Below, piece after piece: positions 1 through 64,000 of a DNA stretch of 64,000 nucleotides (positions are counted from its first letter, which is position 1; the number at the start of each line of letters is the position of its first letter). The notes beneath the pieces are model-generated. The model did not search any database, had not been told where the DNA came from, and saw nothing but the letters and a program-made list of their open reading frames with translations. The translations under genes and the position numbers were made by a program. The stretch is from Solimonas flava DSM 18980 (GTDB taxonomy: Bacteria; Pseudomonadota; Gammaproteobacteria; Nevskiales; Nevskiaceae): assembly GCF_000426685.1 (NCBI RefSeq), contig NZ_AUFV01000003.1, forward strand, positions 372,001-436,000. The letters run 5' to 3'.

Positions 1-1
1 C

Positions 2-2368
2 GCGCGCATCGCGCTCGCCGGCCGCGGCAGCAGTGCGCGCGAGGCGATCCTCGTGCTGGCGGCGGCGATGTCGGTGCAGGACCCGCACGAAGTGCCGGCC
101 GAGGCGCAGGACGCGGCGCGGCAGAAGCACGCCGGCTGGCGCCATCCGCGCTCGGATTTCCTCACGCTGCTCAAGCTCTGGCAGCAGTGGCGCGACTGGA
201 GCGACAGCCACTCGAACCGCCAGCTGCGCCGCATCTGCCGCGAGCATTACGTCTCCTTCCTGCGCATGGAGGAATGGGAGGCGGTGCATCGCCAGATCCG
301 CGATCTGGCCAGCGACGAAAGCGGCCGGCCGGCATCGGACGCGCGCTGGACCAACGAAGCGCTCGACGAGCTGTACGTGCCGGTCCATGAAGCGCTGCTG
401 GCCGGTTTGATCGATCACATCGGCCACAAGCTGCCGGAGAAGAACGAGTACCAGGGCCCGCGCAACCGCCGCTTCAAGATCCATCCGGGTTCGGCGCTGA
501 TCAAGAAGCCGCCGCAATGGGTGATGAGCGCGCAGCTCGCGCAGACCACGCAGCTGTACGCGCGCACCAATGCGGCGATCGAGCCGGACTGGCTGGAGCG
601 CGTCGCGCCGCATCTGGTCAAGCGCGTGCTGCTGCATCCGCAGTGGAACGCCGAGCGCGGCGAGGTGACGGCGACCGAGCACGTCAGCCTGCTCGGCCTG
701 CCGCTGCTGACGCGTGCGCGCCACTACGGCTCGACGCATCCGCTCGAAGCGCGCGAGATCTTCATTCGCGAGGCGCTGGTCGGCGGCCATCTGCCGCGCA
801 AGCCGGCTTTCCTCGACGCCAATCTGCAGCTGATCGAAGCGATCCGCGACAAGGAAGCCAAGATGCGCCGCCCGGACCTGCTGGCCGGCGACGAACAGTT
901 CTACGCGTTCTATGACGCGCGCGTGCCGCCCGAGGTGTGCACGGCGGCGGCGCTGCGCAGCTGGCTCAAGCGCGAGCCGCAGGCGCAGAAGGCGCTGACG
1001 ATGGCGGAGGCCGACGCGCTGCGGCCGGGCGCCAATGCCGACGTCGAAAGCCTGTTCCCGGATCGCCTGGAACTCGGTGGCGTCACGCTCAAGCTTTCGT
1101 ACTCGCACGAGCCCGGCGAGGAGCACGACGGCGTCACCTTCCACATCCCGCTCGCGCAGGTCCACCAGCTGCCGGCGGAGCGCTTCGAGTGGCTGGTGCC
1201 GGGCCTGCGCGCGGCCAAGCTCGAAGCGCTGATCCGCACGCTGCCGCAGCATCTGCGGCGCCAGGTGATGCCGGCCGCCGAATACGCGCAGGCCCTGAAC
1301 GCGCGTCTGACGCCGGACGACGGCGCGCTGCTGCCGGCCATGTGCACGGCGCTGCAGGCGATGACCGGCGTGCGCCTGGAGCCCTCGGATTTCGCGCCGG
1401 ACCGGCTCGAAGCCTATCTGCGGCCGCGTCTGCAGCTGGAAAACGACAAGGGCGCCGTGCTCGGCGTCGCCGACACGCTCGACGGCCTGCGCGGCCGCTT
1501 CAGCGGCGACGCCCGCCGCGCGCTGAACCAAGCGGCGAGCCGCGACGACACCCTCAAGCAGTGGGCGCGCGAGAAGCTGGGCGACTGGGATTTCGACGCG
1601 CTGCCGGAATCGGTGCCGCTGCCCGGCGGCGCGCGCGGCTATCCGGCGCTGGCTGCGCACGACGGCCAGGTCGATCTGCGCCTGTTCGAATCGCGCGAGG
1701 CCGCCGCCGCCGCGCATCGCGCCGGCACGCGGCAGCTGCTGCTGCTGCGCATGCCCGAGCGCCTGCGCGATCTGGCCAAGAACGCACGCCTGAAGCTGGC
1801 GCTGCTGGCCGTGCCGTTCCAGCTCGACGTCGACAAGATCGCGCTGCAGCTGGCCGCGCGCGCCGCCGACGCCAGGCTGCTCGACGCGCCGGTGCGTACG
1901 CGCGCCGATTTCCAGGCCGCGCTCGAACGCCGCGCGGCGTTCAGCCTCGACGCGCAGGCGCGGCTCGACAGCCTCGTCAACTGGCTCAACGCGGCGCTGG
2001 CGATCCGCAGGACGCTGGACGCCTGCAAGAGCAAATGGCCGCTGTCGGCCGCCGACATGCAGGCGCAGCTGGCGAGTCTGTTCGGCGCCGACTTCGTGCT
2101 GGCGATCCCCGATCCGCAGTGGCCGCGCGTCGCGCTCTATCTGCGTGCGCTGCAGGTGCGGCTCGAACGCCTGCCGCAGAAACCGGTGCGCGACGAGGAT
2201 CTGACCAAGCAGCTGGCGCCGTTCGCCGAGAAGCTGCCGGATCTTGCGCAGCCGGCGCGCTGGCTGCTCGAAGAATGGCGCATCGCCCTGTTCGCGCAGG
2301 AGCTGAAAGCCGTCGGCCGGCCGTCGCCGCAGGCGCTGCGCGAAGCGCTGGCGCAGCCCCGGCCATGA
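2..2368 (+). CDS. hrpA: ATP-dependent RNA helicase HrpA, C-terminal part
   Basis: This is the C-terminal 788 or so codons of the DEAH-box RNA helicase HrpA (full family length about 1300). The gene enters from the left edge: the frame is open from base 2, so the helicase core (Walker A, DEAH box) lies outside the window. The visible part begins at the conserved segment around SVQDPHEVP and continues through the OB-fold region (QEYTG-like NEYQGPRNRRF, PGS, KKPPQWVM) into the long DUF3418 tail that is specific to HrpA. HrpA remodels RNA and helps rescue stalled ribosomes in E. coli. The stop overlaps the next ATG by four bases (ATGA), so translation is probably coupled to the flavin reductase gene. 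Confidence 0.93.
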   Translation, partial: ARIALAGRGSSAREAILVLAAAMSVQDPHEVPAEAQDAARQKHAGWRHPRSDFLTLLKLWQQWRDWSDSHSNRQLRRICREHYVSFLRMEEWEAVHRQIRDLASDESGRPASDARWTNEALDELYVPVHEALLAGLIDHIGHKLPEKNEYQGPRNRRFKIHPGSALIKKPPQWVMSAQLAQTTQLYARTNAAIEPDWLERVAPHLVKRVLLHPQWNAERGEVTATEHVSLLGLPLLTRARHYGSTHPLEAREIFIREALVGGHLPRKPAFLDANLQLIEAIRDKEAKMRRPDLLAGDEQFYAFYDARVPPEVCTAAALRSWLKREPQAQKALTMAEADALRPGANADVESLFPDRLELGGVTLKLSYSHEPGEEHDGVTFHIPLAQVHQLPAERFEWLVPGLRAAKLEALIRTLPQHLRRQVMPAAEYAQALNARLTPDDGALLPAMCTALQAMTGVRLEPSDFAPDRLEAYLRPRLQLENDKGAVLGVADTLDGLRGRFSGDARRALNQAASRDDTLKQWAREKLGDWDFDALPESVPLPGGARGYPALAAHDGQVDLRLFESREAAAAAHRAGTRQLLLLRMPERLRDLAKNARLKLALLAVPFQLDVDKIALQLAARAADARLLDAPVRTRADFQAALERRAAFSLDAQARLDSLVNWLNAALAIRRTLDACKSKWPLSAADMQAQLASLFGADFVLAIPDPQWPRVALYLRALQVRLERLPQKPVRDEDLTKQLAPFAEKLPDLAQPARWLLEEWRIALFAQELKAVGRPSPQALREALAQPRP

Positions 2369-2898
2369 ACGCGCAGCGCTGGCTGGCGGTCTGCGGCAGC
2401 CTGCGCCGGCAGTCGTCGAACCGGGCGCTGCTCGATGCGCTGCCGGTGCTGGCGCCGGACGGCGTGCGCATCGTGTGCCATCCGCTCGACGCGCTGCCGC
2501 CGTTCAATCCGGATCTGGAGGGCGACCTGCCGGCGCCGGTGCGCGCGTGGCGCGCCGCCGTCGCCGCCGCCGACGGCCTGCTGATCTCCAGTCCCGAATA
2601 CGCGCACGGCGTGTCCGGCGTGATGAAGAACGCGCTCGACTGGCTGGTCGCCGGGCCGGAATTCGTCGGCAAGCCGGTCGCGCTGCTCAACGCCACGACG
2701 CGCGCCGGGTTCGCGCCGGCGCAGCTCGCCGAGACGCTGCGCACCATGTCGGGGGTCGTCGTCGACGCCGCCGGCCTGAGTCTGCCGCTGCTCGGCGGCA
2801 CCCGCGACGGCGCCGCGATCGTCGCCGAGCCGGCGCTCGCGGCGCCGTTGCGTACGGCGCTCGCGGCCTTCGCCGCGGCGATTGCCACGCGCGGCTAG
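2365..2898 (+). CDS. NADPH-dependent FMN reductase family protein
   Basis: The 177-residue product is a flavodoxin-fold NAD(P)H:FMN reductase of the chromate-reductase/azoreductase type (PF03358). Near the N-terminus GSLRRQSSN forms the phosphate-binding loop for FMN. SPEYAHGVSGVMKNALDWL around residues 74-92 is the family signature that contacts the flavin ring. It should be a cytoplasmic enzyme reducing quinones, FMN or metal ions; the physiological substrate cannot be read from the sequence. The ATGA overlap with hrpA fixes the start and suggests co-transcription. Confidence 0.88.
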   Translation: MNAQRWLAVCGSLRRQSSNRALLDALPVLAPDGVRIVCHPLDALPPFNPDLEGDLPAPVRAWRAAVAAADGLLISSPEYAHGVSGVMKNALDWLVAGPEFVGKPVALLNATTRAGFAPAQLAETLRTMSGVVVDAAGLSLPLLGGTRDGAAIVAEPALAAPLRTALAAFAAAIATRG

Positions 2899-2977
2899 CC
2901 GCGCCGGCCACCGCGCCGGTTGCCGCCGGACTGGCGGGCGCCGACAATTCGCCCTCCCGCTCGTTCCCGGATTGCCC

Positions 2978-3694
2978 ATGATTGCCGCGCAGGATCGCCT
3001 GATCGCCGCGCTCGACGTGCCGACCGCCGCCGATGCCCGCCAGCTCGTCGCCACGCTCGGCGACGCCGTGCACTTCTACAAGATCGGCCTCGAGCTCTTG
3101 ATGGCGCCGGGCTTCTTCGAGCTGCTCGACGCGCTCAAGGGCGAGGGCAAGAAGGTCTTCGTCGACCTCAAGTTCTTCGACATTCCCGAGACCGTCGCGC
3201 GCGCCGTGCGCAATCTGTCCGAGCGCGGCGCCGACTTCTGCACGGTGCACGGCAACCAGTCGATCATGGAAGCGGCCGCCAAGGCCAAGTCCGGCGCCAC
3301 CAGGGTGCTCGCGGTGACGGCGCTGACCAGCCTCGATCAGGGCGATCTGAACGATCTGGGTTTCCAGTGCGACGTCGCCGCGCTGGTGCTGTCGCGCGCG
3401 CGCCGCGCGCTGGCTGCCGGCTGCGATGGCGTGGTGTCCTCGGGCCTGGAAGTCGCGAAGCTGCGCGCCGAAGCGCCGCGCGAGCTGATCTGCGTGACGC
3501 CCGGCATCCGCCCGGTCGAGAATCGCGTCGAGGCCGATCAGAAACGCATCATGACGCCGGCCGCGGCGATCAAGGCCGGCGCCGACTATCTCGTCATCGG
3601 CCGGCCGATCCGCGACGCCGCCGATCCGCGCGCGATGGCGCAGCAGATCCAGGCCGAGATCGCGCAGGCGCTCGCCGAGGCGGGCCGCGCATGA
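2978..3694 (+). CDS. pyrF: Orotidine 5'-phosphate decarboxylase
   Basis: The 238-residue TIM-barrel enzyme converts OMP to UMP, the last step of de novo pyrimidine synthesis. The catalytic charged network is visible as DLKFFDIP (Asp63, Lys65, Asp68), and the phosphate-binding end of the barrel as VTPGIRP and [11 protein letters not shown]. Length is normal for the short bacterial class. The ATG at 2978 was chosen because the barrel begins immediately after it ([10 protein letters not shown]); upstream in-frame sequence is low-complexity. The stop overlaps the hemE start (ATGA), so the two genes are probably translated together. Confidence 0.97.
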
Positions 3695-4761
3695 GCATCC
3701 GCACGCTCGACAACGACCGCTTCCTGCGCGCGCTGAAGCGCCAGCCGGTGGACTACACCCCGACCTGGATGATGCGCCAGGCCGGACGCTACCTGCCGGA
3801 GTACCGCGAGAGTCGCAAGAAGGCCCGCGACTTCATGGCGCTGTGCCGCAATCCGGAGCTGTGCTGCGAGGTTACGCTGCAGCCGCTGGCGCGCTACGGT
3901 CTCGACGCCGCGATCCTGTTCTCCGACATCCTGACGATTCCCGATGCGATGGGCCTGGGCCTGCGCTTCGTCGAGGGCGAGGGCCCGGTGTTCGACCGCC
4001 CGGTGCGCGACGAACGCGCGATTGCCCAGCTGCCGGTGCCGGACCCGAACGTCGAGCTGCGCTACGTGATGGACGCGGTGACGACGATCCGCGCCGCGCT
4101 CGGCAACCGCCTGCCGCTGATCGGCTTCTCCGGCAGCCCGTGGACGCTGGCGACCTACATGGTCGAGGGCGCCGGCGGTTCGGACTTCGTGACGATCAAG
4201 CGCATGGGCTACGACGCGCCCGAGCTGCTCGACAGCCTGCTCGCCAAGCTGGCGGCGTCCGTCAGCCTCTATCTGGAAGCGCAGCTCGCCGCCGGCGCCG
4301 ACGCGCTGATGGTGTTCGACACCTGGGGCGGCGTGCTCGCGCCCGACGACTATCTGCGCTTCTCGCTGCAGCCGATGGCGAAGATCGTCGCCCACCTCAA
4401 GCGCGTCGCGCCCGAGGTGCCGGTGATCCTGTTCACCAAGAACGGTGGCCAGCATCTCGAAGCGATGGCCGATACCGGCTGCGACGCGCTGGGCCTGGAC
4501 TGGACCACCGATCTCGGCGCGGCGCGTGCGCGCGTCGGCTCCCGCGTCGCGCTGCAGGGCAATCTCGACCCGGCCTGGCTGTTCGCCGGCCCGGCGAAGA
4601 TCGAGGCCGCGGTGGCACGCACGCTGGCGAGTTACGGTCCGGGCCCCGGCCACGTCTTCAATCTCGGCCACGGCATCCTGCCGACGACGCCGCCGGAGCA
4701 CGCGGCGGCGATGATCGAGGCGGTGCGCCGCCTGAGCCCCGCGTACCATCGGGCCGACTGA
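3691..4761 (+). CDS. hemE: Uroporphyrinogen decarboxylase
   Basis: The 356-residue enzyme decarboxylates the four acetate side chains of uroporphyrinogen III to give coproporphyrinogen III in haem synthesis. The substrate-binding signature [12 protein letters not shown] lies near residues 29-40, and the second signature [16 protein letters not shown] near residues 145-160. Length matches the family. It starts inside the pyrF stop codon. A GC-rich hairpin follows the stop. Another haem gene, hemB, lies about 20 kb away and is not linked. Confidence 0.97.
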
Positions 4762-4768
4762 CGCGCTG

Positions 4769-4800
4769 CGCCGGCGCGCGGGGCGCCGGCGTCAGGCTTT
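4769..4800 (+). terminator. Candidate terminator after hemE
   Basis: A nine-base-pair perfect GC stem (4769-4777 with 4783-4791, five-base loop) starts eight bases after the hemE stop and is followed by a short pyrimidine stretch ending in CTTT. The U-tract is weak, so it may act only as a partial terminator or a 3'-end stabiliser. Confidence 0.45.
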
Positions 4801-4818
4801 CGATGAGGAGTTACCGCG

Positions 4819-5751
4819 ATGCTTTCGGTGATCTTTCCGCCCAGCGTGGTCGGCGTCATCACCGCCGCCGCGATCCTGCTGACAACGGTTGCCGCGTTCC
4901 TGCTGCTGCTGCCCGCGATCCTCCTCAAGCTGCTGCCGTACCGCCCGCTGCAGCGCGCCTGCAGCCATTGGTGCGTGTGGGTGGCGACCAACTGGGCGTC
5001 GAACAACAAGATCATCCTGCGCCTGCTGCACGCCGTGCAGTGGGAGGTCGATGTGCGCACGCCGCTCGATCCGCGCGCCAACTACCTGCTGATCGCCAAC
5101 CACCAGTCCTGGGCTGACATCCTGCTGCTGTTCGACATCCTGCACGGGCGCGTGCCGTTCCCGCGCTTCTTCCTCAAGTACGAACTGCTGTACGTGCCGG
5201 TCATCGGTCTGGCCTGCTGGGCGATGGATTTTCCGTTCATGCGCCGCTACAGCCCGGCGCAGCTCGCGGCGCGACCGGAACTGAAGGGCAAGGATCTCGA
5301 AGCGACGCGCCGCGCCTGCGAGCTCTACCGCAGCGAGCCGGTCACGGTCATCAACTTCCTCGAAGGCACGCGCTTCACCGAGGCCAAGCGCGTCGCCAAG
5401 CGCTCGCCGTACCGCCATCTGCTGCGGCCGAAAGCCGGCGGCATGTCGTTCACGCTCAATGCGATGGGCGAGCAGTTCGCCGGCGTCATCGACGTCACCA
5501 TCGCCTACCGGCCGACCCGCAAGCCGCTGCTGTGGAGCTGGTGCTGCGGCGAGCAGGATCAGATGGACGTCCACGTCGACGTGCTGCCGATCCCGGCCGA
5601 GCTGATGCACGGCGACTACGAGAACGATGCCGAATTCCGTGCCCGCTTCCAGGGCTGGATCAACACCGTCTGGACGCGCAAGGACGCCCGCCTCAACCGC
5701 CTGCTCGGCGGCCGTCCGGCGGTGCAGGCGCCGCGCCCGGCGGCGCTGTAA
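4819..5751 (+). CDS. yihG: YihG-like 1-acylglycerol-3-phosphate acyltransferase
   Basis: The 310-residue membrane-bound acyltransferase belongs to the PlsC superfamily, and conserved segments match E. coli YihG closely in order and spacing. There is one N-terminal hydrophobic segment (about residues 8-36). The catalytic HX4D box is NHQSWAD, followed by LLYVPVIGLACWAMDFPFM, and the second conserved block is FLEGTRFTEAKR. It probably acylates lysophosphatidic acid at the inner membrane. A GAGGAG ribosome-binding site eight bases before the ATG supports the start. The hairpin after hemE suggests separate transcription. Confidence 0.86.
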   Translation: MLSVIFPPSVVGVITAAAILLTTVAAFLLLLPAILLKLLPYRPLQRACSHWCVWVATNWASNNKIILRLLHAVQWEVDVRTPLDPRANYLLIANHQSWADILLLFDILHGRVPFPRFFLKYELLYVPVIGLACWAMDFPFMRRYSPAQLAARPELKGKDLEATRRACELYRSEPVTVINFLEGTRFTEAKRVAKRSPYRHLLRPKAGGMSFTLNAMGEQFAGVIDVTIAYRPTRKPLLWSWCCGEQDQMDVHVDVLPIPAELMHGDYENDAEFRARFQGWINTVWTRKDARLNRLLGGRPAVQAPRPAAL

Positions 5752-5874
5752 CGATTCGCCACGTCCGGCGCCGGACCGCGATGTCCGGCGGGCGGATCGC
5801 CACGTTCGTCAGCTGCCTGAAGACGGGGCGCCGCCGCCTCGCATAATCGGCTCCTTTGCCGTCCGGAGCCGTCC

Positions 5875-6813
5875 ATGCGCATCGGCGTGGTCGCCGACGC
5901 CACTTGCGATCTGCCGTCGGAGTTCATCAAGTCGCACGACATCGGCATCCTGCCGGTGACGATCCAGCTCGGCGACGAGCTGCTCGACGACGTCCGCGAT
6001 CCGCGCGCGACGCGGCGCTTCTATGCGCGCCAGCTGGCGCAGCGCGACTTCGACGCCGACACCGTTGCCTACAGCGTCGAGCAGACGCGGGCCCTGCTGC
6101 TGCGGCGCATCGTGCCGTTCTACGACTACGCGTTCTGCATCACCATCAGCGCGACACGCAGCAGCACGTTCGAGAACGCCGCCAAGGCCTCGTTCTCGAT
6201 TCTCGCCGACGAGCAGTCGGCGCCGACGGCGCGCGGCCCGTTCGTGCTGCGCGTGGTCGATTCGCGCACGGCGCTGGCCGGCACCGGCGTGCTGGTCGCG
6301 GAAGCCGCCAAGCGCGTGCGCGACGGCATCACGCCGTTCGAGCTGCGCCGCCATCTCGACGCGCTGCGCGATCACGTCTGCACCTACCTCGTGCCGGGCG
6401 ATCTGTACTACGTGCACCACCGCGCGCAGAAGAAGGGCGAACGCAGCGTCGACTGGCTCAGCTATGCGATCGGCACCGCGCTCGATCTGCGGCCGGTGAT
6501 CCTCGCCTACCGCGGCGATACCGAGCCGGTGGCGCGCGTGCAGGGCTACGAGCGCGCGGTCGCCGGTGCGTTGGCGCAGGTGGCGCGGCAGATCGAGCAC
6601 GGCGCGCTGTACGTGCCGCATGTCGCCATCAGCTACGGCGGCGAACTGACCGAGCTGCAGCGGCTGCCGGGCTACGACGCGCTGCGCGAAGCCGCGGCGC
6701 GGCGCGGCGTCGAGCTGCTCGAGAGCGTGATGTCGGCGACCTCGGCGGTGAACATCGGCGCCGGCTGCGTGTCGGTCGCCTATGCCGGCGAGCGGCGTCC
6801 GTTCAGCGAGTAA
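5875..6813 (+). CDS. DegV family (fatty-acid-binding) protein
   Basis: The 312-residue product has the DegV fold. The N-terminal lobe starts with IGVVADATCDLPSEF, which carries the conserved D-x-x-x-D-L motif, and SATRSSTFENA binds the carboxylate in characterised family members. DegV/FakB proteins bind fatty acids; in Firmicutes they present them to FakA kinase, but no fakA partner is visible here, so the role in this organism is unclear. The start has a CCGGAG ribosome-binding site. The gene converges with purK. Confidence 0.83.
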   Translation: MRIGVVADATCDLPSEFIKSHDIGILPVTIQLGDELLDDVRDPRATRRFYARQLAQRDFDADTVAYSVEQTRALLLRRIVPFYDYAFCITISATRSSTFENAAKASFSILADEQSAPTARGPFVLRVVDSRTALAGTGVLVAEAAKRVRDGITPFELRRHLDALRDHVCTYLVPGDLYYVHHRAQKKGERSVDWLSYAIGTALDLRPVILAYRGDTEPVARVQGYERAVAGALAQVARQIEHGALYVPHVAISYGGELTELQRLPGYDALREAAARRGVELLESVMSATSAVNIGAGCVSVAYAGERRPFSE

Positions 6814-6832
6814 GCGGGGCTTCGCGCGGGCT

Positions 6833-7936
6833 TCAGCTTTCGACCGCGGCGACCAGCGCCTGCAGCTGCGCGAGGCGCTCGGCGAGTTCCGCATCGCTGG
6901 CCGCCGTCACCGTCGCATGGCCGACCTTGCGCTGCGGCTTCGGCGTCTTGCCGTAGTGATGGATGTGCACGCCGGGAATCGCCGCCAGCGCGGTGTTCTT
7001 CGGTGCGTCGCCGATGAAGTTCACCATCACGCTCGGGCCGCGCAGCGCGGTCGAGCCGAGCGGCAGGCCGGCGATCGCGCGCAGGTGGTTCTCGAACTGC
7101 GAGCAGACCGCGCCCTCGATCGTCCAGTGCCCGGAGTTGTGCACGCGCGGCGCGATCTCGTTGGCGAGCAGCTGGCCGCCGTCCGGGCCGGCGGCGACGA
7201 AGAACTCGAAGGCGAGCACGCCGACGTAGCCGAGGTGTTCGCAGACGCGTCGCGCGTAGTCCTCGGCGTGGCGCTGCAGCGGATCGTTGGCCTGCGGCGT
7301 CGCCGTGCGCAGGATGCCGTCGCGATGCACGTTCTCGACGACCGGGTAGAAGCGCATCTCGCCGTCCTGGCCGCGCACCGCGAGGCAGGAGACTTCGCGC
7401 TCGAACGGCACGAACGCTTCGAGGATCAGCGCCTGGCCGCCGAGCTTGGCCCAGGCGGTGTCGAGATCCTCGGGCTTTCTCAGCACGGCCTGACCCTTGC
7501 CGTCGTAGCCGAGGCGGCGCGTCTTCAGCACCGCCGGCAGGCCGATGTTGCGCACCGCGAGATCGAGCGCTTCGCGCGTCGCCACCGGCATGTAGCGCGG
7601 CACCGGGATGCCGAGCTTGTCGAACAGCGATTTCTCCGACAGGCGATCCTGGCCGACGGTCAGCGCGACCGGCGCCGGCAGCAGCGGAATGCGCGCGGCG
7701 ATGGACTCGGCGGTCTTCGCCGGCACGTTCTCGAACTCGTAGGTGGCGAGGTCGACGGCGTCGCAGAAATCGGCGAGCGCCTTTTCGTCGACGTAGTCGG
7801 CGTGGATGTGCGCGCCGAGCGGCGCGGCGCAGGCTTCGGTCGCCGGATCGAGGAACACGAAGTCGAAATCGAGCGGATAGCCCGCCAGGGCCAGCATCCG
7901 ACCCAGCTGGCCGGCCCCCAGGATGCCGATTTTCAT
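6833..7936 (-). CDS. purK: N5-carboxyaminoimidazole ribonucleotide synthase
   Basis: The 367-residue ATP-grasp enzyme carboxylates aminoimidazole ribonucleotide with ATP and bicarbonate in purine synthesis. It opens with the conserved [15 protein letters not shown] loop. ATP-grasp residues include [14 protein letters not shown], and the metal-binding end is [14 protein letters not shown]. The ATG at 7936 overlaps the purE stop by four bases, so purE-purK form a translationally coupled pair on the minus strand. Confidence 0.97.
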
Positions 7937-8463
7937 GCGGGCAGCTTCAGCGGTTCGTCGTCGAGGACTTTGGCGGTCTGGCGGCTGCGGAACGCGTCGA
8001 GCCGCGCCGCGAGGCGCTTGTCGGTGGTGGCCAGGATCGCGGCCGCGAGCAGTGCGGCGTTGGTGGCGCCGGCCTTGCCGATCGCCAGCGTCGCGACCGG
8101 GATGCCGGCCGGCATCTGCACGATCGACAGCAGCGAGTCGAGGCCGTTGAGGGCCTTGCTCTGCACCGGCACGCCGAGCACCGGCAGCGCGGTCTTGGCG
8201 GCGCACATGCCGGGCAGATGCGCGGCGCCGCCGGCGCCGGCGATGATCACGCGCAGGCCGCGGCCGCTGGCCTGTTCGGCGTATTCGAACAGCAGATCGG
8301 GGGTGCGATGCGCCGAGACCACGCGTGCCTCATACGGCACGCCGAGATCTTCAAGCGTTTGCGCCGCATGCGCCATCGTCTCCCAGTCGGAGCGAGAGCC
8401 CATGATGAGACCGACGACGGCGCGGGGTGCGGCGGGCGGGGAGGTTTTCTTGCGACTGGCCAC
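7933..8463 (-). CDS. purE: 5-(carboxyamino)imidazole ribonucleotide mutase
   Basis: The 176-residue class I PurE rearranges N5-CAIR to CAIR. The active-site loop GSRSDWETM and the motifs SAHRTPD and [11 protein letters not shown] are all present. The protein has about 14 extra N-terminal residues and a short C-terminal extension compared with minimal PurE. The start is GTG, preceded at seven bases by GAGGGG. It is the upstream gene of the purEK pair. Confidence 0.96.
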
Positions 8464-8593
8464 TTTCGGCCCCTCAGCGAACGCGGGGAGGAAAGCGCAG
8501 GATTATTGCATTGCAGGGGATCGCGCGCACCGGGGCTTCGGCCGCGCCGGTGCCGGCCGCGCGAGAACGCGCGGTTTCGTAATTTTATCGGAG

Positions 8594-8639
8594 CAAATAA
8601 AACGGGCCCGGACGCGCGCGCCGCGCGGATCCGGGCCCG
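8594..8639 (-). terminator. Intrinsic terminator of the SIMPL-domain gene
   Basis: Read on the minus strand, a perfect ten-base-pair stem CGGGCCCGGA/TCCGGGCCCG (8639-8630 with 8612-8603) with a 17-base loop is followed immediately by TTTTATTTG. It sits ten bases beyond the SIMPL stop and is the clearest rho-independent terminator in the window. Confidence 0.8.
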
Positions 8640-8648
8640 CGACCGGGC

Positions 8649-9377
8649 TCAGCGCTCGGCGAGGTCGAACTCGGCGGAGACCGAAGCGCTGTACTTGATC
8701 TCGCCGCCGGCGAAACCGATCTGCTCGTTGCCGCTGGCGTCGGCCATCGGCGCGGCGGCGACGCGCATCTCCGCCTTGTACATCACCGGCATCGGCCGTA
8801 CCTCGTCGTTGGCGCGGACGCTGCGTACGGCGCCGAGCTTCACGCCGAGCGTGTCGGCGAGCAGCTTGGCGCGGGCCTGGGCGTCCTGCGCCGCCTTGGC
8901 GAGCGCCTGGCGCTGCAGTTCGTCGCTGCGGCTCGATTCGAGCTGCGGCGGGCTGACGTGGTTGACGCCGGCCTTGGTCGCGCGCAGCACGTAGTCGCCG
9001 AGCTTGTCGAGATCGGTGACGACGACCTCGATCGTGCGCCGCGCGCGGTAGCCGACCAGCTTCTGCTGGTGCAGCTTGTCGTCCCAGACGTACTCCGGGT
9101 TGAGGCTGATGCCGGCGGTCGAGATCTGCTCGTCCTTGGCGCCGAGCGCCTTGGCCTCGGCCAGATAGGCGCGGACGATGGCGTTGACCTGCGACTCGGC
9201 GGTCTTCAGATCCGGATGCAGCGCGTCGGCGGCCAGGCTCAGACGCGCGCGGTCGGGGGCGACGCTGACCTCGCCCTGGCCGCTGACGGCGACCAGGCGC
9301 GGCGGCGGGGCGTCGGCCGCGGACGCGGCGGCGCTGGCGAACAGCAGGGCAGGCAGCAACCAGGCGATCTTCTTCAT
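8649..9377 (-). CDS. SIMPL domain (DUF541/YggE-like) periplasmic protein
   Basis: The 242-residue protein has a cleavable signal peptide (Lys2-Lys3, hydrophobic core, AxA site near residues 18-20) and then a SIMPL/DUF541 domain. Typical family blocks are VSGQGEVSVAPDRARL at the start of the mature protein, and GYRARRTIEVVV, a feature of YggE relatives. E. coli YggE is linked to oxidative-stress protection, but the biochemical role of the family is unknown. The gene is a single unit with its own terminator and is divergent from sufT. Confidence 0.85.
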   Translation of the reverse strand: MKKIAWLLPALLFASAAASAADAPPPRLVAVSGQGEVSVAPDRARLSLAADALHPDLKTAESQVNAIVRAYLAEAKALGAKDEQISTAGISLNPEYVWDDKLHQQKLVGYRARRTIEVVVTDLDKLGDYVLRATKAGVNHVSPPQLESSRSDELQRQALAKAAQDAQARAKLLADTLGVKLGAVRSVRANDEVRPMPVMYKAEMRVAAAPMADASGNEQIGFAGGEIKYSASVSAEFDLAER

Positions 9378-9535
9378 TGTTCGGGTCTCGCGGTGGGATC
9401 AAACGCGCCGATCATAGGCGAGCCGGCCGGCCTGAAGCTGAACGCGGCGCACGCCGGCAGCAGCGCGCGGCGCGCTGGTTTAAGATCGCCCATCCCGTTT
9501 TTTGTCGCGCCGCCGGGCGCGATCCTGACCCATCC

Positions 9536-10084
9536 ATGAGCGCCTTCCACGAACCCGTCACCCTGACCCGTGACGTCATCGGCATCCTGATCCCGCAGGG
9601 GACCAAGGTCGAGCTGCCGGAGGGCGCGCGCGCGCAGATCACGCAGGCGCTCGGCGGCAGCTTCACCGTGCAGGTCGAGGGGCACTTGTTCCGCCTCGAG
9701 GGCAAGGACGCCGATGCCATCGGCCAGGAAGTGGTGCGCGCGCCGGAGATCGCCGCCGACGCCAGCGACGAGGAAATCGAGCAGGCGGTCTGGGCGCAGC
9801 TGAAGACCTGCTACGACCCCGAGATCCCGGTCGATATCGTCGAGCTGGGCCTGGTCTACGAGTGCAAGGTCGAGACCCTCGAACCCGGTCGCCGCCGCGC
9901 GCGCGTGCGCATGACGCTGACCGCGCCGGGCTGCGGCATGGGCGATATCCTGGTCGCCGACGTCAAGAGCAAGATCGAGCAGATCCCGACGATCGCCGAG
10001 ACCGACGTCGAGCTGGTCTTCGATCCGCCTTGGAACCAGTCGATGATGTCGGAAGCGGCCAGGCTCGCGACCGGCATGTACTGA
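9536..10084 (+). CDS. sufT: Iron-sulfur cluster assembly protein SufT
   Basis: The 182-residue product contains an N-terminal segment of about 75 residues specific to SufT, then a MIP18/DUF59 domain with the hallmark DPEIPVDIVELGLVYE and the conserved TAPGCGMGDIL cysteine. SufT helps mature Fe-S proteins when cluster demand is high. The ATG at 9536 is preferred because the family's N-terminus begins there. No suf or isc operon is adjacent. Upstream (9378-9535) lies the shared divergent region with the SIMPL gene, with a possible -10 TAAGAT at 9481. Confidence 0.88.
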   Translation: MSAFHEPVTLTRDVIGILIPQGTKVELPEGARAQITQALGGSFTVQVEGHLFRLEGKDADAIGQEVVRAPEIAADASDEEIEQAVWAQLKTCYDPEIPVDIVELGLVYECKVETLEPGRRRARVRMTLTAPGCGMGDILVADVKSKIEQIPTIAETDVELVFDPPWNQSMMSEAARLATGMY

Positions 10085-10103
10085 CCGGCAAAGGAGCAGG
10101 GCG

Positions 10104-10490
10104 ATGTCGGACACCGTGACCCGAGGCATCCGTATCATCGTGCAGCCGCGCTTCGTCGCCGAGCAGTCGGACCCCGACCGCAGCCAGTACCTGTTCGCGT
10201 ACCACATCACGATCCGCAACGAAGGCGAGCAGACCGTGCAGCTGCTGTCGCGGCACTGGGTCATCACCGACGGCGAGGGCCATGTCGAGGACGTGCGCGG
10301 TCCCGGCGTGGTCGGCTACCAGCCGGTGCTCGCGCCGGGCGAGGAGTTCCAGTACACGAGCGGCTGTCCGCTGACGACGCCGGTCGGCACCATGCACGGC
10401 GAGTTCAACATGGTGCTGCCCGATACGCGCGAAAGCTTCGATGCGCGCATCAGTCCGTTCCGGCTCGCGGTGCCGACGGCGCTGAACTGA
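10104..10490 (+). CDS. apaG: ApaG protein
   Basis: The 128-residue protein is a single fibronectin-III-like ApaG domain (PF04379). Conserved blocks include YLFAYHITIRNEG, LLSRHWVITD, the GPGVVGYQPVL loop and GTMHGEF. In enterobacteria apaG lies with apaH and ksgA, but here it follows sufT by 19 bases with a good AAAGGAG ribosome-binding site, so it is probably co-transcribed with sufT. A Co2+/Mg2+-efflux role has been proposed for ApaG; its molecular function is unsettled. Confidence 0.95.
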   Translation: MSDTVTRGIRIIVQPRFVAEQSDPDRSQYLFAYHITIRNEGEQTVQLLSRHWVITDGEGHVEDVRGPGVVGYQPVLAPGEEFQYTSGCPLTTPVGTMHGEFNMVLPDTRESFDARISPFRLAVPTALN

Positions 10491-10628
10491 GGCCGCGGCC
10501 CGGATCCGCGCGCCGCGCGTGATGCAGCTCGCTCTTGCGGCGCCACGCCTTCTGTAAAGTCACCGCTGTTCTGCGCGGAGGGGCGCAGACATCGCACCGA
10601 CAACGCGGTCTTTTCAGGGGATTCTTCC

Positions 10629-11138
10629 ATGCGTTCGATGATGCTGGCGCTGCTTGGCGCACTGCTGCTGACGGCTTGCGGAACCCGGCCCTACACACCG
10701 GTCCAGTATCCGCTGCGAGACGGCCTGATTTCCAAGTTCAACACGACGGCGCCGGTCCAGGTCATCAACGCCCAGCCGTCGACCGAGCAGACCATCGTCT
10801 ACTCGTACAGCGGCATGAAGCTCAGTGCGACGCTGAACACGATCACCGAGACCATGGTGCAGCAGACGGCCGGCGAGCTGGCGAAGAACACGCAGAGCAA
10901 CGGCGTTGCCAAGGCCAAGACGATCGAGCTGAAAGTTGCTTCGCTGCAAAGCCGCTATATCGCGTTCTTCTGGAAGAGCAACATCGTCTACGAAGCCAGG
11001 CTCGGCAACGGCGCGCTCATCGAGAAGACCGTTCCGCATTCGAGCGGCGATCTGTTCCAGGACCTCAACGGCTGCATCGCTGAAGGCGTCATGAATCTGC
11101 TCAACGACGAGAAGGTTCGCGCCTATCTGGCATCGTAG
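10629..11138 (+). CDS. Uncharacterised lipoprotein
   Basis: The 169-residue product starts with a type II signal peptide ending in a lipobox (LLTAC, Cys near residue 17), so it should be lipid-anchored in the envelope. The mature part has no motif I recognise; it is a mixed alpha/beta protein with a central Thr/Ser/Gln-rich stretch. An AGGGG sequence eight bases upstream of the ATG supports the start. The gene is convergent with the flavin oxidoreductase downstream. Confidence 0.72.
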   Translation: MRSMMLALLGALLLTACGTRPYTPVQYPLRDGLISKFNTTAPVQVINAQPSTEQTIVYSYSGMKLSATLNTITETMVQQTAGELAKNTQSNGVAKAKTIELKVASLQSRYIAFFWKSNIVYEARLGNGALIEKTVPHSSGDLFQDLNGCIAEGVMNLLNDEKVRAYLAS

Positions 11139-11250
11139 GCGAGCCGCCCGCTGCCTTGCCGCGAAGGCCGCGAGCGCCGCTGCTGCGACGGCACGGGTGC
11201 GCCGGGCGGGCATCGTCGCGGTGACGCCGACCCGCCCGACGGACGACGCG

Positions 11251-12552
11251 CTACGAATGGCGCCGCGCGCGGTGCATCCGCCAGGCCTGCCGATACTCGT
11301 CGGCGAGATAGCGCCAGAACGCGCCGAACACGCCGAGCTTCAGATTCGGGCCGAGACCGTCGGCGAGCCGGTACAGCTGCAGGTAGTACCAGCCCTGCTG
11401 GCCGAAGACGTTGATCAGGCGGAACAGGAAGATCTTGGTCGTCGGTCCGAGGATGCCGGGGCCCAGCTGCATGCGCTTCTCGTAGCGCGGCAGCGCGTCG
11501 ATCTGCCGCGCGAGCAGGCGCTTCGGCAGATCCGGCTCGCCGCACAGCGGACGGCCGAGGCCGACCACGTCGACCGCGCCGCCGAGCGCTTCCTCGATGC
11601 CGGCGCGCGTGCGAAACCCGCCAGTCACCATCAGCGGCATCGTCGCGATCCGGCGCACGTCGGCGGCGTAGTCGAGGAAGTAGGCCTCGCGCTGGCGCGT
11701 GCTCGCGCGCTGCGGCGTGGCGTCGGCGTCCTTGCCGGCATAGCCGAGCAGGCGCGGCTGTTCATAGGTGCCGCCGGACAGCTCCAGCAGGTCGAGCTGT
11801 TCGTCGTTGAGCCAGCGCACCACCTGCAGGCAGTCTTCGTGCGTGAAGCCGCCCTTGCGGAAGTCGTCGGAGTTGAGCTTGACCGAGACCGGGAAGTCGG
11901 CGCCGACGGCCTTGCGCGTCGCGCGGATCGTTTCGATCAGCATGCGCGCGCGGTTCTCGAGCGAACCGCCCCAGGCGTCCGTGCGCCGGTTCGTCGCCGG
12001 TGACAGGAACGAACTCAGCAGATAGCCGTGCGCGGCGTGGATCTGCACGCCGGTGAAGCCGGTCTCGCGCGCGGTGGCGGCGACGCGCGCGTAGCGCTGG
12101 ATGAAGTCGAGGATCTCTTCCTCGCGCAGCGCGCGGGGTTTGGCGTAGTTGGCGAGCAGCTTGAGCTGCACCGGCGACGGCGCCAGCGGCTCGCGCGTCA
12201 CATACCACGGCGATTGCCGGCCGGCGTGTGAAATCTGCATCCACAGGTGGTTGCCGGCGCTGGTGCCGGCGCGGCTCCAGGCGCGCAGGCGGCGCAGCGT
12301 CTCGGCGTCCGGCGGTGCCGGGTCGAGCGCGACATTGGCCGGGCGCTCGAGCACGCGGCGGTCGATCTGCACGTTGCCGGTGATCAGCAGGCCGGCGCCA
12401 CCCTCGGCCCAGCGCCGGTACAGCGCGACGTGGCGCTCGGTCGGACGCAGCTGCGGATCGGCGAGGCCTTCGGTCATCGCCGCCTTGCACAGGCGGTTCG
12501 GCAGGCGAGCGCCGCAGGGCAGCGCCAGCGGCTGCGCGAGCAGGTCGGTCAC
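11251..12552 (-). CDS. NADH:flavin oxidoreductase, Old Yellow Enzyme family
   Basis: The 433-residue TIM-barrel flavoprotein carries the OYE signatures QISHAGRQS, IHAAHGYLLSSFLSPATN and TDAWGGSLENR, as in NemA/FadH-like enzymes. It lacks the Fe-S cysteines and the second dinucleotide domain of 2,4-dienoyl-CoA reductase, so it is a single-domain member. About 70 C-terminal residues (WYYLQLYRLADG onward) extend past the barrel. Substrate is unknown; enone-type alkenes are typical. The start is GTG with AGGAG six bases upstream. Confidence 0.85.
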   Translation of the reverse strand: MTDLLAQPLALPCGARLPNRLCKAAMTEGLADPQLRPTERHVALYRRWAEGGAGLLITGNVQIDRRVLERPANVALDPAPPDAETLRRLRAWSRAGTSAGNHLWMQISHAGRQSPWYVTREPLAPSPVQLKLLANYAKPRALREEEILDFIQRYARVAATARETGFTGVQIHAAHGYLLSSFLSPATNRRTDAWGGSLENRARMLIETIRATRKAVGADFPVSVKLNSDDFRKGGFTHEDCLQVVRWLNDEQLDLLELSGGTYEQPRLLGYAGKDADATPQRASTRQREAYFLDYAADVRRIATMPLMVTGGFRTRAGIEEALGGAVDVVGLGRPLCGEPDLPKRLLARQIDALPRYEKRMQLGPGILGPTTKIFLFRLINVFGQQGWYYLQLYRLADGLGPNLKLGVFGAFWRYLADEYRQAWRMHRARRHS

Positions 12553-12902
12553 GGGGTTCTCCTCGGAAGACGGTCGTTTGTTCTGGGCGGCGGTCCGGCA
12601 TTCGATTGCCGCCGTCCGCGCCTGCGGTTGCCGGCGATTGTAATGGCGCAGATCGCTGCCGTCCGGCGAATCGGCTTCCCGGCGCGGCGCAGGGTACGTG
12701 CCGCCGGTCTTCGCCGGAGGCGGGCGTCAGCGCCGCCGTGCCCGGCGGCCGGCGGGCATCGACGGCCGGGGCGGATTCTGCGAGCCGGCCTCGGCTGCCG
12801 GGAGCGCCCGCCGCGGGATCACCGCCGGGCGGCATTGAGATGACCGTACGCTGACATTATTCTGACTTCGTCCGGCGTGGACGTTCCGATGGGTCGGTAG
12901 AG
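12553..12902. other. 350-base intergenic region between divergent genes
   Basis: This stretch separates the minus-strand flavin oxidoreductase from the plus-strand small exported protein. I see no convincing coding sequence in it. Its right end holds a good sigma-70-type promoter (12835-12863); the left end should hold the promoter of the oxidoreductase, but I could not pick a convincing box for it. Confidence 0.6.
12835..12863 (+). promoter_or_regulatory. Sigma-70-type promoter of the small exported protein
   Basis: TTGAGA (12835-12840) and TATTCT (12858-12863) are separated by exactly 17 bases. The first differs from the -35 consensus at one position and the second from the -10 consensus at two. 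The predicted transcription start lies about 33 bases before the ATG at 12903. Confidence 0.6.
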
Positions 12903-13187
12903 ATGAACAGACAATTGATGGCATTGCTGTCCGGTGCCGCCCTGCTGGCTCTGGCGGCCGTTCCGGCCTATGCGGCGAGCACCGCGGCCGGCGCGGCGCC
13001 CGCCCGATCGCAGCAGACGGTCCATCGGGCCGCGCACAAGAAGGCGGCGCACGGCAAAGCGGCGGCGCCTTCGTCCGCGCGTCACGCCCGCAGCGCGCAC
13101 CACGCCAAGGCGGCCCGTCACGCGAAGCCGGCGCCGCATCGCACGGCCAAGGTTGTGCAGCGCAAACCGGGCGCCGCGGCCCGCTAG
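12903..13187 (+). CDS. Small exported Ala/Lys/His-rich protein, Asr-like
   Basis: The 94-residue product has a signal peptide (about residues 1-24, cleavage after AYA). The mature region of about 70 residues is almost entirely Ala, Lys, Arg, His and Pro, with repeated AAH(K), ARHA and AKA units and no hydrophobic core. This resembles the acid-shock protein Asr of enterobacteria in length, signal peptide and composition, but such low-complexity similarity does not prove homology. The promoter just upstream supports it as a real gene. It is likely an intrinsically disordered, very basic periplasmic protein. Confidence 0.6.
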   Translation: MNRQLMALLSGAALLALAAVPAYAASTAAGAAPARSQQTVHRAAHKKAAHGKAAAPSSARHARSAHHAKAARHAKPAPHRTAKVVQRKPGAAAR

Positions 13188-13226
13188 AGGCCTGTCAGCA
13201 GGCCCTCGGCGGATCGCGCCGGCGCT

Positions 13227-14213
13227 TCAACGCGCCATCGCTTCGGCGACGAGTTCGTGCGAGCGCAGCCGCGCGGCGTGATCGTAGAGATTGCAGACGA
13301 TCATGATCTCGTCGGCGCGCGTCTCGTCGGCCAGCGCCAGCAGGCGCTCGCGCACCTGCGCCGGCGTGCCGACGATCGTGCGCTCGCGCCATTCGCGCAG
13401 CGCCGCCTGTTCGTACTCGCTGTACGGATAGGCGAGTGCCTCGGCCGGGCTCGGCAGCGGCAGGAACCGGCCGCTCTGGATGCGCAGCCAGGCCAGCTCC
13501 ATCGTCGACGCGCGCTCGCGGGCGAGATCCTCGCTGTCGGCGCAGACCACGGCGACGCCGAGAATCGCGTGCGGCGTCTTGAAGTGCTCCGACGGCCGGA
13601 AGGCTTCGCGGTAGGCGAGCATCGCGGGCGCCGCCGGCGTCGGCGAGAAATGCGCGGCGAAGGCGTAGCCTGAACCGGCCTCGCCGGCCATGCGTGCGCT
13701 CGCGCCGCTCGACCCGAGCAGCCACACCGGCGGCAGCGTGACGCCGCCCGGCTCGGCGTGCACGCCGTCCGGATAGCCGGCCTTGCCGCCGCGCGAGCGC
13801 GCGATCAGCTCGTTGAGCATTTGCGGGAACAGCTCGCCGCGGCCGGCGCGCAAGGCGCGCGTCACGCCGGGGACCCCGCCGGGCGCGCGGCCGAGGCCGA
13901 GGTCGATGCGGCCCGGATAGAGCGCTTCGAGCGTCTGGAACATCTCGGCGACGCGCAGCGGCGGATGGTTCGGCAGCATGATGCCGCCGGAGCCGAGGCG
14001 CAGCGTGGTGGTGGCGGCGGCGCTGTGCGCGATCAGCAGCTCCGGCGCCGAGCTGGCGACGCTCGGCATCGCGTGATGCTCCGCGTGCCAGAGGCGCCGG
14101 AAGCCCAGGCGCTCGGCGAGCCGGGCGAGGTCGACGGTGCGGCGGATCGAGACGGCGGCGGGCGTGCCGTCGACGACCGGCGCCAGATCAAGGATCGAAA
14201 GAGGCAGCGGCAT
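13227..14213 (-). CDS. LLM class flavin-dependent oxidoreductase
   Basis: The 328-residue protein belongs to the bacterial luciferase-like monooxygenase family, in the MsnO8/YhbW-like group. It begins at LSILDLAPV, followed by the conserved [13 protein letters not shown] segment, [20 protein letters not shown], and GLGRAPGG. The ATG at 14213 was chosen because the barrel's first strand follows directly; upstream in-frame sequence is not conserved-looking. It probably uses reduced FMN supplied by a separate reductase; substrate unknown. It is divergent from the his operon. Confidence 0.87.
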
Positions 14214-14391
14214 GGGCGCATTGTCCGTCAAGCCGGCGCCTGCGGCGAGCGGCCGGGTCCAGATGCGGCGTCCCGCTGCCGGGACAGTGCGCGACGGACC
14301 TGCGCGGCGGCGATCGGGGCCGGCGCCTGACCGCTGCGGGTCGGCGCGCCGACGCTGCGCCGGCGGCGGGCGCCAGCGGCCGTCCCGCTGA

Positions 14392-14420
14392 TTCAAATTT
14401 GCCCAGCGCCGGAGTATTCT
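14392..14420 (+). promoter_or_regulatory. Candidate promoter of the hisB operon
   Basis: TTCAAA (14392-14397) and TATTCT (14415-14420) are spaced by 17 bases and lie 30 bases before the hisB ATG. Each box matches four of six consensus positions. I see no his leader peptide with a histidine run and no obvious attenuator in the short leader. Confidence 0.45.
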
Positions 14421-14449
14421 TTGCGACCATTTTTCGCCAGTTCAGCCAC

Positions 14450-15043
14450 ATGGCTGCCCGCACCGCCAGCATCGAACGCAATACCCGCGAGACGCAGATT
14501 CGCGTGGAGCTGAACCTCGACGGAACCGGCGCCTCGCGTTTCGCGACCGGCGTGCCGTTCCTCGATCACATGCTGGATCAGGTGGCGCGCCATGGCCTGA
14601 TCGATCTGGTCGTCGAAGCCAAGGGCGACCGCGACATCGACGATCACCACACGGTCGAGGACATCGGCATCACGCTCGGCCAGGCCTTCGAGCGGGCGCT
14701 CGGCGACAAGAAGGGCCTGGTCCGCTACGGCCACAGCTACGTGCCGCTCGACGAGGCGCTGTCGCGCGTCGTCATCGACCTGTCCGGCCGGCCGGGGCTC
14801 GAATACTTCGTCGAGTTCCCGCGCGCGCGCATCGGCGAGTTCGACGTCGATCTGTTCCGCGAGTTCTTCCAGGGCTTCGTCAACCACGCCAAGGTCACGC
14901 TGCACATCGACAGCCTGCGTGGCCGCAACGCGCACCACATCATCGAAACGGTGTTCAAGGCCTTCGGCCGTGCGCTGCGCGCGGCCGCCAGCCGCGACGA
15001 GCGCCTCGGCGACGTCATGCCCTCGACCAAAGGCAGCCTGTAG
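14450..15043 (+). CDS. hisB: Imidazoleglycerol-phosphate dehydratase
   Basis: The 197-residue monofunctional dehydratase carries out the sixth step of histidine synthesis. The metal-binding motifs are clear: [16 protein letters not shown] and [11 protein letters not shown] in the first half, and the pseudo-repeat [17 protein letters not shown] in the second. The histidinol-phosphatase domain fused to HisB in enterobacteria and Xanthomonas is absent, so that activity must come from another gene. The ATG at 14450 gives the standard N-terminus ([13 protein letters not shown]). It heads the his-tat gene run. Confidence 0.96.
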
Positions 15044-15112
15044 CCGTGACCTTTTCCTGGCACCCGGCGCGCGTCCGCGCCGCCTGACGCCGCGCCACCG
15101 GATCTTCGCAAC

Positions 15113-15754
15113 ATGGCAGCGATCGGCATCATCGACTACGGCATGGGCAATCTGCACTCGCTCGGCAAGGCGCTCGAGCGCGTCGCCGGCAACGGCCGTG
15201 TCGTCATCAGTTACGACCCCGAGGAGTTGCTCAAGTGCGACCGCCTCGTGCTGCCCGGCGTCGGCGGCGTGCGCGAGTGCATGAAGGAGCTGCAGCGGCT
15301 CGAGCTGAACCAGCTCGTGGTCGAGGCGGCGCGCAGCAAGCCGATGCTCGGCATCTGCCTCGGCATGCAGGTGATGCTGGAGTGGAGCGACGAGAACGGC
15401 GGCGTGCCGGCGCTCGGCCTGTTCCCCGGCCGCGTCTCGCGGTTCCCGGACCCGCCGGAGGATGGTTCGCCGAACCGTCTCAAGGTGCCGCACATGGGCT
15501 GGAACCGCGTGCGCCAGGTGCGCCCGCACCCGATGTGGCAGGGCGTGCCGGACAACGCCTGGTTCTACTTCGTGCACAGCTACCACGCCGTGCCGTCGAA
15601 TCCGGAGCACGTGCTCGGCGTCACCGACTACGTTCACGAATTCGCCTCGGCGATCGCCCGCGACAACATCGTGGCCTTCCAGTTTCACCCGGAAAAATCG
15701 CAGAACCACGGCATGACCCTGCTGGCGAACTTCACGCAGTGGGATCCTGCGTAG
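15113..15754 (+). CDS. hisH: Imidazole glycerol phosphate synthase, glutaminase subunit
   Basis: The 213-residue class I glutamine amidotransferase supplies ammonia to HisF. The catalytic triad is visible as Cys82 in GICLGMQ and His192/Glu194 in FHPEKS. The N-terminal IGIIDYGMGNL and oxyanion-region PGVGG are standard. It works as a 1:1 complex with hisF, which lies two genes downstream. Confidence 0.97.
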   Translation: MAAIGIIDYGMGNLHSLGKALERVAGNGRVVISYDPEELLKCDRLVLPGVGGVRECMKELQRLELNQLVVEAARSKPMLGICLGMQVMLEWSDENGGVPALGLFPGRVSRFPDPPEDGSPNRLKVPHMGWNRVRQVRPHPMWQGVPDNAWFYFVHSYHAVPSNPEHVLGVTDYVHEFASAIARDNIVAFQFHPEKSQNHGMTLLANFTQWDPA

Positions 15755-15952
15755 GCGCCGGTTCGGGACCGGGCCTGCTGACCCGGGCCTGACGGTGCTT
15801 GCCAGCGCTGCGCGGATTCAGGCAGAGTGTCGGCAACGTCAGGGTTTCTCCTTACCGTTTCTTCGTTCATTTACGTTCGGCCAGCACCGCTCGACCGCCC
15901 GCAAACGCGTCCCCCGAATAACCGTCCTTCCACCTGACCATACCCGCAGCTC

Positions 15953-16678
15953 ATGCTGTTGATACCCGCGATCGACCTGAAGGGCGGCCAGTGCGTGCGT
16001 TTGCGCCAGGGCCGGATGAACGACGCCACCGTGTTCTCGGACGACCCCGCCGCGGTCGCCAAGCGCTGGGCTGACGAAGGCGCCGAGCGCATCCACGTCG
16101 TCGACCTCGACGGGGCCTTCAAGGGCTCGCCGGTGAACCTCAAGGTCGTCGAGGAAATCGTCGCCGCGGTCGACGTGCCGGTGCAGATCGGCGGCGGCAT
16201 CCGCGACGAGGAGACGGTGCAGCGCTATCTGAACAGCGGCGTGCAGTACGTCATCATCGGCACCAAGGCGGTCAACACGCCGCACTTCCTGCACGATCTC
16301 TGCCTCGAGTTCCCGCGCCACATCATCGTCAGCCTCGATGCCAAGGACGGACGTGTCGCGCTCAACGGCTGGGCCAAGGTCACCAGCCATGACGTCGTCG
16401 AGACCGCCGTGCACTGCGAGCGCGATGGTGTCGAGGCGATCATCTATACCGACATCTCCCGCGACGGCATGATGCAGGGCTTCAACGCCGAGTCGACCAG
16501 TGCGCTGGCGCGTGCGCTGAAGACGCCGGTGCTGGCCTCGGGCGGCGTCTCCAGCCTCGACGACATCCGCCGGCTCAAGGAAATCGAGAACGACGGCGTC
16601 GCCGGCGCGGTCATCGGCCGCGCGCTGTACGAAGGCGGCCTCGATTTCAAGGAAGCGGTCAGGCTGGCGAAAGGCTGA
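15953..16678 (+). CDS. hisA: Phosphoribosylformimino-5-aminoimidazole carboxamide ribotide isomerase
   Basis: The 241-residue TIM barrel performs the Amadori rearrangement of ProFAR to PRFAR. The catalytic Asp near residue 8 lies in [14 protein letters not shown], and the second catalytic Asp in YTDISRDGM. The internal half-barrel symmetry typical of HisA/HisF is evident ([21 protein letters not shown]). A gap of about 200 bases separates it from hisH. That gap contains a direct repeat of CCGGGCCTG but no clear terminator. Confidence 0.97.
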
Positions 16679-16803
16679 GACGACGATGTGTGGTCCGGCC
16701 GCCCCGGCGCGTTTGCAGCGCCCTGTCCTGAAATCTGCTCCGCCGGCACCGGCGGGGCGCCCGGGCCCGCAGCGAGCGGCGCCCGCTCCGCTCAGCCCCT
16801 GAC

Positions 16804-17574
16804 ATGCTCGCCAAACGCATCATTCCCTGCCTCGACATCGATCGCGGCCGCGTCGTCAAAGGCATCAAGTTCGAAGACGTGCAGGATGCCGGCGATCCGG
16901 TCGAGGTGGCGCGCAAATACGACGCGCAGGGCGCCGACGAGCTGGTGTTCCTCGACATCACCGCTTCCGTCGACGACCGTCCGACGCTGTTCCAGACCGT
17001 CGAAGCCGTGGCCCGCGAGATCTACATTCCGCTCACCGTCGGCGGCGGCGTGCGCAACTGCGCCGACGTCCGCGCGCTGCTGTCGGCCGGCGCCGACAAG
17101 GTCAGCATCAACACCGCCGCCGTCGACAACCCGGATTTCGTGTCCGAGGCCGGCGAACGCTACGGCGTGCAGTGCATCGTCGTCGCCATCGACGCCAAGC
17201 GCGTCAGCAAGAAGAAAGAGGCGCCGCGCTGGGAAGTGTTCACGCACGGCGGCCGCAAGGCGACCGGGCTCGACGCCATCGAATGGGCGCGCAACATCGT
17301 CCAGAAGGGCGCCGGCGAGCTGCTGCTGACCAGCATCGACCGCGACGGCACCAAGGGCGGCTACGACCTCGAACTGCTGCGCGCGATCTCCGATGCGGTC
17401 AGCGTGCCGGTGATCGCCTCCGGCGGCGTCGGCAACCTCGAACACCTCTACGAAGGTCTCACCACCGGCGGCGCCGACGCGGTGCTGGCGGCGAGCATCT
17501 TCCACCAGGGCACCTATACGGTCGGCGAAGCCAAGCAGTTCCTCGCCGCCAAGGGCGTGCTGGTCCGTTCTTGA
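16804..17574 (+). CDS. hisF: Imidazole glycerol phosphate synthase, cyclase subunit
   Basis: The 256-residue TIM barrel is the cyclase partner of HisH and makes imidazole glycerol phosphate and AICAR. Catalytic Asp11 is in [14 protein letters not shown] and the second Asp in [16 protein letters not shown] and IASGGVGN are the phosphate-binding loops. Length is standard. It is followed by hisE rather than the expected hisI. Confidence 0.97.
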
Positions 17575-17627
17575 GCGGACCCGAGTCGGCGTACACTGGC
17601 ACTCCCGACCCCGAACCTGGAATCGCC

Positions 17628-17957
17628 GTGTCTTCGCCCGCCGACGTGCTGTCACAACTCTTTGCGACCATCGAGTCGCGCAAGGGGGCCGACCCGAAGG
17701 CGTCGTACATCGCCAGCCTGTACGCCAAGGGCGTCGACGGCATCGCCAAGAAGGTCGGCGAGGAAGCGGCCGAGACCATCATCGCCGCGAAGAACGCCGA
17801 CGATGCCGCGCTCGTCCACGAGCTGGCCGATCTCTGGTTCCACACGCTCGTGCTGCTCGCGCAGCGCGGACTTGCGCTCGAACGGCTCAGCGACGAGCTG
17901 GCGCGGCGCTTCGGCACGTCCGGGCACGCCGAGAAAGCGGCGCGTCCCACTGGTTAA
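17628..17957 (+). CDS. hisE: Phosphoribosyl-ATP pyrophosphatase
   Basis: The 109-residue alpha-helical enzyme hydrolyses phosphoribosyl-ATP to phosphoribosyl-AMP, the second step of histidine synthesis. It has the MazG-like metal-binding helices KVGEEAAETIIAAKN and HELADLWFHTLVLL. The start is GTG at 17628, where the family N-terminus begins. There is no HisI (cyclohydrolase) domain attached or adjacent. It is followed 18 bases later by tatA, the order common in Pseudomonas and betaproteobacteria. Confidence 0.95.
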   Translation: MSSPADVLSQLFATIESRKGADPKASYIASLYAKGVDGIAKKVGEEAAETIIAAKNADDAALVHELADLWFHTLVLLAQRGLALERLSDELARRFGTSGHAEKAARPTG

Positions 17958-17975
17958 CGAAAGAGGTATAGGCAC

Positions 17976-18203
17976 ATGGGTTCTCTGAGCATCTGGCACT
18001 GGCTGATCGTCCTGGGCATCGTCGTGCTGATCTTCGGCACCAAGAAGCTGCGCAACGCCGGCGGCGACCTCGGCTCGGCCGTCAAGAACTTCAAGCAGGC
18101 GATGAAGGAAGGCGAGGCCGACGCGCCGAAGACGCCGGAGCAGCTTGCGCAGGGCGGCAAGTCCGGCGCCGAGAGCCGCCAGCACGAAGAAACCAAGAGC
18201 TGA
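17976..18203 (+). CDS. tatA: Twin-arginine translocase subunit TatA
   Basis: The 75-residue protein has the TatA design: a short N-terminal membrane helix ([16 protein letters not shown]), the FG hinge ([14 protein letters not shown]), an amphipathic helix and a charged tail. It forms the size-variable pore of the Tat export system in the inner membrane. AAAGAGG precedes the ATG. It is the first of three contiguous tat genes. Confidence 0.95.
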
Positions 18204-18224
18204 TCCGGCACCGATCGCGCATCG

Positions 18225-18572
18225 ATGTTCGAAATCGGTTTCTCCGAGCTGCTGGTCTGCTTCCTCGTCGCGCTGGTCGTGCTCGGCCCGGAGAAGCTGC
18301 CGAAGGTCGCGCGCACGGTTGGCCGCTGGACCGGCCAGGCCAAGGGCTACCTGCGCAACCTGACCGCCGAACTCGACCGCGAGGCGCAGCTGGGCGAGCT
18401 GCGCAAGCAGCTCGAGGACGCCAAGCGCGCGGTGCAGGACGGTGCGCAATCGTTCAAGGAAAGCGTGCACAAGGAAGCCGGCACCCTGCAGACCTCCGTG
18501 CAGCAGGAAGTCGATGCGGCGCGCGACGCGGTCCAGACAGCCGCTGACGATCCCGCGGGCAAGAAGCCGTGA
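18225..18572 (+). CDS. tatB: Twin-arginine translocase subunit TatB
   Basis: The 115-residue product starts with MFEIGFSELLVCFLVALVVLGPEKLP, the TatB-type membrane helix with Glu and the GPEKLP hinge that distinguishes it from TatA. A long amphipathic helix and charged C-terminal region follow. TatB with TatC forms the receptor for twin-arginine signal peptides. Its stop overlaps the GTG start of tatC. Confidence 0.95.
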   Translation: MFEIGFSELLVCFLVALVVLGPEKLPKVARTVGRWTGQAKGYLRNLTAELDREAQLGELRKQLEDAKRAVQDGAQSFKESVHKEAGTLQTSVQQEVDAARDAVQTAADDPAGKKP

Positions 18573-19339
18573 GCGAAGAGCAACCCTCGGGCGGCGAACA
18601 GCCGCTGATGGCGCACCTGCTGGAGCTGCGCTCGCGGCTGCTGAAGATCGTGCTCGGCGTGCTGGCGATCTTCGTGCCGCTGAGCTTTTTCGCCAAGCAG
18701 CTGTACTCGCTGTTCGCGCATCCGCTGCTGGCGCTGCTGCCGCCCGGCAGCTCGATGATCGCCACCGAAGTCGCCTCGCCGTTCTTCACGCCGATCAAGC
18801 TCGCCGCCGTCGTCGCCTTCGTGGCGGCCATGCCCTGGGTGCTGTGGCAGGTCTGGGCCTTCGTCGCGCCGGGCCTCTACAAGAGCGAGAAGCGGCTGGT
18901 CGCGCCGCTGATGATGTCGAGCACGCTGCTGTTCTACAGCGGCGTCGCCTTCGCCTACTTCCTGGTGCTGCCGACCGTCTTCCATTTCATGGTCAGCGTC
19001 GCGCCCGACGGCGTCGCGGTGATGACCGACATCAGCAAGTACCTCGACTTCGTGCTGACGATCTTCGTCGCGTTCGGCTTCGCGTTCGAGACGCCGGTCG
19101 CGCTGGTGCTGCTGGTCAAGACCGGCTTCGTCACGCCCAAGCAGCTTGCCGGCAACCGCGAATACGTGATCGTCGGCGCCTTCGTCGTCGGCGCGATCTT
19201 TACGCCGCCCGACGTGATCTCGCAGATCATGCTCGCCGTGCCGGTCTATCTGCTCTACGAGGTCGGCATCATTGCCGCGCGCATCATGGTGCCGGGCAGC
19301 GCAGAAGTCGACGCGCAGCGCGAGCAGCAGAACGGCTGA
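18569..19339 (+). CDS. tatC: Twin-arginine translocase subunit TatC
   Basis: The 256-residue polytopic protein has six predicted membrane helices and the conserved N-terminal cytosolic motif HLLELRSRLLK that binds the twin-arginine signal. The periplasmic loop FVAPGLYKSEKR and the conserved Glu in FAFGFAFETPV are present. The GTG start at 18569 overlaps the tatB stop. A plausible client encoded in this window is the twin-arginine lipoprotein at 55458-56645. Confidence 0.97.
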   Translation: MSEEQPSGGEQPLMAHLLELRSRLLKIVLGVLAIFVPLSFFAKQLYSLFAHPLLALLPPGSSMIATEVASPFFTPIKLAAVVAFVAAMPWVLWQVWAFVAPGLYKSEKRLVAPLMMSSTLLFYSGVAFAYFLVLPTVFHFMVSVAPDGVAVMTDISKYLDFVLTIFVAFGFAFETPVALVLLVKTGFVTPKQLAGNREYVIVGAFVVGAIFTPPDVISQIMLAVPVYLLYEVGIIAARIMVPGSAEVDAQREQQNG

Positions 19340-19354
19340 AGGGACGGCCCGCCC

Positions 19355-20053
19355 ATGCGCGTGCTGCTCGTCGAGGACAATGCCGACCTGGCTGCGAACG
19401 TCGGCGACTATCTCGAAGCGCACCAGCACACCGTCGACTTCGCCTACGACGGACCCAGCGGCCTGGCGGCAGCCGCGAACGGCGCCTTCGACGTCGTCAT
19501 CCTCGATCGCCTGCTGCCGGGCTTCGACGGCGCGACGCTGTGCCGGCGCCTGCGCGACGAGCACGGGGTGACGACGCCGGTGCTGATGCTGACGGCGCTC
19601 GATACCGTGGCGAACCGCGTCGACGGCCTCGCCGCCGGCGCCGACGACTATCTGGTCAAGCCGTTCGCGATGGCCGAGCTCGAGGCGCGTCTGAAAGCCT
19701 TGAACCGCCGCGCCAGCGGCAGGATCGCCTCCGGCGCACTGCGCGTCGCCGACCTCGAATACGATCCGCGCACCTGCGAGGCGCGCCGCGCCGGGCAGAC
19801 GCTGCCGCTCAATCCGTCGACGCGGCGCATCCTGGAGTTCCTGATGCGGCAGACCGACCGCATCGTCACCCGCAAGGAACTCGAATACCTGCTGTGGGGC
19901 GACGAGGTGCCCGACGGCGACGTGCTGCGCGCGCACATGCATGCGTTGCGCAACGTGATCGACCGCCCGTTCCCGCGCAAGCTGCTGCATACGCTGCGCG
20001 GCACCGGTTACCGGCTGGCCGACCTCGGCGATACGGCCGACGACGGTGACTAG
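19355..20053 (+). CDS. OmpR-family response regulator
   Basis: The 232-residue regulator has an N-terminal receiver domain with acidic pocket Glu7/Asp8, phospho-acceptor Asp51 (VVILDRLLP), Thr80 and Lys102 (DDYLVKPF). A C-terminal winged-helix DNA-binding domain follows, ending in the usual LLHTLRGTGYRL. It overlaps the sensor kinase gene that follows, forming a two-component pair. Target genes are unknown; the pair lies between tatC and the convergent L,D-transpeptidase gene. Confidence 0.93.
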   Translation: MRVLLVEDNADLAANVGDYLEAHQHTVDFAYDGPSGLAAAANGAFDVVILDRLLPGFDGATLCRRLRDEHGVTTPVLMLTALDTVANRVDGLAAGADDYLVKPFAMAELEARLKALNRRASGRIASGALRVADLEYDPRTCEARRAGQTLPLNPSTRRILEFLMRQTDRIVTRKELEYLLWGDEVPDGDVLRAHMHALRNVIDRPFPRKLLHTLRGTGYRLADLGDTADDGD

Positions 20054-21281
20054 GCGCCGCGCCGGCAGCACGCTGCATCGCCGCCTGGTCGGCGGCCTCG
20101 TCGGCCTCTCGCTGCTGATCGCCTCGCTGGCCGCGGTCGGCGTCTGGCTCAGCGACGTCTACATCGAGGATGCCGCGGTGCGCGATCTGATGGAGCGCGA
20201 GCTGGCGTTCATGGTCGGCCCGCACGCCCCCGATGCCGCGAGCCGCGCGCACGACACGCTGCGCTTCTTCAACGGCGACGAGGCGCCGGCCGAACTGCGC
20301 CGCTACCGCCCCGGCTACTACGAAGACCTGCATTTCGACGGCCGCTCGTTCAATCTGCTGGTGCGCGAGACCGGGCCCGCGGCGTACGCCTACCTGCTCT
20401 ACGACATCACCTTCGTCGAGACGCGCGAGAACGCGCTGTTCGGTGCCGGCCTCGCCGCACTGGCGCTGGTCGGCGTGCTCAGTTTTTTCGCTTCGCGCTG
20501 GCTGGCGCAGCGCGCGCTGGCACCGCTCGACCAGCTGGTCGGGCAGCTCGGCGCGCTCGATCCGGAGCGGCGCGGCGAGCGCATCGCGCTGGCGGTCGAC
20601 GACAGCGAACTCGCCGTGATCGTCGATGCGCTCAACCGCTACATGCAGGAGCTCGACGCGCTGGTCGAGCGCGAACGGGCGTTCGCCGCCGCCGCCAGTC
20701 ATGAGCTGCGCACGCCGATCGCGGTGATCCAGGGCGCCGCCGAGACGCTGGCGTTGCAGGGCGAGCAGCCGGCGCTCAAGCGCATCGAGCGTGCGGTGCG
20801 CATGGCGCGCCACGAGCTGGACGCGCTGCTGACGCTGTCGCGGCTGCGCGACACGCAGATTTTCGAGGAGCTGTCGCTGGAGCGCTGGCTGCGCGAACTC
20901 GCCGAGCCGTACATCGAATCCTCGCCGCAGGTGCGCGTCAGCTGGGACATGCCCGAGGCCGTGCGCATCGCCGCGCCGGCCGGTGCGATCGCGGCGATCT
21001 TCACCAACCTGCTGCGCAACGCGCTGCGCGCCTCGCGCGGCGGCACGGTCACCGTGCGCCTGCGCGCCGACCATTTCGCGGTCGAGGACGACGGCCCCGG
21101 CATCGCGCCGGCGGCGCTGCCGCGCGTCTTCGAGCCGGGTTTCAGTGCGCACGACGGCGGCACCGGCATGGGGCTCTACATCGCGCAGACGCTGGCACAG
21201 CGCTTCGGCTGGACGCTCACGGTCGAGAATCGCGAGGGCGGCGGCGTGCGCGGCACGTTGCGCTTCGCGCCGCGCGCCTGA
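20046..21281 (+). CDS. Sensor histidine kinase
   Basis: The 411-residue membrane kinase has two predicted membrane helices (about residues 13-33 and 131-150) flanking a periplasmic sensor domain of roughly 97 residues with no recognised ligand motif. A HAMP-like linker follows. The phospho-acceptor His219 lies in the H box ASHELRTP. The ATPase domain shows the N box NLLRNALRAS and G boxes DDGPGI and GTGMGLYI. The GTG start overlaps the response-regulator stop. The signal sensed is unknown. Confidence 0.93.
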   Translation: MTRRRAGSTLHRRLVGGLVGLSLLIASLAAVGVWLSDVYIEDAAVRDLMERELAFMVGPHAPDAASRAHDTLRFFNGDEAPAELRRYRPGYYEDLHFDGRSFNLLVRETGPAAYAYLLYDITFVETRENALFGAGLAALALVGVLSFFASRWLAQRALAPLDQLVGQLGALDPERRGERIALAVDDSELAVIVDALNRYMQELDALVERERAFAAAASHELRTPIAVIQGAAETLALQGEQPALKRIERAVRMARHELDALLTLSRLRDTQIFEELSLERWLRELAEPYIESSPQVRVSWDMPEAVRIAAPAGAIAAIFTNLLRNALRASRGGTVTVRLRADHFAVEDDGPGIAPAALPRVFEPGFSAHDGGTGMGLYIAQTLAQRFGWTLTVENREGGGVRGTLRFAPRA

Positions 21282-21301
21282 ACGCGGCGGCCGCGCCCGC
21301 T

Positions 21302-21817
21302 TCAGGGCAGCAGTTCGATCGGCGTGCCGACCGCGACGCGGTTCCAGACCTCGTCCATGTCGGCGTTGGCGAGGCCGATGCAGCCGTTGGTCCAGTCGGT
21401 GCGCTGCAGGAAGATGCCGAGGCTCGCGTAACCGTTGCGCTGGCCGTGGATCATGATCGCCTCGCCCGGCTTGACGCCGCGCGCCCGCGCGCGGGCCAGG
21501 TCGTCGGCGTTCGGGTACGAGATGTGGATGGCTTTGTAGTAATCGCTGTCGGCCTTCTTGGCGTCGAGCACGTAGCGGCCTTCCGGCGTGCGGCCGTCGC
21601 CTTGCTGCAGCTTCGGCCCGAGCGGATGCGGGCCGAGCGCGATGCGGTAGCGGGCGATCACCTGGCCGCCGCTGAGCAGATAGAGACGTCGCTCGGATTT
21701 GACGACGCGCACCAGGTCGACGATTGGCGTCGATGCCGCGGCCGGCGTCGCGGCCTCGTCGGCGGCGCCGGCCGACACCACGAACAGGCAGGCGGCGAGG
21801 ACGAGCGCGCGCCGCAC
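21302..21817 (-). CDS. L,D-transpeptidase family protein
   Basis: The 171-residue product has a signal peptide (about residues 1-21) and a YkuD catalytic domain. The active-site region is MIHGQ followed by DWTNGCIGL, with the nucleophilic Cys. It belongs with the YafK/ErfK-like enzymes that cross-link or trim peptidoglycan or attach proteins to it in the periplasm. The GTG at 21817 is two bases after the aroE stop, so it is probably the last gene of the hemB-GST-aroE unit. Confidence 0.87.
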   Translation of the reverse strand: MRRALVLAACLFVVSAGAADEAATPAAASTPIVDLVRVVKSERRLYLLSGGQVIARYRIALGPHPLGPKLQQGDGRTPEGRYVLDAKKADSDYYKAIHISYPNADDLARARARGVKPGEAIMIHGQRNGYASLGIFLQRTDWTNGCIGLANADMDEVWNRVAVGTPIELLP

Positions 21818-21819
21818 GA

Positions 21820-22632
21820 TCAGGCGGCGCGCAGCGCCTGCAGCACGCCGGCGGTCGGCGGGCGCACGCCGCGCCAGATCTCGAAGGCGCTGGCCGCCTG
21901 CTCGACCAGCATGCCGAGGCCGTCGGCGACGATCGCCGCCTTCTGCGCCGTTGCCCAGTCGCGGAACGGCGCGAACGCGGCGCCGTACGACAGGTCGTAG
22001 CAGGCGCCGCCGTCGGCGAGCAGCTGGCCCGGCAGGCGCGGCATCGCGCCGCTGAGGCCGGCCGAGGTGGCGTTGACGATGAGGTCGTAGCGATCGCCCT
22101 TCAGCGCCAGATGCGTGCGCGGCACGACGCTGCCGACCTCCTTGAACTGCTCGGCCAGCGCTTCCGGCTTCCACGGATTGCGGTTGGAGACGACCAGCAG
22201 CGCCGGCCGCGCCGCCAGCAGCGGGCCGAGGATGCCGCGCACCGCGCCGCCGGCGCCGACGATCAGCACGCGGCGGCCGGCGACGCCGATGCCCAGGCGC
22301 GTCAGATCGCGCCAGAAGCCGTCGCCGTCGGTGTTGTCGCCCTGCCAGCCGCCATCGACGCGCAGCAGTGTGTTGACCGCGCCGGCCTGCTGCGCGCGCT
22401 CGCTGACGCCGACGCACAGCTGCGCGACCTCGGTCTTGTGCGGCAGCGTGACATTGAGGCCGCGATAGCCCTCGTCGTGCAGCTGGCGCAGCGCGAACGG
22501 CAGCATCTCCGGCTCGACGTCGACTGCGTCGTAGGCGAGATCCTGGCCGGTCTCGCGCGCGAACTGCGCGTGGATCAGCGGCGATTTGCTGTGCGCGATG
22601 GGATGGCCGATGACGGCGTAGCGGTCAGTCAT
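21820..22632 (-). CDS. aroE: Shikimate dehydrogenase (NADP+)
   Basis: The 270-residue enzyme reduces 3-dehydroshikimate to shikimate on the route to chorismate. The shikimate-binding motif HSKSPLIH, catalytic Lys in NVTLPHKTEV, Asp in DNTDGDGFWRDL, and the NADP-binding GAGGAVRGILGPL and NRNPWK (NRT-like) are visible. ATG at 22632 gives the usual start YAVIGHPI. Chorismate from this pathway would feed the chorismatase of the pigment cluster at 46.3-47.4 kb. Confidence 0.96.
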   Translation of the reverse strand: MTDRYAVIGHPIAHSKSPLIHAQFARETGQDLAYDAVDVEPEMLPFALRQLHDEGYRGLNVTLPHKTEVAQLCVGVSERAQQAGAVNTLLRVDGGWQGDNTDGDGFWRDLTRLGIGVAGRRVLIVGAGGAVRGILGPLLAARPALLVVSNRNPWKPEALAEQFKEVGSVVPRTHLALKGDRYDLIVNATSAGLSGAMPRLPGQLLADGGACYDLSYGAAFAPFRDWATAQKAAIVADGLGMLVEQAASAFEIWRGVRPPTAGVLQALRAA

Positions 22633-22655
22633 GAAGTGAAAAAGGTCAGGACGGT

Positions 22656-23363
22656 TCAGCGCGCGGCGCCGAAGCAGTGCGCGTGCATGCGCGCGCAGTA
22701 CGCAACGAGATTCGGATGCGCGGCGACGATGCCCTTGAGCGGCGTGTCGATCGGCGCGTCGTGCAGGTTGCCGAGAAAGCCGTAGGCCGACGCGTCGAGC
22801 GTGGTCGGCTGCGCGCCCATGAAGTAGGGCCGCTCGCCGAGCCAGTCGGCGAGCGCCTGCACGTCCTGGGCGGCGCGGCGCAGGATCTCGGCGCGCGGAT
22901 GGCGGCCGAGCCCGTGGCCCTTCAGCTGGGCGCGCACGCCACGGCGCGCGAGCGGCCCGATCGCGAGCCGCAGCGGTGCCGGCAGCGCCGCGAACAGCAC
23001 GCGGCGCGTCTGCGCCCATCCGCCGTCGTCGATCCAGCGGAAATGCAGCAGCGCCCAGTACAGGTGTTCGTTGATGAGGCGCTCGAAGGCGCGCGCCGCG
23101 GCGCGCTGGCGCGCATCGAGTCCAGCGTCGAGATCCTTGCCGTACTTGGCGGCGAGCCGCTCGATGATGCTGTGCGAGTCGGCGATGATCTCGCCGTCGT
23201 CCTTGACGACCGGCAGCTTGCCGAGCGGGCCGTTCGGCATCCTCTGCACGGCGACGCGGTAGTCGAGGCCGGCAAGCCGCAGCCAGGTCTCGACCTTCAT
23301 GCAGAACGGCGACAGGTTCGGCCAGCCGGCCGGCGACGCGTACTGGTGCAGTTCGATCGTCAT
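22656..23363 (-). CDS. Glutathione S-transferase family protein (metaxin/Fax-like)
   Basis: The 235-residue protein has a thioredoxin-like N-terminal domain with the SPFCMKVETWLRLAGL motif and GKLPVVKDDGEIIADSHSII, the glutathione-site region. An all-helical C-terminal domain follows, with the ADWLGERPYFMGAQPTTLDASAYG segment typical of the Fax/metaxin-type GST group. Function in bacteria is not established. It lies between hemB and aroE in one minus-strand run with short gaps. Confidence 0.8.
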   Translation of the reverse strand: MTIELHQYASPAGWPNLSPFCMKVETWLRLAGLDYRVAVQRMPNGPLGKLPVVKDDGEIIADSHSIIERLAAKYGKDLDAGLDARQRAAARAFERLINEHLYWALLHFRWIDDGGWAQTRRVLFAALPAPLRLAIGPLARRGVRAQLKGHGLGRHPRAEILRRAAQDVQALADWLGERPYFMGAQPTTLDASAYGFLGNLHDAPIDTPLKGIVAAHPNLVAYCARMHAHCFGAAR

Positions 23364-23397
23364 CGGCGCGGCGTCCCTGGCGCGGAGCGGCGGCGGA

Positions 23398-24477
<1,080 letters not shown>

Positions 24478-24508
24478 TCACGAAACACGCATCGCCGCCT
24501 CAAGCGCC

Positions 24509-24524
24509 GGCCGGCGCGCCGGCC
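24509..24524. repeat. 16-base perfect palindrome upstream of the GH18 gene
   Basis: GGCCGGCGCGCCGGCC is self-complementary over all 16 bases and lies in the divergent region between hemB and the chitinase-like gene, 68 bases before the ATG. It could be an operator or a transcript hairpin, but GC-only palindromes occur by chance in this genome. Confidence 0.3.
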
Positions 24525-24591
24525 TAGGGTGCAGAGGCGGACCGCGTCGGTCCGCGCGTTCGTGCACGGGACGTTCCCGGGGGAGATTTTC

Positions 24592-26487
24592 ATGTCGCAT
24601 TCTTCACAGCCGCGGCGCCGGATGCGCCTCGCCGCGATCGCCGCGGTGGCGGCGGCGATGGCCGCGCCGGCCGCGGCCGGTCTGTTCGACCGCCTGATCG
24701 GGCCGGCCACGGTGCAGTTCACGAGCGGCGGCGCCGCACTCGCCGAAGGCGGCACCGCGACGCTGACGGTGCGCCTGTCGCGGCCGGCGCTCGGCAGCGT
24801 CACGGTGCCGCTCACGGCCGGCGGCGAGGCCCTGGCCGGGCGCGACTATCAGGCTTCGCTGCCTGCCTCGCTGCGCTTTCGTCCGCTCGAGACCTCGCGG
24901 ACGATCGTCGTGCAGACGCTCGACGACGCCGACGTCGAGTCCGCCGAGACGCTGACGCTGACGCTCGGCACGCCGAGCGGCGCGCGGCTCGGTTCGCCGG
25001 CGCAGTACCGGCTGCGGATCGACGACAACGACGTCGCCACGCTGCCGACGCTCGCGTTCGCCGGCGCCGCGGCGAGCGGCAGCGAGGCGCAGGCCAGCCA
25101 GATCGAGATCGTGCTGTCGGCGCCCAGCGTGCAGGCGGTCACGGTCGAGCTGGCGATCGCCGGCACGGCCAGCGCCGGCGCCGACTACACGCTCGCGCCG
25201 GCCGGCACGCTGCGCTTCGAGCCCGGCCAGACGCGCCGCGCGCTGACCATCACGCCGGTCGACGACAGCGCGGTGGAGAGCGCCGAGACCGTGGTGCTGA
25301 CGCTGCGCAATCCGGCCAACGCCACGCTCGGTGCCACGTCCGTGCATACGCGCACGATCCTCGACAACGACGCGCCGCCGAGCGCCGGCAAGTGGGTCAG
25401 CGGCTATTACGTCGGCTACGCGCGCGGCCTGTATCCGCCGGAGGTGGTCGACTACTCGGCGCTGACGCATCTGATGCTCGGCCGCATCACGCCGCGCGCC
25501 GACGGCACGCTGAACAAGCACTTCGACATCGACGACGTCGAGGGGCCGGCCTGGGCGCACGACGTGGTGACGCGCGCGCACGCCGCCGGCAAGAAGGTGA
25601 TCGTCATGCTCGGCGGCGACGGCGCGCACGACGAGTTCGTGGCGGCGGCGTCGGACGCCAACCGCGCGCGCTTCGTGCAGAACCTCGTCGCGCTCGCTGC
25701 CGAGTTCGGCTTCGACGGCTTCGATCTCGACTGGGAGCCGATCGTCGTCGATCCGGGCAACGGCATCGACGAGCGCGTCGACTTCCGCAAGCTCGCCGAA
25801 GCCCTGCGCGCGGCCGCGCCGGACAAGCTGCTGACGGTGCCGATCGGCTGGATCAACAACAACTTCGCCAGCGAGGAGGCGGACCCGTTCTGGGGCCAGG
25901 TGGCGCCGCTGTTCGACCAGATCAACATCATGAGCTACGGCATGGCGTCCGGCTTCTGGAACTGGGAGAGCTGGCATTCCTCGGCGCTGTACGGCGAGAC
26001 CGGCATGGCACCGAGCTCGATCGCCTCGACGGTGCGCGCCTGGCGCGAGATCGGCGGCATTCCGGCCGCCAAGCTCGGCATCGGCATCGGTTTCTATGGC
26101 TCCTGCTGGCGCTACGTGACCGAGCCGCACCAGATCGCGGTTTCGACGCCCGGCGGCCTGCCGGTCAACGGCGCCGACGACAACCAGATGAGCTACACCA
26201 ACATCATGACGCTGTACTACCCGCAGGCCACGCCGCGGCGCGACCTGACGGCGATGGTGCCGTACCTGACGACCGGCGATCCGAACAGCGGCGTCGGTCC
26301 GCAGCAATGCACGTTCATGTCCTACGACGACGCCTGGTCGATCGGCGAGAAGGCCAAGTTCGTCAAGGACAACGGCCTCGGCGGCACGATCGTCTGGACC
26401 ATCAACCAGGGCTATCTGCCGAACGCGCCGGCCGGTCAGCGCGATCCGCTGATGCAGGCGCTCAAGGACGGCTTCCTGGCGCCGTGA
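24592..26487 (+). CDS. Secreted GH18 chitinase-like protein with two Calx-beta domains
   Basis: The 631-residue protein has an N-terminal signal peptide (about residues 1-30), then two tandem Calx-beta-type modules (about 36-147 and 150-260). Each shows the VESAET acidic loop and ends in a DDND or LDND calcium-site motif. The glycoside hydrolase family 18 barrel follows from GYYVGYARG. The catalytic DxxDxDxE signature is DGFDLDWE with general acid Glu382, so the enzyme should be active on chitin or related N-acetylglucosamine polymers. GGGGGAG five bases before the ATG supports the start. I see no separate chitin-binding domain; the Calx-beta modules may give calcium-stabilised spacing or adhesion. 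Confidence 0.88.
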   Translation: MSHSSQPRRRMRLAAIAAVAAAMAAPAAAGLFDRLIGPATVQFTSGGAALAEGGTATLTVRLSRPALGSVTVPLTAGGEALAGRDYQASLPASLRFRPLETSRTIVVQTLDDADVESAETLTLTLGTPSGARLGSPAQYRLRIDDNDVATLPTLAFAGAAASGSEAQASQIEIVLSAPSVQAVTVELAIAGTASAGADYTLAPAGTLRFEPGQTRRALTITPVDDSAVESAETVVLTLRNPANATLGATSVHTRTILDNDAPPSAGKWVSGYYVGYARGLYPPEVVDYSALTHLMLGRITPRADGTLNKHFDIDDVEGPAWAHDVVTRAHAAGKKVIVMLGGDGAHDEFVAAASDANRARFVQNLVALAAEFGFDGFDLDWEPIVVDPGNGIDERVDFRKLAEALRAAAPDKLLTVPIGWINNNFASEEADPFWGQVAPLFDQINIMSYGMASGFWNWESWHSSALYGETGMAPSSIASTVRAWREIGGIPAAKLGIGIGFYGSCWRYVTEPHQIAVSTPGGLPVNGADDNQMSYTNIMTLYYPQATPRRDLTAMVPYLTTGDPNSGVGPQQCTFMSYDDAWSIGEKAKFVKDNGLGGTIVWTINQGYLPNAPAGQRDPLMQALKDGFLAP

Positions 26488-26557
26488 CGCGGCTTGCGGC
26501 AGGACGGGGCGGGCGCGGCTTCCGCTACACTGCGGCCACGCCCGCCCCACCGTCCCC

Positions 26558-27115
26558 ATGACCGACGCCGTTCTGCTGGCTCGCCTGCTCGCCGAAACGG
26601 CCGCCGGCGACGTGCGTGCGTTCCGCCAGCTCTACGACGCCAGCAGCGCGCATCTGTTCGGCGTGCTGCTGCGTATTCTGGAGCGACGTGACTGGGCGGA
26701 AGAAGCCTTGCAAGACTGTTATCTGCGCGTGTGGCAGAAGGCGGAGACCTACGCCCCCGACAAGGGCGCGCCGCTGACCTGGCTGCAGACCATCGCGCGC
26801 TACCGCGCGCTGGACCTGCTGCGCGCCCGGCGCCCGGAAGTCGGCATGCCGGACGAGGAGGATGCGCCGCCGCTGACCTTCGCCGACGGCGACGCCGTCG
26901 ATCCGGAAGCGCGCGCCGTCGAGCACGAGGGCCTCGGCCAGCTCGCCGGTTGCATGGAGGCGCTCGCCCCGGAGCAGCGCCGCAGCGTGCTGCTCGCGTA
27001 CTACGAAGGCTATACGCACGCCGAGCTGGCGCGCGTGCTCAAGGCACCGCTCGGCACCGTCAAGAGCTGGGTGCGGCGCGGCCTGCTGCTGCTGCGGGAG
27101 TGCCTTGAGGCATGA
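26558..27115 (+). CDS. ECF-type RNA polymerase sigma factor
   Basis: The 185-residue sigma-70 family protein has region 2 (FRQLYDASSAHLFGVLL ... DCYLRVWQKAETY) and region 4 (LAPEQRRSVLLAYYEGYTH followed by a helix-turn-helix, GTVKSWVRRGL). It belongs with SigK-like ECF factors that pair with RskA-type anti-sigma factors, and exactly such a gene follows with an ATGA overlap. It lies 70 bases downstream of the chitinase-like gene. Confidence 0.92.
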   Translation: MTDAVLLARLLAETAAGDVRAFRQLYDASSAHLFGVLLRILERRDWAEEALQDCYLRVWQKAETYAPDKGAPLTWLQTIARYRALDLLRARRPEVGMPDEEDAPPLTFADGDAVDPEARAVEHEGLGQLAGCMEALAPEQRRSVLLAYYEGYTHAELARVLKAPLGTVKSWVRRGLLLLRECLEA

Positions 27116-27867
27116 AGTACGACGACGCCCGCCTGCGCCAGATCCTCGCCGCCGAATACGTGCTCGGCACGCTGCGCGGCGCCGCGCGGCGCCGTTTCGA
27201 GCGCCTGCTGCCGTCGCGCGCCGAGCTGTGCGCCGAAGTCCGCTTCTGGGAGACGCGGTTCGCGCCGCTGCTCGCCGACACCGCGCCGCGGCCGCCGCGG
27301 GCGATCGTCTGGGCCGAGATCGAGCGGCGCATCGCCGCCGACGCCGCCCGCGTCACGCCGCTTGCCGGCGGTGCCGGCAATGGCGGCGGCGCGCGGCGCG
27401 GACCGCCGCTGTGGTTCTGGCAGGGCTGGGCGGTCGCCGCCAGCGCTGCCGTGGTGGTGCTGTCGCTGCAGCTCTACCGCTACCGCGGCGAGGCGCCGGC
27501 CGGGCCGCCGCCGGCCGTCGTCGCCGGCAAGCCGCCGCTGGTGTCGATGCTGCCGGTGCAGAACGGTGCCGCCGTGTGGATGGTGTCGCTGTATCCGCAG
27601 AAGGGTGAGATCAGCGTCATCGCGCGCGGCGATTTCGGTGTCGACGCGCAGCGCGAGAGCCTGGAGCTGTGGCTCATCGGCGACGACGGCAAGCCGCGTT
27701 CGCTCGGCCTGTTGCCGCTCACCGGCCGCGGCCGGATGCCGATGCCGGCCGGCCTGCAGATGCCGGAGCGGCCGATGCTCGCCGTCAGCCGCGAGCCCTA
27801 CGGCGGTTCGCCGAGCGGCCAGCCGAGCGGGCCGGTCGTCAGCAGCGCGCCGGTCGTTGCGCTCTGA
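27112..27867 (+). CDS. Anti-sigma factor, RskA-like
   Basis: The 251-residue protein has an N-terminal cytoplasmic domain (LAAEYVLGTLRGAARRRFERLL, the anti-sigma helix pair). One membrane helix lies near residues 104-123 (WQGWAVAASAAVVVLSLQLY), and the periplasmic part is an RskA C-terminal domain (ESLELWLIGDDGKPRSLGLL). It should hold the preceding sigma factor at the membrane and release it after proteolysis on an envelope signal. The start overlaps the sigma-factor stop. Confidence 0.9.
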   Translation: MKYDDARLRQILAAEYVLGTLRGAARRRFERLLPSRAELCAEVRFWETRFAPLLADTAPRPPRAIVWAEIERRIAADAARVTPLAGGAGNGGGARRGPPLWFWQGWAVAASAAVVVLSLQLYRYRGEAPAGPPPAVVAGKPPLVSMLPVQNGAAVWMVSLYPQKGEISVIARGDFGVDAQRESLELWLIGDDGKPRSLGLLPLTGRGRMPMPAGLQMPERPMLAVSREPYGGSPSGQPSGPVVSSAPVVAL

Positions 27868-27894
27868 GCGCGACGCCGCTGGCGTGAGCCGGCT

Positions 27895-29385
27895 TCAGTT
27901 GCGCTGCTCGGCCGGTTCCGGTTCGGCGGCGACGCGGGCGTGGCCGCTGACGTTGTTGCCGGCGTCGGCGGCGAGGCGGCGGAAGCCGAGTGCGGCGGAC
28001 GCGGTCAGCAGCGCGACGGCGAGAAAGGCGTAGCGGAAGTCGATCGCCTCGAGCGCGGTGCCGGCGCGCAGCGCCAGGCTGCTGTTGAGCAGCTGCGAGC
28101 CGACGCCGACGCCGAGGCTCAGCGCCAGCTGCTGCGCGGTGCTGGAGACGCTGGTCGCCTGGCTCATGCGTGCTTCCGGCACGTCGGCGAAACCGAGCGT
28201 GTTCAGGCAGGTGAATTCGAGCGAGCGGAAGAAGCCGTAGGCGAGCAGCCAGGCCATGATCAGGCCGCGCGGCGTGGCTTCGCCGAACAGGCCGCAGCCG
28301 ACCAGGAACACGGCGCTGAGCAGGGCGTTGCCGATCAGCAGCGGCCGGAAGCCGAAGCGGCGCACGACGCGCGGCGCGGTCGCCTTCATCACCAGCGCGC
28401 CGACCGCCGAGACGAACGTGGTCGCGCCCGAGGCCGCCGCCGAGAAGCCGAAGCCGAGCTGCAGCATCAGCGGCATCAGCAGCGTGTAGGCGCCGATGCC
28501 GGCGCGGTAGACGGTGCCGCCGCCGACCGAGACGCGGAACGTCGGGATCTTCAGCAGGCCGAGATCGAGGATCGTGCCGCGCCGGCCGCGCGCATAGGCG
28601 ACGTAGGCGGCGAGCAGCGCGGCGCCGGCCAGCAGCATCGCCGCGACCGCGCCGTTGTCGAGCACCTGCTTGCCGAGCTGTTCGAAGCCCGACACCAGCA
28701 GCGCCAGACCGCTGCCGAGCAGCAGCCAGCCGCGCCAGTCGAGCGGGCCCGTGGCGGCGCCGGGAATGTCGTCGATGTAGCGCGTCACCAGCCAGAAGCC
28801 GACGAGGCCGATCGGCAGGTTGACGAAGAAGATCCAGCGCCACGAGGCGTAGGTGACGATGAAGCCGCCGAGCGGCGGGCCGAGCACCGGGCCGAGCAGC
28901 GCCGGGATCGTCAGCCAGGACATCGCCGCGACCAGCTCGCTTTTCGGCGTCTTGCGCAGCAGCACGAGACGGCCGACCGGCACCATCATCGCGCCGCCGA
29001 GACCCTGGATGACGCGCGCGATGACCAGCCCGGCCACCGAATGCGACAGCCCGCAGAGCGCCGAGCCGAGCGTGAACAGCAGGATCGCGTAGCGGAACAC
29101 GCGCTTGGCGCCGTAGCGGTCGGCGATCCAGCCGGACAGCGGGATGAACACCGCCAGGCTGAGCAGGTAGGCGGTGATCGCCAGGCTCAGATGCAGCGGG
29201 TCCTCGTGCAGCGCGCCGGCGATCTGCGGCAGCGCGGTGGCGATGATCGTCGAGTCCAGGTTCTCCATGAACAGCGCGCTGGCGATGATCAGCGGCACCA
29301 CGCGGATGCCGGAACGCGGCGCGGCGGCGGAGTCGGTGGGCGGCATGGGTCGGATCGGCGTGGACGACGGGTTAAAGTTCGACAT
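27895..29385 (-). CDS. DHA2-family (EmrB/QacA-like) MFS drug exporter
   Basis: The 496-residue transporter has about 14 predicted membrane helices. Motif D1 reads [15 protein letters not shown] in helix 1. Motif A reads [13 protein letters not shown], and motif C-like [10 protein letters not shown] marks it as a drug:proton antiporter. There is no adjacent membrane-fusion protein (EmrA) gene, so it may work alone at the inner membrane. It is divergent from glpK with 35 bases between starts. Confidence 0.88.
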
Positions 29386-29420
29386 TATCGGGCGCCGGCG
29401 CGCCGCAGGGAGGGGGAACG

Positions 29421-30923
<1,503 letters not shown>

Positions 30924-30926
30924 GGC

Positions 30927-31577
30927 TCAGTCCGCTTCGCCGCCGCTGATCTCCTGCGCGGCGCGTTCGATGATGGCGCTGACGCGCTCGGCTTCCGCGT
31001 CGGTCCAGCCGCCGCGGCGGAACATCAGCGCCGTCTTCAGCGTGTGCATCGCCTGATGCACGGCTTCCGGCGCGCGGCCGCCGCCCATCATGCGCGCGAC
31101 CATCGCCATGCGGTTCAGCGCGCCATCGACCGCCGCGCGATTGGCATCGAGGAAGGCGCGGCCTTCGTCGGTGATCTCGAACAGCTTCTTGCTGCCGTCC
31201 TCGGCCTGGCCACGAATCTGGCCGAGCTCTTCGAGCAGGGTCAGCGTCGGATAGACGGAGCCGGGGCTCGGCGCGTAGGCGCCGCCGAAGCGCTGCTCGA
31301 TGTCCTTGATCAGCTCGTAGCCGTGGCGCGGCGCCTCGGCGATCAGCGCCAGCAGCACGAGGCGCAGATCGCCGGCGCCGAACACGCGGCCGCCGCCGCC
31401 ACCGCCGCGGCCGAAGCCGCCGCGGCCGAAACCGCCGAAACCCTCGCCGGACTCCCGGCCGTGGCGGCCGTGGCCGTGCCGGCCGCGGCCTTCGCCGTGC
31501 GCGCAGCATGGCGCCTCGGCGCCGTATGCCGGCGTGTCGAAGGCGGCCCGGCCGCCGTGGAAATGATGTCTGAACAT
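30927..31577 (-). CDS. PadR-family regulator with His/Cys-rich N-terminus, YqjI-like
   Basis: The 216-residue product has an N-terminal extension of about 62 residues. It is rich in His (4, 5, 7, 27, 34, 36, 39), Cys (24, 25) and Gly, and ends in a glycine run. A PadR winged-helix domain follows (LRLVLLALIAEAPRHGYELIKDIEQRF, SVYPTLTLLEELG) with a C-terminal dimerisation helix. This arrangement and its divergent siderophore-reductase neighbour match E. coli yqjI-yqjH, where YqjI is a nickel-responsive repressor. The His-rich tail is therefore inferred to bind Ni2+ or a related metal. GGAGG precedes the ATG. Confidence 0.85.
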   Translation of the reverse strand: MFRHHFHGGRAAFDTPAYGAEAPCCAHGEGRGRHGHGRHGRESGEGFGGFGRGGFGRGGGGGGRVFGAGDLRLVLLALIAEAPRHGYELIKDIEQRFGGAYAPSPGSVYPTLTLLEELGQIRGQAEDGSKKLFEITDEGRAFLDANRAAVDGALNRMAMVARMMGGGRAPEAVHQAMHTLKTALMFRRGGWTDAEAERVSAIIERAAQEISGGEAD

Positions 31578-31596
31578 GGGGGACCTCCAGGATCCG

Positions 31597-31642
31597 TTGC
31601 ATCGATGTCGGTAACGATATATCGTTTGTAACGAACTTACAA
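31597..31642. promoter_or_regulatory. Divergent promoters sharing a palindromic operator
   Basis: AACGATATATCGTT (31613-31626) is a perfect 14-base palindrome between the PadR gene and the siderophore-reductase gene. On the plus strand TTGCAT (31597-31602) and TATCGT (31620-31625) are 17 bases apart. On the minus strand TTGTAA (31642-31637) and TATCGT (31619-31614) are also 17 apart. Both -10 boxes therefore fall inside the palindrome. A dimer bound there would block both genes, as expected for an autoregulated PadR repressor. Confidence 0.62.
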
Positions 31643-31655
31643 CAGCAACGAACCC

Positions 31656-32504
31656 ATGAACACTGCCATGAACGAAGCCCATCGTGCCGCGATCGCGGCG
31701 CCGGACGGGCGCCGCCCGCAGCGCGTCCGCCATGCAAGCCGCCTGCGCCGCCTCGAGGTTCGCGCCGTCGAGCGCGTGACCCCGCACCTGTTGCGCGTGA
31801 CCGTCGGCGGCGACGAACTCGCCGGCTTTTCGAGCCCCGGCTTCGACGATCACGTCAAACTGTTCTTTCCCGCCGAGGACGGCTCGCTGAACCTGCCGAC
31901 GCCCGGCCCGGACGGCCCGCAGTTCGGCGCCGGGCCGCGCCCGGCGATGCGCGACTACACGCCGCGCCATTACGACGCCGCGGCGCAGACCCTGCAGATC
32001 GATTTCGCGCTGCACGAAGCGGGGCCGGCGACGCGCTGGGCCGAGCAGGCGCGGGTCGGTCAGCCGCTGGGCGTCGGCGGTCCGCGCGGCTCCTTTCTCG
32101 TGCCGACCGATTTCGACTGGCATCTGCTGATCGGCGACGACACCGCGTTGCCGGCGATCGCGCGCCGGCTCGCCGAACTGCCGGCCGGCGCCCGCGCGAT
32201 CGTGATCGCCGAGGTCGACGGCGCGGCGGACGAGATCGAACTGCCGGGGCCGGCCGCGCTCGCGCGGCACTGGGTGCACCGGCATGGCGGCGCGCCGGGT
32301 GCGATCGAGGCCTTGAGCGCGGCGCTGCGGCAATGTGCCCTGCCGCCGGGCGACGGCTATGCGTGGATCGCGGCCGAGGCCGGCGTCGCCCGGGCGCTGC
32401 GCGCGCAATTGCTCGGCGAACGCGGTCTGCCGGCGGCGCGCGTCAAGGCCGCCGCGTACTGGAAGCGCGGTGCCACGGCCGTGCATGAGCGCTACGAGGA
32501 CTGA
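31656..32504 (+). CDS. Siderophore-interacting protein, YqjH-like ferric reductase
   Basis: The 282-residue flavoprotein of the SIP/ViuB family has an N-terminal FAD-binding barrel with the signature RDYTPR and the GPRGSF loop. A C-terminal NAD(P)H-binding domain follows (LLIGDDTALPAI ... YAWIAAEAGVARALR), ending in AAYWKRGATAVHERYED, a typical family tail. It should reduce ferric siderophores in the cytoplasm to release iron. The divergent PadR gene and shared operator suggest metal-dependent control. No siderophore uptake genes are adjacent. Confidence 0.9.
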   Translation: MNTAMNEAHRAAIAAPDGRRPQRVRHASRLRRLEVRAVERVTPHLLRVTVGGDELAGFSSPGFDDHVKLFFPAEDGSLNLPTPGPDGPQFGAGPRPAMRDYTPRHYDAAAQTLQIDFALHEAGPATRWAEQARVGQPLGVGGPRGSFLVPTDFDWHLLIGDDTALPAIARRLAELPAGARAIVIAEVDGAADEIELPGPAALARHWVHRHGGAPGAIEALSAALRQCALPPGDGYAWIAAEAGVARALRAQLLGERGLPAARVKAAAYWKRGATAVHERYED

Positions 32505-32557
32505 ACGGCAGCGCCTTGCGCCGGCACGGAAGCGCTCCTCGCCGGCAGCGCGTCATC

Positions 32558-33253
32558 TCAATCGCTGCTGCGCGCCGGCAAGGCAGCGATGTAGGCGCGG
32601 TCCTCGACCGACAGCGGATCGCCTTCCGACAGGCGCCACACCGCGCCCTGCAGTTCGGCCTGCGGCGCGTCCCGGTCGAGCTCCTTGTCCTTGAGCAGAT
32701 CGAACAGCTCCTGGAAGTCGGCGTACCGCAGGATCGGGCCGAGCTGGAACGTGTCCTGCGGACTGCTGCCGCTGCGGCTGGCGTTGAGGCAGAACAGATA
32801 CAGCGGCAGGTAGATCGTCCTGCCCGGCTCGATGAGCACGGCCTGCTTCTGCACCAGGACGCCGTTCTGCGTATGCAGATCCTCGGCGATGGCGACGAAG
32901 CCGGGCGGGATGGTGACCGTGATCGGCAGCGGGTTGCCGATAGTGTCCGTCGTATTGCGCAGCGGCAGGCAGATGCGCACGAGATCGCCGACGCCCTGGG
33001 ATGGTTCCTGCGGCGCGCAGTTCTCGGGCGTGAAGACGCTGTAGCCCTTGATCGGTCCAGCCACTTCCACGCCGGCCGGCAGCGCGAACGGCGCGCCCTG
33101 CGGCGCCGCCCTGGAATCGCCGAGACCGGGGCGCTCGACGCCGGCCGGCGGCGGCTCGTTGCCGTCGTCATCGTGGCCGCCACCCGAGCCGCCGCAGGCG
33201 GCCAGCACGAGCAGCGCCACGATGCCAATGCTTTTCCACGTCCGCTCGAACAT
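32558..33253 (-). CDS. Uncharacterised lipoprotein
   Basis: The 231-residue product has a type II signal peptide with lipobox VLAAC (Cys20) followed by a Gly/Ser/Asp linker. The mature domain has several Cys residues and stretches such as VEVAGPIKGYSVFTPENC and IEPGRTIYLPLYLFCLN. I do not recognise the family. GGAGAAC lies upstream of the ATG. It converges with the siderophore-reductase gene. Confidence 0.7.
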   Translation of the reverse strand: MFERTWKSIGIVALLVLAACGGSGGGHDDDGNEPPPAGVERPGLGDSRAAPQGAPFALPAGVEVAGPIKGYSVFTPENCAPQEPSQGVGDLVRICLPLRNTTDTIGNPLPITVTIPPGFVAIAEDLHTQNGVLVQKQAVLIEPGRTIYLPLYLFCLNASRSGSSPQDTFQLGPILRYADFQELFDLLKDKELDRDAPQAELQGAVWRLSEGDPLSVEDRAYIAALPARSSD

Positions 33254-33394
33254 CGCCCGTTCTCCGTCGCATGAGCCCGACGCGAGTGTGGCTGCGGGTC
33301 GGGCGGCGAACGGGACAGAATGCTGACGCGCGCGCCGCGTTCGTGACGCGGCGCACGCCGCCCGCCGGGTCGGGACGGGCGGCAGCGCCCGGCC

Positions 33395-33745
33395 TCAGGC
33401 GCTGCGGCCGTCGTACGGGATGCGCGCCAGCGTGCCGAGTTCGATGCCTTCGAGGCAGCGCACGTTGATCGCGGCCGTCGCCTGGCCCTTCGGATCGGCG
33501 CCGAAGCCGAACGGCGCGCAGCCGCAGACCGGGCAGAAGTGATGGTCGATGACGTGCTTGTTGAAGCGATAGGTCGCCATGTCCGCGGCCGGCGTGCGCA
33601 GCGTCAGCGCCGTGCGCGGCACGAACCAGAGCAGATAACCCTTGCGGCTGCAGTGCGAGCAGTTGCACTCGATTGCCGGCTGCGCCTCGACCTCGACCTC
33701 GTAGGCGATCCGTCCGCAATGGCAGCTGCCGTGATATAGGCTCAT
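33395..33745 (-). CDS. GFA family (glutathione-dependent formaldehyde-activating-like) protein
   Basis: The 116-residue protein is a compact zinc-binding GFA/CENP-V fold. The zinc ligands are visible as GSCHCGRIAYE, CNCSHCSRKG and HHFCPVCG, and the family's C-terminal NVRCLEG is present. Founding members were proposed to form S-hydroxymethylglutathione, but most homologues have unknown roles. A GGAGAAG ribosome-binding site supports the start. It is divergent from the MFS gene. Confidence 0.9.
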   Translation of the reverse strand: MSLYHGSCHCGRIAYEVEVEAQPAIECNCSHCSRKGYLLWFVPRTALTLRTPAADMATYRFNKHVIDHHFCPVCGCAPFGFGADPKGQATAAINVRCLEGIELGTLARIPYDGRSA

Positions 33746-33878
33746 CGTTCTTCTCCGTATCGGAAGCGGCGCTCAGCATGCCGCCGGCGCGGCCGGCTGT
33801 CGAAGCCTTTTCGCCGCGGGTGCGGGCGCGCTAGTCTGCTGCGACGACCCGGCGCGCGGCGCCCCACAGGCCTTACGC

Positions 33879-35111
33879 ATGCAAGACCCCACTTCGGCAG
33901 CGCCGGGCGGCATCGGTCCGGCGCTGCGCGCGCTGCCCGGCGGCATCTGGGCGCTCGGTTTCGTGTCGATGTTCATGGACATCTCCTCGGAGCTGGTGCA
34001 CAGCCTGCTGCCGCTGTTCATGGTCGGCGTGCTCGGCGCGTCGATGACGACGGTCGGCATCATCGAAGGCGTCGCCGAGGCGACCGCGTCGATCGCCAAG
34101 GTGTTCTCCGGTGCGCTCAGCGACCGGCTCGGCGAGCGCAAGCGTCTGGCGGTGCTCGGTTACGGCCTGGCGGCGCTGACCAAGCCGATCTTTCCGCTCG
34201 CCGGCAGTCTCGGCTGGGTGTTCGCGGCGCGCTTTCTCGACCGCGTCGGCAAGGGCATCCGCGGCGCGCCGCGCGACGCGCTGGTCGCCGACCTGACGCC
34301 GCCGCCGCTGCGCGGCACCGCCTATGGGCTGCGCCAGGCGCTCGACTCGGTCGGCGCCTTCGTCGGACCGCTGCTGGCGATCGTGCTGATGGCGGTGTTC
34401 GCCGACCGCATCCACTGGGCGCTGTGGGTCGCCGTGCTGCCGGCTTTCATCGCCGTCGCGCTGCTGATGGTCGGCGTGCGCGAGCCGCAGGCCGGCGTGC
34501 GCACACCGGGCGTGGCCCGGCCGCCGCTGCAGCTGCGCGAGCTGCGGCGCCTGCCGTCGCGCTACTGGCTGCTGCTGTTGCTCGGCGCGGTGCTGACGCT
34601 GGCGCGCTTCAGCGACGCCTTCCTCGTGCTGCGCGCGCAGGACGTCGGCCTGCCGCTGACCTGGGTGCCGGCGATCATGGTGGTGATGAATGTCATCTAT
34701 GCGGCGAGCGCGGTGCCGGCCGGCGTCGCCGCCGATCGCGTCAGTGCGCGCACGCTGCTGATCGCCGGCATCGCGCTGCTGATCGCCGCCGATCTCGTGC
34801 TCGCCGCCGCGGCGACGCCGGCCGTGGCGTTTGCCGGCGCGGCGCTGTGGGGCCTGCACATGGGTCTGACGCAGGGCCTGCTGGCGAAGCTGATCGCCGA
34901 TACCGCGCCGGCGGCGCTGCGCGGCACCGCCTTCGGTTTCTTCGATCTGCTCAGCGGCCTCGCGCTGCTGCTCGCCAGCGTCGTCGCCGGGGCGTTGTGG
35001 AGCGTCTACGGAGCCGGCGCGACCTTTCTCGCCGGCGCGGTGTTCTCGGCGCTGGCGATGACCGGGCTGCTGCTGTTCCGCACGCGGCCGCATGCGGCTT
35101 CGGCGGCTTGA
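33879..35111 (+). CDS. MFS transporter
   Basis: The 410-residue transporter has about 12 predicted membrane helices. It opens with WALGFVSMFMDISSELVHSLLPLFMVGVLG and carries an MFS motif A variant (GALSDRLGERKRLAVLGY) and DRVGKGIRGAPRDALVAD, which is typical of a widespread but uncharacterised proteobacterial MFS subgroup. Substrate is unknown. A strong hairpin follows the gene. Confidence 0.87.
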   Translation: MQDPTSAAPGGIGPALRALPGGIWALGFVSMFMDISSELVHSLLPLFMVGVLGASMTTVGIIEGVAEATASIAKVFSGALSDRLGERKRLAVLGYGLAALTKPIFPLAGSLGWVFAARFLDRVGKGIRGAPRDALVADLTPPPLRGTAYGLRQALDSVGAFVGPLLAIVLMAVFADRIHWALWVAVLPAFIAVALLMVGVREPQAGVRTPGVARPPLQLRELRRLPSRYWLLLLLGAVLTLARFSDAFLVLRAQDVGLPLTWVPAIMVVMNVIYAASAVPAGVAADRVSARTLLIAGIALLIAADLVLAAAATPAVAFAGAALWGLHMGLTQGLLAKLIADTAPAALRGTAFGFFDLLSGLALLLASVVAGALWSVYGAGATFLAGAVFSALAMTGLLLFRTRPHAASAA

Positions 35112-35205
35112 TCGCCGGCGCCGGGCCTGCAGCATCGGTGCGGCGGCGTCCGCGGGCCGACCTCTGCCCGCGGCAGGCTGCAGCGGCGCCGCTCACCACC
35201 AACGG

Positions 35206-35236
35206 CGAGGCCGCGCGGCAATGCCGCGCGGCCTCG
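35206..35236. terminator. Candidate bidirectional terminator between convergent genes
   Basis: A perfect 14-base-pair stem (35206-35219 with 35223-35236) with a three-base loop lies between the convergent MFS gene and the minus-strand exported-protein gene. TTT follows on the plus strand; the T-tract is short on both sides. Position and strength make a terminator likely. Confidence 0.6.
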
Positions 35237-35273
35237 GTTTCGGTGCGACCGCCGGCGCCCGGCCGGCAGCGCT

Positions 35274-35720
35274 TCAGGGCAGCTTGACGACGGTACCGCG
35301 CAGCGCGACGCCGCCCATGATGCTGCCGGCGCCGCATTCGTATTCCGTCTCGCTCGTGAAGTCCTGGTTCCGGTAAACGCTATGGATGTTGACGACGGCG
35401 TTGCCGCCCTCCTGCTTCGCGCGGTCCTGCAAGGACAGCATCGCCGACAGCCACGCCCACTGGCAGGCTTCCTTGTCGGACTTGCCGACGAAGTTGGTCT
35501 TCTTGTTCGACGTGTACGTGCCGAGATCGCCGGCGGTCTTCGGATACGGCTGCGTGCCCCAGTAGAACTTGACGCTGCCGTCGAGCTTGTCGCCGGCGGC
35601 GGCCACCGCATCGGCGATCGGCATCTTCAGACGATCGTCGCGTGCCTCGGCACTGACGTTCACGGCAAGGCCGAGCACGGCGACGGCGAGCGCGGCGACG
35701 GTCCTGAAAGGCTGGTGCAT
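35274..35720 (-). CDS. Small exported protein of an uncharacterised family
   Basis: The 148-residue product has a signal peptide (about residues 1-26). Its mature domain contains conserved-looking blocks VKFYWGTQPYP, ACQWAWLSAMLSLQDRAKQEGGNAVVNI and YECGAGSIMGGVALRGTVV. I recall relatives in Pseudomonas that are often mislabelled as excinuclease subunits; nothing here suggests DNA repair. The C-terminal half resembles small beta-rich periplasmic domains. GAGGGAG precedes the ATG. It lies downstream of the pigment cluster's minus arm but is separated by about 130 bases and is probably not part of it. Confidence 0.75.
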   Translation of the reverse strand: MHQPFRTVAALAVAVLGLAVNVSAEARDDRLKMPIADAVAAAGDKLDGSVKFYWGTQPYPKTAGDLGTYTSNKKTNFVGKSDKEACQWAWLSAMLSLQDRAKQEGGNAVVNIHSVYRNQDFTSETEYECGAGSIMGGVALRGTVVKLP

Positions 35721-35848
35721 GTTCGGACTCCCTCGTTTGGTCGGAAAAAGGACCGCGACAGCTTAGCGGTCCGCGGCACAAAAACCGAGACGCCGTCGGC
35801 ACAAGATCCGGCGCGGCGGCGGCCGCAGTCCATCGCGCCGGCGCCGTC

Positions 35849-37078
35849 TCACATCGTGCGACGGAAGATCAGAGAGGTGTTGATGCCGCCGAACGCGAAA
35901 TTGTTGCTCATGACGTGCTCGGTCTGTATCGCGCGGCCGCTGCCGATCAGATAGTCCAGCTCGCCGCAGCGCGGGTCCGGGTTCTGCAGGTTCAGCGTCG
36001 GCGCGAACCAGCCGCGATTCATCATCTCGATCGTCCACCACGATTCGATCGCGCCGCAGGCGCCGAGCGTGTGGCCGAGATGGCCTTTCATCGAGCTGAC
36101 CGGCACCGCGCGGCCGAAGATGCGGCGCGTGGTATTGCTCTCGGCGATGTCGCCCTGTTCGGTCGCGGTGCCGTGGCAGCTGACGTAGCCGATGTCGTCC
36201 GGCGCGACGTTGCCGGCGTCGTCGAAGGCGAGCCGCATCGCGCCGCCCATCGTCTCCTGGTTCGGGTGCGTGGCGTGGTCGCCGTCCGAATTGCAGCCGA
36301 AGCCGACGATCTCGGCGTAGATCTTCGCGCCGCGCGCCTTGGCGTGCTCGTACTCTTCCAGCACCAGCGTGCAGGCGCCTTCGCCGATCACCAGACCGTC
36401 GCGGTCGCGGTCGAACGGCGCCGGCGTGGTCTTCGGCGCGTCGTTGCGCTGCGAGGTCGCGAACAGCGTGTCGAACACCGCGGCCTCGGACGGGCACAGC
36501 TCCTCGGCGCCGCCGGCCAGCATCATCGTCTGCAGGCCGTGCTTGATCGCCTCGTAGGCGTAGCCGATGCCCTGGCTGCCGGAGGTGCAGGCGCTGCAGG
36601 TCGGGATCACGCGGCCCTTGAGGCCGAAGTACAGGCCGATGTTGACGGCTGCCGTGTGGCTCATCATGCGCAGGTAGGTGGTCGCATTGAAGCGGCCGAG
36701 CTTGCCGGTGATCATCAGGCTGCCGAACTCGCAGACCGCATCGGTGCTGCCGGTGCAGGAGCCGTACGAGACGCCCATGCGGCCGTTGCCGATTTCCGGA
36801 TCGTCCTTGAGGCCGGCGTCCTCGAGCGCGAGCTCCGAGGCGCGCACCGACAGCTGCGAGACGCGGCCCATCGTGCGCAGCACCTTGCGCGTGTAATGCG
36901 CCGGCAGCTGGAAATCCTTGACCGGTCCGCCGAGGCGCGTGTTGATCTCCTCGAAGCGGTCCCACTCCGGCATGCGCTCGATGCCGCTGACGTTGGCGCG
37001 CAGGTTCTGCTCGACGGTGTCCCAGTCGGACCCGATCGCGGTAATGCCGGCCATGCCGGTGACGACGACGCGTTTCAT
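35849..37078 (-). CDS. Beta-ketoacyl-ACP synthase of the aryl polyene cluster (ApeR-like by position)
   Basis: The 409-residue FabF/FabB-type ketosynthase has active-site Cys164 in CSACTSG and the two histidines in SCHGTATEQGD and KGHLGHTLG, so it should be catalytically competent. It elongates the polyene chain on an acyl carrier protein. The ATG at 37078 is the family start (KRVVVTGMAGI). It is the last gene of the minus-strand arm, after the ketoreductase. In characterised APE clusters the ketosynthase in this position acts as a homodimer (ApeR); this equivalence is inferred from gene order. Confidence 0.92.
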   Translation of the reverse strand: MKRVVVTGMAGITAIGSDWDTVEQNLRANVSGIERMPEWDRFEEINTRLGGPVKDFQLPAHYTRKVLRTMGRVSQLSVRASELALEDAGLKDDPEIGNGRMGVSYGSCTGSTDAVCEFGSLMITGKLGRFNATTYLRMMSHTAAVNIGLYFGLKGRVIPTCSACTSGSQGIGYAYEAIKHGLQTMMLAGGAEELCPSEAAVFDTLFATSQRNDAPKTTPAPFDRDRDGLVIGEGACTLVLEEYEHAKARGAKIYAEIVGFGCNSDGDHATHPNQETMGGAMRLAFDDAGNVAPDDIGYVSCHGTATEQGDIAESNTTRRIFGRAVPVSSMKGHLGHTLGACGAIESWWTIEMMNRGWFAPTLNLQNPDPRCGELDYLIGSGRAIQTEHVMSNNFAFGGINTSLIFRRTM

Positions 37079-37085
37079 GCTGCTC

Positions 37086-37970
37086 TCACACCAGAAGTGA
37101 AACGAAGAAGCGGACGACGCGCAGTGCCGTCTCGACGAAGGGCCAGACGTTGCCGAGGGCGCCGCCGAGGACGCTGACCGACAGGTCGGACGGGATGAGG
37201 CCGCGCGCCCGGGCGAGGTAAGAGCCCAGCAGCGATACAAAGGCGGCGACGAACATGCCGCCGTTGACCGAAATCACCTGACGCGTGACGTAGGCGGCGG
37301 CGGCGGACATCAGGAACGACACCACGCCGCCGACTTCCTCGGGCTCGCCGACGCGTCCGGCCGGCACCAGCTTCAGCGCCTCGTCGAGCGGCACGTCGTC
37401 GATCATGCCGGTGCGGATCAGGCCCGGCGCGACGCAGTTGACGGTGATCTTGCGCGACGCCAGCTCGACCGCCAGCGCCTTGGTCGCGCCGATGATGCCG
37501 GCCTTGGCGGCGCTGTAATTGACCTGACCGCGGTTGCCCATCAGGCCCGACACCGAGGCGATGGTGACGATACGGCCCGGCTTGCGGGTGCGGATCATCG
37601 GCATCACCAGCGGATGCACGACGTTGTAGAAGCCGTCGAGGTTGGTGCGCAGCACCGCGTCCCAGTCCTCGCCGGACAGCGCCGGGAAGGCGCCGTCGCG
37701 GGCGATGCCGGCATTGCAGACGACGCCGTAGTAGGCGCCGTGCGCGGCGATGTCGGCTTCCAGTGCAGCGGCCGCGGCGGTGCGGTCGGCGACGTCGAAG
37801 GCGATGCGCCGCACCGAGCGGCCGAGCGCCGCGACGCGCGCCGCGGTGTCGTCGAGCCTGGCGAGGTCGCGGCCGTGCAGCACGAGGTCGTAGCCGGCCT
37901 GCGCCAGCGACACGGCGATCGCCTGGCCGATGCCGCGGTTGGCGCCGGTCACCAGAATCCAGCCGCTCAT
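37086..37970 (-). CDS. 3-oxoacyl-ACP reductase (FabG-like) with C-terminal extension
   Basis: This short-chain dehydrogenase reduces the beta-keto group during polyene synthesis. The NADPH loop is TGANRGIG. Catalytic Ser139, Tyr152 and Lys156 are in TIASVSG and NYSAAK. FabG-type proteins normally end at the ISVNGGM segment, here residues 233-239. This protein continues for 54 more residues (241-294), a largely hydrophobic stretch with a Trp-Pro-Phe and FFVSLLV end. The frame stays open to eight bases before the next start. It overlaps the upstream dehydratase gene by four bases. Confidence 0.9.
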   Translation of the reverse strand: MSGWILVTGANRGIGQAIAVSLAQAGYDLVLHGRDLARLDDTAARVAALGRSVRRIAFDVADRTAAAAALEADIAAHGAYYGVVCNAGIARDGAFPALSGEDWDAVLRTNLDGFYNVVHPLVMPMIRTRKPGRIVTIASVSGLMGNRGQVNYSAAKAGIIGATKALAVELASRKITVNCVAPGLIRTGMIDDVPLDEALKLVPAGRVGEPEEVGGVVSFLMSAAAAYVTRQVISVNGGMFVAAFVSLLGSYLARARGLIPSDLSVSVLGGALGNVWPFVETALRVVRFFVSLLV

Positions 37971-38449
37971 GCGCGGTCCTCCGTCAGGGCCTGCAGGTAG
38001 TCGTGAATGTCATCGGGCTGGTAGGCCTTGATCTCGGCGCGCGCCAGCTCGCGGTCGCCGTCGCTCAGCGTGCAGGCGAAGGCGGCGACGCCGCTGGCGT
38101 CGCGCACCAGCTGTTCGGCGCGCGCAACCAGCGTGCTGCCGTCGGCGAAGTACGGCACCGCACTGCGGTAGCGGCGCGTGCCGAGCAGCAGGCCGATCTC
38201 GACGCCAAGGCCGGATTGCAGGCGCACGATGCCGGCATAGGCGCCGATCGCCTGCGCCATGTACTCGACGCCGACCCAGGCCGGCACGCCGCGGCCGGCT
38301 TCGAAGAAGCGCGTGCGCGGCGTGACGTGCACCGTACAGCTGGCGTGGTCGGCGCCGTAGTCGAGCAGCGCGTCGAGCAGCAGGAAGCCGGGGCCGTGCG
38401 GCAGCAGCTCGGCGATCGCGTAGACGTGTCCGGGTTCCGGCGTCTTCAC
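37967..38449 (-). CDS. Hotdog-fold 3-hydroxyacyl-ACP dehydratase (ApeP-like)
   Basis: The 160-residue single hotdog domain has the ELLPHGPGFLLLDALLDY opening (catalytic His) and VGVEYMAQAIGAYAG helix typical of ApeP-type dehydratases, which remove water to make the conjugated double bonds. The GTG start at 38449 is supported by the four-base GTGA overlap with the lipoprotein gene upstream. It is followed by the ketoreductase and ketosynthase, matching the ApeP-ApeQ-ApeR order. Confidence 0.88.
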   Translation of the reverse strand: MKTPEPGHVYAIAELLPHGPGFLLLDALLDYGADHASCTVHVTPRTRFFEAGRGVPAWVGVEYMAQAIGAYAGIVRLQSGLGVEIGLLLGTRRYRSAVPYFADGSTLVARAEQLVRDASGVAAFACTLSDGDRELARAEIKAYQPDDIHDYLQALTEDRA

Positions 38450-39021
38450 TCGGCGGCGTCCTGCGTTTCGATGTCGAGCGTGTAGCCGTAGGCGAGGTTG
38501 ACCAGCCACAGCCGCGCCGGCCAGACGCCGCCGGCGAGCGGCGGCTGTCCGCGATGCACCTCGGCGACGATGCGGCCGTCGCGCAGCACGCGGCGCAGGC
38601 CGGGCCGCGGCTCGCTGACCGCGTAGCCGCTGCTGCGCCAGCCGTCCTGCAGCGCCGCCAGCGGCCAGAACGCCAGCTGCAGGTCGGCGACGATGCGCTG
38701 CGGGTCGATGCGCTCCGGCGCCAGCGGCGCGCGCTGCGCCTTGAGCTGGCGGCCGTCCCAGTCGAGCGTGAAGACGCGCTGGCCGAGCGCCGTCAGGCAG
38801 ACCACGGACAGCGTCGCGAGGTCGTCGCTGACTACGCACTGCAGCGTGGTCTCGTCGCTGCCGTAGGCGGCGTGCAGCAGCTGCTGCACCTGCAGCGCGT
38901 CGCCGACGCTGGCCGGCGCCAGCAGCGGCGGCGCGGCGGCGCGCGGCGTTTCGCTCCGGACCGGGCCGTTCGCGCAGCCGCCGAGCAGCAGGGCGGCGGC
39001 GCAGGCGAGGAGGCGGCGCAT
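38446..39021 (-). CDS. DUF3261 family lipoprotein of the pigment cluster
   Basis: The 191-residue product has a lipobox LLGGC (Cys16) and a DUF3261 domain, with blocks LQCVVSDDLATLSVVCLTALGQRVFTL and RIVADLQLAFWPLAAL. DUF3261 lipoproteins are regular members of APE clusters and are thought to help transport or insert the finished glycolipid in the outer membrane. It overlaps the next dehydratase gene. Confidence 0.86.
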   Translation of the reverse strand: MRRLLACAAALLLGGCANGPVRSETPRAAAPPLLAPASVGDALQVQQLLHAAYGSDETTLQCVVSDDLATLSVVCLTALGQRVFTLDWDGRQLKAQRAPLAPERIDPQRIVADLQLAFWPLAALQDGWRSSGYAVSEPRPGLRRVLRDGRIVAEVHRGQPPLAGGVWPARLWLVNLAYGYTLDIETQDAAE

Positions 39022-39022
39022 G

Positions 39023-40267
39023 TCAGGCCACCTGCGTCACGCTGGCGTCGCCGCTGCGGCACAGCTGTGCCAGCGTGTGCAGGCGCTGCTTGGCGCGGCC
39101 GACGTACGGATTGCTTTTGTCCCAGGCATAGCCGGCGAGGATCGAGCAGATGTAGCGGCGGATCTTCGGGTCCTGGCGCTCGTAATAGATGACGTCCTGC
39201 AGCGAGCCGTCGTACCAGCCTTCGACGAAACCGCGGAAGGTCTCGACGCCGACGCGCAGCGGCTCCTCGAAATCCGCCTTCCAGTCGACCGCCTCGCCCT
39301 TGAGCTGGCGCGCCAGCACGTCGGCCGCCATGTGCGCGGACTTCAGCGCGATCGTCACGCCCGACGAGAACACCGGGTCGAGGAATTCGGCGGCGTTGCC
39401 GAGCAGCGCGTAGCCGGGCCCGGACATGCTCTTCACGTTCGCCGAGTAGCCGCGCAGCAGCCCGGCCGGGAAGACCTGCTCGGCGTCCTTGAGGATGTCG
39501 GCGAGCTGCGGGTCCTCGCGGTGCAGCGCCCACAGCTTGTCGTCGTTGCTGCCGCTGTACTTCTGCAGGAAGTCCTCGCCGGCGACCACGCCCATCGAGG
39601 CCTTGCCGTTCGAGAACGGGATCAGCCAGTACCAGACGTCACGGTGCCGCGGATGCGTGGTGACGCGGATCTTCTGGCGGTCGATGCGGCCGGACGGGAT
39701 GCGATCCCAGACCTGCGTGTAGAGCGCGCAGCGCACCGGCAGGTGCGACGGCTCCTCGAGATTCAGCAGGCGCGGCAGCACGCGGCCGAAGCCGCTGGCG
39801 TCGAGCACGAAGCGCGGCGTGTGCACGGTCTCGTGGCCGTCCTGGTCGCGCGCGGTGACGCGCGGCCGCTCGCCGGCGAAATCGGCGGCGACGATCTCGA
39901 CCTCGAACTGCACGCGGGCGCCGAAGCGCTGCGCCTCGTTGATCAGGACCTGATCGAAGTCGGCGCGCGGCACCTGATAGGTGAAGCCGTAGCCGGGCGA
40001 CGACTTTTCGACGAAATTGAAATCGGTGTAGGCGTCGCGGTGCGCGAAGGCGGCGCCGTTCTTGTACTGGAAGCCGGCGGCCTGCACCGCTTCCAGCATG
40101 CCGGCCTGATCGAGCAGGCCGAGGCTTTGTGCGAGCAGGCTCTCGCCGATCGAGAAGCGCGGGAACTTCTGCTTCTCCAGCACCAGCACGTCGAAACCGC
40201 GCTGCACGAGCAGCGCCGCGGCGACCGAGCCCGAAGGGCCGGCGCCGATGATCAGCACGTCCGTCAC
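39023..40267 (-). CDS. FAD-dependent oxidoreductase of the pigment cluster
   Basis: The 414-residue flavoprotein starts with the Rossmann motif LIIGAGPSGSVAAALL and has KQKFPRFSIGESLL and the GNAAEFLDPVFSSGVTIAL segment of the tryptophan-halogenase/geranylgeranyl-reductase superfamily. It carries a WYWLIPF sequence rather than the halogenase WxWxIP motif. It may hydroxylate or reduce the aryl polyene. Such genes occur in APE and xanthomonadin clusters but their exact step is unclear. It begins 86 bases after the MMPL exporter. Confidence 0.86.
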   Translation of the reverse strand: MTDVLIIGAGPSGSVAAALLVQRGFDVLVLEKQKFPRFSIGESLLAQSLGLLDQAGMLEAVQAAGFQYKNGAAFAHRDAYTDFNFVEKSSPGYGFTYQVPRADFDQVLINEAQRFGARVQFEVEIVAADFAGERPRVTARDQDGHETVHTPRFVLDASGFGRVLPRLLNLEEPSHLPVRCALYTQVWDRIPSGRIDRQKIRVTTHPRHRDVWYWLIPFSNGKASMGVVAGEDFLQKYSGSNDDKLWALHREDPQLADILKDAEQVFPAGLLRGYSANVKSMSGPGYALLGNAAEFLDPVFSSGVTIALKSAHMAADVLARQLKGEAVDWKADFEEPLRVGVETFRGFVEGWYDGSLQDVIYYERQDPKIRRYICSILAGYAWDKSNPYVGRAKQRLHTLAQLCRSGDASVTQVA

Positions 40268-40353
40268 ATGACCCCCATCTTCATTCGTGTTGCCGTCGGA
40301 CGGCAGTCTGCACCAGGGTGCCGCCGCCGGTCGTCACCGATTCCTCACTTCGT

Positions 40354-42741
40354 TCACTGCTTGTTCGGGCCGTCCGTCGGCGCGCATTCTGGCACGCCGG
40401 TCTGCGCCGGCGCGGCGGCCAGCACCGCCAGCAGCCAGGTGTAGGCGACGCCGAGCAGCACGGCCTGGCCGAGGCTGCGGATGAACGGCGTCGCCGAGCC
40501 GGCGAGCAGGCCGAAGGCCAGCAGCGTGACGAGGCCGGCGAGCGTGATTGCCAGCAGCGTCGTCGGCCGCGAGGCTTCGCCCTCGCGCAGGAACACCGAG
40601 TAGTCGACGCCGAGGCCGAGCACCAGCAGCAGCGCCAGCACCGTGAACAGGTTGGCCGGAATGCCGAGCGCGCCGAGCGTGGCCAGCGTCAGCAGGCCGC
40701 CGCCGAGCGGCGCGATCAGGTGGCGCGCGGCGCCGGCCAGCCCGTAGCGGCCGACCAGCACCAGGCCGATCACGCACAGCGAGCCGCCGAGGCCGAGCAG
40801 CGCCAGGCGCCGGTAATGGCCGAGCACGGTCGAGATGTCGGCGACGCGGTCGACCAGATGCACGTCCGCCAGGCCGGCGCCGGCGCCAGCCAGCGCGCCG
40901 GCGTCCTGCACGCCGCTCAGCGACACGACGCTGGCCATGCCGCGCGCGGTCGGGCCCAGCCACAGCGGGCGGTAGGCCTGGCCGGCCGGGCTGGCCAGCA
41001 GCGCGTCGGGCAGTACGCGTGCGTCGCGCGCCGCGGCGAACGCGGCCTGGGCGCGGGCGAAGGCCTGCGGCGGATAGCCGACCGTCGCGTACAGCGTCGC
41101 CAGCGCGCTGCCATCGGCGTAGAGCGCGCGCGCCAGCAGCGCCGCGTTCTCGGCCTGCCGCGCCTGTGAGGGCACCAGCCGCGAGACCGCGCTGTAGCCG
41201 CTGAGCGCGCCGCGCGCGACCAGCGCGTCGAGCCGCGCGCGCAGCGCTTCCTCGTGCTGCAGCAGCGCCTCGGCGTCGGTGCCCTCGACGATGAAGAAGC
41301 GCGTGTCGAGGCCGCCGCCGAGGCGTTCGCGGACCTCGCGTTCCTCGTCGAGCAGCGCCGGCGGCGAGGATTGCAGCGCGCGCACGTCGTCGATGAAGCG
41401 CAGGCGCAGGCCGCCGGAGATCAGCAGCGCGAGGCCGAGCGCGATCAGCAGGGCCAGCAGCGCCGGCCGCGGCCGGCCGAGCCGGGCGAGGCGGTCGCGC
41501 AGCGCCAGCACCGGTTTCGACGCCGGCGGCGGATGACCGGCGAGCGCCGGATAGGCCAGCGTCACCGTCAGATACGAGGCGACCAGACCGGTCATCGACA
41601 GCAAGGCCATCTGCCGCAGGCCCGGGAACGGCGGCACCAGGAACGAGCAGTACGCGAGCAGCGTGGTGGCCATGCCGACCGTGATCGGCACGCCGACGTG
41701 GCGCAGGCCGTCCATGCCGGTCCACGGTCGCGCGTCGCGGAAACGGTCGCTGAAGAAGTGGATCGAGTAGTCGACCGCCAGGCCGATCAGGCTCGATTCG
41801 AAGACCACGGCGACGATGTGCACCTTGCCGTAGACCGTCGCCACCGCCGCCAGCGATACCACCGAAGCGGCGCCGAGCGACAGCAGCACCAGCAGCAGCG
41901 GCCGCAGCGAGCGGAAGCAGAGCACGAACACCAGCAGCACGCCGCTCAGCGAGATCGAGCCGATCGTCGAGATCTCGCGTTTGGCGCGCTCGGTGTTGGC
42001 GGCGGCATGGCGCAGCACGCCGGAGCCGATCACCTGTACGCCCGGCGCCGCCGCGCGCGCCGCCGTCATCGCCGCGTCCAGCGCCGGCATTGCCGCGTCC
42101 TGCACGGCGAGGCGGAACGGCGAATCGCGCAGCGTCGCCGTGACCAGTACGTCGACGCCGTCGTCGCGCTCGATCGCCAGCACGCCGTCGCGCAGCGTCA
42201 GCTTGCCGCCGGCCGGCAGCAGCTGTTGTAGGTAGTGGCCGTAGAGATCGAACGGATCGTCGGCGAACGGCTCGACGCGGCTCAGGCCGCCCGGGCCGAG
42301 CCCGGCCGGCGCGTACAGCGCGCGCAGCGCCGCGTCGGCGAGTGCCGCGGCCTCGCCGCGCGCCAGACGCGCGCGATCGGCGTCGGCGAGCAACAGGTGC
42401 CGCGCCGGACCGTAGGCCGCGGCGAGCGCCGCCGGGTCGGTGTCGACGCCGAGCGTGACGTCGGCATAGGCCGCTTCGCGGCGCAGCGTGTCGGCGAAGG
42501 CCTGCGCGGCGCGCTCGGCGTCGCCGAAATCGGCGGCGCCGACCAGGAACAGGCTGCGCCGGCCGAGCGCGCTGTCGACGCGGTCGAGCGCCTGCCGGGT
42601 CACGGCGTCGGGCGCGGTCGACGGCAGCATCGCCGTGATGTCGGTTTCCAGCTGCAGGCGCGAGCCCGAGGCCCACCACAGCCACAGGCCGGCCGCGCTC
42701 ATCAGCACGACCCAGAGGATCAGGCGGGCGCGGGCGGACAT
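40354..42741 (-). CDS. MMPL/RND-family exporter of the pigment cluster
   Basis: The 795-residue inner-membrane protein has the MMPL layout: an N-terminal helix, a large periplasmic domain, a six-helix bundle with GLAVDYSIHFFSDRFRD, a second periplasmic domain and a second bundle with LGLGVDYSVFLREGE. These two GxxxDYS motifs are the proton-relay regions of RND exporters. In APE clusters this protein is thought to move the pigment-lipid to the periplasm for delivery by the LolA-like carrier encoded just upstream. Confidence 0.92.
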   Translation of the reverse strand: MSARARLILWVVLMSAAGLWLWWASGSRLQLETDITAMLPSTAPDAVTRQALDRVDSALGRRSLFLVGAADFGDAERAAQAFADTLRREAAYADVTLGVDTDPAALAAAYGPARHLLLADADRARLARGEAAALADAALRALYAPAGLGPGGLSRVEPFADDPFDLYGHYLQQLLPAGGKLTLRDGVLAIERDDGVDVLVTATLRDSPFRLAVQDAAMPALDAAMTAARAAAPGVQVIGSGVLRHAAANTERAKREISTIGSISLSGVLLVFVLCFRSLRPLLLVLLSLGAASVVSLAAVATVYGKVHIVAVVFESSLIGLAVDYSIHFFSDRFRDARPWTGMDGLRHVGVPITVGMATTLLAYCSFLVPPFPGLRQMALLSMTGLVASYLTVTLAYPALAGHPPPASKPVLALRDRLARLGRPRPALLALLIALGLALLISGGLRLRFIDDVRALQSSPPALLDEEREVRERLGGGLDTRFFIVEGTDAEALLQHEEALRARLDALVARGALSGYSAVSRLVPSQARQAENAALLARALYADGSALATLYATVGYPPQAFARAQAAFAAARDARVLPDALLASPAGQAYRPLWLGPTARGMASVVSLSGVQDAGALAGAGAGLADVHLVDRVADISTVLGHYRRLALLGLGGSLCVIGLVLVGRYGLAGAARHLIAPLGGGLLTLATLGALGIPANLFTVLALLLVLGLGVDYSVFLREGEASRPTTLLAITLAGLVTLLAFGLLAGSATPFIRSLGQAVLLGVAYTWLLAVLAAAPAQTGVPECAPTDGPNKQ

Positions 42742-42765
42742 GGACGCGTGGACCTTCGCCGGGCC

Positions 42766-43434
42766 TTAGCGGAAGCGCGCGCGCAGGGCGTCGCCGGCCG
42801 GCCGGGTCGAGACCTGTGCGTCGCGGAACTCGATCTCGGTGCGGTCGCCGCCGCGCTCGTAGAGGCGCACGCGCTCGACGCTGCGGTGGCCGCCGACCAC
42901 GATCGCCTCGATCGCGCCGGCATCCTGCTTCGGCGTCAGGCCGAGCTGCCAGCTGCCGTCGGCGGCCGGCAGCACCGACAGCGTGAACAGCTCGGTGAGC
43001 TGCGAGAAGTCGAGCGAGAACACCGCGAAGAAGATGCGCGCGACCATGCGCACCGCCGGCTGCTGCTCGGCCGCCACGCGCACGGTGCTGCCGCCGTCGC
43101 GCTGCACCAGCGCGTCGCGGGTGACGATCAGCTCGGAGGCGAACGGCGTCGTCGTGCGCCAGGCGACACCGAGATCGCGCACGAACAGGAAATCGCCGCC
43201 GGCGCGCAGCGGCTGCGGCAGCTCGTGCAGGAACTTGTTCTGCGTGTAGAGGCCGGCGATCGACTGCGCGGCGGCCAGCTCGTGCGTCACCGCGCCGAGC
43301 GCGGCGTGGATCGCGGCGGTGTCGGCCGGATGCGCGAATACCGCTTCGCGCTCGCGGCTCGGCGCCGCCGGCGCGGCGACGGCCGTGGCTGCGCCGAGCG
43401 CGAGCAGCGCGGCGAGCGCGACGCGGCGGCTCAT
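42766..43434 (-). CDS. LolA-like outer-membrane lipoprotein carrier of the pigment cluster
   Basis: The 222-residue exported protein has a signal peptide (about residues 1-20) and a LolA-type half-barrel. Recognisable segments are SIAGLYTQNKFLHELPQPLRAGGDFLF and the RMVARIFFAVFSLDFSQL hydrophobic stretch. Dedicated LolA paralogues are a hallmark of APE clusters and probably ferry the hydrophobic product across the periplasm. It overlaps the thioesterase gene by four bases. Confidence 0.88.
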   Translation of the reverse strand: MSRRVALAALLALGAATAVAAPAAPSREREAVFAHPADTAAIHAALGAVTHELAAAQSIAGLYTQNKFLHELPQPLRAGGDFLFVRDLGVAWRTTTPFASELIVTRDALVQRDGGSTVRVAAEQQPAVRMVARIFFAVFSLDFSQLTELFTLSVLPAADGSWQLGLTPKQDAGAIEAIVVGGHRSVERVRLYERGGDRTEIEFRDAQVSTRPAGDALRARFR

Positions 43435-43844
43435 GGGCTGATGCCCAGCTTGTGTGCCAGCACGTCCGGCGAGGCGTACTGCATCTGGAAGTCGGGCAGC
43501 GTCACCGCGACCTGGATCGTGTGTCCGCGCGCCAGGCGCTCGCCGCTTGCCGCATCGCGGATCGCGTAGGCGATCTTCAGGCGGTGCTCCCACTCCTCGA
43601 TCGTCGCCGATGCGACGATGCGCTGGTTGAAGCGGATCGCCTTGACGTAGCGCAGATGCAGGTCGATGACCGGCCAGGCGTAGCCCGACTCGACCATCTC
43701 CGTGTAGTTGTAGGCGATCCGGTCGAGCAGCGCGCAGCGCGCCACCTCGAAGTAGCGCGTGTAATTGCCATGCCAGACGATGCCGAGCGGATCGCAGTCG
43801 TGGAACGGGACGAGGATCTCAGCCTCGGCGGTGGGCAGCGTCAT
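43431..43844 (-). CDS. Acyl-CoA/ACP thioesterase (4HBT)
   Basis: The 137-residue hotdog thioesterase has the catalytic segment FHDCDPLGIVWHGNYTRYFEVAR (catalytic Asp, then the His-x-Asn-Tyr stretch). It would release the polyene acid or edit stalled chains. It follows the glycosyltransferase after a 109-base gap and overlaps the LolA-like gene. Confidence 0.9.
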   Translation of the reverse strand: MTLPTAEAEILVPFHDCDPLGIVWHGNYTRYFEVARCALLDRIAYNYTEMVESGYAWPVIDLHLRYVKAIRFNQRIVASATIEEWEHRLKIAYAIRDAASGERLARGHTIQVAVTLPDFQMQYASPDVLAHKLGISP

Positions 43845-43867
43845 ACGGCGAGTCTAAGCAAAATGAG

Positions 43868-43888
43868 GTGAAGCCACAGCGGCTTCAT
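43868..43888 (-). terminator. Small hairpin between glycosyltransferase and thioesterase genes
   Basis: TGAAGCC (43869-43875) and GGCTTCA (43881-43887) can form a seven-base-pair stem with a five-base loop. On the minus strand a short run, CATTTTGC, follows. It could attenuate transcription inside the operon or protect a processed 3' end. Evidence is weak. Confidence 0.3.
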
Positions 43889-43953
43889 GCGGCCGGGAGA
43901 ACAGGAGCGTTTCACCATGCTCGGGCCGTGCGGTTCGTGAGGAGGTGCGGCGT

Positions 43954-44718
43954 TCAAGACGAACGCAGCTTGCGCGCCAGCAGGCGCGGCGCCCGCCACA
44001 GCATGCCGACGAACAGCCGCGCGTGCATGCGCGAGATGCGCAGGTTGTCGCGCCAGACGTCGAAGTGCGAGATGCCGTCGCTGGGGTAGGTGACGCGTGT
44101 CGGCAGGCTCAGCACGTCGACGCCGTCCCAGTACAGCCGCACCATGATCTCGGTGTCGAAGTCCATGCGCCGGCCGACGTGCTGCGTGCGCCAGACGCGC
44201 AGCGCGCTGGCCAGCGGGTAGACGCGAAAGCCGAGCATCGAATCCTGGATGCGCAGCGACAGGGTGTTGATCCAGACCCAGACGTGCGTGACGTAGCGGC
44301 CGTACAGCCGCGCCTTCGGCACCGAGGCGTCGTACTTCGGCACGCCGGTGACCAGCGCCTGCGGATGGCTGACCGCCAGCGCCAGCAGGCGCGGCACGTC
44401 GGCGGCGTTGTGCTGGCCGTCGGCGTCGATCTGTACCGCGTGCGTGTAGCCGTCGGCGGCGGCGCGTTCGAAGCCGGCCATCACCGCGGCGCCCTTGCCC
44501 TGGTTGTGCGGCAGGCGCACCAGACGCAGCCAGTCCGGCTGCTCGGCGATCAGGCGGTCGAGCGCGCGCGCGCAGGGCGCGTGGCTGCCGTCGTCGACGA
44601 GATAGGCGCGCAGACCGTGCGCGCGCAGCTGGGCGAGGGTGGTCGCGATCGCCTGCTCGTGGTCGTAGACCGGCACCACGAGGCAAGCCCGGAACGGCGC
44701 CGGCTCGGCGGCGGTCAT
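43954..44718 (-). CDS. Family 2 glycosyltransferase of the pigment cluster
   Basis: The 254-residue GT-A enzyme has the VVPVYDHEQAIATTL start, nucleotide site LVDDGSH, and the metal-binding QIDADGQHN (DxD). The later RMDFDTEIMVRLYWDGV block is typical of dolichyl-phosphate-mannose-synthase-like GT2. It probably glycosylates the aryl polyene or its lipid anchor. Start and the upstream dehydratase stop overlap by four bases. Confidence 0.88.
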   Translation of the reverse strand: MTAAEPAPFRACLVVPVYDHEQAIATTLAQLRAHGLRAYLVDDGSHAPCARALDRLIAEQPDWLRLVRLPHNQGKGAAVMAGFERAAADGYTHAVQIDADGQHNAADVPRLLALAVSHPQALVTGVPKYDASVPKARLYGRYVTHVWVWINTLSLRIQDSMLGFRVYPLASALRVWRTQHVGRRMDFDTEIMVRLYWDGVDVLSLPTRVTYPSDGISHFDVWRDNLRISRMHARLFVGMLWRAPRLLARKLRSS

Positions 44719-45065
44719 GCAGCGTCCGCGAAGCTGAGACGGCCCGCCGAGCAGGCCCGGTCGGCGCTGCGGTAGCTGAAGGCGATCTCGCGTGCGCCGC
44801 TGCGCACGAGGCGCAGCGTCAGCGCGCTGTCCGGGCGGATCGGATGCTGGAACTTGAGCTGCGCGACTTCCTGCATCGGGCCGGCGAGGCCGAAGTGCTG
44901 CTGCGCGAGACGCACCGCCCAGCCGAGCTGCAGCACGCCCGGCAGCATCGGATAGCTCGGGAAATGGTCGGCGAAGCAGGGCAGCGCCGCCGGCACGGCG
45001 AGCTGTATCTCGATCGCGTCATCGCCGTCGGGCCGCACGGCGAGCGGCTGCGGGTCCAGGTTCAT
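44715..45065 (-). CDS. Hotdog-fold acyl-ACP dehydratase (ApeI-like)
   Basis: The 116-residue product has the FabZ-like signature CFADHFPSYPMLPGVLQLGWAV (catalytic His in the DHFPSYP loop) and the QLKFQHPIRPD strand. It lacks the FabZ catalytic Glu context, which is common for ApeI-like dehydratases acting in a heterodimer. It is the second dehydratase of the minus arm. The ATG at 45065 is the first plausible start after the ACP gene. Confidence 0.82.
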   Translation of the reverse strand: MNLDPQPLAVRPDGDDAIEIQLAVPAALPCFADHFPSYPMLPGVLQLGWAVRLAQQHFGLAGPMQEVAQLKFQHPIRPDSALTLRLVRSGAREIAFSYRSADRACSAGRLSFADAA

Positions 45066-45079
45066 GGACCGCGCGGGGT

Positions 45080-45364
45080 TTACGGCGAAACGAACAACGC
45101 TTCGACGGCGGCGACCACGTCGCCGACCGAACGCACGTGCTTGAAGTCTTCCGGCTTGACCTTCTTGCCGGTGTAGTCCTTCAGCCGCAGGATCAGGTCG
45201 ATCGCGTCGATGCTGTCGATCTCCAGGTCCTGATAGAGCTGCGCCTCCATGTGGATCTTCTGCGGCTCGATCTCGAACAGCTCCACGAGCAGCGCTTTGA
45301 CGTGCTCGAAAATCTCGTCGCGGCTCGGAGCGGTGGCCGCCATAGGCATGATGACGCTGGACAT
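45080..45364 (-). CDS. Acyl carrier protein of the pigment cluster (minus arm)
   Basis: The 94-residue four-helix ACP carries the phosphopantetheine attachment Ser in LEIDSIDAIDLI. The ATG at 45364 is preferred because AAGGGA lies four bases before it. APE pathways use two ACPs; the other is encoded at 47526-47813 on the opposite strand. Confidence 0.92.
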   Translation of the reverse strand: MSSVIMPMAATAPSRDEIFEHVKALLVELFEIEPQKIHMEAQLYQDLEIDSIDAIDLILRLKDYTGKKVKPEDFKHVRSVGDVVAAVEALFVSP

Positions 45365-45503
45365 TTCCCTTAACCTGCCTCGCCCCCCGGCGAAGCTCAA
45401 GACAAGCCGAACGCGCATTGTCGGCGGCCGCTGCCGGCTGCCGCAAGTACGAAGTTCACACAGCGCCGCCGGCGGCGCCCGCCCGCCCCCCCGGTTCCGG
45501 GGG

Positions 45504-46349
45504 TCAGCACAGCGCCAGCGCCGGCTCGCCGTAGCGGACCAGCGCGCAGCCGGCCGACAGCAGCAGCGCGGCCAGCCCGGTGCGCTCGGCGAAGTAGCGC
45601 GTCCAGTGTTGAGACAGACGCTTGGCGGCGATCGTCAGGGTCGGGGCCTCGGCGCGGATCGCGTCGGCGGTGTACGGCTCGCCGACGACGATGCGGAAGT
45701 GGCCCGGTCGCGCCGGCACGTCATGCCAGGGCCGGCCCTTGTCGAGCATCAGCGGTTCGCAGGTGATCGTCACCGGCAGGATCGGCGCGCCGGATTCGAG
45801 CGCGATGCGCGCGGCGCCGTGCGGGATCTGCGGCGGCTGGCCCGGCCGGGAACGCGTGCCCTCCGGGAAGATCAGCAGCGAGTGGCCGGCCCTGAGCGTC
45901 GCCGCGCAGTCGGCGACCAGTCGGGCGGCGTCGCCGCCGTTGGCGATGTAGCCGGCCCAGCGGATCGGCAGGCGCGTGAACGGATTGCGGAACAGCGCTT
46001 CCTTGACGATGCAGTCGGTCTCCGGGATGTAGCCGAGCAGCAGCACCACGTCGATCAGCGTCGGGTGGTTGGCGATGATCAGCTGGCCCGGCCGGCGCAG
46101 CTTCTCGGCGCCATGGATCTCCCAGCTGATGACGCCGACCGTGCGCATGATGCGCGAAAAGGTCCAGAACCAGCCCCGGACCACGTGCTGGGCGCGGCGC
46201 TTGGCGACGCGCGGATCGCGCGTCGTCAGGCCCACGGCCGGAAACAGCGTCAGCCCGAACAGCAGGCCGACCGCGCCGAAGATGAAGAACGACAGGCCGG
46301 TGGCGAACTGCCGCCAGCGCCGGTCGAGCCAGACGCCGGCGCGGCTCAC
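45504..46349 (-). CDS. PlsC-type acyltransferase of the pigment cluster
   Basis: The 281-residue membrane acyltransferase has an N-terminal hydrophobic segment, the NHPTLID (HX4D) box and FPEGTRSRPGQPP. It probably transfers an acyl chain, possibly the polyene itself, to a lipid acceptor, the role proposed for the ApeD-type enzyme. The GTG at 46349 makes a GTGA overlap with the chorismatase stop. The 139 bases downstream (45365-45503) contain a 16-base GC palindrome (45463-45478) and no gene. Confidence 0.88.
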   Translation of the reverse strand: MSRAGVWLDRRWRQFATGLSFFIFGAVGLLFGLTLFPAVGLTTRDPRVAKRRAQHVVRGWFWTFSRIMRTVGVISWEIHGAEKLRRPGQLIIANHPTLIDVVLLLGYIPETDCIVKEALFRNPFTRLPIRWAGYIANGGDAARLVADCAATLRAGHSLLIFPEGTRSRPGQPPQIPHGAARIALESGAPILPVTITCEPLMLDKGRPWHDVPARPGHFRIVVGEPYTADAIRAEAPTLTIAAKRLSQHWTRYFAERTGLAALLLSAGCALVRYGEPALALC

Positions 46350-47350
46350 GCGCCGGCCCGGTACACGGCCTCGATCTCCAGATCGAGTTCGCCGCGGCAG
46401 ACGTCGCCGCGCAGGATCGTCACCGGCCGCGTGCCGAAATGCCGGCGCAGGTGCGCCTGCACCGCGTCGAGCCGGCCGGCGTCGCGCAGATAGAGCTTCA
46501 GCACTTCCGGCGCGAGCGGCGTGCCGGCCTGTTCGAGCAGCGCGCCGACGTTGCGCAGCAGCTCGTCGAGCTGCGCCAGCGGTTCGCCGACGTGCAGGGT
46601 CTCGTGGCCGACGATGCTGGCGGTACCGGACACCATCAGTTCGGCGCCGTCGCGCCAGCACAGCAGGTTGGCGCGCGAGAAGCTCGGGCTTTTCGGCCCG
46701 TACTGGCGCGGATAGCGGAAGGCGCTGACCTGGCGCGGGTTCTCGATCTGCCGGCCCGGCTGCGCGCCGGCGATGAAGTAGATCAGCAGGCCTTCGCCGC
46801 GCGTGCCGATCGCGGTCGCCGCCGGCAGTTCGCGCTCGAAGCCGGACTTGAGCGACAGCGCCTTGTAGCGGCCGAGGCTGAACTGCCGGTAGCGCTCGGC
46901 GTCGCCGTCGCCGCGGGTGATGCCGGCGATGAAGTTCCAGACGCGCAGCCAGGCCGGATAGCCGGCGCGCTGCAGGAAGGCGTCGATCCGCGCATAAGCA
47001 TGGAACACGGCGCGGTCGGTGTCGGCGAGCTCGGCCTCGGCGAGGCGCAGCTGGCCGAACAGCACGCGGCCGTTCTCGGCATAGCCGATCCCGCCGTCCC
47101 AGCCGTGGCGCACCGGCGCCTCGCCCTCCCAGATCTCGACGCCGGCGCCGGCGAGCACCGGCAGCTCGACAAGAATCTGTCGCGGATCGTCGTCGGCCGC
47201 GGCGGCCTCGGCATGTCGCACGCAGGCCAGCACCGAAGGGCCGAGCCGCTCCGGCGCGGCGTCGGCGAGGCGCAGCCGATACGGCCGCTCATGCGGTTGC
47301 GGGGCCTGCGCGGTGCGGCCGCCGGCATCGTTGGCGATATGTTGCTGCAT
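46346..47350 (-). CDS. Chorismatase (FkbO/Hyg5/XanB2 family), hydroxybenzoate synthase
   Basis: The 334-residue protein matches the chorismatase family in length and order of motifs: PAWLRVWNFIAGI, ERYRQFSLGRYKAL and ENPRQVSAFRYPRQYGP followed by SPSFSRA. XanB2 of Xanthomonas cleaves chorismate to pyruvate plus 3- and 4-hydroxybenzoate, and 3-hydroxybenzoate is the precursor of xanthomonadin. FkbO makes a dihydrodiol instead, and the product cannot be fixed from sequence by eye. Context strongly favours starter-unit supply for the pigment. It is the first gene of the minus arm; no clear ribosome-binding site precedes the ATG. Confidence 0.87.
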   Translation of the reverse strand: MQQHIANDAGGRTAQAPQPHERPYRLRLADAAPERLGPSVLACVRHAEAAAADDDPRQILVELPVLAGAGVEIWEGEAPVRHGWDGGIGYAENGRVLFGQLRLAEAELADTDRAVFHAYARIDAFLQRAGYPAWLRVWNFIAGITRGDGDAERYRQFSLGRYKALSLKSGFERELPAATAIGTRGEGLLIYFIAGAQPGRQIENPRQVSAFRYPRQYGPKSPSFSRANLLCWRDGAELMVSGTASIVGHETLHVGEPLAQLDELLRNVGALLEQAGTPLAPEVLKLYLRDAGRLDAVQAHLRRHFGTRPVTILRGDVCRGELDLEIEAVYRAGA

Positions 47351-47525
47351 CGAAATTTGATCTAATAACCGCCACGCCGCTGCGGTGGGGTCCGCAGTCC
47401 GGCCTTCTGGTTCCTGGGGATCGCCTATTGTAGTCGCCGCCCCTGCCGAATCCGTGGGCAGGGTCACGGACAGCGCAGGACCTCGTCGCCGATGATGGTG
47501 CCGCATTTTTCCGAGGGATGAACCG
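47351..47525. promoter_or_regulatory. Divergent control region of the two pigment-cluster arms
   Basis: These 175 bases separate the chorismatase (minus) from the second ACP (plus), so promoters for both arms must lie here. An AT-richer patch ATTTGATCTAATAACC (about 47355-47372) stands out from the GC-rich surroundings, close to the chorismatase start. I could not assign -35/-10 pairs with confidence, and I see no long inverted repeat. Confidence 0.5.
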
Positions 47526-47813
47526 ATGTCGACGCAAACCGCCGCAGAGCGGGACATGGCTGCACTGCTGATCGAGGCCCTGCATCTGGAGGATCGCGAC
47601 CCGGCGACGGTCGATCCGGCGGCGCCGCTGTTCGGCGAAGGCGCCGGCAGCTGGGGCCTCGACTCGATCGACGCGCTGGAGATCGCGCTGGCGATCCAGC
47701 AGAAGTACGGCATCGAGCTGAAGGCCGACAACGAAGCGACCAAGCGCGCCTTCGCCTCGCTGCGCGCGCTGACCGATTACATCGCCGCCCAGCGTCCGCA
47801 AGCGGTGCACTGA
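47526..47813 (+). CDS. Acyl carrier protein of the pigment cluster (plus arm)
   Basis: The 95-residue ACP has the attachment Ser in WGLDSIDALEIALAI and a longer acidic loop than FabC-type ACPs. A GAGGG ribosome-binding site lies eight bases before the ATG. It heads the plus arm and is likely loaded with the hydroxybenzoate starter by the AMP-ligase encoded two genes downstream. Confidence 0.92.
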   Translation: MSTQTAAERDMAALLIEALHLEDRDPATVDPAAPLFGEGAGSWGLDSIDALEIALAIQQKYGIELKADNEATKRAFASLRALTDYIAAQRPQAVH

Positions 47814-47866
47814 GCGCCGCGTCCGCACGGGCGCCCTCGCCGCTTTTCTTCGAGCCGCCTGCCCGC

Positions 47867-48463
47867 ATGCCCGTCGCGCTGTTCGTCGCCTATCTGCTGT
47901 TCGTCCACCTCGGCGTGTTGCTCGACGCGCCGGTGCTGCAGTGGCTCGCGCTGCAGGCGCTCTACGCCAGCGTGCTGCTGGCGCCGCTGCGCGCCGGACG
48001 CCTCGCGTACTGGCTGGCCTGGGCCGGCTTCGCCGTGCTGAGCTGGGCGGTCGCGCTGTTCGGCGGCGGCATCTACCTGCTGTACCTGCCGCCGCTGGCG
48101 TTGAGCGGCCTGGCCTGCGTCGCGTTCTGGCGCAGTCTCGGCGCCGGCCAGGTGCCGATGGTGACGCGCGTCGCCACCGCCGTGCACGGCACGCTGGCGC
48201 CGCCGCTCGCCGCGCACACGCGGCAGGTCACGCGGCTGTGGACCGTGGTGCTCGCCGCGCTGTTCGTCGTCACGCTGCTGCTGACGCTGAGCGGCCACCG
48301 GCAATGGTGGGCGTGGTTCACCAACGCCGGCAGCTATGCCGTCATGGGCCTGCTGTTCCTCGCCGAGTTTCTCTATCGTCGCCGCCGCTTCCCGCAGCAC
48401 GGCGGCGACAGCTTTGTCGGCTATCTGCGCCGCATCGCCGCCAGCGGCGTGCGCTTCCGCTGA
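47867..48463 (+). CDS. COG4648-like membrane protein of the pigment cluster
   Basis: The 198-residue protein has five or six predicted membrane helices and ends with the basic EFLYRRRRFPQHGGDSFVGYLRRI segment seen in COG4648-type proteins of APE clusters. Function is unknown; it may aid membrane anchoring of the biosynthetic complex or export. The stop overlaps the ligase start (TGATG). No convincing ribosome-binding site was seen before the ATG. Confidence 0.85.
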   Translation: MPVALFVAYLLFVHLGVLLDAPVLQWLALQALYASVLLAPLRAGRLAYWLAWAGFAVLSWAVALFGGGIYLLYLPPLALSGLACVAFWRSLGAGQVPMVTRVATAVHGTLAPPLAAHTRQVTRLWTVVLAALFVVTLLLTLSGHRQWWAWFTNAGSYAVMGLLFLAEFLYRRRRFPQHGGDSFVGYLRRIAASGVRFR

Positions 48464-49806
48464 TGACGCTCTCGCAAAGCGAACTGCTGCCGCTGGTCGC
48501 CGGCGACGATCCGCAGGCCGTGCTCTGGCAGCGCGGCGCGCGGCCGGTCACGCGCGCCGCTTTCGTGCGCGCCGCGCAGCGCTTCGCCGCGACGCTGCCC
48601 GGCGACGGGCCGCTGCTCAATCTCTGCGAATCGCGCGAGCGCTTCGCGCTGACGCTGGCGGCGGCGCTGCTGGCACGGCGCACGCTGCTGCTGCCGCCGA
48701 GCACGGCACCGGCGACGCTGCGCGAGATCGCCGAGACGCACGGCGTGCGCGCCGCCGTCGGCGAGCGCGCCGAGCTTGCCGCCGGCCTCGCCTGGCTGCC
48801 GGCGCCCGAGACCGGCGACGCGGACGCCGCAGGCGAGTTCGGCGCGGTGCCGGCGATTCCGGCCGCCGCGATCGCGGCGATCCCGTTCACGTCCGGCAGC
48901 ACCGGCCGGCCGCAGCCGCATCCGAAGACCTGGGGCACGCTGGTGCGCACGGCGCAGCTGGCGCTGGCGCGCTTCGCGCCCGGTGGCGGCCGGCCGTCGG
49001 TGGTCGCGACGGTGCCGCCGCAGCACATGTACGGGCTGGAGACTTCGGTCGTGTTCGCGCTGGCCGGCGGCCTGCGCACGCACGCCGGCAAGCCGTTCTT
49101 TCCGGCCGACGTGGTCGCCGCGCTCGCCGAAGTGCCGGCGCCGCGCCTGCTGGTGACGACGCCGGTGCATTTGCGCGCGCTGGTCGCCGCCGGCCTGCGC
49201 GCGCCGGCGATCGAGCGCATCGTTTCGGCGACCGCGCCGCTGGCGCCGGAGCTGGCTGCCGCCGCCGAGCGCCTGTTCGGCGCGCCGGTCTGCGAAATCT
49301 ACGGCTGCACCGAAGCCGGCAGTCTGGCGACGCGGCGCACCGTCGACGGCGAGATCTGGCGCCTGCACGACGGCGCCACGCTGACGCCGCATGAGGATGG
49401 CGCCGCGCTGCACGGCACGCATCTGCCGGACGCCGTCTGGCTGCAGGACCGCATCGAGCTGCTCGACGCCGGCGCCGGCCGCTTCCGTCTGCTCGGTCGC
49501 GCCCAGGATCTGCTCAAGGTCGCCGGCAAGCGCATGTCGGCGGCCGATCTGACGCAGAAGCTGCTGCTGATTCCCGGCGTCGAGGATGGCGTCATCGTGC
49601 CGCCGGACACCGGTCGCGAACGGCCGGCAGCGCTGGTCGTCGCGCCGAGCCTGAGCGAAGCGCAGATCCTCGCCGCGCTCGCCGAGCGCGTCGATCCGGT
49701 GTTCCTGCCGCGGCCGCTGAAGCGCGTCGCGCGGCTGCCGCGCAACGAACTCGGCAAGCTGCCGCAGGCCCAGCTCGCCGCGCTGCTCGCGGGCGCCGGG
49801 CCGTGA
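48463..49806 (+). CDS. AMP-dependent acyl/aryl-ACP ligase (ApeH-like)
   Basis: The 447-residue ANL-family ligase shows the phosphate loop FTSGSTGRPQPHPKTW, the YGCTEAGS adenine-site motif and the hinge/C-terminal RLLGRAQDLLKVAGKRMS. It lacks the usual long N-terminal part of acyl-CoA ligases. It is inferred to activate the aromatic starter acid (hydroxybenzoate) with ATP and load it onto an ACP, as for ApeH. Confidence 0.88.
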   Translation: MTLSQSELLPLVAGDDPQAVLWQRGARPVTRAAFVRAAQRFAATLPGDGPLLNLCESRERFALTLAAALLARRTLLLPPSTAPATLREIAETHGVRAAVGERAELAAGLAWLPAPETGDADAAGEFGAVPAIPAAAIAAIPFTSGSTGRPQPHPKTWGTLVRTAQLALARFAPGGGRPSVVATVPPQHMYGLETSVVFALAGGLRTHAGKPFFPADVVAALAEVPAPRLLVTTPVHLRALVAAGLRAPAIERIVSATAPLAPELAAAAERLFGAPVCEIYGCTEAGSLATRRTVDGEIWRLHDGATLTPHEDGAALHGTHLPDAVWLQDRIELLDAGAGRFRLLGRAQDLLKVAGKRMSAADLTQKLLLIPGVEDGVIVPPDTGRERPAALVVAPSLSEAQILAALAERVDPVFLPRPLKRVARLPRNELGKLPQAQLAALLAGAGP

Positions 49807-50114
49807 GCGACGAACAACGCGTCACGCAGCGCATCGGCGCCGATCATCCGGCGCTGCCCGGCCATTTCCCCGGCCATCCGCTGGTGCCCGGCGTGGTGCT
49901 GCTCGAATGCGCCGCGGCGCTGGCGCAGGCGCGCTACGGCTACGGCGCGCCGCGCGGCGTCAACCTGCTGAAATTCATCGCCCCGGTACGGCCGGAGCAG
50001 GATTTCGACTGCGTGCTGGTCGCCGGCGAGCGCGGCCGCGTCGCCTTCCGCATCGAGCTCGACGGCCGCATCGCCGCGCAGGGCAGCCTGCAGTTCGACG
50101 TGCCCGACGCATGA
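49803..50114 (+). CDS. Hotdog-fold acyl-ACP dehydratase (ApeI/FabZ-like)
   Basis: The 103-residue protein is a short FabZ-like domain with HPALPGHFPGHPLVPGVVLLE (catalytic His in the GHFPGHP loop) and LLKFIAPVRPEQ. The GTG start overlaps the ligase stop and its own stop overlaps the acyltransferase start, so it is tightly coupled. It is the third dehydratase-like gene of the cluster in coordinate order, and the first on the plus arm. Confidence 0.86.
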   Translation: MSDEQRVTQRIGADHPALPGHFPGHPLVPGVVLLECAAALAQARYGYGAPRGVNLLKFIAPVRPEQDFDCVLVAGERGRVAFRIELDGRIAAQGSLQFDVPDA

Positions 50115-51037
50115 GCGACGCCGCCGGCTGGCAGCAGCAGCGCGAGCGCAGCACGGTTTTCATGCTGCGCCTGATCGTCGCCATCGCGCGCGTCTTCGGC
50201 CGCCGCGTCGCGCGCGTCTTTCTGTATCCGACGGTGCTGTACTTCGTGCTCGCCGGCGGCGCCCAGGGCCGCGCCTCGCGCGCCTACCTGCGCCGTGTGC
50301 TCGGCCGCGCGCCGACGCCGGCCGACCGCTGGCGCCACTTCTTCTGCTTCGCGAGCTGCATGCTCGACCGCCTGTTCCTGGTCGGCGGCTACACGCGCGG
50401 GCTCGATGTGCGGGTGACGCGCGACGCCGGCGTGCAGCGCCTGCTCGACGAGGGCCGCGGCGCGCTGCTGCTGCTCGCGCACGTCGGCAGCTTCGAGACG
50501 ATCCGCGTCACCGGCAGCGTCGAGCGGCGCATGCCGCTGCGTGTGGTGATGGATCGCGCGCACGGCGGCGTCTACACGGCGATCCTCGAACGGCTCAATC
50601 CGCAACTGGCGGCGCACATCCTCGACGCCGGCGAGCGCGGCCCGGATTTTCTGCTCAGGCTCAAGGCGGCGATCGAGCGCGGCGAGATCGTCTGCCTGAT
50701 GGCCGACCGCGCGCGCGACGGCGAGGCGACGCTGCGCGTGCCGCTGCTCGGCGGCGCGGTGGCGCTGCCGATGGCGCCGTGGATCGTCGCCAGCCTGCTG
50801 CAGGTGCCGGTGCTGACCGGCTTCGCCGTGCACCGCGGCGGCGGCCGCTACGATGCGTGCATCGAATGCTTCGCCGAGCGCGTGCAGGTCGAACGGCGCA
50901 CGCGTGCCGCCGACGCGCAGCGCTACGCCGAAGCCTATGCGCGCCGGCTCGAAGCCGTGCTGCGCGACGCGCCGTACAACTGGTTCAACTTCTATGACTA
51001 CTGGATCGACGATGCCCGCGACGATCGCGCCGCTTGA
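50111..51037 (+). CDS. LpxL/HtrB-type lipid acyltransferase of the pigment cluster
   Basis: The 308-residue enzyme belongs to the LpxL/HtrB family, with the HX4(D/E) box in LLLAHVGSFETIR, the VMDRAHGGVY acceptor region and MADRARDGEATLRVPLLGG. One N-terminal membrane segment anchors it. It may add the polyene or a fatty acid to the glycolipid anchor. The next ketosynthase gene starts 26 bases inside its 3' end. Confidence 0.88.
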   Translation: MSDAAGWQQQRERSTVFMLRLIVAIARVFGRRVARVFLYPTVLYFVLAGGAQGRASRAYLRRVLGRAPTPADRWRHFFCFASCMLDRLFLVGGYTRGLDVRVTRDAGVQRLLDEGRGALLLLAHVGSFETIRVTGSVERRMPLRVVMDRAHGGVYTAILERLNPQLAAHILDAGERGPDFLLRLKAAIERGEIVCLMADRARDGEATLRVPLLGGAVALPMAPWIVASLLQVPVLTGFAVHRGGGRYDACIECFAERVQVERRTRAADAQRYAEAYARRLEAVLRDAPYNWFNFYDYWIDDARDDRAA

Positions 51038-52232
51038 GCTCGCCGCCTGGACCGCGACGACCGCGCTCGGCCACGGCCGCGGCGCGCAGCTCGCGGCGCT
51101 GCGCGAGGGCCGCAGCGGCCTCGCCCAAACGCCGATCGCGGATGCCGTGCTCGGCGACTGCGGCCTGCAGACCTGGGTCGGCGCGGTCGCCGGCCTCGAC
51201 ACGCCGCTGGACGGCGCCTGGGCCGAGTGGGACTGCCGCAACAACCGGCTGGCGGCGCTGGCGCTGGCGCAGGACGGCTTCGCGGCGGCGGTCGCCGGGG
51301 CCCGCGCGCGGCTCGGCGCCGCGCGCATCGGCGTGTTCATCGGCACCTCGACCTCCGGCGTGCTGTCGACCGAGCTGGCGTACCGCGCGCGGGATCGCGA
51401 CGCGAACCGCCTGCCGGACAGCTTCCGGCACCGCACCACGCACAACCCGCAGGCCGCCGCCGAGTTCGTGCGCCTGCAGCTCGGGCTCGACAGCGTCGCG
51501 CTGGCGATCTGCACCGCCTGCTCGTCGAGCGCCAAGGTCTTCGCCGCGGCCAGCCGCGCGATCGCGGCCGGTGTCTGCGACGCGGCGGTGGTCGGCGGGG
51601 TCGACAGCCTGTGCCTGACGACGCTGTACGGCTTCAACGCCCTGCAGCTGGTGTCGTCGGAGATCTGCCGGCCGGCCGACGCGCAGCGGCGCGGCATCTC
51701 GATCGGCGAAGGCGCCGGCTTCGCGCTGCTGATGCCGGCGCGCGCGCCGGGCGCGCTGGCGCTGCTCGGCTACGGCGAGTCGTCCGATGCCTACCACATG
51801 AGCACGCCGGACCCGCAGGGCCGCGGCGCGGCGCTGGCGATGCGCGACGCGCTGGCGCGCGCCGGCCTGCCGGCCGCCGCCGTCGATTACGTGAACCTGC
51901 ACGGCACGGCGACGCCGGCCAACGACGCTTCCGAGGATCAGGGTGTCTGCGCGGTGTTCGGCGCGCGTGACGAGGGCGGGCCGCCGTGCAGCTCGACCAA
52001 GGGTTACACCGGCCACACGCTCGGCGCGGCCGGCATCGTCGAAGCCGTCTACGCGTGCCTCGCCGTCGAGCACGGTTTCGTGCCGCCGAGCCTGAACACG
52101 CGTACGCTCGATCCGGCGCTGCGCGCGCACTACGCGCTGGAGGCGCAGTCGCGGCCGCTGCGCATCGCCGCCTCGAATTCGTTCGGCTTCGGCGGCAACA
52201 ATGCCTGCCTGATCTTCGGGAGGGCCGCCTGA
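51012..52232 (+). CDS. Beta-ketoacyl-ACP synthase (FabB/F-like) of the pigment cluster, plus arm
   Basis: The 406-residue ketosynthase has the nucleophile Cys170 in CTACSSSAKV and histidines in NLHGTATPANDASE and GYTGHTLGAAG. It is followed directly by a Cys-less partner, so by analogy with ApeO-ApeC it is probably the catalytic half of a ketosynthase/chain-length-factor heterodimer. The ATG at 51012 overlaps the upstream acyltransferase by 26 bases; upstream in-frame sequence lacks family character. Confidence 0.9.
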   Translation: MPATIAPLELAAWTATTALGHGRGAQLAALREGRSGLAQTPIADAVLGDCGLQTWVGAVAGLDTPLDGAWAEWDCRNNRLAALALAQDGFAAAVAGARARLGAARIGVFIGTSTSGVLSTELAYRARDRDANRLPDSFRHRTTHNPQAAAEFVRLQLGLDSVALAICTACSSSAKVFAAASRAIAAGVCDAAVVGGVDSLCLTTLYGFNALQLVSSEICRPADAQRRGISIGEGAGFALLMPARAPGALALLGYGESSDAYHMSTPDPQGRGAALAMRDALARAGLPAAAVDYVNLHGTATPANDASEDQGVCAVFGARDEGGPPCSSTKGYTGHTLGAAGIVEAVYACLAVEHGFVPPSLNTRTLDPALRAHYALEAQSRPLRIAASNSFGFGGNNACLIFGRAA

Positions 52233-53011
52233 TGCGCGTCGCGATCGAGGCCATCGGCCTGGCTGCGCCGGGCCTGCCGGACTGGCCGTCGGCGGCGCGC
52301 GTGCTGCGCGGCGAGGCGGCGCACGAGGCCGTCGAGCTGCCGGCCTACGCGCCGCCGCTGCTGCCGCCGAACGAACGCCGCCGCGCGACGCCGGCGGTGC
52401 GTCAGGCGTTCCGCGTCGCCGAGGAGGCGATCGCCGGCCGCGACGCCCGCACCCTGGCGACGGTGTTCGCCGGCTCCGATGCCGACATGGCGATCCTGCA
52501 TCGCATCTGCGCGGCCGTCGCCGAGCCGCAGAAGCTCGTTTCGCCGACCGACTTCCACAACTCCGTGCACAACGCGGCTGCCGGCTATTGGGGCATCGCC
52601 GTCGGCTCGACCGCGCCGTCGACGACGCTGGCCGGCTACGACGGCTCGTTCGCGCTCGGTCTGTTCGAGGCGGCGCTGCAGGTCGTCAGCGACGCGCGCG
52701 ACGTGCTGCTCGTGGTGTTCGACGTGCCGGCGCCGCCGCCGCTGTTCGACGCGCGTCCGCTCGCTTGCGCGGCGAGCTGCGCACTGTGGCTGAAACCCGA
52801 AGGCGGCGCCGCGCCGCTCGGTCATCTCGACCTGGCGCTCGGCGACGGCGCCGAGACCACGCTCGATGCGCCCGCGCTCGAAGCGCTGCGTCTCGCCAAT
52901 CCGGCGCTGCGCGCGCTGCCGCTGCTGCGCCGCGTGGCGCGCGGCGAAGCCGGCGCGGTGGCGCTGCCGAACTCCGGCGGCCGCGCCCTGCAGCTGCACT
53001 GGCAGCCGTGA
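52232..53011 (+). CDS. Chain-length-factor-like ketosynthase partner (ApeC-like)
   Basis: The 259-residue protein is a shortened ketosynthase homologue of the Ketoacyl-synt_2 type, with FAGSDADMAILHRICAAV and the strong block SPTDFHNSVHNAAAGYW. No nucleophilic Cys occurs at the position where KS enzymes carry it (GSTAPSTTLAGYDGS), so it should be a structural, chain-length-determining subunit. The start overlaps the ketosynthase stop (TGATG), consistent with stoichiometric synthesis. Confidence 0.88.
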   Translation: MRVAIEAIGLAAPGLPDWPSAARVLRGEAAHEAVELPAYAPPLLPPNERRRATPAVRQAFRVAEEAIAGRDARTLATVFAGSDADMAILHRICAAVAEPQKLVSPTDFHNSVHNAAAGYWGIAVGSTAPSTTLAGYDGSFALGLFEAALQVVSDARDVLLVVFDVPAPPPLFDARPLACAASCALWLKPEGGAAPLGHLDLALGDGAETTLDAPALEALRLANPALRALPLLRRVARGEAGAVALPNSGGRALQLHWQP

Positions 53012-53024
53012 GGCCGGGCGCGCG

Positions 53025-53474
53025 ATGACGGTCCTGCTCGACCGCGCCGGCCTCGCCGCGCTGGTGCCGCACGCCGGCGCGATGTGCCTCTGGGACGAGC
53101 TGCTCGCCGCCGACGAGACCACGGTGCACGTGCGCACGCGGCGCCACGCCGACGCCGACCACCCGCTGCGCCGCGACGGCCGGCTCGCGGCGCTGCACCT
53201 GATCGAGTACGGCGCGCAGGCGATGGCCGTGCACGGCGGCTGGCTCGCCAAGACCGCCGACGGCGCCGGCGGTGCCCGACCCGGCGTGCTCGCCGCGGTG
53301 CGCGACGTGGCGCTGCACGTCGAGCGCATCGACGACCTCGCCGCGCCGCTCGAATGCAGCGCGCGCCGCCTCGTCGCCAATGCCGGCGGCTGGATGTACG
53401 AATTCCGCCTCCACGCCGGCGACCGCACGCTCGCCACCGGCCGCGCGTCGGTGATCCTCGCCGCGCCGGCTTGA
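53025..53474 (+). CDS. Hotdog-fold 3-hydroxyacyl-ACP dehydratase (ApeP-like), plus arm
   Basis: The 149-residue protein has the ALVPHAGAMCLWDELLA opening with the catalytic His, and the LHLIEYGAQAMAVHGG helix, both close to ApeP-type dehydratases. The cluster thus carries two ApeP-like and two ApeI-like proteins, one of each per arm. This gene ends the plus arm; the following EamA gene is separated by about 145 bases. Confidence 0.87.
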   Translation: MTVLLDRAGLAALVPHAGAMCLWDELLAADETTVHVRTRRHADADHPLRRDGRLAALHLIEYGAQAMAVHGGWLAKTADGAGGARPGVLAAVRDVALHVERIDDLAAPLECSARRLVANAGGWMYEFRLHAGDRTLATGRASVILAAPA

Positions 53475-53618
53475 GCGGCGGAGAGCGGGTGGCCGCCGGC
53501 CTCGGTTCGCGCCGGCCCGGATCTTGGCATTCGAGCGCAGCAATCGGATGGCCGCGCAGGCGGTGACGCGATATTTCTCGCAGCCAGCAGGCCTATGGCC
53601 TTCCTGTCTGGAGGATCG

Positions 53619-54572
53619 GTGTCACACACGCTTTCGTCGCATCGCCCGTTGACGGCCCCGGAGTGGGGAATGCTGCTGATCCTCGCATCGGCCTGGGGCG
53701 GCTCGTTCTTCTTCAATGGCATCGCGGTTCGCGAGCTGCCAGTCTTCACCATCGTCGCCTCGCGACTGGTCATGGCTGCGGCCATTCTGCTGGCGATCCT
53801 GCGATTGCGCGCAGAGCGGCTGCCGGCGAATCCCGGCGTCTGGGGGTGCTTCCTGGTCATGGGAGCGCTGAACAACGCCATCCCATTTTCGCTGATCGTC
53901 TGGGGGCAACAGCAGCTTGCCTCCGGAGTCGCCGCGATTCTCAACGCGGCCACGCCGCTATTGACGGTGGTCCTCGCGCACGTGCTGACGCGCGACGAGA
54001 AGATGAGCGGTGGACGTCTGCTCGGCGTCGCGGTCGGGTTTGCCGGCGTCGCGGTGATGATCGGTCCCGCCGCCGTTCGTACGCCGGGTTCGGGCGTTGC
54101 CGCCGAGCTGGCATGCCTGGCCGGCGCGCTGTCCTACGCGCTCGCGGGCATCTTCGGGCGCCGCTTCCGGGCGCTGGGCATGACGCCGATGGCTACTGCG
54201 AGCGGTCAGCTGATCGCGTCCAGCGCCCTGCTCTTGCCGCTCGCGTTGTTCGTCGATCATCCCTGGACGCTGGCGGTTCCGGGCGTGGCGACGATCGGCG
54301 CTCTGGTCGGTCTTGCCGCGATCTCGACGGCCTTCGCGTATGTGCTCTACTTCCGCATCCTGGCGACGGCCGGCGCGACCAATCTGCTGCTGGTGACGTT
54401 CCTGATCCCGGTTAGCGCCATCCTGCTCGGCCACCTGTTTCTCGACGAAAGCCTGCTGCCAAAGCACGGCGCCGGCATCGCGCTGATCGGCCTCGGACTC
54501 GCCGCGATCGACGGCAGGCCGTGGTCGCTCCTGCGCCGCCGGTGGTTCCGCGCAGCGGGGCGCGGCCGTTGA
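53619..54572 (+). CDS. EamA/DMT-family transporter
   Basis: The 317-residue protein has ten predicted membrane helices in two EamA repeats (ILASAWGGSFFFNGIAV in the first, LGLAAIDG at the end). It is a drug/metabolite exporter of unknown substrate. I chose the GTG at 53619 because TGGAGGA sits just upstream; an ATG at 53595 would add eight residues but lacks a good ribosome-binding site. Codon use is visibly less GC-rich at third positions than in the neighbouring pigment genes, which hints at a different origin. Confidence 0.86.
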   Translation: MSHTLSSHRPLTAPEWGMLLILASAWGGSFFFNGIAVRELPVFTIVASRLVMAAAILLAILRLRAERLPANPGVWGCFLVMGALNNAIPFSLIVWGQQQLASGVAAILNAATPLLTVVLAHVLTRDEKMSGGRLLGVAVGFAGVAVMIGPAAVRTPGSGVAAELACLAGALSYALAGIFGRRFRALGMTPMATASGQLIASSALLLPLALFVDHPWTLAVPGVATIGALVGLAAISTAFAYVLYFRILATAGATNLLLVTFLIPVSAILLGHLFLDESLLPKHGAGIALIGLGLAAIDGRPWSLLRRRWFRAAGRGR

Positions 54573-54618
54573 GCGAAGCCTATGCAGCGCACGCGGCTGA
54601 ACACTGCGGTCTGGTGGC

Positions 54619-55068
54619 TCAGGCCGGCGCCCGCACCAATGTCGTCGCCGTATAGGCGAGCGTCGCCAGCACGAGCAGCGCGAGGCCGATGAGGTCGCCG
54701 GTGGCGAGGCGACCGGCCGGGGTGCCGGGCGCGCGCACGGCGAGCACGCGTTCGCGGTGGATCAGGAACAGCGGCACGGTCACGCTGATCGCGATCAGCA
54801 GGCCGAACAGCAGATAGAGCCAGACGCCGCGCATGTGCAGGCGCCGCGCTTCGAGCACCATCCACAGCAGCACCGCGAAGCTGAGGAAGAACAGGTCGAC
54901 GGTGATCGAGCGGCTCGCCGGATTGGCGAAGGTGTCGCTCCAGAAGCGCAGGTTGGCGCCGGCGAAGCCGAGCGGCAGGTAGGCCACGTTGTGGCTCCAG
55001 GTGCCGATCAGCGCCAGCAGCGCGATCGACGCATATGCGACGCACAGCAGTTTGCGCGTGACCGTCAT
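54619..55068 (-). CDS. DUF2834-like small membrane protein
   Basis: The 149-residue protein has four predicted membrane helices. It contains SHNVAYLPLGFAGANLRFWSDTFANPASRSITVDLFFLS, which matches the DUF2834 pattern, and the REARRLHMRGVWLYLLFGLLIAISVTVPLFL-type second half. Function unknown. ATG at 55068 has AGGGA nine bases upstream; an ATG at 55089 is a less likely alternative. Confidence 0.75.
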   Translation of the reverse strand: MTVTRKLLCVAYASIALLALIGTWSHNVAYLPLGFAGANLRFWSDTFANPASRSITVDLFFLSFAVLLWMVLEARRLHMRGVWLYLLFGLLIAISVTVPLFLIHRERVLAVRAPGTPAGRLATGDLIGLALLVLATLAYTATTLVRAPA

Positions 55069-55178
55069 CTCCGCCCGTCCCTGTGGCATGCCCCGCGCCA
55101 CAGTGTGCCCGGATCGGCTCGCGCTGGCGACGGTGCGGCGGCATCGCCGCGCCGCTTGCGGCCCGCTGCGGCCCGGGT

Positions 55179-55427
55179 CTACGCGACCGCGCCGCAGCCG
55201 CCCGGCCGGAGCACGCGCCGGGTCGAGGCCGGATGCCGGATCAGCGCGTCGGCCGGCCGCCGCGGCCGTGCGAGCAGTTCGCCGCCGCAGTTCGGACAGC
55301 GGCCGCCGAGCGTGGTTTCGGCGCAGCTCGCGCAGAAGGTGCATTCGAACGAGCAGATGCGCGCGTCGCTGCTGTCCGGCGGCAGGTCGCGGTCGCAGCA
55401 CTCGCAGTTCGGTCGCAGTTCCAGCAT
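55179..55427 (-). CDS. DUF1272 zinc-ribbon-like protein
   Basis: The 82-residue protein starts LELRPNCECCDRDLPPDS and has paired cysteines CSFECTFCASCAE and CPNCGGEL, the DUF1272 pattern, which probably bind zinc. The last 30 residues are Arg/Pro-rich and variable. GGAGAAC precedes the ATG. Its function is unknown. Confidence 0.87.
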   Translation of the reverse strand: MLELRPNCECCDRDLPPDSSDARICSFECTFCASCAETTLGGRCPNCGGELLARPRRPADALIRHPASTRRVLRPGGCGAVA

Positions 55428-55457
55428 CGGCGTTCTCCGCGTCGTGGGGCTTCGATC

Positions 55458-56645
55458 CTACGCGCGGCGCATCTTCGCCATCAGCGCGGCGAGCTGCTGC
55501 ACGGCGGCTTCGGATTCGGCGTAGTTCGGCGTCGCGTCGGCATTGCCGTAGTCGCCGGGCGCGCCGGTCTGCACGACGATGCCGTCGCGGCGCGGCACCA
55601 CGAACAGCGAGCCGTAGCTGAGGCCGTAATCCACTTCCGGCTGCGGGATCAGGCGCCCGATCTGGCCGCGCACCGGCACCACGCTGTCGTCGCCGAACAG
55701 CGCGCGCGCGCCGTAGCCGGTGCAGTTGACCAGCGTCTTCTCGGGCAGCTTCTCGAGGTCGGCCGGGCGTTCGAACTCGCGCGTCTCGATGCGTCCGCCG
55801 CCGCGCTCGAAGTCCTCGATCAGCAGGCGCGAGTAGCTGCTGAGGTTGTAGACCATCGTCGTGTAGCGGCGCACGTAGGGCACCGGGAACGGATGCGCGC
55901 CGGCCGGAATGTCCTGCGAGCGCGGCCACAGCGAGCGGATCAGCGGCAGCAGATTGGCGTAGACGGGTTCGCCGTCGCCGTCGCCTTCGCCGTGGCCGCC
56001 GTTGAACGGCTCGTCGGCGAGCGCGTAGCCGTCGCGCCATTCGACCGGATCGCCGGGCAGGCCGAGCATCGTCTGATAGGTGCGGAACGATTCGCGCGCC
56101 ATCGTTTCCCAGCGCGCGACGGCGTCCGGCGTCGCGTGCTCGGCGGTGCAGTAGCGCGAGTCCGGCGACCACACGCCGGTCGCGCGCGAGGAGCGCACTT
56201 CCGGCGGACGTTCGCGGGCGTAGATCGTCACCTTCAGGCCGGCCCGCTGCGCGAGCAGCGCCGTGGTGAGGCCGATGGCGCCGCAGCCGATCACGCCGAC
56301 CTCGGCGACCTGCGTCGCCAGCACCTCGCGCAGCGCGAGCCGGGCCGAGCCCCAGGACAGCGACCAGCCGCTGCCGCCGTGGCCGTAGTGATGGACCACG
56401 GTCTTGCGGCCGAGCTTCTCGGCCTCGATGCGCGGCCCTTGCGCGCGAAACGGCCGCGTGCAGACCGTGATCGCGATCAGCCGGTCCGGCCGCGCGCGGA
56501 TCGGCGCCAGCGGCGGCAGCGGATCGTAGTCGGCCGCCGACGCGGCGGCCGAAGCGACGGCGCGCGGCGTGCTCGCGCAGCCGCTCGCCATGGCGCCGAG
56601 CGCCAGCGTGGCGCCGGTCGTGCGCAGAAAGTCGCGACGTTGCAT
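55458..56645 (-). CDS. Tat-exported FAD-dependent lipoprotein, D-amino-acid-oxidase family, apparently circularly permuted
   Basis: The 395-residue product starts with a twin-arginine motif (RRDFLR, residues 3-8) and a lipobox SGC (Cys23), so it should be a Tat-exported lipoprotein. The FAD Rossmann motif VGVIGCGAIGL is at residues 116-126. Before it, at residues 58-103, lies TVCTRPFRAQGPR and HHYGHGGSGWSLSWGSA, the element that closes the C-terminus of normal D-amino-acid oxidases (GxRPxR, NYGHGG). The C-terminus here stops after the PRRDGIVVQTG strand and following helix. The domain order is therefore rotated. Substrate is probably a D-amino acid or related amine. AGGGAG precedes the ATG. 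Confidence 0.85.
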   Translation of the reverse strand: MQRRDFLRTTGATLALGAMASGCASTPRAVASAAASAADYDPLPPLAPIRARPDRLIAITVCTRPFRAQGPRIEAEKLGRKTVVHHYGHGGSGWSLSWGSARLALREVLATQVAEVGVIGCGAIGLTTALLAQRAGLKVTIYARERPPEVRSSRATGVWSPDSRYCTAEHATPDAVARWETMARESFRTYQTMLGLPGDPVEWRDGYALADEPFNGGHGEGDGDGEPVYANLLPLIRSLWPRSQDIPAGAHPFPVPYVRRYTTMVYNLSSYSRLLIEDFERGGGRIETREFERPADLEKLPEKTLVNCTGYGARALFGDDSVVPVRGQIGRLIPQPEVDYGLSYGSLFVVPRRDGIVVQTGAPGDYGNADATPNYAESEAAVQQLAALMAKMRRA

Positions 56646-56841
56646 GAATCTCCCTGTCCGTTTTGCGAGTGCCCGTATCGAGCAACGTGGCGGCGGCCGC
56701 TTTCGGAAAAAGGCCCAAGCCGCAGCGGCGGGCAGTGTGCGGCGCCGCTGGCCGCGCCGCCAGAGCGCAGGCCTGCCACGGACAAGGCGTGCGGCCGGCG
56801 CGGCGCCGACAATGCCGCGAACGACGACAGGAGGATGCGAC

Positions 56842-57333
56842 ATGGCCGGCAATCGCCTTTCCCGCGCGGTGGCGTACTGCGCCGCACTGCCGGGGCCGCT
56901 GCGCCGGCGTGCGACCACGCTGCTGTTCAATTCGCAGGTGCGCTTCGCCGGCACCGCCGGTCTGCGCTTCGAGACGCTCAGCGAAGAGCAGGCCGTGGTC
57001 GTCGTCCGCAACCGCGGCAAGGTGCAGAACCACATCGGCGGCGTGCACGCCGCGGCGATGGCGCTGCTCGCCGAGACCGCGACCGGCGCCGTGTTCGGCA
57101 TGAACGTGCCGGACGACCGCCTGCCGCTGCTCAAGTGCATGCACATCGACTACGTGAAACGCGCGCAGGGCGATCTGCGCGCAATCGCCACGCTCGACGC
57201 CGCGCCGCGTGCCCGCATCGTCGCCGAGGCCCGCGGCGATCTCGTCGTGCCGGTGACGATCACCGACGCGGCCGGCGAGTCGCCGATCGTGGCGACGATG
57301 ACCTGGGCCTGGGTGCCGAAGAAGCGCGATTGA
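56842..57333 (+). CDS. DUF4442 hotdog-fold protein
   Basis: The 163-residue protein fits DUF4442, a thioesterase-like hotdog family, with NHIGGVHAAAMALLAETATGAVFGMNVPDDRLPLLKCMHIDYVKRA as its central block (catalytic-like Asn/His/Glu helix). It could hydrolyse acyl-CoA, but the substrate is unknown. AGGAGG eight bases before the ATG at 56842 fixes the start. It is divergent from the D-amino-acid-oxidase-like gene. Confidence 0.85.
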   Translation: MAGNRLSRAVAYCAALPGPLRRRATTLLFNSQVRFAGTAGLRFETLSEEQAVVVVRNRGKVQNHIGGVHAAAMALLAETATGAVFGMNVPDDRLPLLKCMHIDYVKRAQGDLRAIATLDAAPRARIVAEARGDLVVPVTITDAAGESPIVATMTWAWVPKKRD

Positions 57334-57578
57334 GGCTGCGGGTACGGAAGCGGGGAACTCATCACACTTCGCGTCTGCGTTCGTTCGGTGGCGCCTTGCT
57401 CTCGGCGAATGGCGTAACGGATGATCGGCCTCGGGGGCAGAGCATCCAGGGGGCGTTCTCTGACGCCGGAGCGGATTCATTCCATTCCACGACGGGCGTC
57501 GCGTGCGCTTTCCTTGATCGATGGCGTGCGGCTCGGATCCGGGCTGCGTCGCCGGCATTGCATTTTCAGGGGGCTGCA

Positions 57579-58163
57579 ATGAAGGGTCTGGTCGCGGCAA
57601 TCATGGCGCTTTCCGGCGCCGTCACGTCTGGTTGCATTTCCGTCAAATCCTACGTCGATCCGCAGTACCACCAGGCGAGCTATGAGGCGCTCCAGCGACC
57701 GCCTCAGCCGATTGCCGCCCGCGTCGATGTGCATTTCCTGCGCAACGGCGAAGCCTTGCCGAAGGCCGATGGCGAACTGCGCGCCAACGTGGAGCGTTCA
57801 TTGCGCGCGACGGGCGTTTTCGTGCCGTCGACCAGCGCGGCTGCGCCGTTGATCTCGATTACCGCGAACAACGTTGCGGACCTGGGCGCGGCACGCGCCA
57901 AAGGCTTCGGCACGGGCCTGACGTTCGGCGCCGCGGGTTCGATGATCGACGATTTCTACGAGTTCTCATGCTCGTACGACAACGGCGGCGCCGCACGGAA
58001 GCTCGACTACAAGCACGCGATTCATACCTCGGTGGGCCACACCAAGGCGCCGGACGGGATGACGGCCACGACGCCGGCCAACGCATTCGGCCAGGTGATC
58101 GATGATGTCGTCCTTAATTTCGTCAAGGATCTTCAGGCTCGCGGGGCGCTTGCGCAGCAGTGA
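57579..58163 (+). CDS. Uncharacterised lipoprotein
   Basis: The 194-residue product has a type II signal peptide with lipobox TSGC (Cys24). The mature part includes AARVDVHFLRNGEALPKADGEL, a Gly-rich patch GFGTGLTFGAAGSMIDDFYEF and an amphipathic C-terminal helix. This layout recalls periplasmic lipoproteins that form small beta domains, but I do not recognise the family. AGGGGG upstream supports the start. Base composition of the gene and of its 245-base upstream region is less GC-rich than the neighbours. Confidence 0.72.
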   Translation: MKGLVAAIMALSGAVTSGCISVKSYVDPQYHQASYEALQRPPQPIAARVDVHFLRNGEALPKADGELRANVERSLRATGVFVPSTSAAAPLISITANNVADLGAARAKGFGTGLTFGAAGSMIDDFYEFSCSYDNGGAARKLDYKHAIHTSVGHTKAPDGMTATTPANAFGQVIDDVVLNFVKDLQARGALAQQ

Positions 58164-58223
58164 ACATCGCTTCGATGGGAGCCTTCTGGTTGTCGTCGAT
58201 TCGCTCTTGCGCGAAGCGGCGTT

Positions 58224-58715
58224 TCAGGCGAGCCGGTCGTAGAAGCCCGGCGTGCGGTCGACGCGCAGGCGCGTGAGCTTGCGGTAGCAGATCAGCCAGC
58301 GGCCCTCGACCTTGCGGTAGTGCTCCAGGTAGTGCCCGTAGCCGTGCAGGTGTTCCTCGTGCGCGCCGTCGCGCCACCAGAGGTGGTCCTCCATCGGCCA
58401 GATGCCGGTCGCGGTGGTGTCGGAGATGAATTCGATTTCCGGCGTGTGCGCGTGATGCACCGAGGTGATCGGCGTGCGGTGCTCCATGAAATGGCGGATC
58501 GCGGCCGCCAGCGCCTGCGGGCCGACCACCTTGTTGCGCACGCCGCCGGCCTGCGGCTGCAGCGCCGCCGGCAGATCGCCGTAGGTTTCCGACCACGCGT
58601 CCTCGGTGTGCACGCTGCCGTAGAGATCCCACTGCTTGCAGTCCATGTAGCGCAGACGGCGCGCGAAGACTTGCTTGATCTCCTCGATCGCCAGCAGCTT
58701 TTCGGTCTCGGTCAT
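58224..58715 (-). CDS. SnoaL/NTF2-like protein
   Basis: The 163-residue protein has the alpha+beta cone fold of the SnoaL_4 group: an N-terminal helix AIEEIKQVFARRLRYMDCKQWDLY, SVHTEDAW, a middle HFMEHRTPITSVHHAHTPEIEF and C-terminal EGRWLICYRKLTRLR. Relatives include dehydratases, isomerases and dioxygenase beta subunits. The specific reaction is unknown. ATG at 58715 has GGAG upstream. Confidence 0.82.
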   Translation of the reverse strand: MTETEKLLAIEEIKQVFARRLRYMDCKQWDLYGSVHTEDAWSETYGDLPAALQPQAGGVRNKVVGPQALAAAIRHFMEHRTPITSVHHAHTPEIEFISDTTATGIWPMEDHLWWRDGAHEEHLHGYGHYLEHYRKVEGRWLICYRKLTRLRVDRTPGFYDRLA

Positions 58716-58998
58716 CGGCGCGCTCCGTCCGGGTCGATCCAGAGAGCCTGCGCGCCACGGCGCTGCTGCACATCGGCCGAACGGGGGTGAAGCGAACGGC
58801 GGCCCCATGCGCCGGATGCGCCCGCCGCCGTGTTGCGGGAGGACGGGGTCGGCGGCGTAGCATGGCGGGCACGGCGCGGACCTTCGCGCGGGATGCGGAC
58901 GGTGGCGGTGCGTCGGCACCGGTGGCACATGCGGGTTCAGCGCTTGCTCAGGGCTCCGGCGCCATGGTCCCGGGCTCTGTACGCGGCAAGGAGCGACG

Positions 58999-61656
58999 AT
59001 GCGGCGGCTCGCGAAATACCAGCAGATGCGGCGCTTCGATGTGACCGCGGAGCCCAGCGGCCGCGAGCCACCGGCAGCGCGCCGCGGTGTCCGCGCGCGG
59101 CTGCGCTACGTGATCCAGCTGCATCACGCGCGGCGCCGGCACTTCGACTTCCGCCTCGAACTCGGCGGCACACTGCGCAGCTGGGCGGTGCCCAAGGGCC
59201 CGTCGCGCGATCCGGCGCAGAAGCGGCTCGCGGTCGAGGTCGAGGATCATCCGATCGCTTATGGCGATTTCGAGGGCGACATCCCGGCCGGCCAGTACGG
59301 CGCCGGCCATGTCGACATCTGGGATCGCGGCTGGTGGGAGCCGGAAGACGCCGATGCCGACGCCGCGATTCGCAAGGGCCATCTGCATTTCACGCTGCAC
59401 GGCGAGCGCCTGCAGGGCCGCTGGTCGCTGGTGCGCACGCATCTGGCCGGCCGGCAGCCGCAGTGGCTGCTGATCAAGAGCGACGACGCACACGCGCAGG
59501 CACCGGACGTGGCCGATGACGTCGTGCTGCGCGAGTGGCGCGCGCAGCACGACGGCGCGCGCCGCGGCCGCGCGGCGGCGGCCTCTGCCGGGACGGCGCA
59601 GGCCGCCGCGAGCGCCGGCACGCGCGCGCGCCGCCGCGCCGATCCGCCGCGCGACCCGTTTCCGCAGCAGGTCGGGCTGCAGCTGGCGCGCTTGTCCGCG
59701 CGCGCGCCGGCTGGCGCCGAGTGGGTGCACGAGATCAAGTACGACGGCTATCGCTTCCTGGCGATGCGCGAAGGCCGCCGTCTGCGCATCGTCTCGCGCA
59801 ACGGCCTCGACTGGACCGCGAAGCTGCCGGCGGTGAAGGCCGCGGTGCTGGCCCTGCCGTGCCGCGACTGCATCCTCGACGGCGAACTCGTCGCCTTCGA
59901 CGAGCACGGGCGCAGCCGCTTCGACCTGCTGCAGCAGCGTTTCGGCGAAGGCGGCGAGCTGCAGGCCGTGGTTTTCGATCTGCTCTACCTCGACGGCCGC
60001 GATCTGCGCGGCGAGGCGCAGGACACGCGCAAGGCCGCGCTGCAGCGGCTCCTCGCCGCTGCGCCGCCGCCGCTGCAGCGCTCCGAATACCTCGTCGGCG
60101 ACGGCCCCGAGGCGGCCAGCGCCGCGTGCCGGCTCGGGCTCGAAGGCATCGTCAGCAAGTCGCGGCTGGCGCCGTACCGCGAAGGCCGCGGCGGGGCCTG
60201 GCTGAAGATCAAATGCGTGCAGTCCGACGAGTTCGTGATCGTCGGCTACACCGCCGGCCGTGGCGCGCGCGCCGCACTCGGCTCGCTGCTGCTGGCGCGG
60301 CCGCAGGGCCGCGGCCGGCCGTGGCGTTACGTCGGCCGCGTCGGCAGCGGCATCAGCGACGCCCGGCTCGCCGAACTGCGCGCCGCGCTGCGGCCGGCGA
60401 AGACGCCCGTCGAACTGGCGAACCCGCCGGGCCGCGCCGAGCTGCGCGGCGCGCATCCGATCTGGGTGCGGCCGGAGCGGGTCGTCGAGGTCGAATTCCG
60501 GGCCTGGACCGACGACGGTCTGCTGCGCCAGGCCAGCCTCAAGGGCCTGCGCCCGGACAAGTCGCCGGCCGATGTCGCGAGTCCGGATCGCGCGCCGCAG
60601 GTCGAAACGCTCGCCGCGTCCAGCGGCCGCCCGGCGCGCGCCGGGCCGGGCGCGAAAAAAGCCACGGCGCGCGCGACGAGCCGCAAGGCGCGGGCCGGCA
60701 AGACCGGCAAGAGCGGCGGCCGGACGCGCGCCAAGCCCACGCGCGCGGCAGCGCGCAGGGCCTCGGTGCCGACCGCGCGCGCGCGCCGCAAGGCCGGCGA
60801 TCCGCCGGCGCCGTACCCGTTCACGCATCCGGAGCGGCAGGTCTTCACCGATCCGCCGGTGACCAAGGCCGAGATCGGCGCGCTCTATACGGACATCGCG
60901 GCGCAGATTCTGCCCGGCATCGTCGACCGGCCGCTGGCGATGCTGCGCTGCCCCGACGGCATCGGCGGCGAATGCTTCTTTCAGAAGCACCTGACCCCGG
61001 GCTTTCGCGACGCGGTGCACGCCGCGCGTGCCAAGGCCGACCGCGATCCTTACGTCTACATCGAAGACCTCGACGGCCTGCTCGCGCTGGTGCAGATGAA
61101 CGTTGTCGAGATCCACGCCTGGGGTGCGCCGCTCGCGCGCCCGGATACGCCGGACCGCATCGTCTTCGATCTCGATCCGGCGCCGGACGTCGCCTGGTCC
61201 GCGGTCAGGGCGGCGGCGCTCGCGGTGCGCGAGCGGCTGAGCGCGCTGCGCCTCGAATCGTTCGTGCGCGCCACCGGCGGCAAGGGCCTGCACGTGGTCG
61301 TGCCGCTGACCGGCGACGACGGCTGGGACGCCGCGAAATCGTTCGCGCACGCGCTGGCCAGCACGCTCGCGCAGGAAGCGCCGCAGCGCTATGTCGACGT
61401 CGCCAGCAAGGCCCGCCGCGGCGGGCACGTGTTCATCGACTATCTGCGCAATGCGCGCGGCGCCACCAGCATCGCCAGCTACAGCCTGCGCGCCCGCCCC
61501 GGCGCGCCGCTCGCCGTGCCGCTCGGCTGGGACGAGCTGCCGAAGCTGCGCTCGGCCGCGCAGTACCACATCGGCAACATCCGCGAACGCATCGCCAAAC
61601 GGCCCGAGCCCTGGGCCGGCATCGACGATGTCGAGCAGGCGCTGCCGCGCCGCTGA
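58999..61656 (+). CDS. ligD: NHEJ DNA ligase LigD (phosphoesterase-ligase-polymerase)
   Basis: The 885-residue multidomain enzyme repairs double-strand breaks with Ku. The 3'-phosphoesterase domain comes first (about residues 30-165, HHARRRHFDFRLELGG). The ATP-dependent ligase is in the middle, with catalytic Lys247 in EIKYDGYR and GIVSKSR. A basic Lys/Arg/Ala linker spans about residues 550-605. The primase-like polymerase is last, with catalytic Asp724/Asp726 in VFDLDPAPD. This PE-LIG-POL order matches Pseudomonas, not Mycobacterium. AAGGAG precedes the ATG; ku follows by 17 bases. Confidence 0.96.
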   Translation: MRRLAKYQQMRRFDVTAEPSGREPPAARRGVRARLRYVIQLHHARRRHFDFRLELGGTLRSWAVPKGPSRDPAQKRLAVEVEDHPIAYGDFEGDIPAGQYGAGHVDIWDRGWWEPEDADADAAIRKGHLHFTLHGERLQGRWSLVRTHLAGRQPQWLLIKSDDAHAQAPDVADDVVLREWRAQHDGARRGRAAAASAGTAQAAASAGTRARRRADPPRDPFPQQVGLQLARLSARAPAGAEWVHEIKYDGYRFLAMREGRRLRIVSRNGLDWTAKLPAVKAAVLALPCRDCILDGELVAFDEHGRSRFDLLQQRFGEGGELQAVVFDLLYLDGRDLRGEAQDTRKAALQRLLAAAPPPLQRSEYLVGDGPEAASAACRLGLEGIVSKSRLAPYREGRGGAWLKIKCVQSDEFVIVGYTAGRGARAALGSLLLARPQGRGRPWRYVGRVGSGISDARLAELRAALRPAKTPVELANPPGRAELRGAHPIWVRPERVVEVEFRAWTDDGLLRQASLKGLRPDKSPADVASPDRAPQVETLAASSGRPARAGPGAKKATARATSRKARAGKTGKSGGRTRAKPTRAAARRASVPTARARRKAGDPPAPYPFTHPERQVFTDPPVTKAEIGALYTDIAAQILPGIVDRPLAMLRCPDGIGGECFFQKHLTPGFRDAVHAARAKADRDPYVYIEDLDGLLALVQMNVVEIHAWGAPLARPDTPDRIVFDLDPAPDVAWSAVRAAALAVRERLSALRLESFVRATGGKGLHVVVPLTGDDGWDAAKSFAHALASTLAQEAPQRYVDVASKARRGGHVFIDYLRNARGATSIASYSLRARPGAPLAVPLGWDELPKLRSAAQYHIGNIRERIAKRPEPWAGIDDVEQALPRR

Positions 61657-61673
61657 CGCCAGGAGAGCACCGC

Positions 61674-62594
61674 ATGGCCAAGCCGCTGTGGAATGGCGCC
61701 ATCTCGTTCGGACTGCTGCACATTCCGGTGCAGCTGATGAGCGGCGAGCGCCGGGTCGATCTGCACTTTCACCTCGTCGATTCGCGCGACAACTCGCGCG
61801 TCCGCTACGAGCGCGTCAGCGAGGAGACCGGCGAGGAGGTGCCATGGAAGGACATCGCCAAGGCCTTCGAATACGAGAAAGGCAATTACGTCGTGCTGCG
61901 GGACGAGGACTTCCGGAACGCGGCCCCCGAGAGCAGCGAGTCGGTCGACATCGAGGCTTTCGTGGACCCGTCCGAAGTCGGCCCCGAATACTTCGAGCGG
62001 CCCTATTACCTCGTGCCGCCGAAGAAAGCCGAGAAAGGCTATGTGCTGCTGCGCGAGACGCTCAAGGCGCTGCACAAGGTGGCGATCGCCCGCGTCGTGA
62101 TCCGGACGCGCGAGAGCCTGGCGATGGTGCGGCCCAGCGGCGACGCGCTGCAGCTGCTGTTGCTGCGCTATCCGCAGGAACTCGTCGCGAGCGACGCGTA
62201 CCACTTTCCGTCCGGCTCCGCGAAAAGCCACCGCATCAGCCCGCGCGAGTCCGCCATGGCGCGCCAGCTGGTCGAGTCGATGAGCGACCGCTTCCGGCCG
62301 GCGCAGTACAAGGACGAGTTCCGCGAAAAGCTCAGCCGCGCGATTCGCGAACGCCTCAAGCGCAAGGGCGCGCGCATCGCCCGCAAGCTCGAAGCCGAGC
62401 CGGCGCACGAAGGCTCCGACAAGGTGGTCGATTTCATGGCGCTGCTGCGCAAGAGCATCGAGACCAACCAGCGCACGCTCGCACAGACGGCGCATCGCCC
62501 CGCGGCCGAAAAGCCGGCCCGCAAACGCCTGCACGCCAAGGCCAGGCCGGCCGCTCCCAAGAAGACGCGCCGCTCGCCGCGCAAGCGTGCGTGA
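61674..62594 (+). CDS. ku: Non-homologous end joining protein Ku
   Basis: The 306-residue bacterial Ku homodimer threads onto broken DNA ends and recruits LigD. The Ku core starts at KPLWNGAISFGLLHIPVQL and includes YERVSEETGEEVPWKDIAKAFEYEKG. The minimal C-terminal region ends in a lysine/arginine-rich tail of about 30 residues that helps DNA binding in other bacterial Ku proteins. AGGAGAG precedes the ATG. It forms a two-gene NHEJ unit with ligD. Confidence 0.96.
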   Translation: MAKPLWNGAISFGLLHIPVQLMSGERRVDLHFHLVDSRDNSRVRYERVSEETGEEVPWKDIAKAFEYEKGNYVVLRDEDFRNAAPESSESVDIEAFVDPSEVGPEYFERPYYLVPPKKAEKGYVLLRETLKALHKVAIARVVIRTRESLAMVRPSGDALQLLLLRYPQELVASDAYHFPSGSAKSHRISPRESAMARQLVESMSDRFRPAQYKDEFREKLSRAIRERLKRKGARIARKLEAEPAHEGSDKVVDFMALLRKSIETNQRTLAQTAHRPAAEKPARKRLHAKARPAAPKKTRRSPRKRA

Positions 62595-62650
62595 GCGGCG
62601 GAGTGAAGCGCGCGTTGCGGGCGATGCAGCGCCGCGACAGCAGGCGTTGC

Positions 62651-63097
62651 CTATGACGATTTCGCGCCGCGCGACTGCCAGGCCGACGCGCTCCACGTCG
62701 GCGCCGCTTCGTTCATGAGTTGCAGAATTTCGGGCGGCAGATCACCCGCACCCGTCAGCTGGCGAACCTCCAGAATGTCGTCCGCATGATGGCCGCACGG
62801 TGCACGCAGCGCCCATGCAATCGCCTCGTCCAGCGAGTCGACGTCGATGAGGTAGAAGCCTCCCACCAGTTCTTTCGACTCGGCAAAGGGGCCGTCCACG
62901 ACATAGCGTCTGCCGTTGGCGACCGCGATGCGGGCGCCGGGCGCCGCGGGATTGAGCCCCTCGGAGGCGACCAGCACGCCGGCCTGATGCATCTCCTCGT
63001 TGAAGCGCATGTAGGCCTTGAAGAGTTCCGCATCGAAATCTGACGGCTCAGCCGCCTTCTTCTCCGCACTCGCCTGCGCCGTGATGATGAACCGCAT
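62651..63097 (-). CDS. YCII-related protein
   Basis: The 148-residue protein has a YCII domain (PF03795) with EMHQAGVLVASEGLNPAAPGARIAV and DGPFAESKELVGGFYLIDVDSLDEAIAWA, the ferredoxin-like core. The last 35 residues (LPPEILQLMNEAA onward) form a tail seen in the larger YciI-like proteins. Function is unknown; related genes often accompany ECF sigma factors, but none is adjacent here. GGAGAG precedes the ATG. Confidence 0.88.
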   Translation of the reverse strand: MRFIITAQASAEKKAAEPSDFDAELFKAYMRFNEEMHQAGVLVASEGLNPAAPGARIAVANGRRYVVDGPFAESKELVGGFYLIDVDSLDEAIAWALRAPCGHHADDILEVRQLTGAGDLPPEILQLMNEAAPTWSASAWQSRGAKSS

Positions 63098-63302
63098 AGC
63101 CTGCTCTCCGATGTCGGTGGGTTTCAGCTACGACGAACGAGCGAAGCGAAAATCGACAGGCCCGCTGCAAGCAAAGAAAGATCGCCACCATGCGCGATAT
63201 CGGCTTGACCACACCGGCGAGCGCGCCCCTTGTGCCGCCTTCGGAAGACTCGCAGATCGAGACGACCTGGAACACGAAATTTGCCCGGTCTGGGGTTGAG
63301 AA

Positions 63303-63324
63303 CGTGCCCCGCTGTCGGGGCACG
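63303..63324 (-). terminator. Hairpin beyond the small minus-strand gene
   Basis: CGTGCCCC and GGGGCACG form a perfect eight-base-pair stem with a six-base loop 16 bases past the stop of the small hypothetical gene at 63340. No strong U-tract follows on the minus strand (TTCTC). It may be a factor-dependent terminator or a 3' stabiliser. Confidence 0.4.
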
Positions 63325-63339
63325 CCTCAAGCCTGCTGC

Positions 63340-63573
63340 CTATCGAAGTGCCTCTTCAGTAATTCGAACGTGGGCATCCGTTACATGTGCTCCGAATGCC
63401 TCAATGTCATCGAGGCACTTCCCTACATCGAGTCCCGGTATTGGTTCGCCCCTTCGAAGCTCTACGGTCTTGAACGATGACCACGGGGCGTACTTTTGTG
63501 GGAGGTTGTCACCCGACGATTGCGTGGTCACGCCGAATATACGGCCCGGACCTCTGAAGATATGTACTTGCAT
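63340..63573 (-). CDS. Small conserved-looking hypothetical protein
   Basis: The 77-residue frame starting at ATG 63573 has a compact, plausible protein sequence: VHIFRGPGRIFGVTTQS, YAPWSSFKTVEL and DIEAFGAHVTDAHVRITEEAL. From memory it resembles short hypothetical proteins in other gammaproteobacteria, but I cannot confirm this. The upstream in-frame region (to 63882) looks non-coding, and no clear ribosome-binding site was seen, so the start is uncertain. The region is lower in GC than the rest of the window. Confidence 0.5.
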   Translation of the reverse strand: MQVHIFRGPGRIFGVTTQSSGDNLPQKYAPWSSFKTVELRRGEPIPGLDVGKCLDDIEAFGAHVTDAHVRITEEALR

Positions 63574-63664
63574 GCTTTGCACCAGAAATTTTGGAGACTG
63601 AATCCTGAAGCATCTAATGGCCCTCCTTCTGGTTGTGGAAATGCAGAATGATCGGAGTGACGTC

Positions 63665-63997
63665 CTACATAGCGCTAAGGTGTCGGGCACCGCAGGCGGA
63701 AGGTCCCGCTTGAGCGCAGGGTGAGAAAGCGGAGCTGAATGGCAGACCAAAGCGCCAAAGCTCCACCCAAAAGACCGCCGCCGGCAAGCACCGAAAGAGC
63801 TCAAGCACCAGCTGTTTTGTGGATAAGGCGTCACTACCGAAAATGAATGAAAAAGTGGCGCCATATAAAACGCATCCAACAACTGCCCCGGTAAAAAACA
63901 AACCCATGCGAAGGACTGTCACGGCAGGCTGAAACAAACGGGCAACGATGAACGCAAGCGCCAGGAGCGCTGGGGCGATGATTAGCGCGGAGAACAT
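63665..63997 (-). CDS. Small membrane protein, hypothetical
   Basis: The 110-residue frame begins at the window edge and has about three predicted membrane helices (LIIAPALLALAFIVARLF, MGLFFTGAVVGCVLYGATFSFIF, and a weaker third segment LELFRCLPAAVFWVEL). The tail is Ala/Ser/Cys-rich. Hydrophobicity is real, but I do not recognise a family. The true start could lie beyond base 64000. It lies about 90 bases upstream of the small hypothetical gene and might be in one unit with it. Confidence 0.45.
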   Translation of the reverse strand: MFSALIIAPALLALAFIVARLFQPAVTVLRMGLFFTGAVVGCVLYGATFSFIFGSDALSTKQLVLELFRCLPAAVFWVELWRFGLPFSSAFSPCAQAGPSACGARHLSAM

Positions 63998-64000
63998 TGG

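Follow-up and report, generated by a model that had tools for sequence, protein, structure and literature searches.

A minus-strand gene of Solimonas flava (positions 55458-56645 of the window, the whole 64 000-nucleotide stretch of DNA analysed here) very likely encodes a natural circular permutant of the D-amino-acid oxidase (DAAO)/DDO fold. The product is predicted to be a FAD-binding, Tat-exported enzyme, whose most likely reaction is the oxidation of a small amino- or imino-carboxylate and which is probably tethered in Solimonas. Few flavoenzymes have been studied as much as DAAO, in which the FAD motif is assumed to be N-terminal. In this protein of 395 amino acids, the order of the motifs is rotated, as the initial annotation had noticed: the RPFR..HHYGHGG element (residues 56-109) comes ahead of the Rossmann GxGxxG motif (residues 115-126), and the C-terminus stops where a normal DAAO enters the GxRPxR element, as indicated by both the motif order and the matches to PDB sequences. 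The circular permutation of a DAAO-type enzyme proposed in that annotation is borne out by rotation scans with canonical controls, profile matches that are split before rotation and joined after it, a confident structural model, and homologues with the same order. Under this reading, the element that closes normal DAAOs (the strand with the carboxylate-binding Arg, two more strands, the GHGG loop and the last helix) would now open the protein, the old C-terminus would be joined to the first Rossmann strand by a five-residue loop, and the new termini would lie in the loop preceding the GxRPxR strand.

The open reading frame starts with an ATG at position 56645, with a likely ribosome-binding site, AGGGAG (56655-56650), 4 bases 5' of it, and the resulting MQRR start aligns with the start in several relatives. 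A search of the 4.46-Mb genome with the protein (E-value limit of 1) gives a single match, and the dN/dS of the gene against the Solimonas variicoloris and S. soli orthologues is 0.23 and 0.46, respectively. The encoded parts follow one another, all on the minus strand, from a putative Tat-type signal peptide (residues 1-22, 56580-56645), which begins with MQRRDFLR, and Cys23 (56577-56579) of a weak lipobox, ASGC (residues 20-23), a candidate lipidation site that is not conserved across the family, through a linker predicted mostly with low confidence (residues 24-55, 56481-56576), to the moved element (residues 56-109, 56319-56480), which is homologous to the C-terminal part of canonical DAAOs and contains TRPFR (63-67), with R64 corresponding to R283 of the pig enzyme, and HHYGHGG (85-91). 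A junction (residues 110-114, 56304-56318) between a predicted helix (97-109) and a predicted strand (115-119) links the former C-terminus to the former N-terminus. It leads into the first Rossmann strand and the nucleotide-binding motif (residues 115-126, 56268-56303; VIGCGAIGL, 118-126), which is recognised in the sequence, by Pfam and in the model. The Rossmann and substrate-binding part (residues 115-395, 55461-56303) matches canonical DAAO from the N-terminus of the latter on; it includes F348 (55602-55604), which aligns with the substrate-binding Tyr, pig Y228, and ends in a final helix (375-394). The GxGxxG feature of the DAAO/DDO family is thus present (GCGAIG, 120-125), but not the family order of an N-terminal GxGxxG and a C-terminal GHGG.

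The swap can be read from a single pairwise comparison. Residues 324-372 of the fungal DAAO 7ct4 match residues 60-108 of the Solimonas protein (domain E 9.4e-7), and residues 25-241 of the same chain match residues 115-331; because the two segments match in swapped order, the rotation cannot be attributed to chance. The Pfam DAO profile (PF01266) matches the protein in its natural order with 96 bits, compared with a gathering score of 27.9, in two stretches, the best of which covers profile positions 2-298 of 353; when residues 113-395 are placed before residues 46-112, a single stretch covers positions 2-350 with 105 bits. In a search of PDB sequences with the rotated protein, 15 of the 18 listed chains were matched in one stretch, from residue 4 to at least residue 339, and 6rkf was still matched in two pieces, now in the canonical order. 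The whole-sequence phmmer scores barely increased upon rotation, from 67.0 to 70.6 bits for 6rkf and from 58.6 to 59.0 bits for 7ct4, so that the benefit of rotation in phmmer lies in the joining of pieces and not in the total score. A second, C-terminal element of the GHGG type is not found in the 395 residues, which hold only one such element in all. A GGHGEG run near residue 216 was considered as a second copy and rejected as it does not fit the pattern.

In a rotation scan, the cut through residues 39-395 was moved five residues at a time, and each of the 72 resulting orders was compared with a profile of 11 canonical enzymes. The natural order gave a best single-domain score of 109 bits (profile positions 2-260 of 316), and the scan peaked at 162.7 bits (positions 3-311) with the cut placed before residue 114, closely followed by 162.6 bits at residue 109, with lower scores on either side. 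The canonical controls, scored with leave-one-out profiles, were all (11 of 11) best unrotated or within 0.2 bits of the unrotated score. Among 55 permuted proteins, the one from the window included, 52 gained on rotation, with a median of 59.7 bits over all 55 and the best cut of the gaining proteins 2-7 residues before the GxGxxG strand; the gain was at most 0.2 bits in the remaining three (L036, L053 and L055). By these scans, a full-length match to the parent family appears only after rotation at one point, as expected of a circular permutant.

The predicted structure agrees with the sequence analysis. The AlphaFold2 model, built from a 26-row alignment, has a mean pLDDT of 88.4 and a pTM of 0.85, with residues 1-5 and 7-36 below a pLDDT of 50. 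The moved element is modelled as three strands and a helix (block-mean pLDDT 94-98) and is connected by a loop of five residues to the Rossmann strand, which starts at residue 115, and the chain ends in the terminal helix; this short junction implies that the old termini would be close together in the parent fold. The model of a clade B relative with 38% identity (L030) has a pTM of 0.83 and the same order of elements. In Foldseek searches against the PDB, the 33 best matches were DAAO/DDO chains for both the window model (288-316 columns, TMq 0.50-0.57) and the L030 model (272-315 columns, TMq 0.53-0.60), among them 4qfd and 4qfc, which we take to be DAAO/DDO chains; the top match of the window model has an E-value of 4e-15 over 290 columns, aligned in sequence order only. 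Because Foldseek aligns in sequence order, the moved element stays outside these alignments, and the TMq values for the window model are what a sequential aligner would give on a permutant. Model confidence and homology together suggest that the GHGG element packs on the FAD site.

The rotated order is not a peculiarity of S. flava. A scan of species genomes yielded 33 related loci, the closest in S. variicoloris (95% identity) and S. soli (79%), and the order could be read in 32 of them, the exception being a damaged fragment (L032). Whole proteins number 55, namely, the one in the window, 31 from the species scan, 19 from a phylum sample and 4 from a plasmid collection, where the same species may recur from two collections, and all 55 are rotated; the search for homologues of the rotated order called for in the initial annotation thus found this order in 54 of the 54 relatives that can be read whole. 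The hosts belong to five phyla: Pseudomonadota, Verrucomicrobiota, Acidobacteriota and Myxococcota, the last three represented by metagenome assemblies only, and Actinomycetota, represented by Nonomuraea (L055). Within these, the distribution is patchy, with relatives in 20 of the 398 genomes of the phylum sample, the window's own included, in one of the 369 genomes of the class sample, again the window's own, and in 3 of the 58 genomes of the family, all three among the 11 genomes of the genus, a pattern that suggests horizontal transfer or frequent loss. A canonical DAAO query run against 299 genomes of the phylum gave seven matches, five of them permuted genes already known, one a ThiO-like gene (L068) and one with the coding strand unread (L067), so that no canonical DAAO was confirmed by this query in the sampled Pseudomonadota genomes. 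Pseudomonadota do have canonical DAAOs: L076 lies on plasmids of Burkholderia glumae, and plasmid records from Vibrio, with the order unread, also match the canonical query. On plasmid pOM4 of Mesorhizobium onobrychidis (L061:1735-2798), a relative from clade C spans two overlapping ORFs, broken just past GxGxxG, and represents a copy that has been split or has decayed. The most divergent permuted member, in Candidatus Finniella (L033:5962-7053), has no RR signal and carries Pro in place of the Trp of the WG pair found in the other 47 permuted rows.

A tree was built from the rotated sequences of 48 permuted proteins and 11 canonical ones, a small canonical sample made up of eight bacterial-plasmid proteins and three PDB chains. 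The alignments and trees exclude L031, which contains a run of N, L032, which is damaged, and L061, which spans two ORFs, and seven near-copies (L004, L016, L017, L019, L021, L022 and L051) were left out of the trees and residue counts. A single branch separates the permuted from the canonical order, with an SH-aLRT support of 98 for all columns and 99 for the Rossmann and substrate-binding part alone. The clade labels A (with the window protein), B and C come from this tree, in which clade C and L033 stand apart, L033 on a very long branch of unsure placement. Clade A has the motif GSGWSLSWG, and the canonical motifs are better kept in clade B.

Two alternatives bear on the reality and the history of the rotation. 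A gene fusion or an assembly artefact, with an N-terminal element foreign to the fold, is hardly credible: the order is common to all relatives read whole, which is the ground for rejecting both, GHGG and the Rossmann motif lie 30-31 residues apart in 19 of 23 loci (L036-L058) and 35 residues apart in the other 4, and the AlphaFold2 pLDDT and pTM are high. Assembly error in particular is refuted by the order in the 32 readable relatives of the species scan, those of S. variicoloris and S. soli included. The permutation could also have arisen more than once. The tree of the moved element alone (53 columns) requires three changes of the order label, and when one distant ThiO-like outgroup is added, the permuted and canonical groups each hold together with the support down to 52 for the former and at 58 for the latter. 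Against this, one branch divides the two orders with the high support given above, and the cut site is the same in the 52 gaining proteins, which makes multiple origins quite unlikely. One origin of the rotation is the simplest reading, rather than a proven one, and is consistent with the single separating branch.

The signal for Tat export that the initial annotation recognised is supported by the conservation of its RR motif. The Pfam TAT_signal profile gives 16.4 bits for the window protein, below the cut-off of 22.7, but the protein has a twin-arginine motif with a hydrophobic stretch (RRDFLR), and the RR motif is present in 39 of the 40 clade A rows and in all 10 of clade B, compared with 1 of 4 in clade C and none in L033, which points to export in clades A and B. 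The lipobox is more scattered: the pattern was found in 13 of the 40 rows of clade A and in 7 of the 10 of clade B, but in none of the four clade C rows and not in L033. For 23 of the loci (L036-L058), these RR and lipobox patterns, which have no chance control, were sought in at most 85 residues before RP[FY][RL], with start codons unfixed; in L042, the pattern picked an upstream RR and missed a lipobox seen by eye. Taken together, the counts indicate that the export signal marks clades A and B, that lipidation varies and that permutation occurs without either. Accordingly, the part of the earlier claim that made the protein a lipoprotein is plausible only: Cys23 is a candidate and S. soli has LSAC, but the ASGC lipobox of the window protein is weak and most clade A rows scored none. 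The protein would fold with FAD in the cytoplasm before its Tat-mediated translocation across the membrane; in Solimonas, it would then probably be tethered as a lipoprotein.

Outside, a small amino- or imino-carboxylate would most likely be oxidised by hydride transfer to FAD, with R64 gripping the carboxylate. In the description of the DAAO site taken from PMC6697736, Arg and Tyr contact the substrate carboxylate and Gly the amino group. In the alignment, the Arg and the Gly are both found in the Solimonas protein: all 59 rows have R64, H85, Y87, H89, G90 and G93, and G88 and G91, the latter aligned with pig G313, are kept in 58 of 59. An invariant Arg favours a carboxylate substrate. The Tyr is not found in the Solimonas protein, which has F348 at this position; Tyr occupies it in 9 of the 11 canonical rows and in every row of clades B (9 rows) and C (4 rows), compared with 4 of 34 in clade A and 0 of 1 for L033. 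Clade A further shows the consensus S/T-P-D at pig Q53-P54-Y55, with Asp at the Y55 position in 27 of 34 rows, and lacks the GG of the LGGT segment (pig 238-241) in all 34 rows, a pair that is present in 10 of the 11 canonical rows and throughout clades B (9 rows) and C (4 rows). The losses of Tyr and LGGT suggest that specificity has changed in clade A, so that the activity of the window clade may differ from classical D-amino-acid oxidation.

Two further alternatives concern the export signal and the substrate. The permutation may have been selected because it permits N-terminal export and anchoring, a view favoured by the RR motif in 49 of the 50 rows of clades A and B and by the lack of such a signal, as judged by eye, at all five canonical bacterial N-termini inspected (L060, L070, L073, L075 and L076), a small number. 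It appears unlikely nevertheless, given that three of the four clade C rows and L033 are permuted yet signal-less and that a long linker precedes the fold. The related proposal of the initial annotation, that the permutation puts the new N-terminus at the membrane, is likewise not supported, since a low-confidence tail up to residue 36 precedes the fold and signal-less permuted members exist; with the lipobox patchy and three of four clade C members without a signal, the rotation does not seem to be tied to anchoring. The other alternative accepts the permuted DAAO fold but has clade A moved to another substrate (cyclic amines, opine-like compounds and hydroxy acids are candidates) and passing electrons to a periplasmic cytochrome instead of oxygen. 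The residue changes of clade A just described, both the losses of Tyr and LGGT and the S/T-P-D consensus, speak for this, as does a cytochrome c gene located 5 bases downstream of the permuted gene in Kozakia. Conversely, R64, G91 and the GHGG element are retained, and the Kozakia cytochrome matches nothing in the other loci compared. We regard this shift as possible, although not as the favoured reading; the protein itself is most likely an exported FAD-dependent amino-acid oxidoreductase.

In the window, a DUF1272 gene comes after the permuted gene, which itself stands back to back with a DUF4442 gene. No operon common to the whole family was detected, and no neighbour family occurred in more than 3 of 27 loci (26 permuted and 1 canonical) in BLAST clustering, for which the gene caller was crude and overlooked real genes, among them the cytochrome c gene of Kozakia and, in Rhizobium, the gene for a thiamine-diphosphate enzyme. 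A tblastn search with chosen neighbours revealed a recurrent arrangement in 11 loci of the Roseateles clade (L014-L022, L024 and L026), with a penicillinase-repressor (BlaI-type) gene and a BlaR1-M56/Peptidase_S11 DD-carboxypeptidase fusion upstream, the end of the fusion being at most 35 bases from the permuted gene in 10 of the 11 loci and 374 bases in L014; three fusions and one repressor were checked with Pfam. The same search detected neither of them in L009, a locus likewise named Pelomonas, or in L011. This recurrent arrangement is a hint of periplasmic D-alanine for the Roseateles clade. In three of the five clade C loci (L055, L056 and L061), the permuted gene has a gene for a thiamine-diphosphate enzyme next to it, with no tblastn match in L077 and L078, and such a neighbour would fit the use of a keto-acid product. 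The Rhizobium gene (L056) is also adjoined by a berberine-bridge-type FAD oxidoreductase, and the clade C gene and its neighbours are possibly a small biosynthetic cluster. Elsewhere in the window, two ketosynthase-type genes lie amid acyltransferase-like ORFs (50853-53008), a stretch that resembles an aryl-polyene-type cluster, and a full LigD with phosphoesterase, ligase and primase-polymerase domains is encoded together with a Ku domain in the next ORF (58999-62594), a bacterial end-joining pair.

Among characterized enzymes, the best sequence and Foldseek matches are DAAO/DDO proteins (human DASPO 6rkf, pig DAAO 1an9 and Rasamsonia DAAO 7ct4), which share with the Solimonas protein the Rossmann FAD motif, the carboxylate-binding Arg, the GHGG element and the substrate-binding part. 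The differences are the transfer of about 55 residues from the end to the front, the Tat-type signal and Phe in place of the substrate Tyr; compared with mammalian DAAO, the active-site-lid stretch is also shorter. Canonical bacterial DAAOs (Tsukamurella, L060; Streptomyces, L071) have the same elements and motifs as the permuted proteins but in the canonical order, and an export signal was seen in none of the five N-termini mentioned above. Glycine oxidase ThiO and monomeric sarcosine oxidase, which belong to the same Pfam DAO superfamily, are weaker Foldseek matches to the models; the ThiO model scores the window protein at 35.1 bits, compared with a cut-off of 250.8, and the ThiO-like L068 has the canonical order and no GHGG element. 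By descent and motifs, the protein belongs to the DAAO family, from which it differs in the order of elements and, across clade A, in the Tyr feature. No NCBIfam model reached its cut-off for the window protein among the matches listed (best 25 of 59), and no evident report of a permuted DAAO was found among the papers listed by searches of the open-access full-text literature of PMC.

As a natural permutant, the protein indicates that the loop preceding the GxRPxR strand of the DAAO fold can accommodate new termini, a point relevant to enzyme engineering and to the evolution of permutations. It also exposes an annotation gap: the permuted relatives whose annotation was inspected are called merely FAD-dependent oxidoreductases, so that a family of apparently exported, amino-acid-oxidase-like enzymes has been overlooked. 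The Asaia bogorensis protein A0A060QKK3, which PMC12502724 gives as a D-amino acid oxidase in its set of identified proteins, might be of the permuted kind. In a broader scenario, which we consider doubtful as a whole, a single old permutation founded a widespread DAAO-like branch, perhaps the commoner form in Pseudomonadota, because the canonical query in 299 genomes gave five permuted genes and no confirmed canonical DAAO, with its Tat-exported clades carrying out the oxidation of D-amino acids or related compounds at the outer side of the inner membrane and feeding electrons to periplasmic carriers. If this were the case, an example substrate would be the D-alanine released by DD-carboxypeptidases, a gene for which is the upstream neighbour of the permuted gene in the Roseateles clade.
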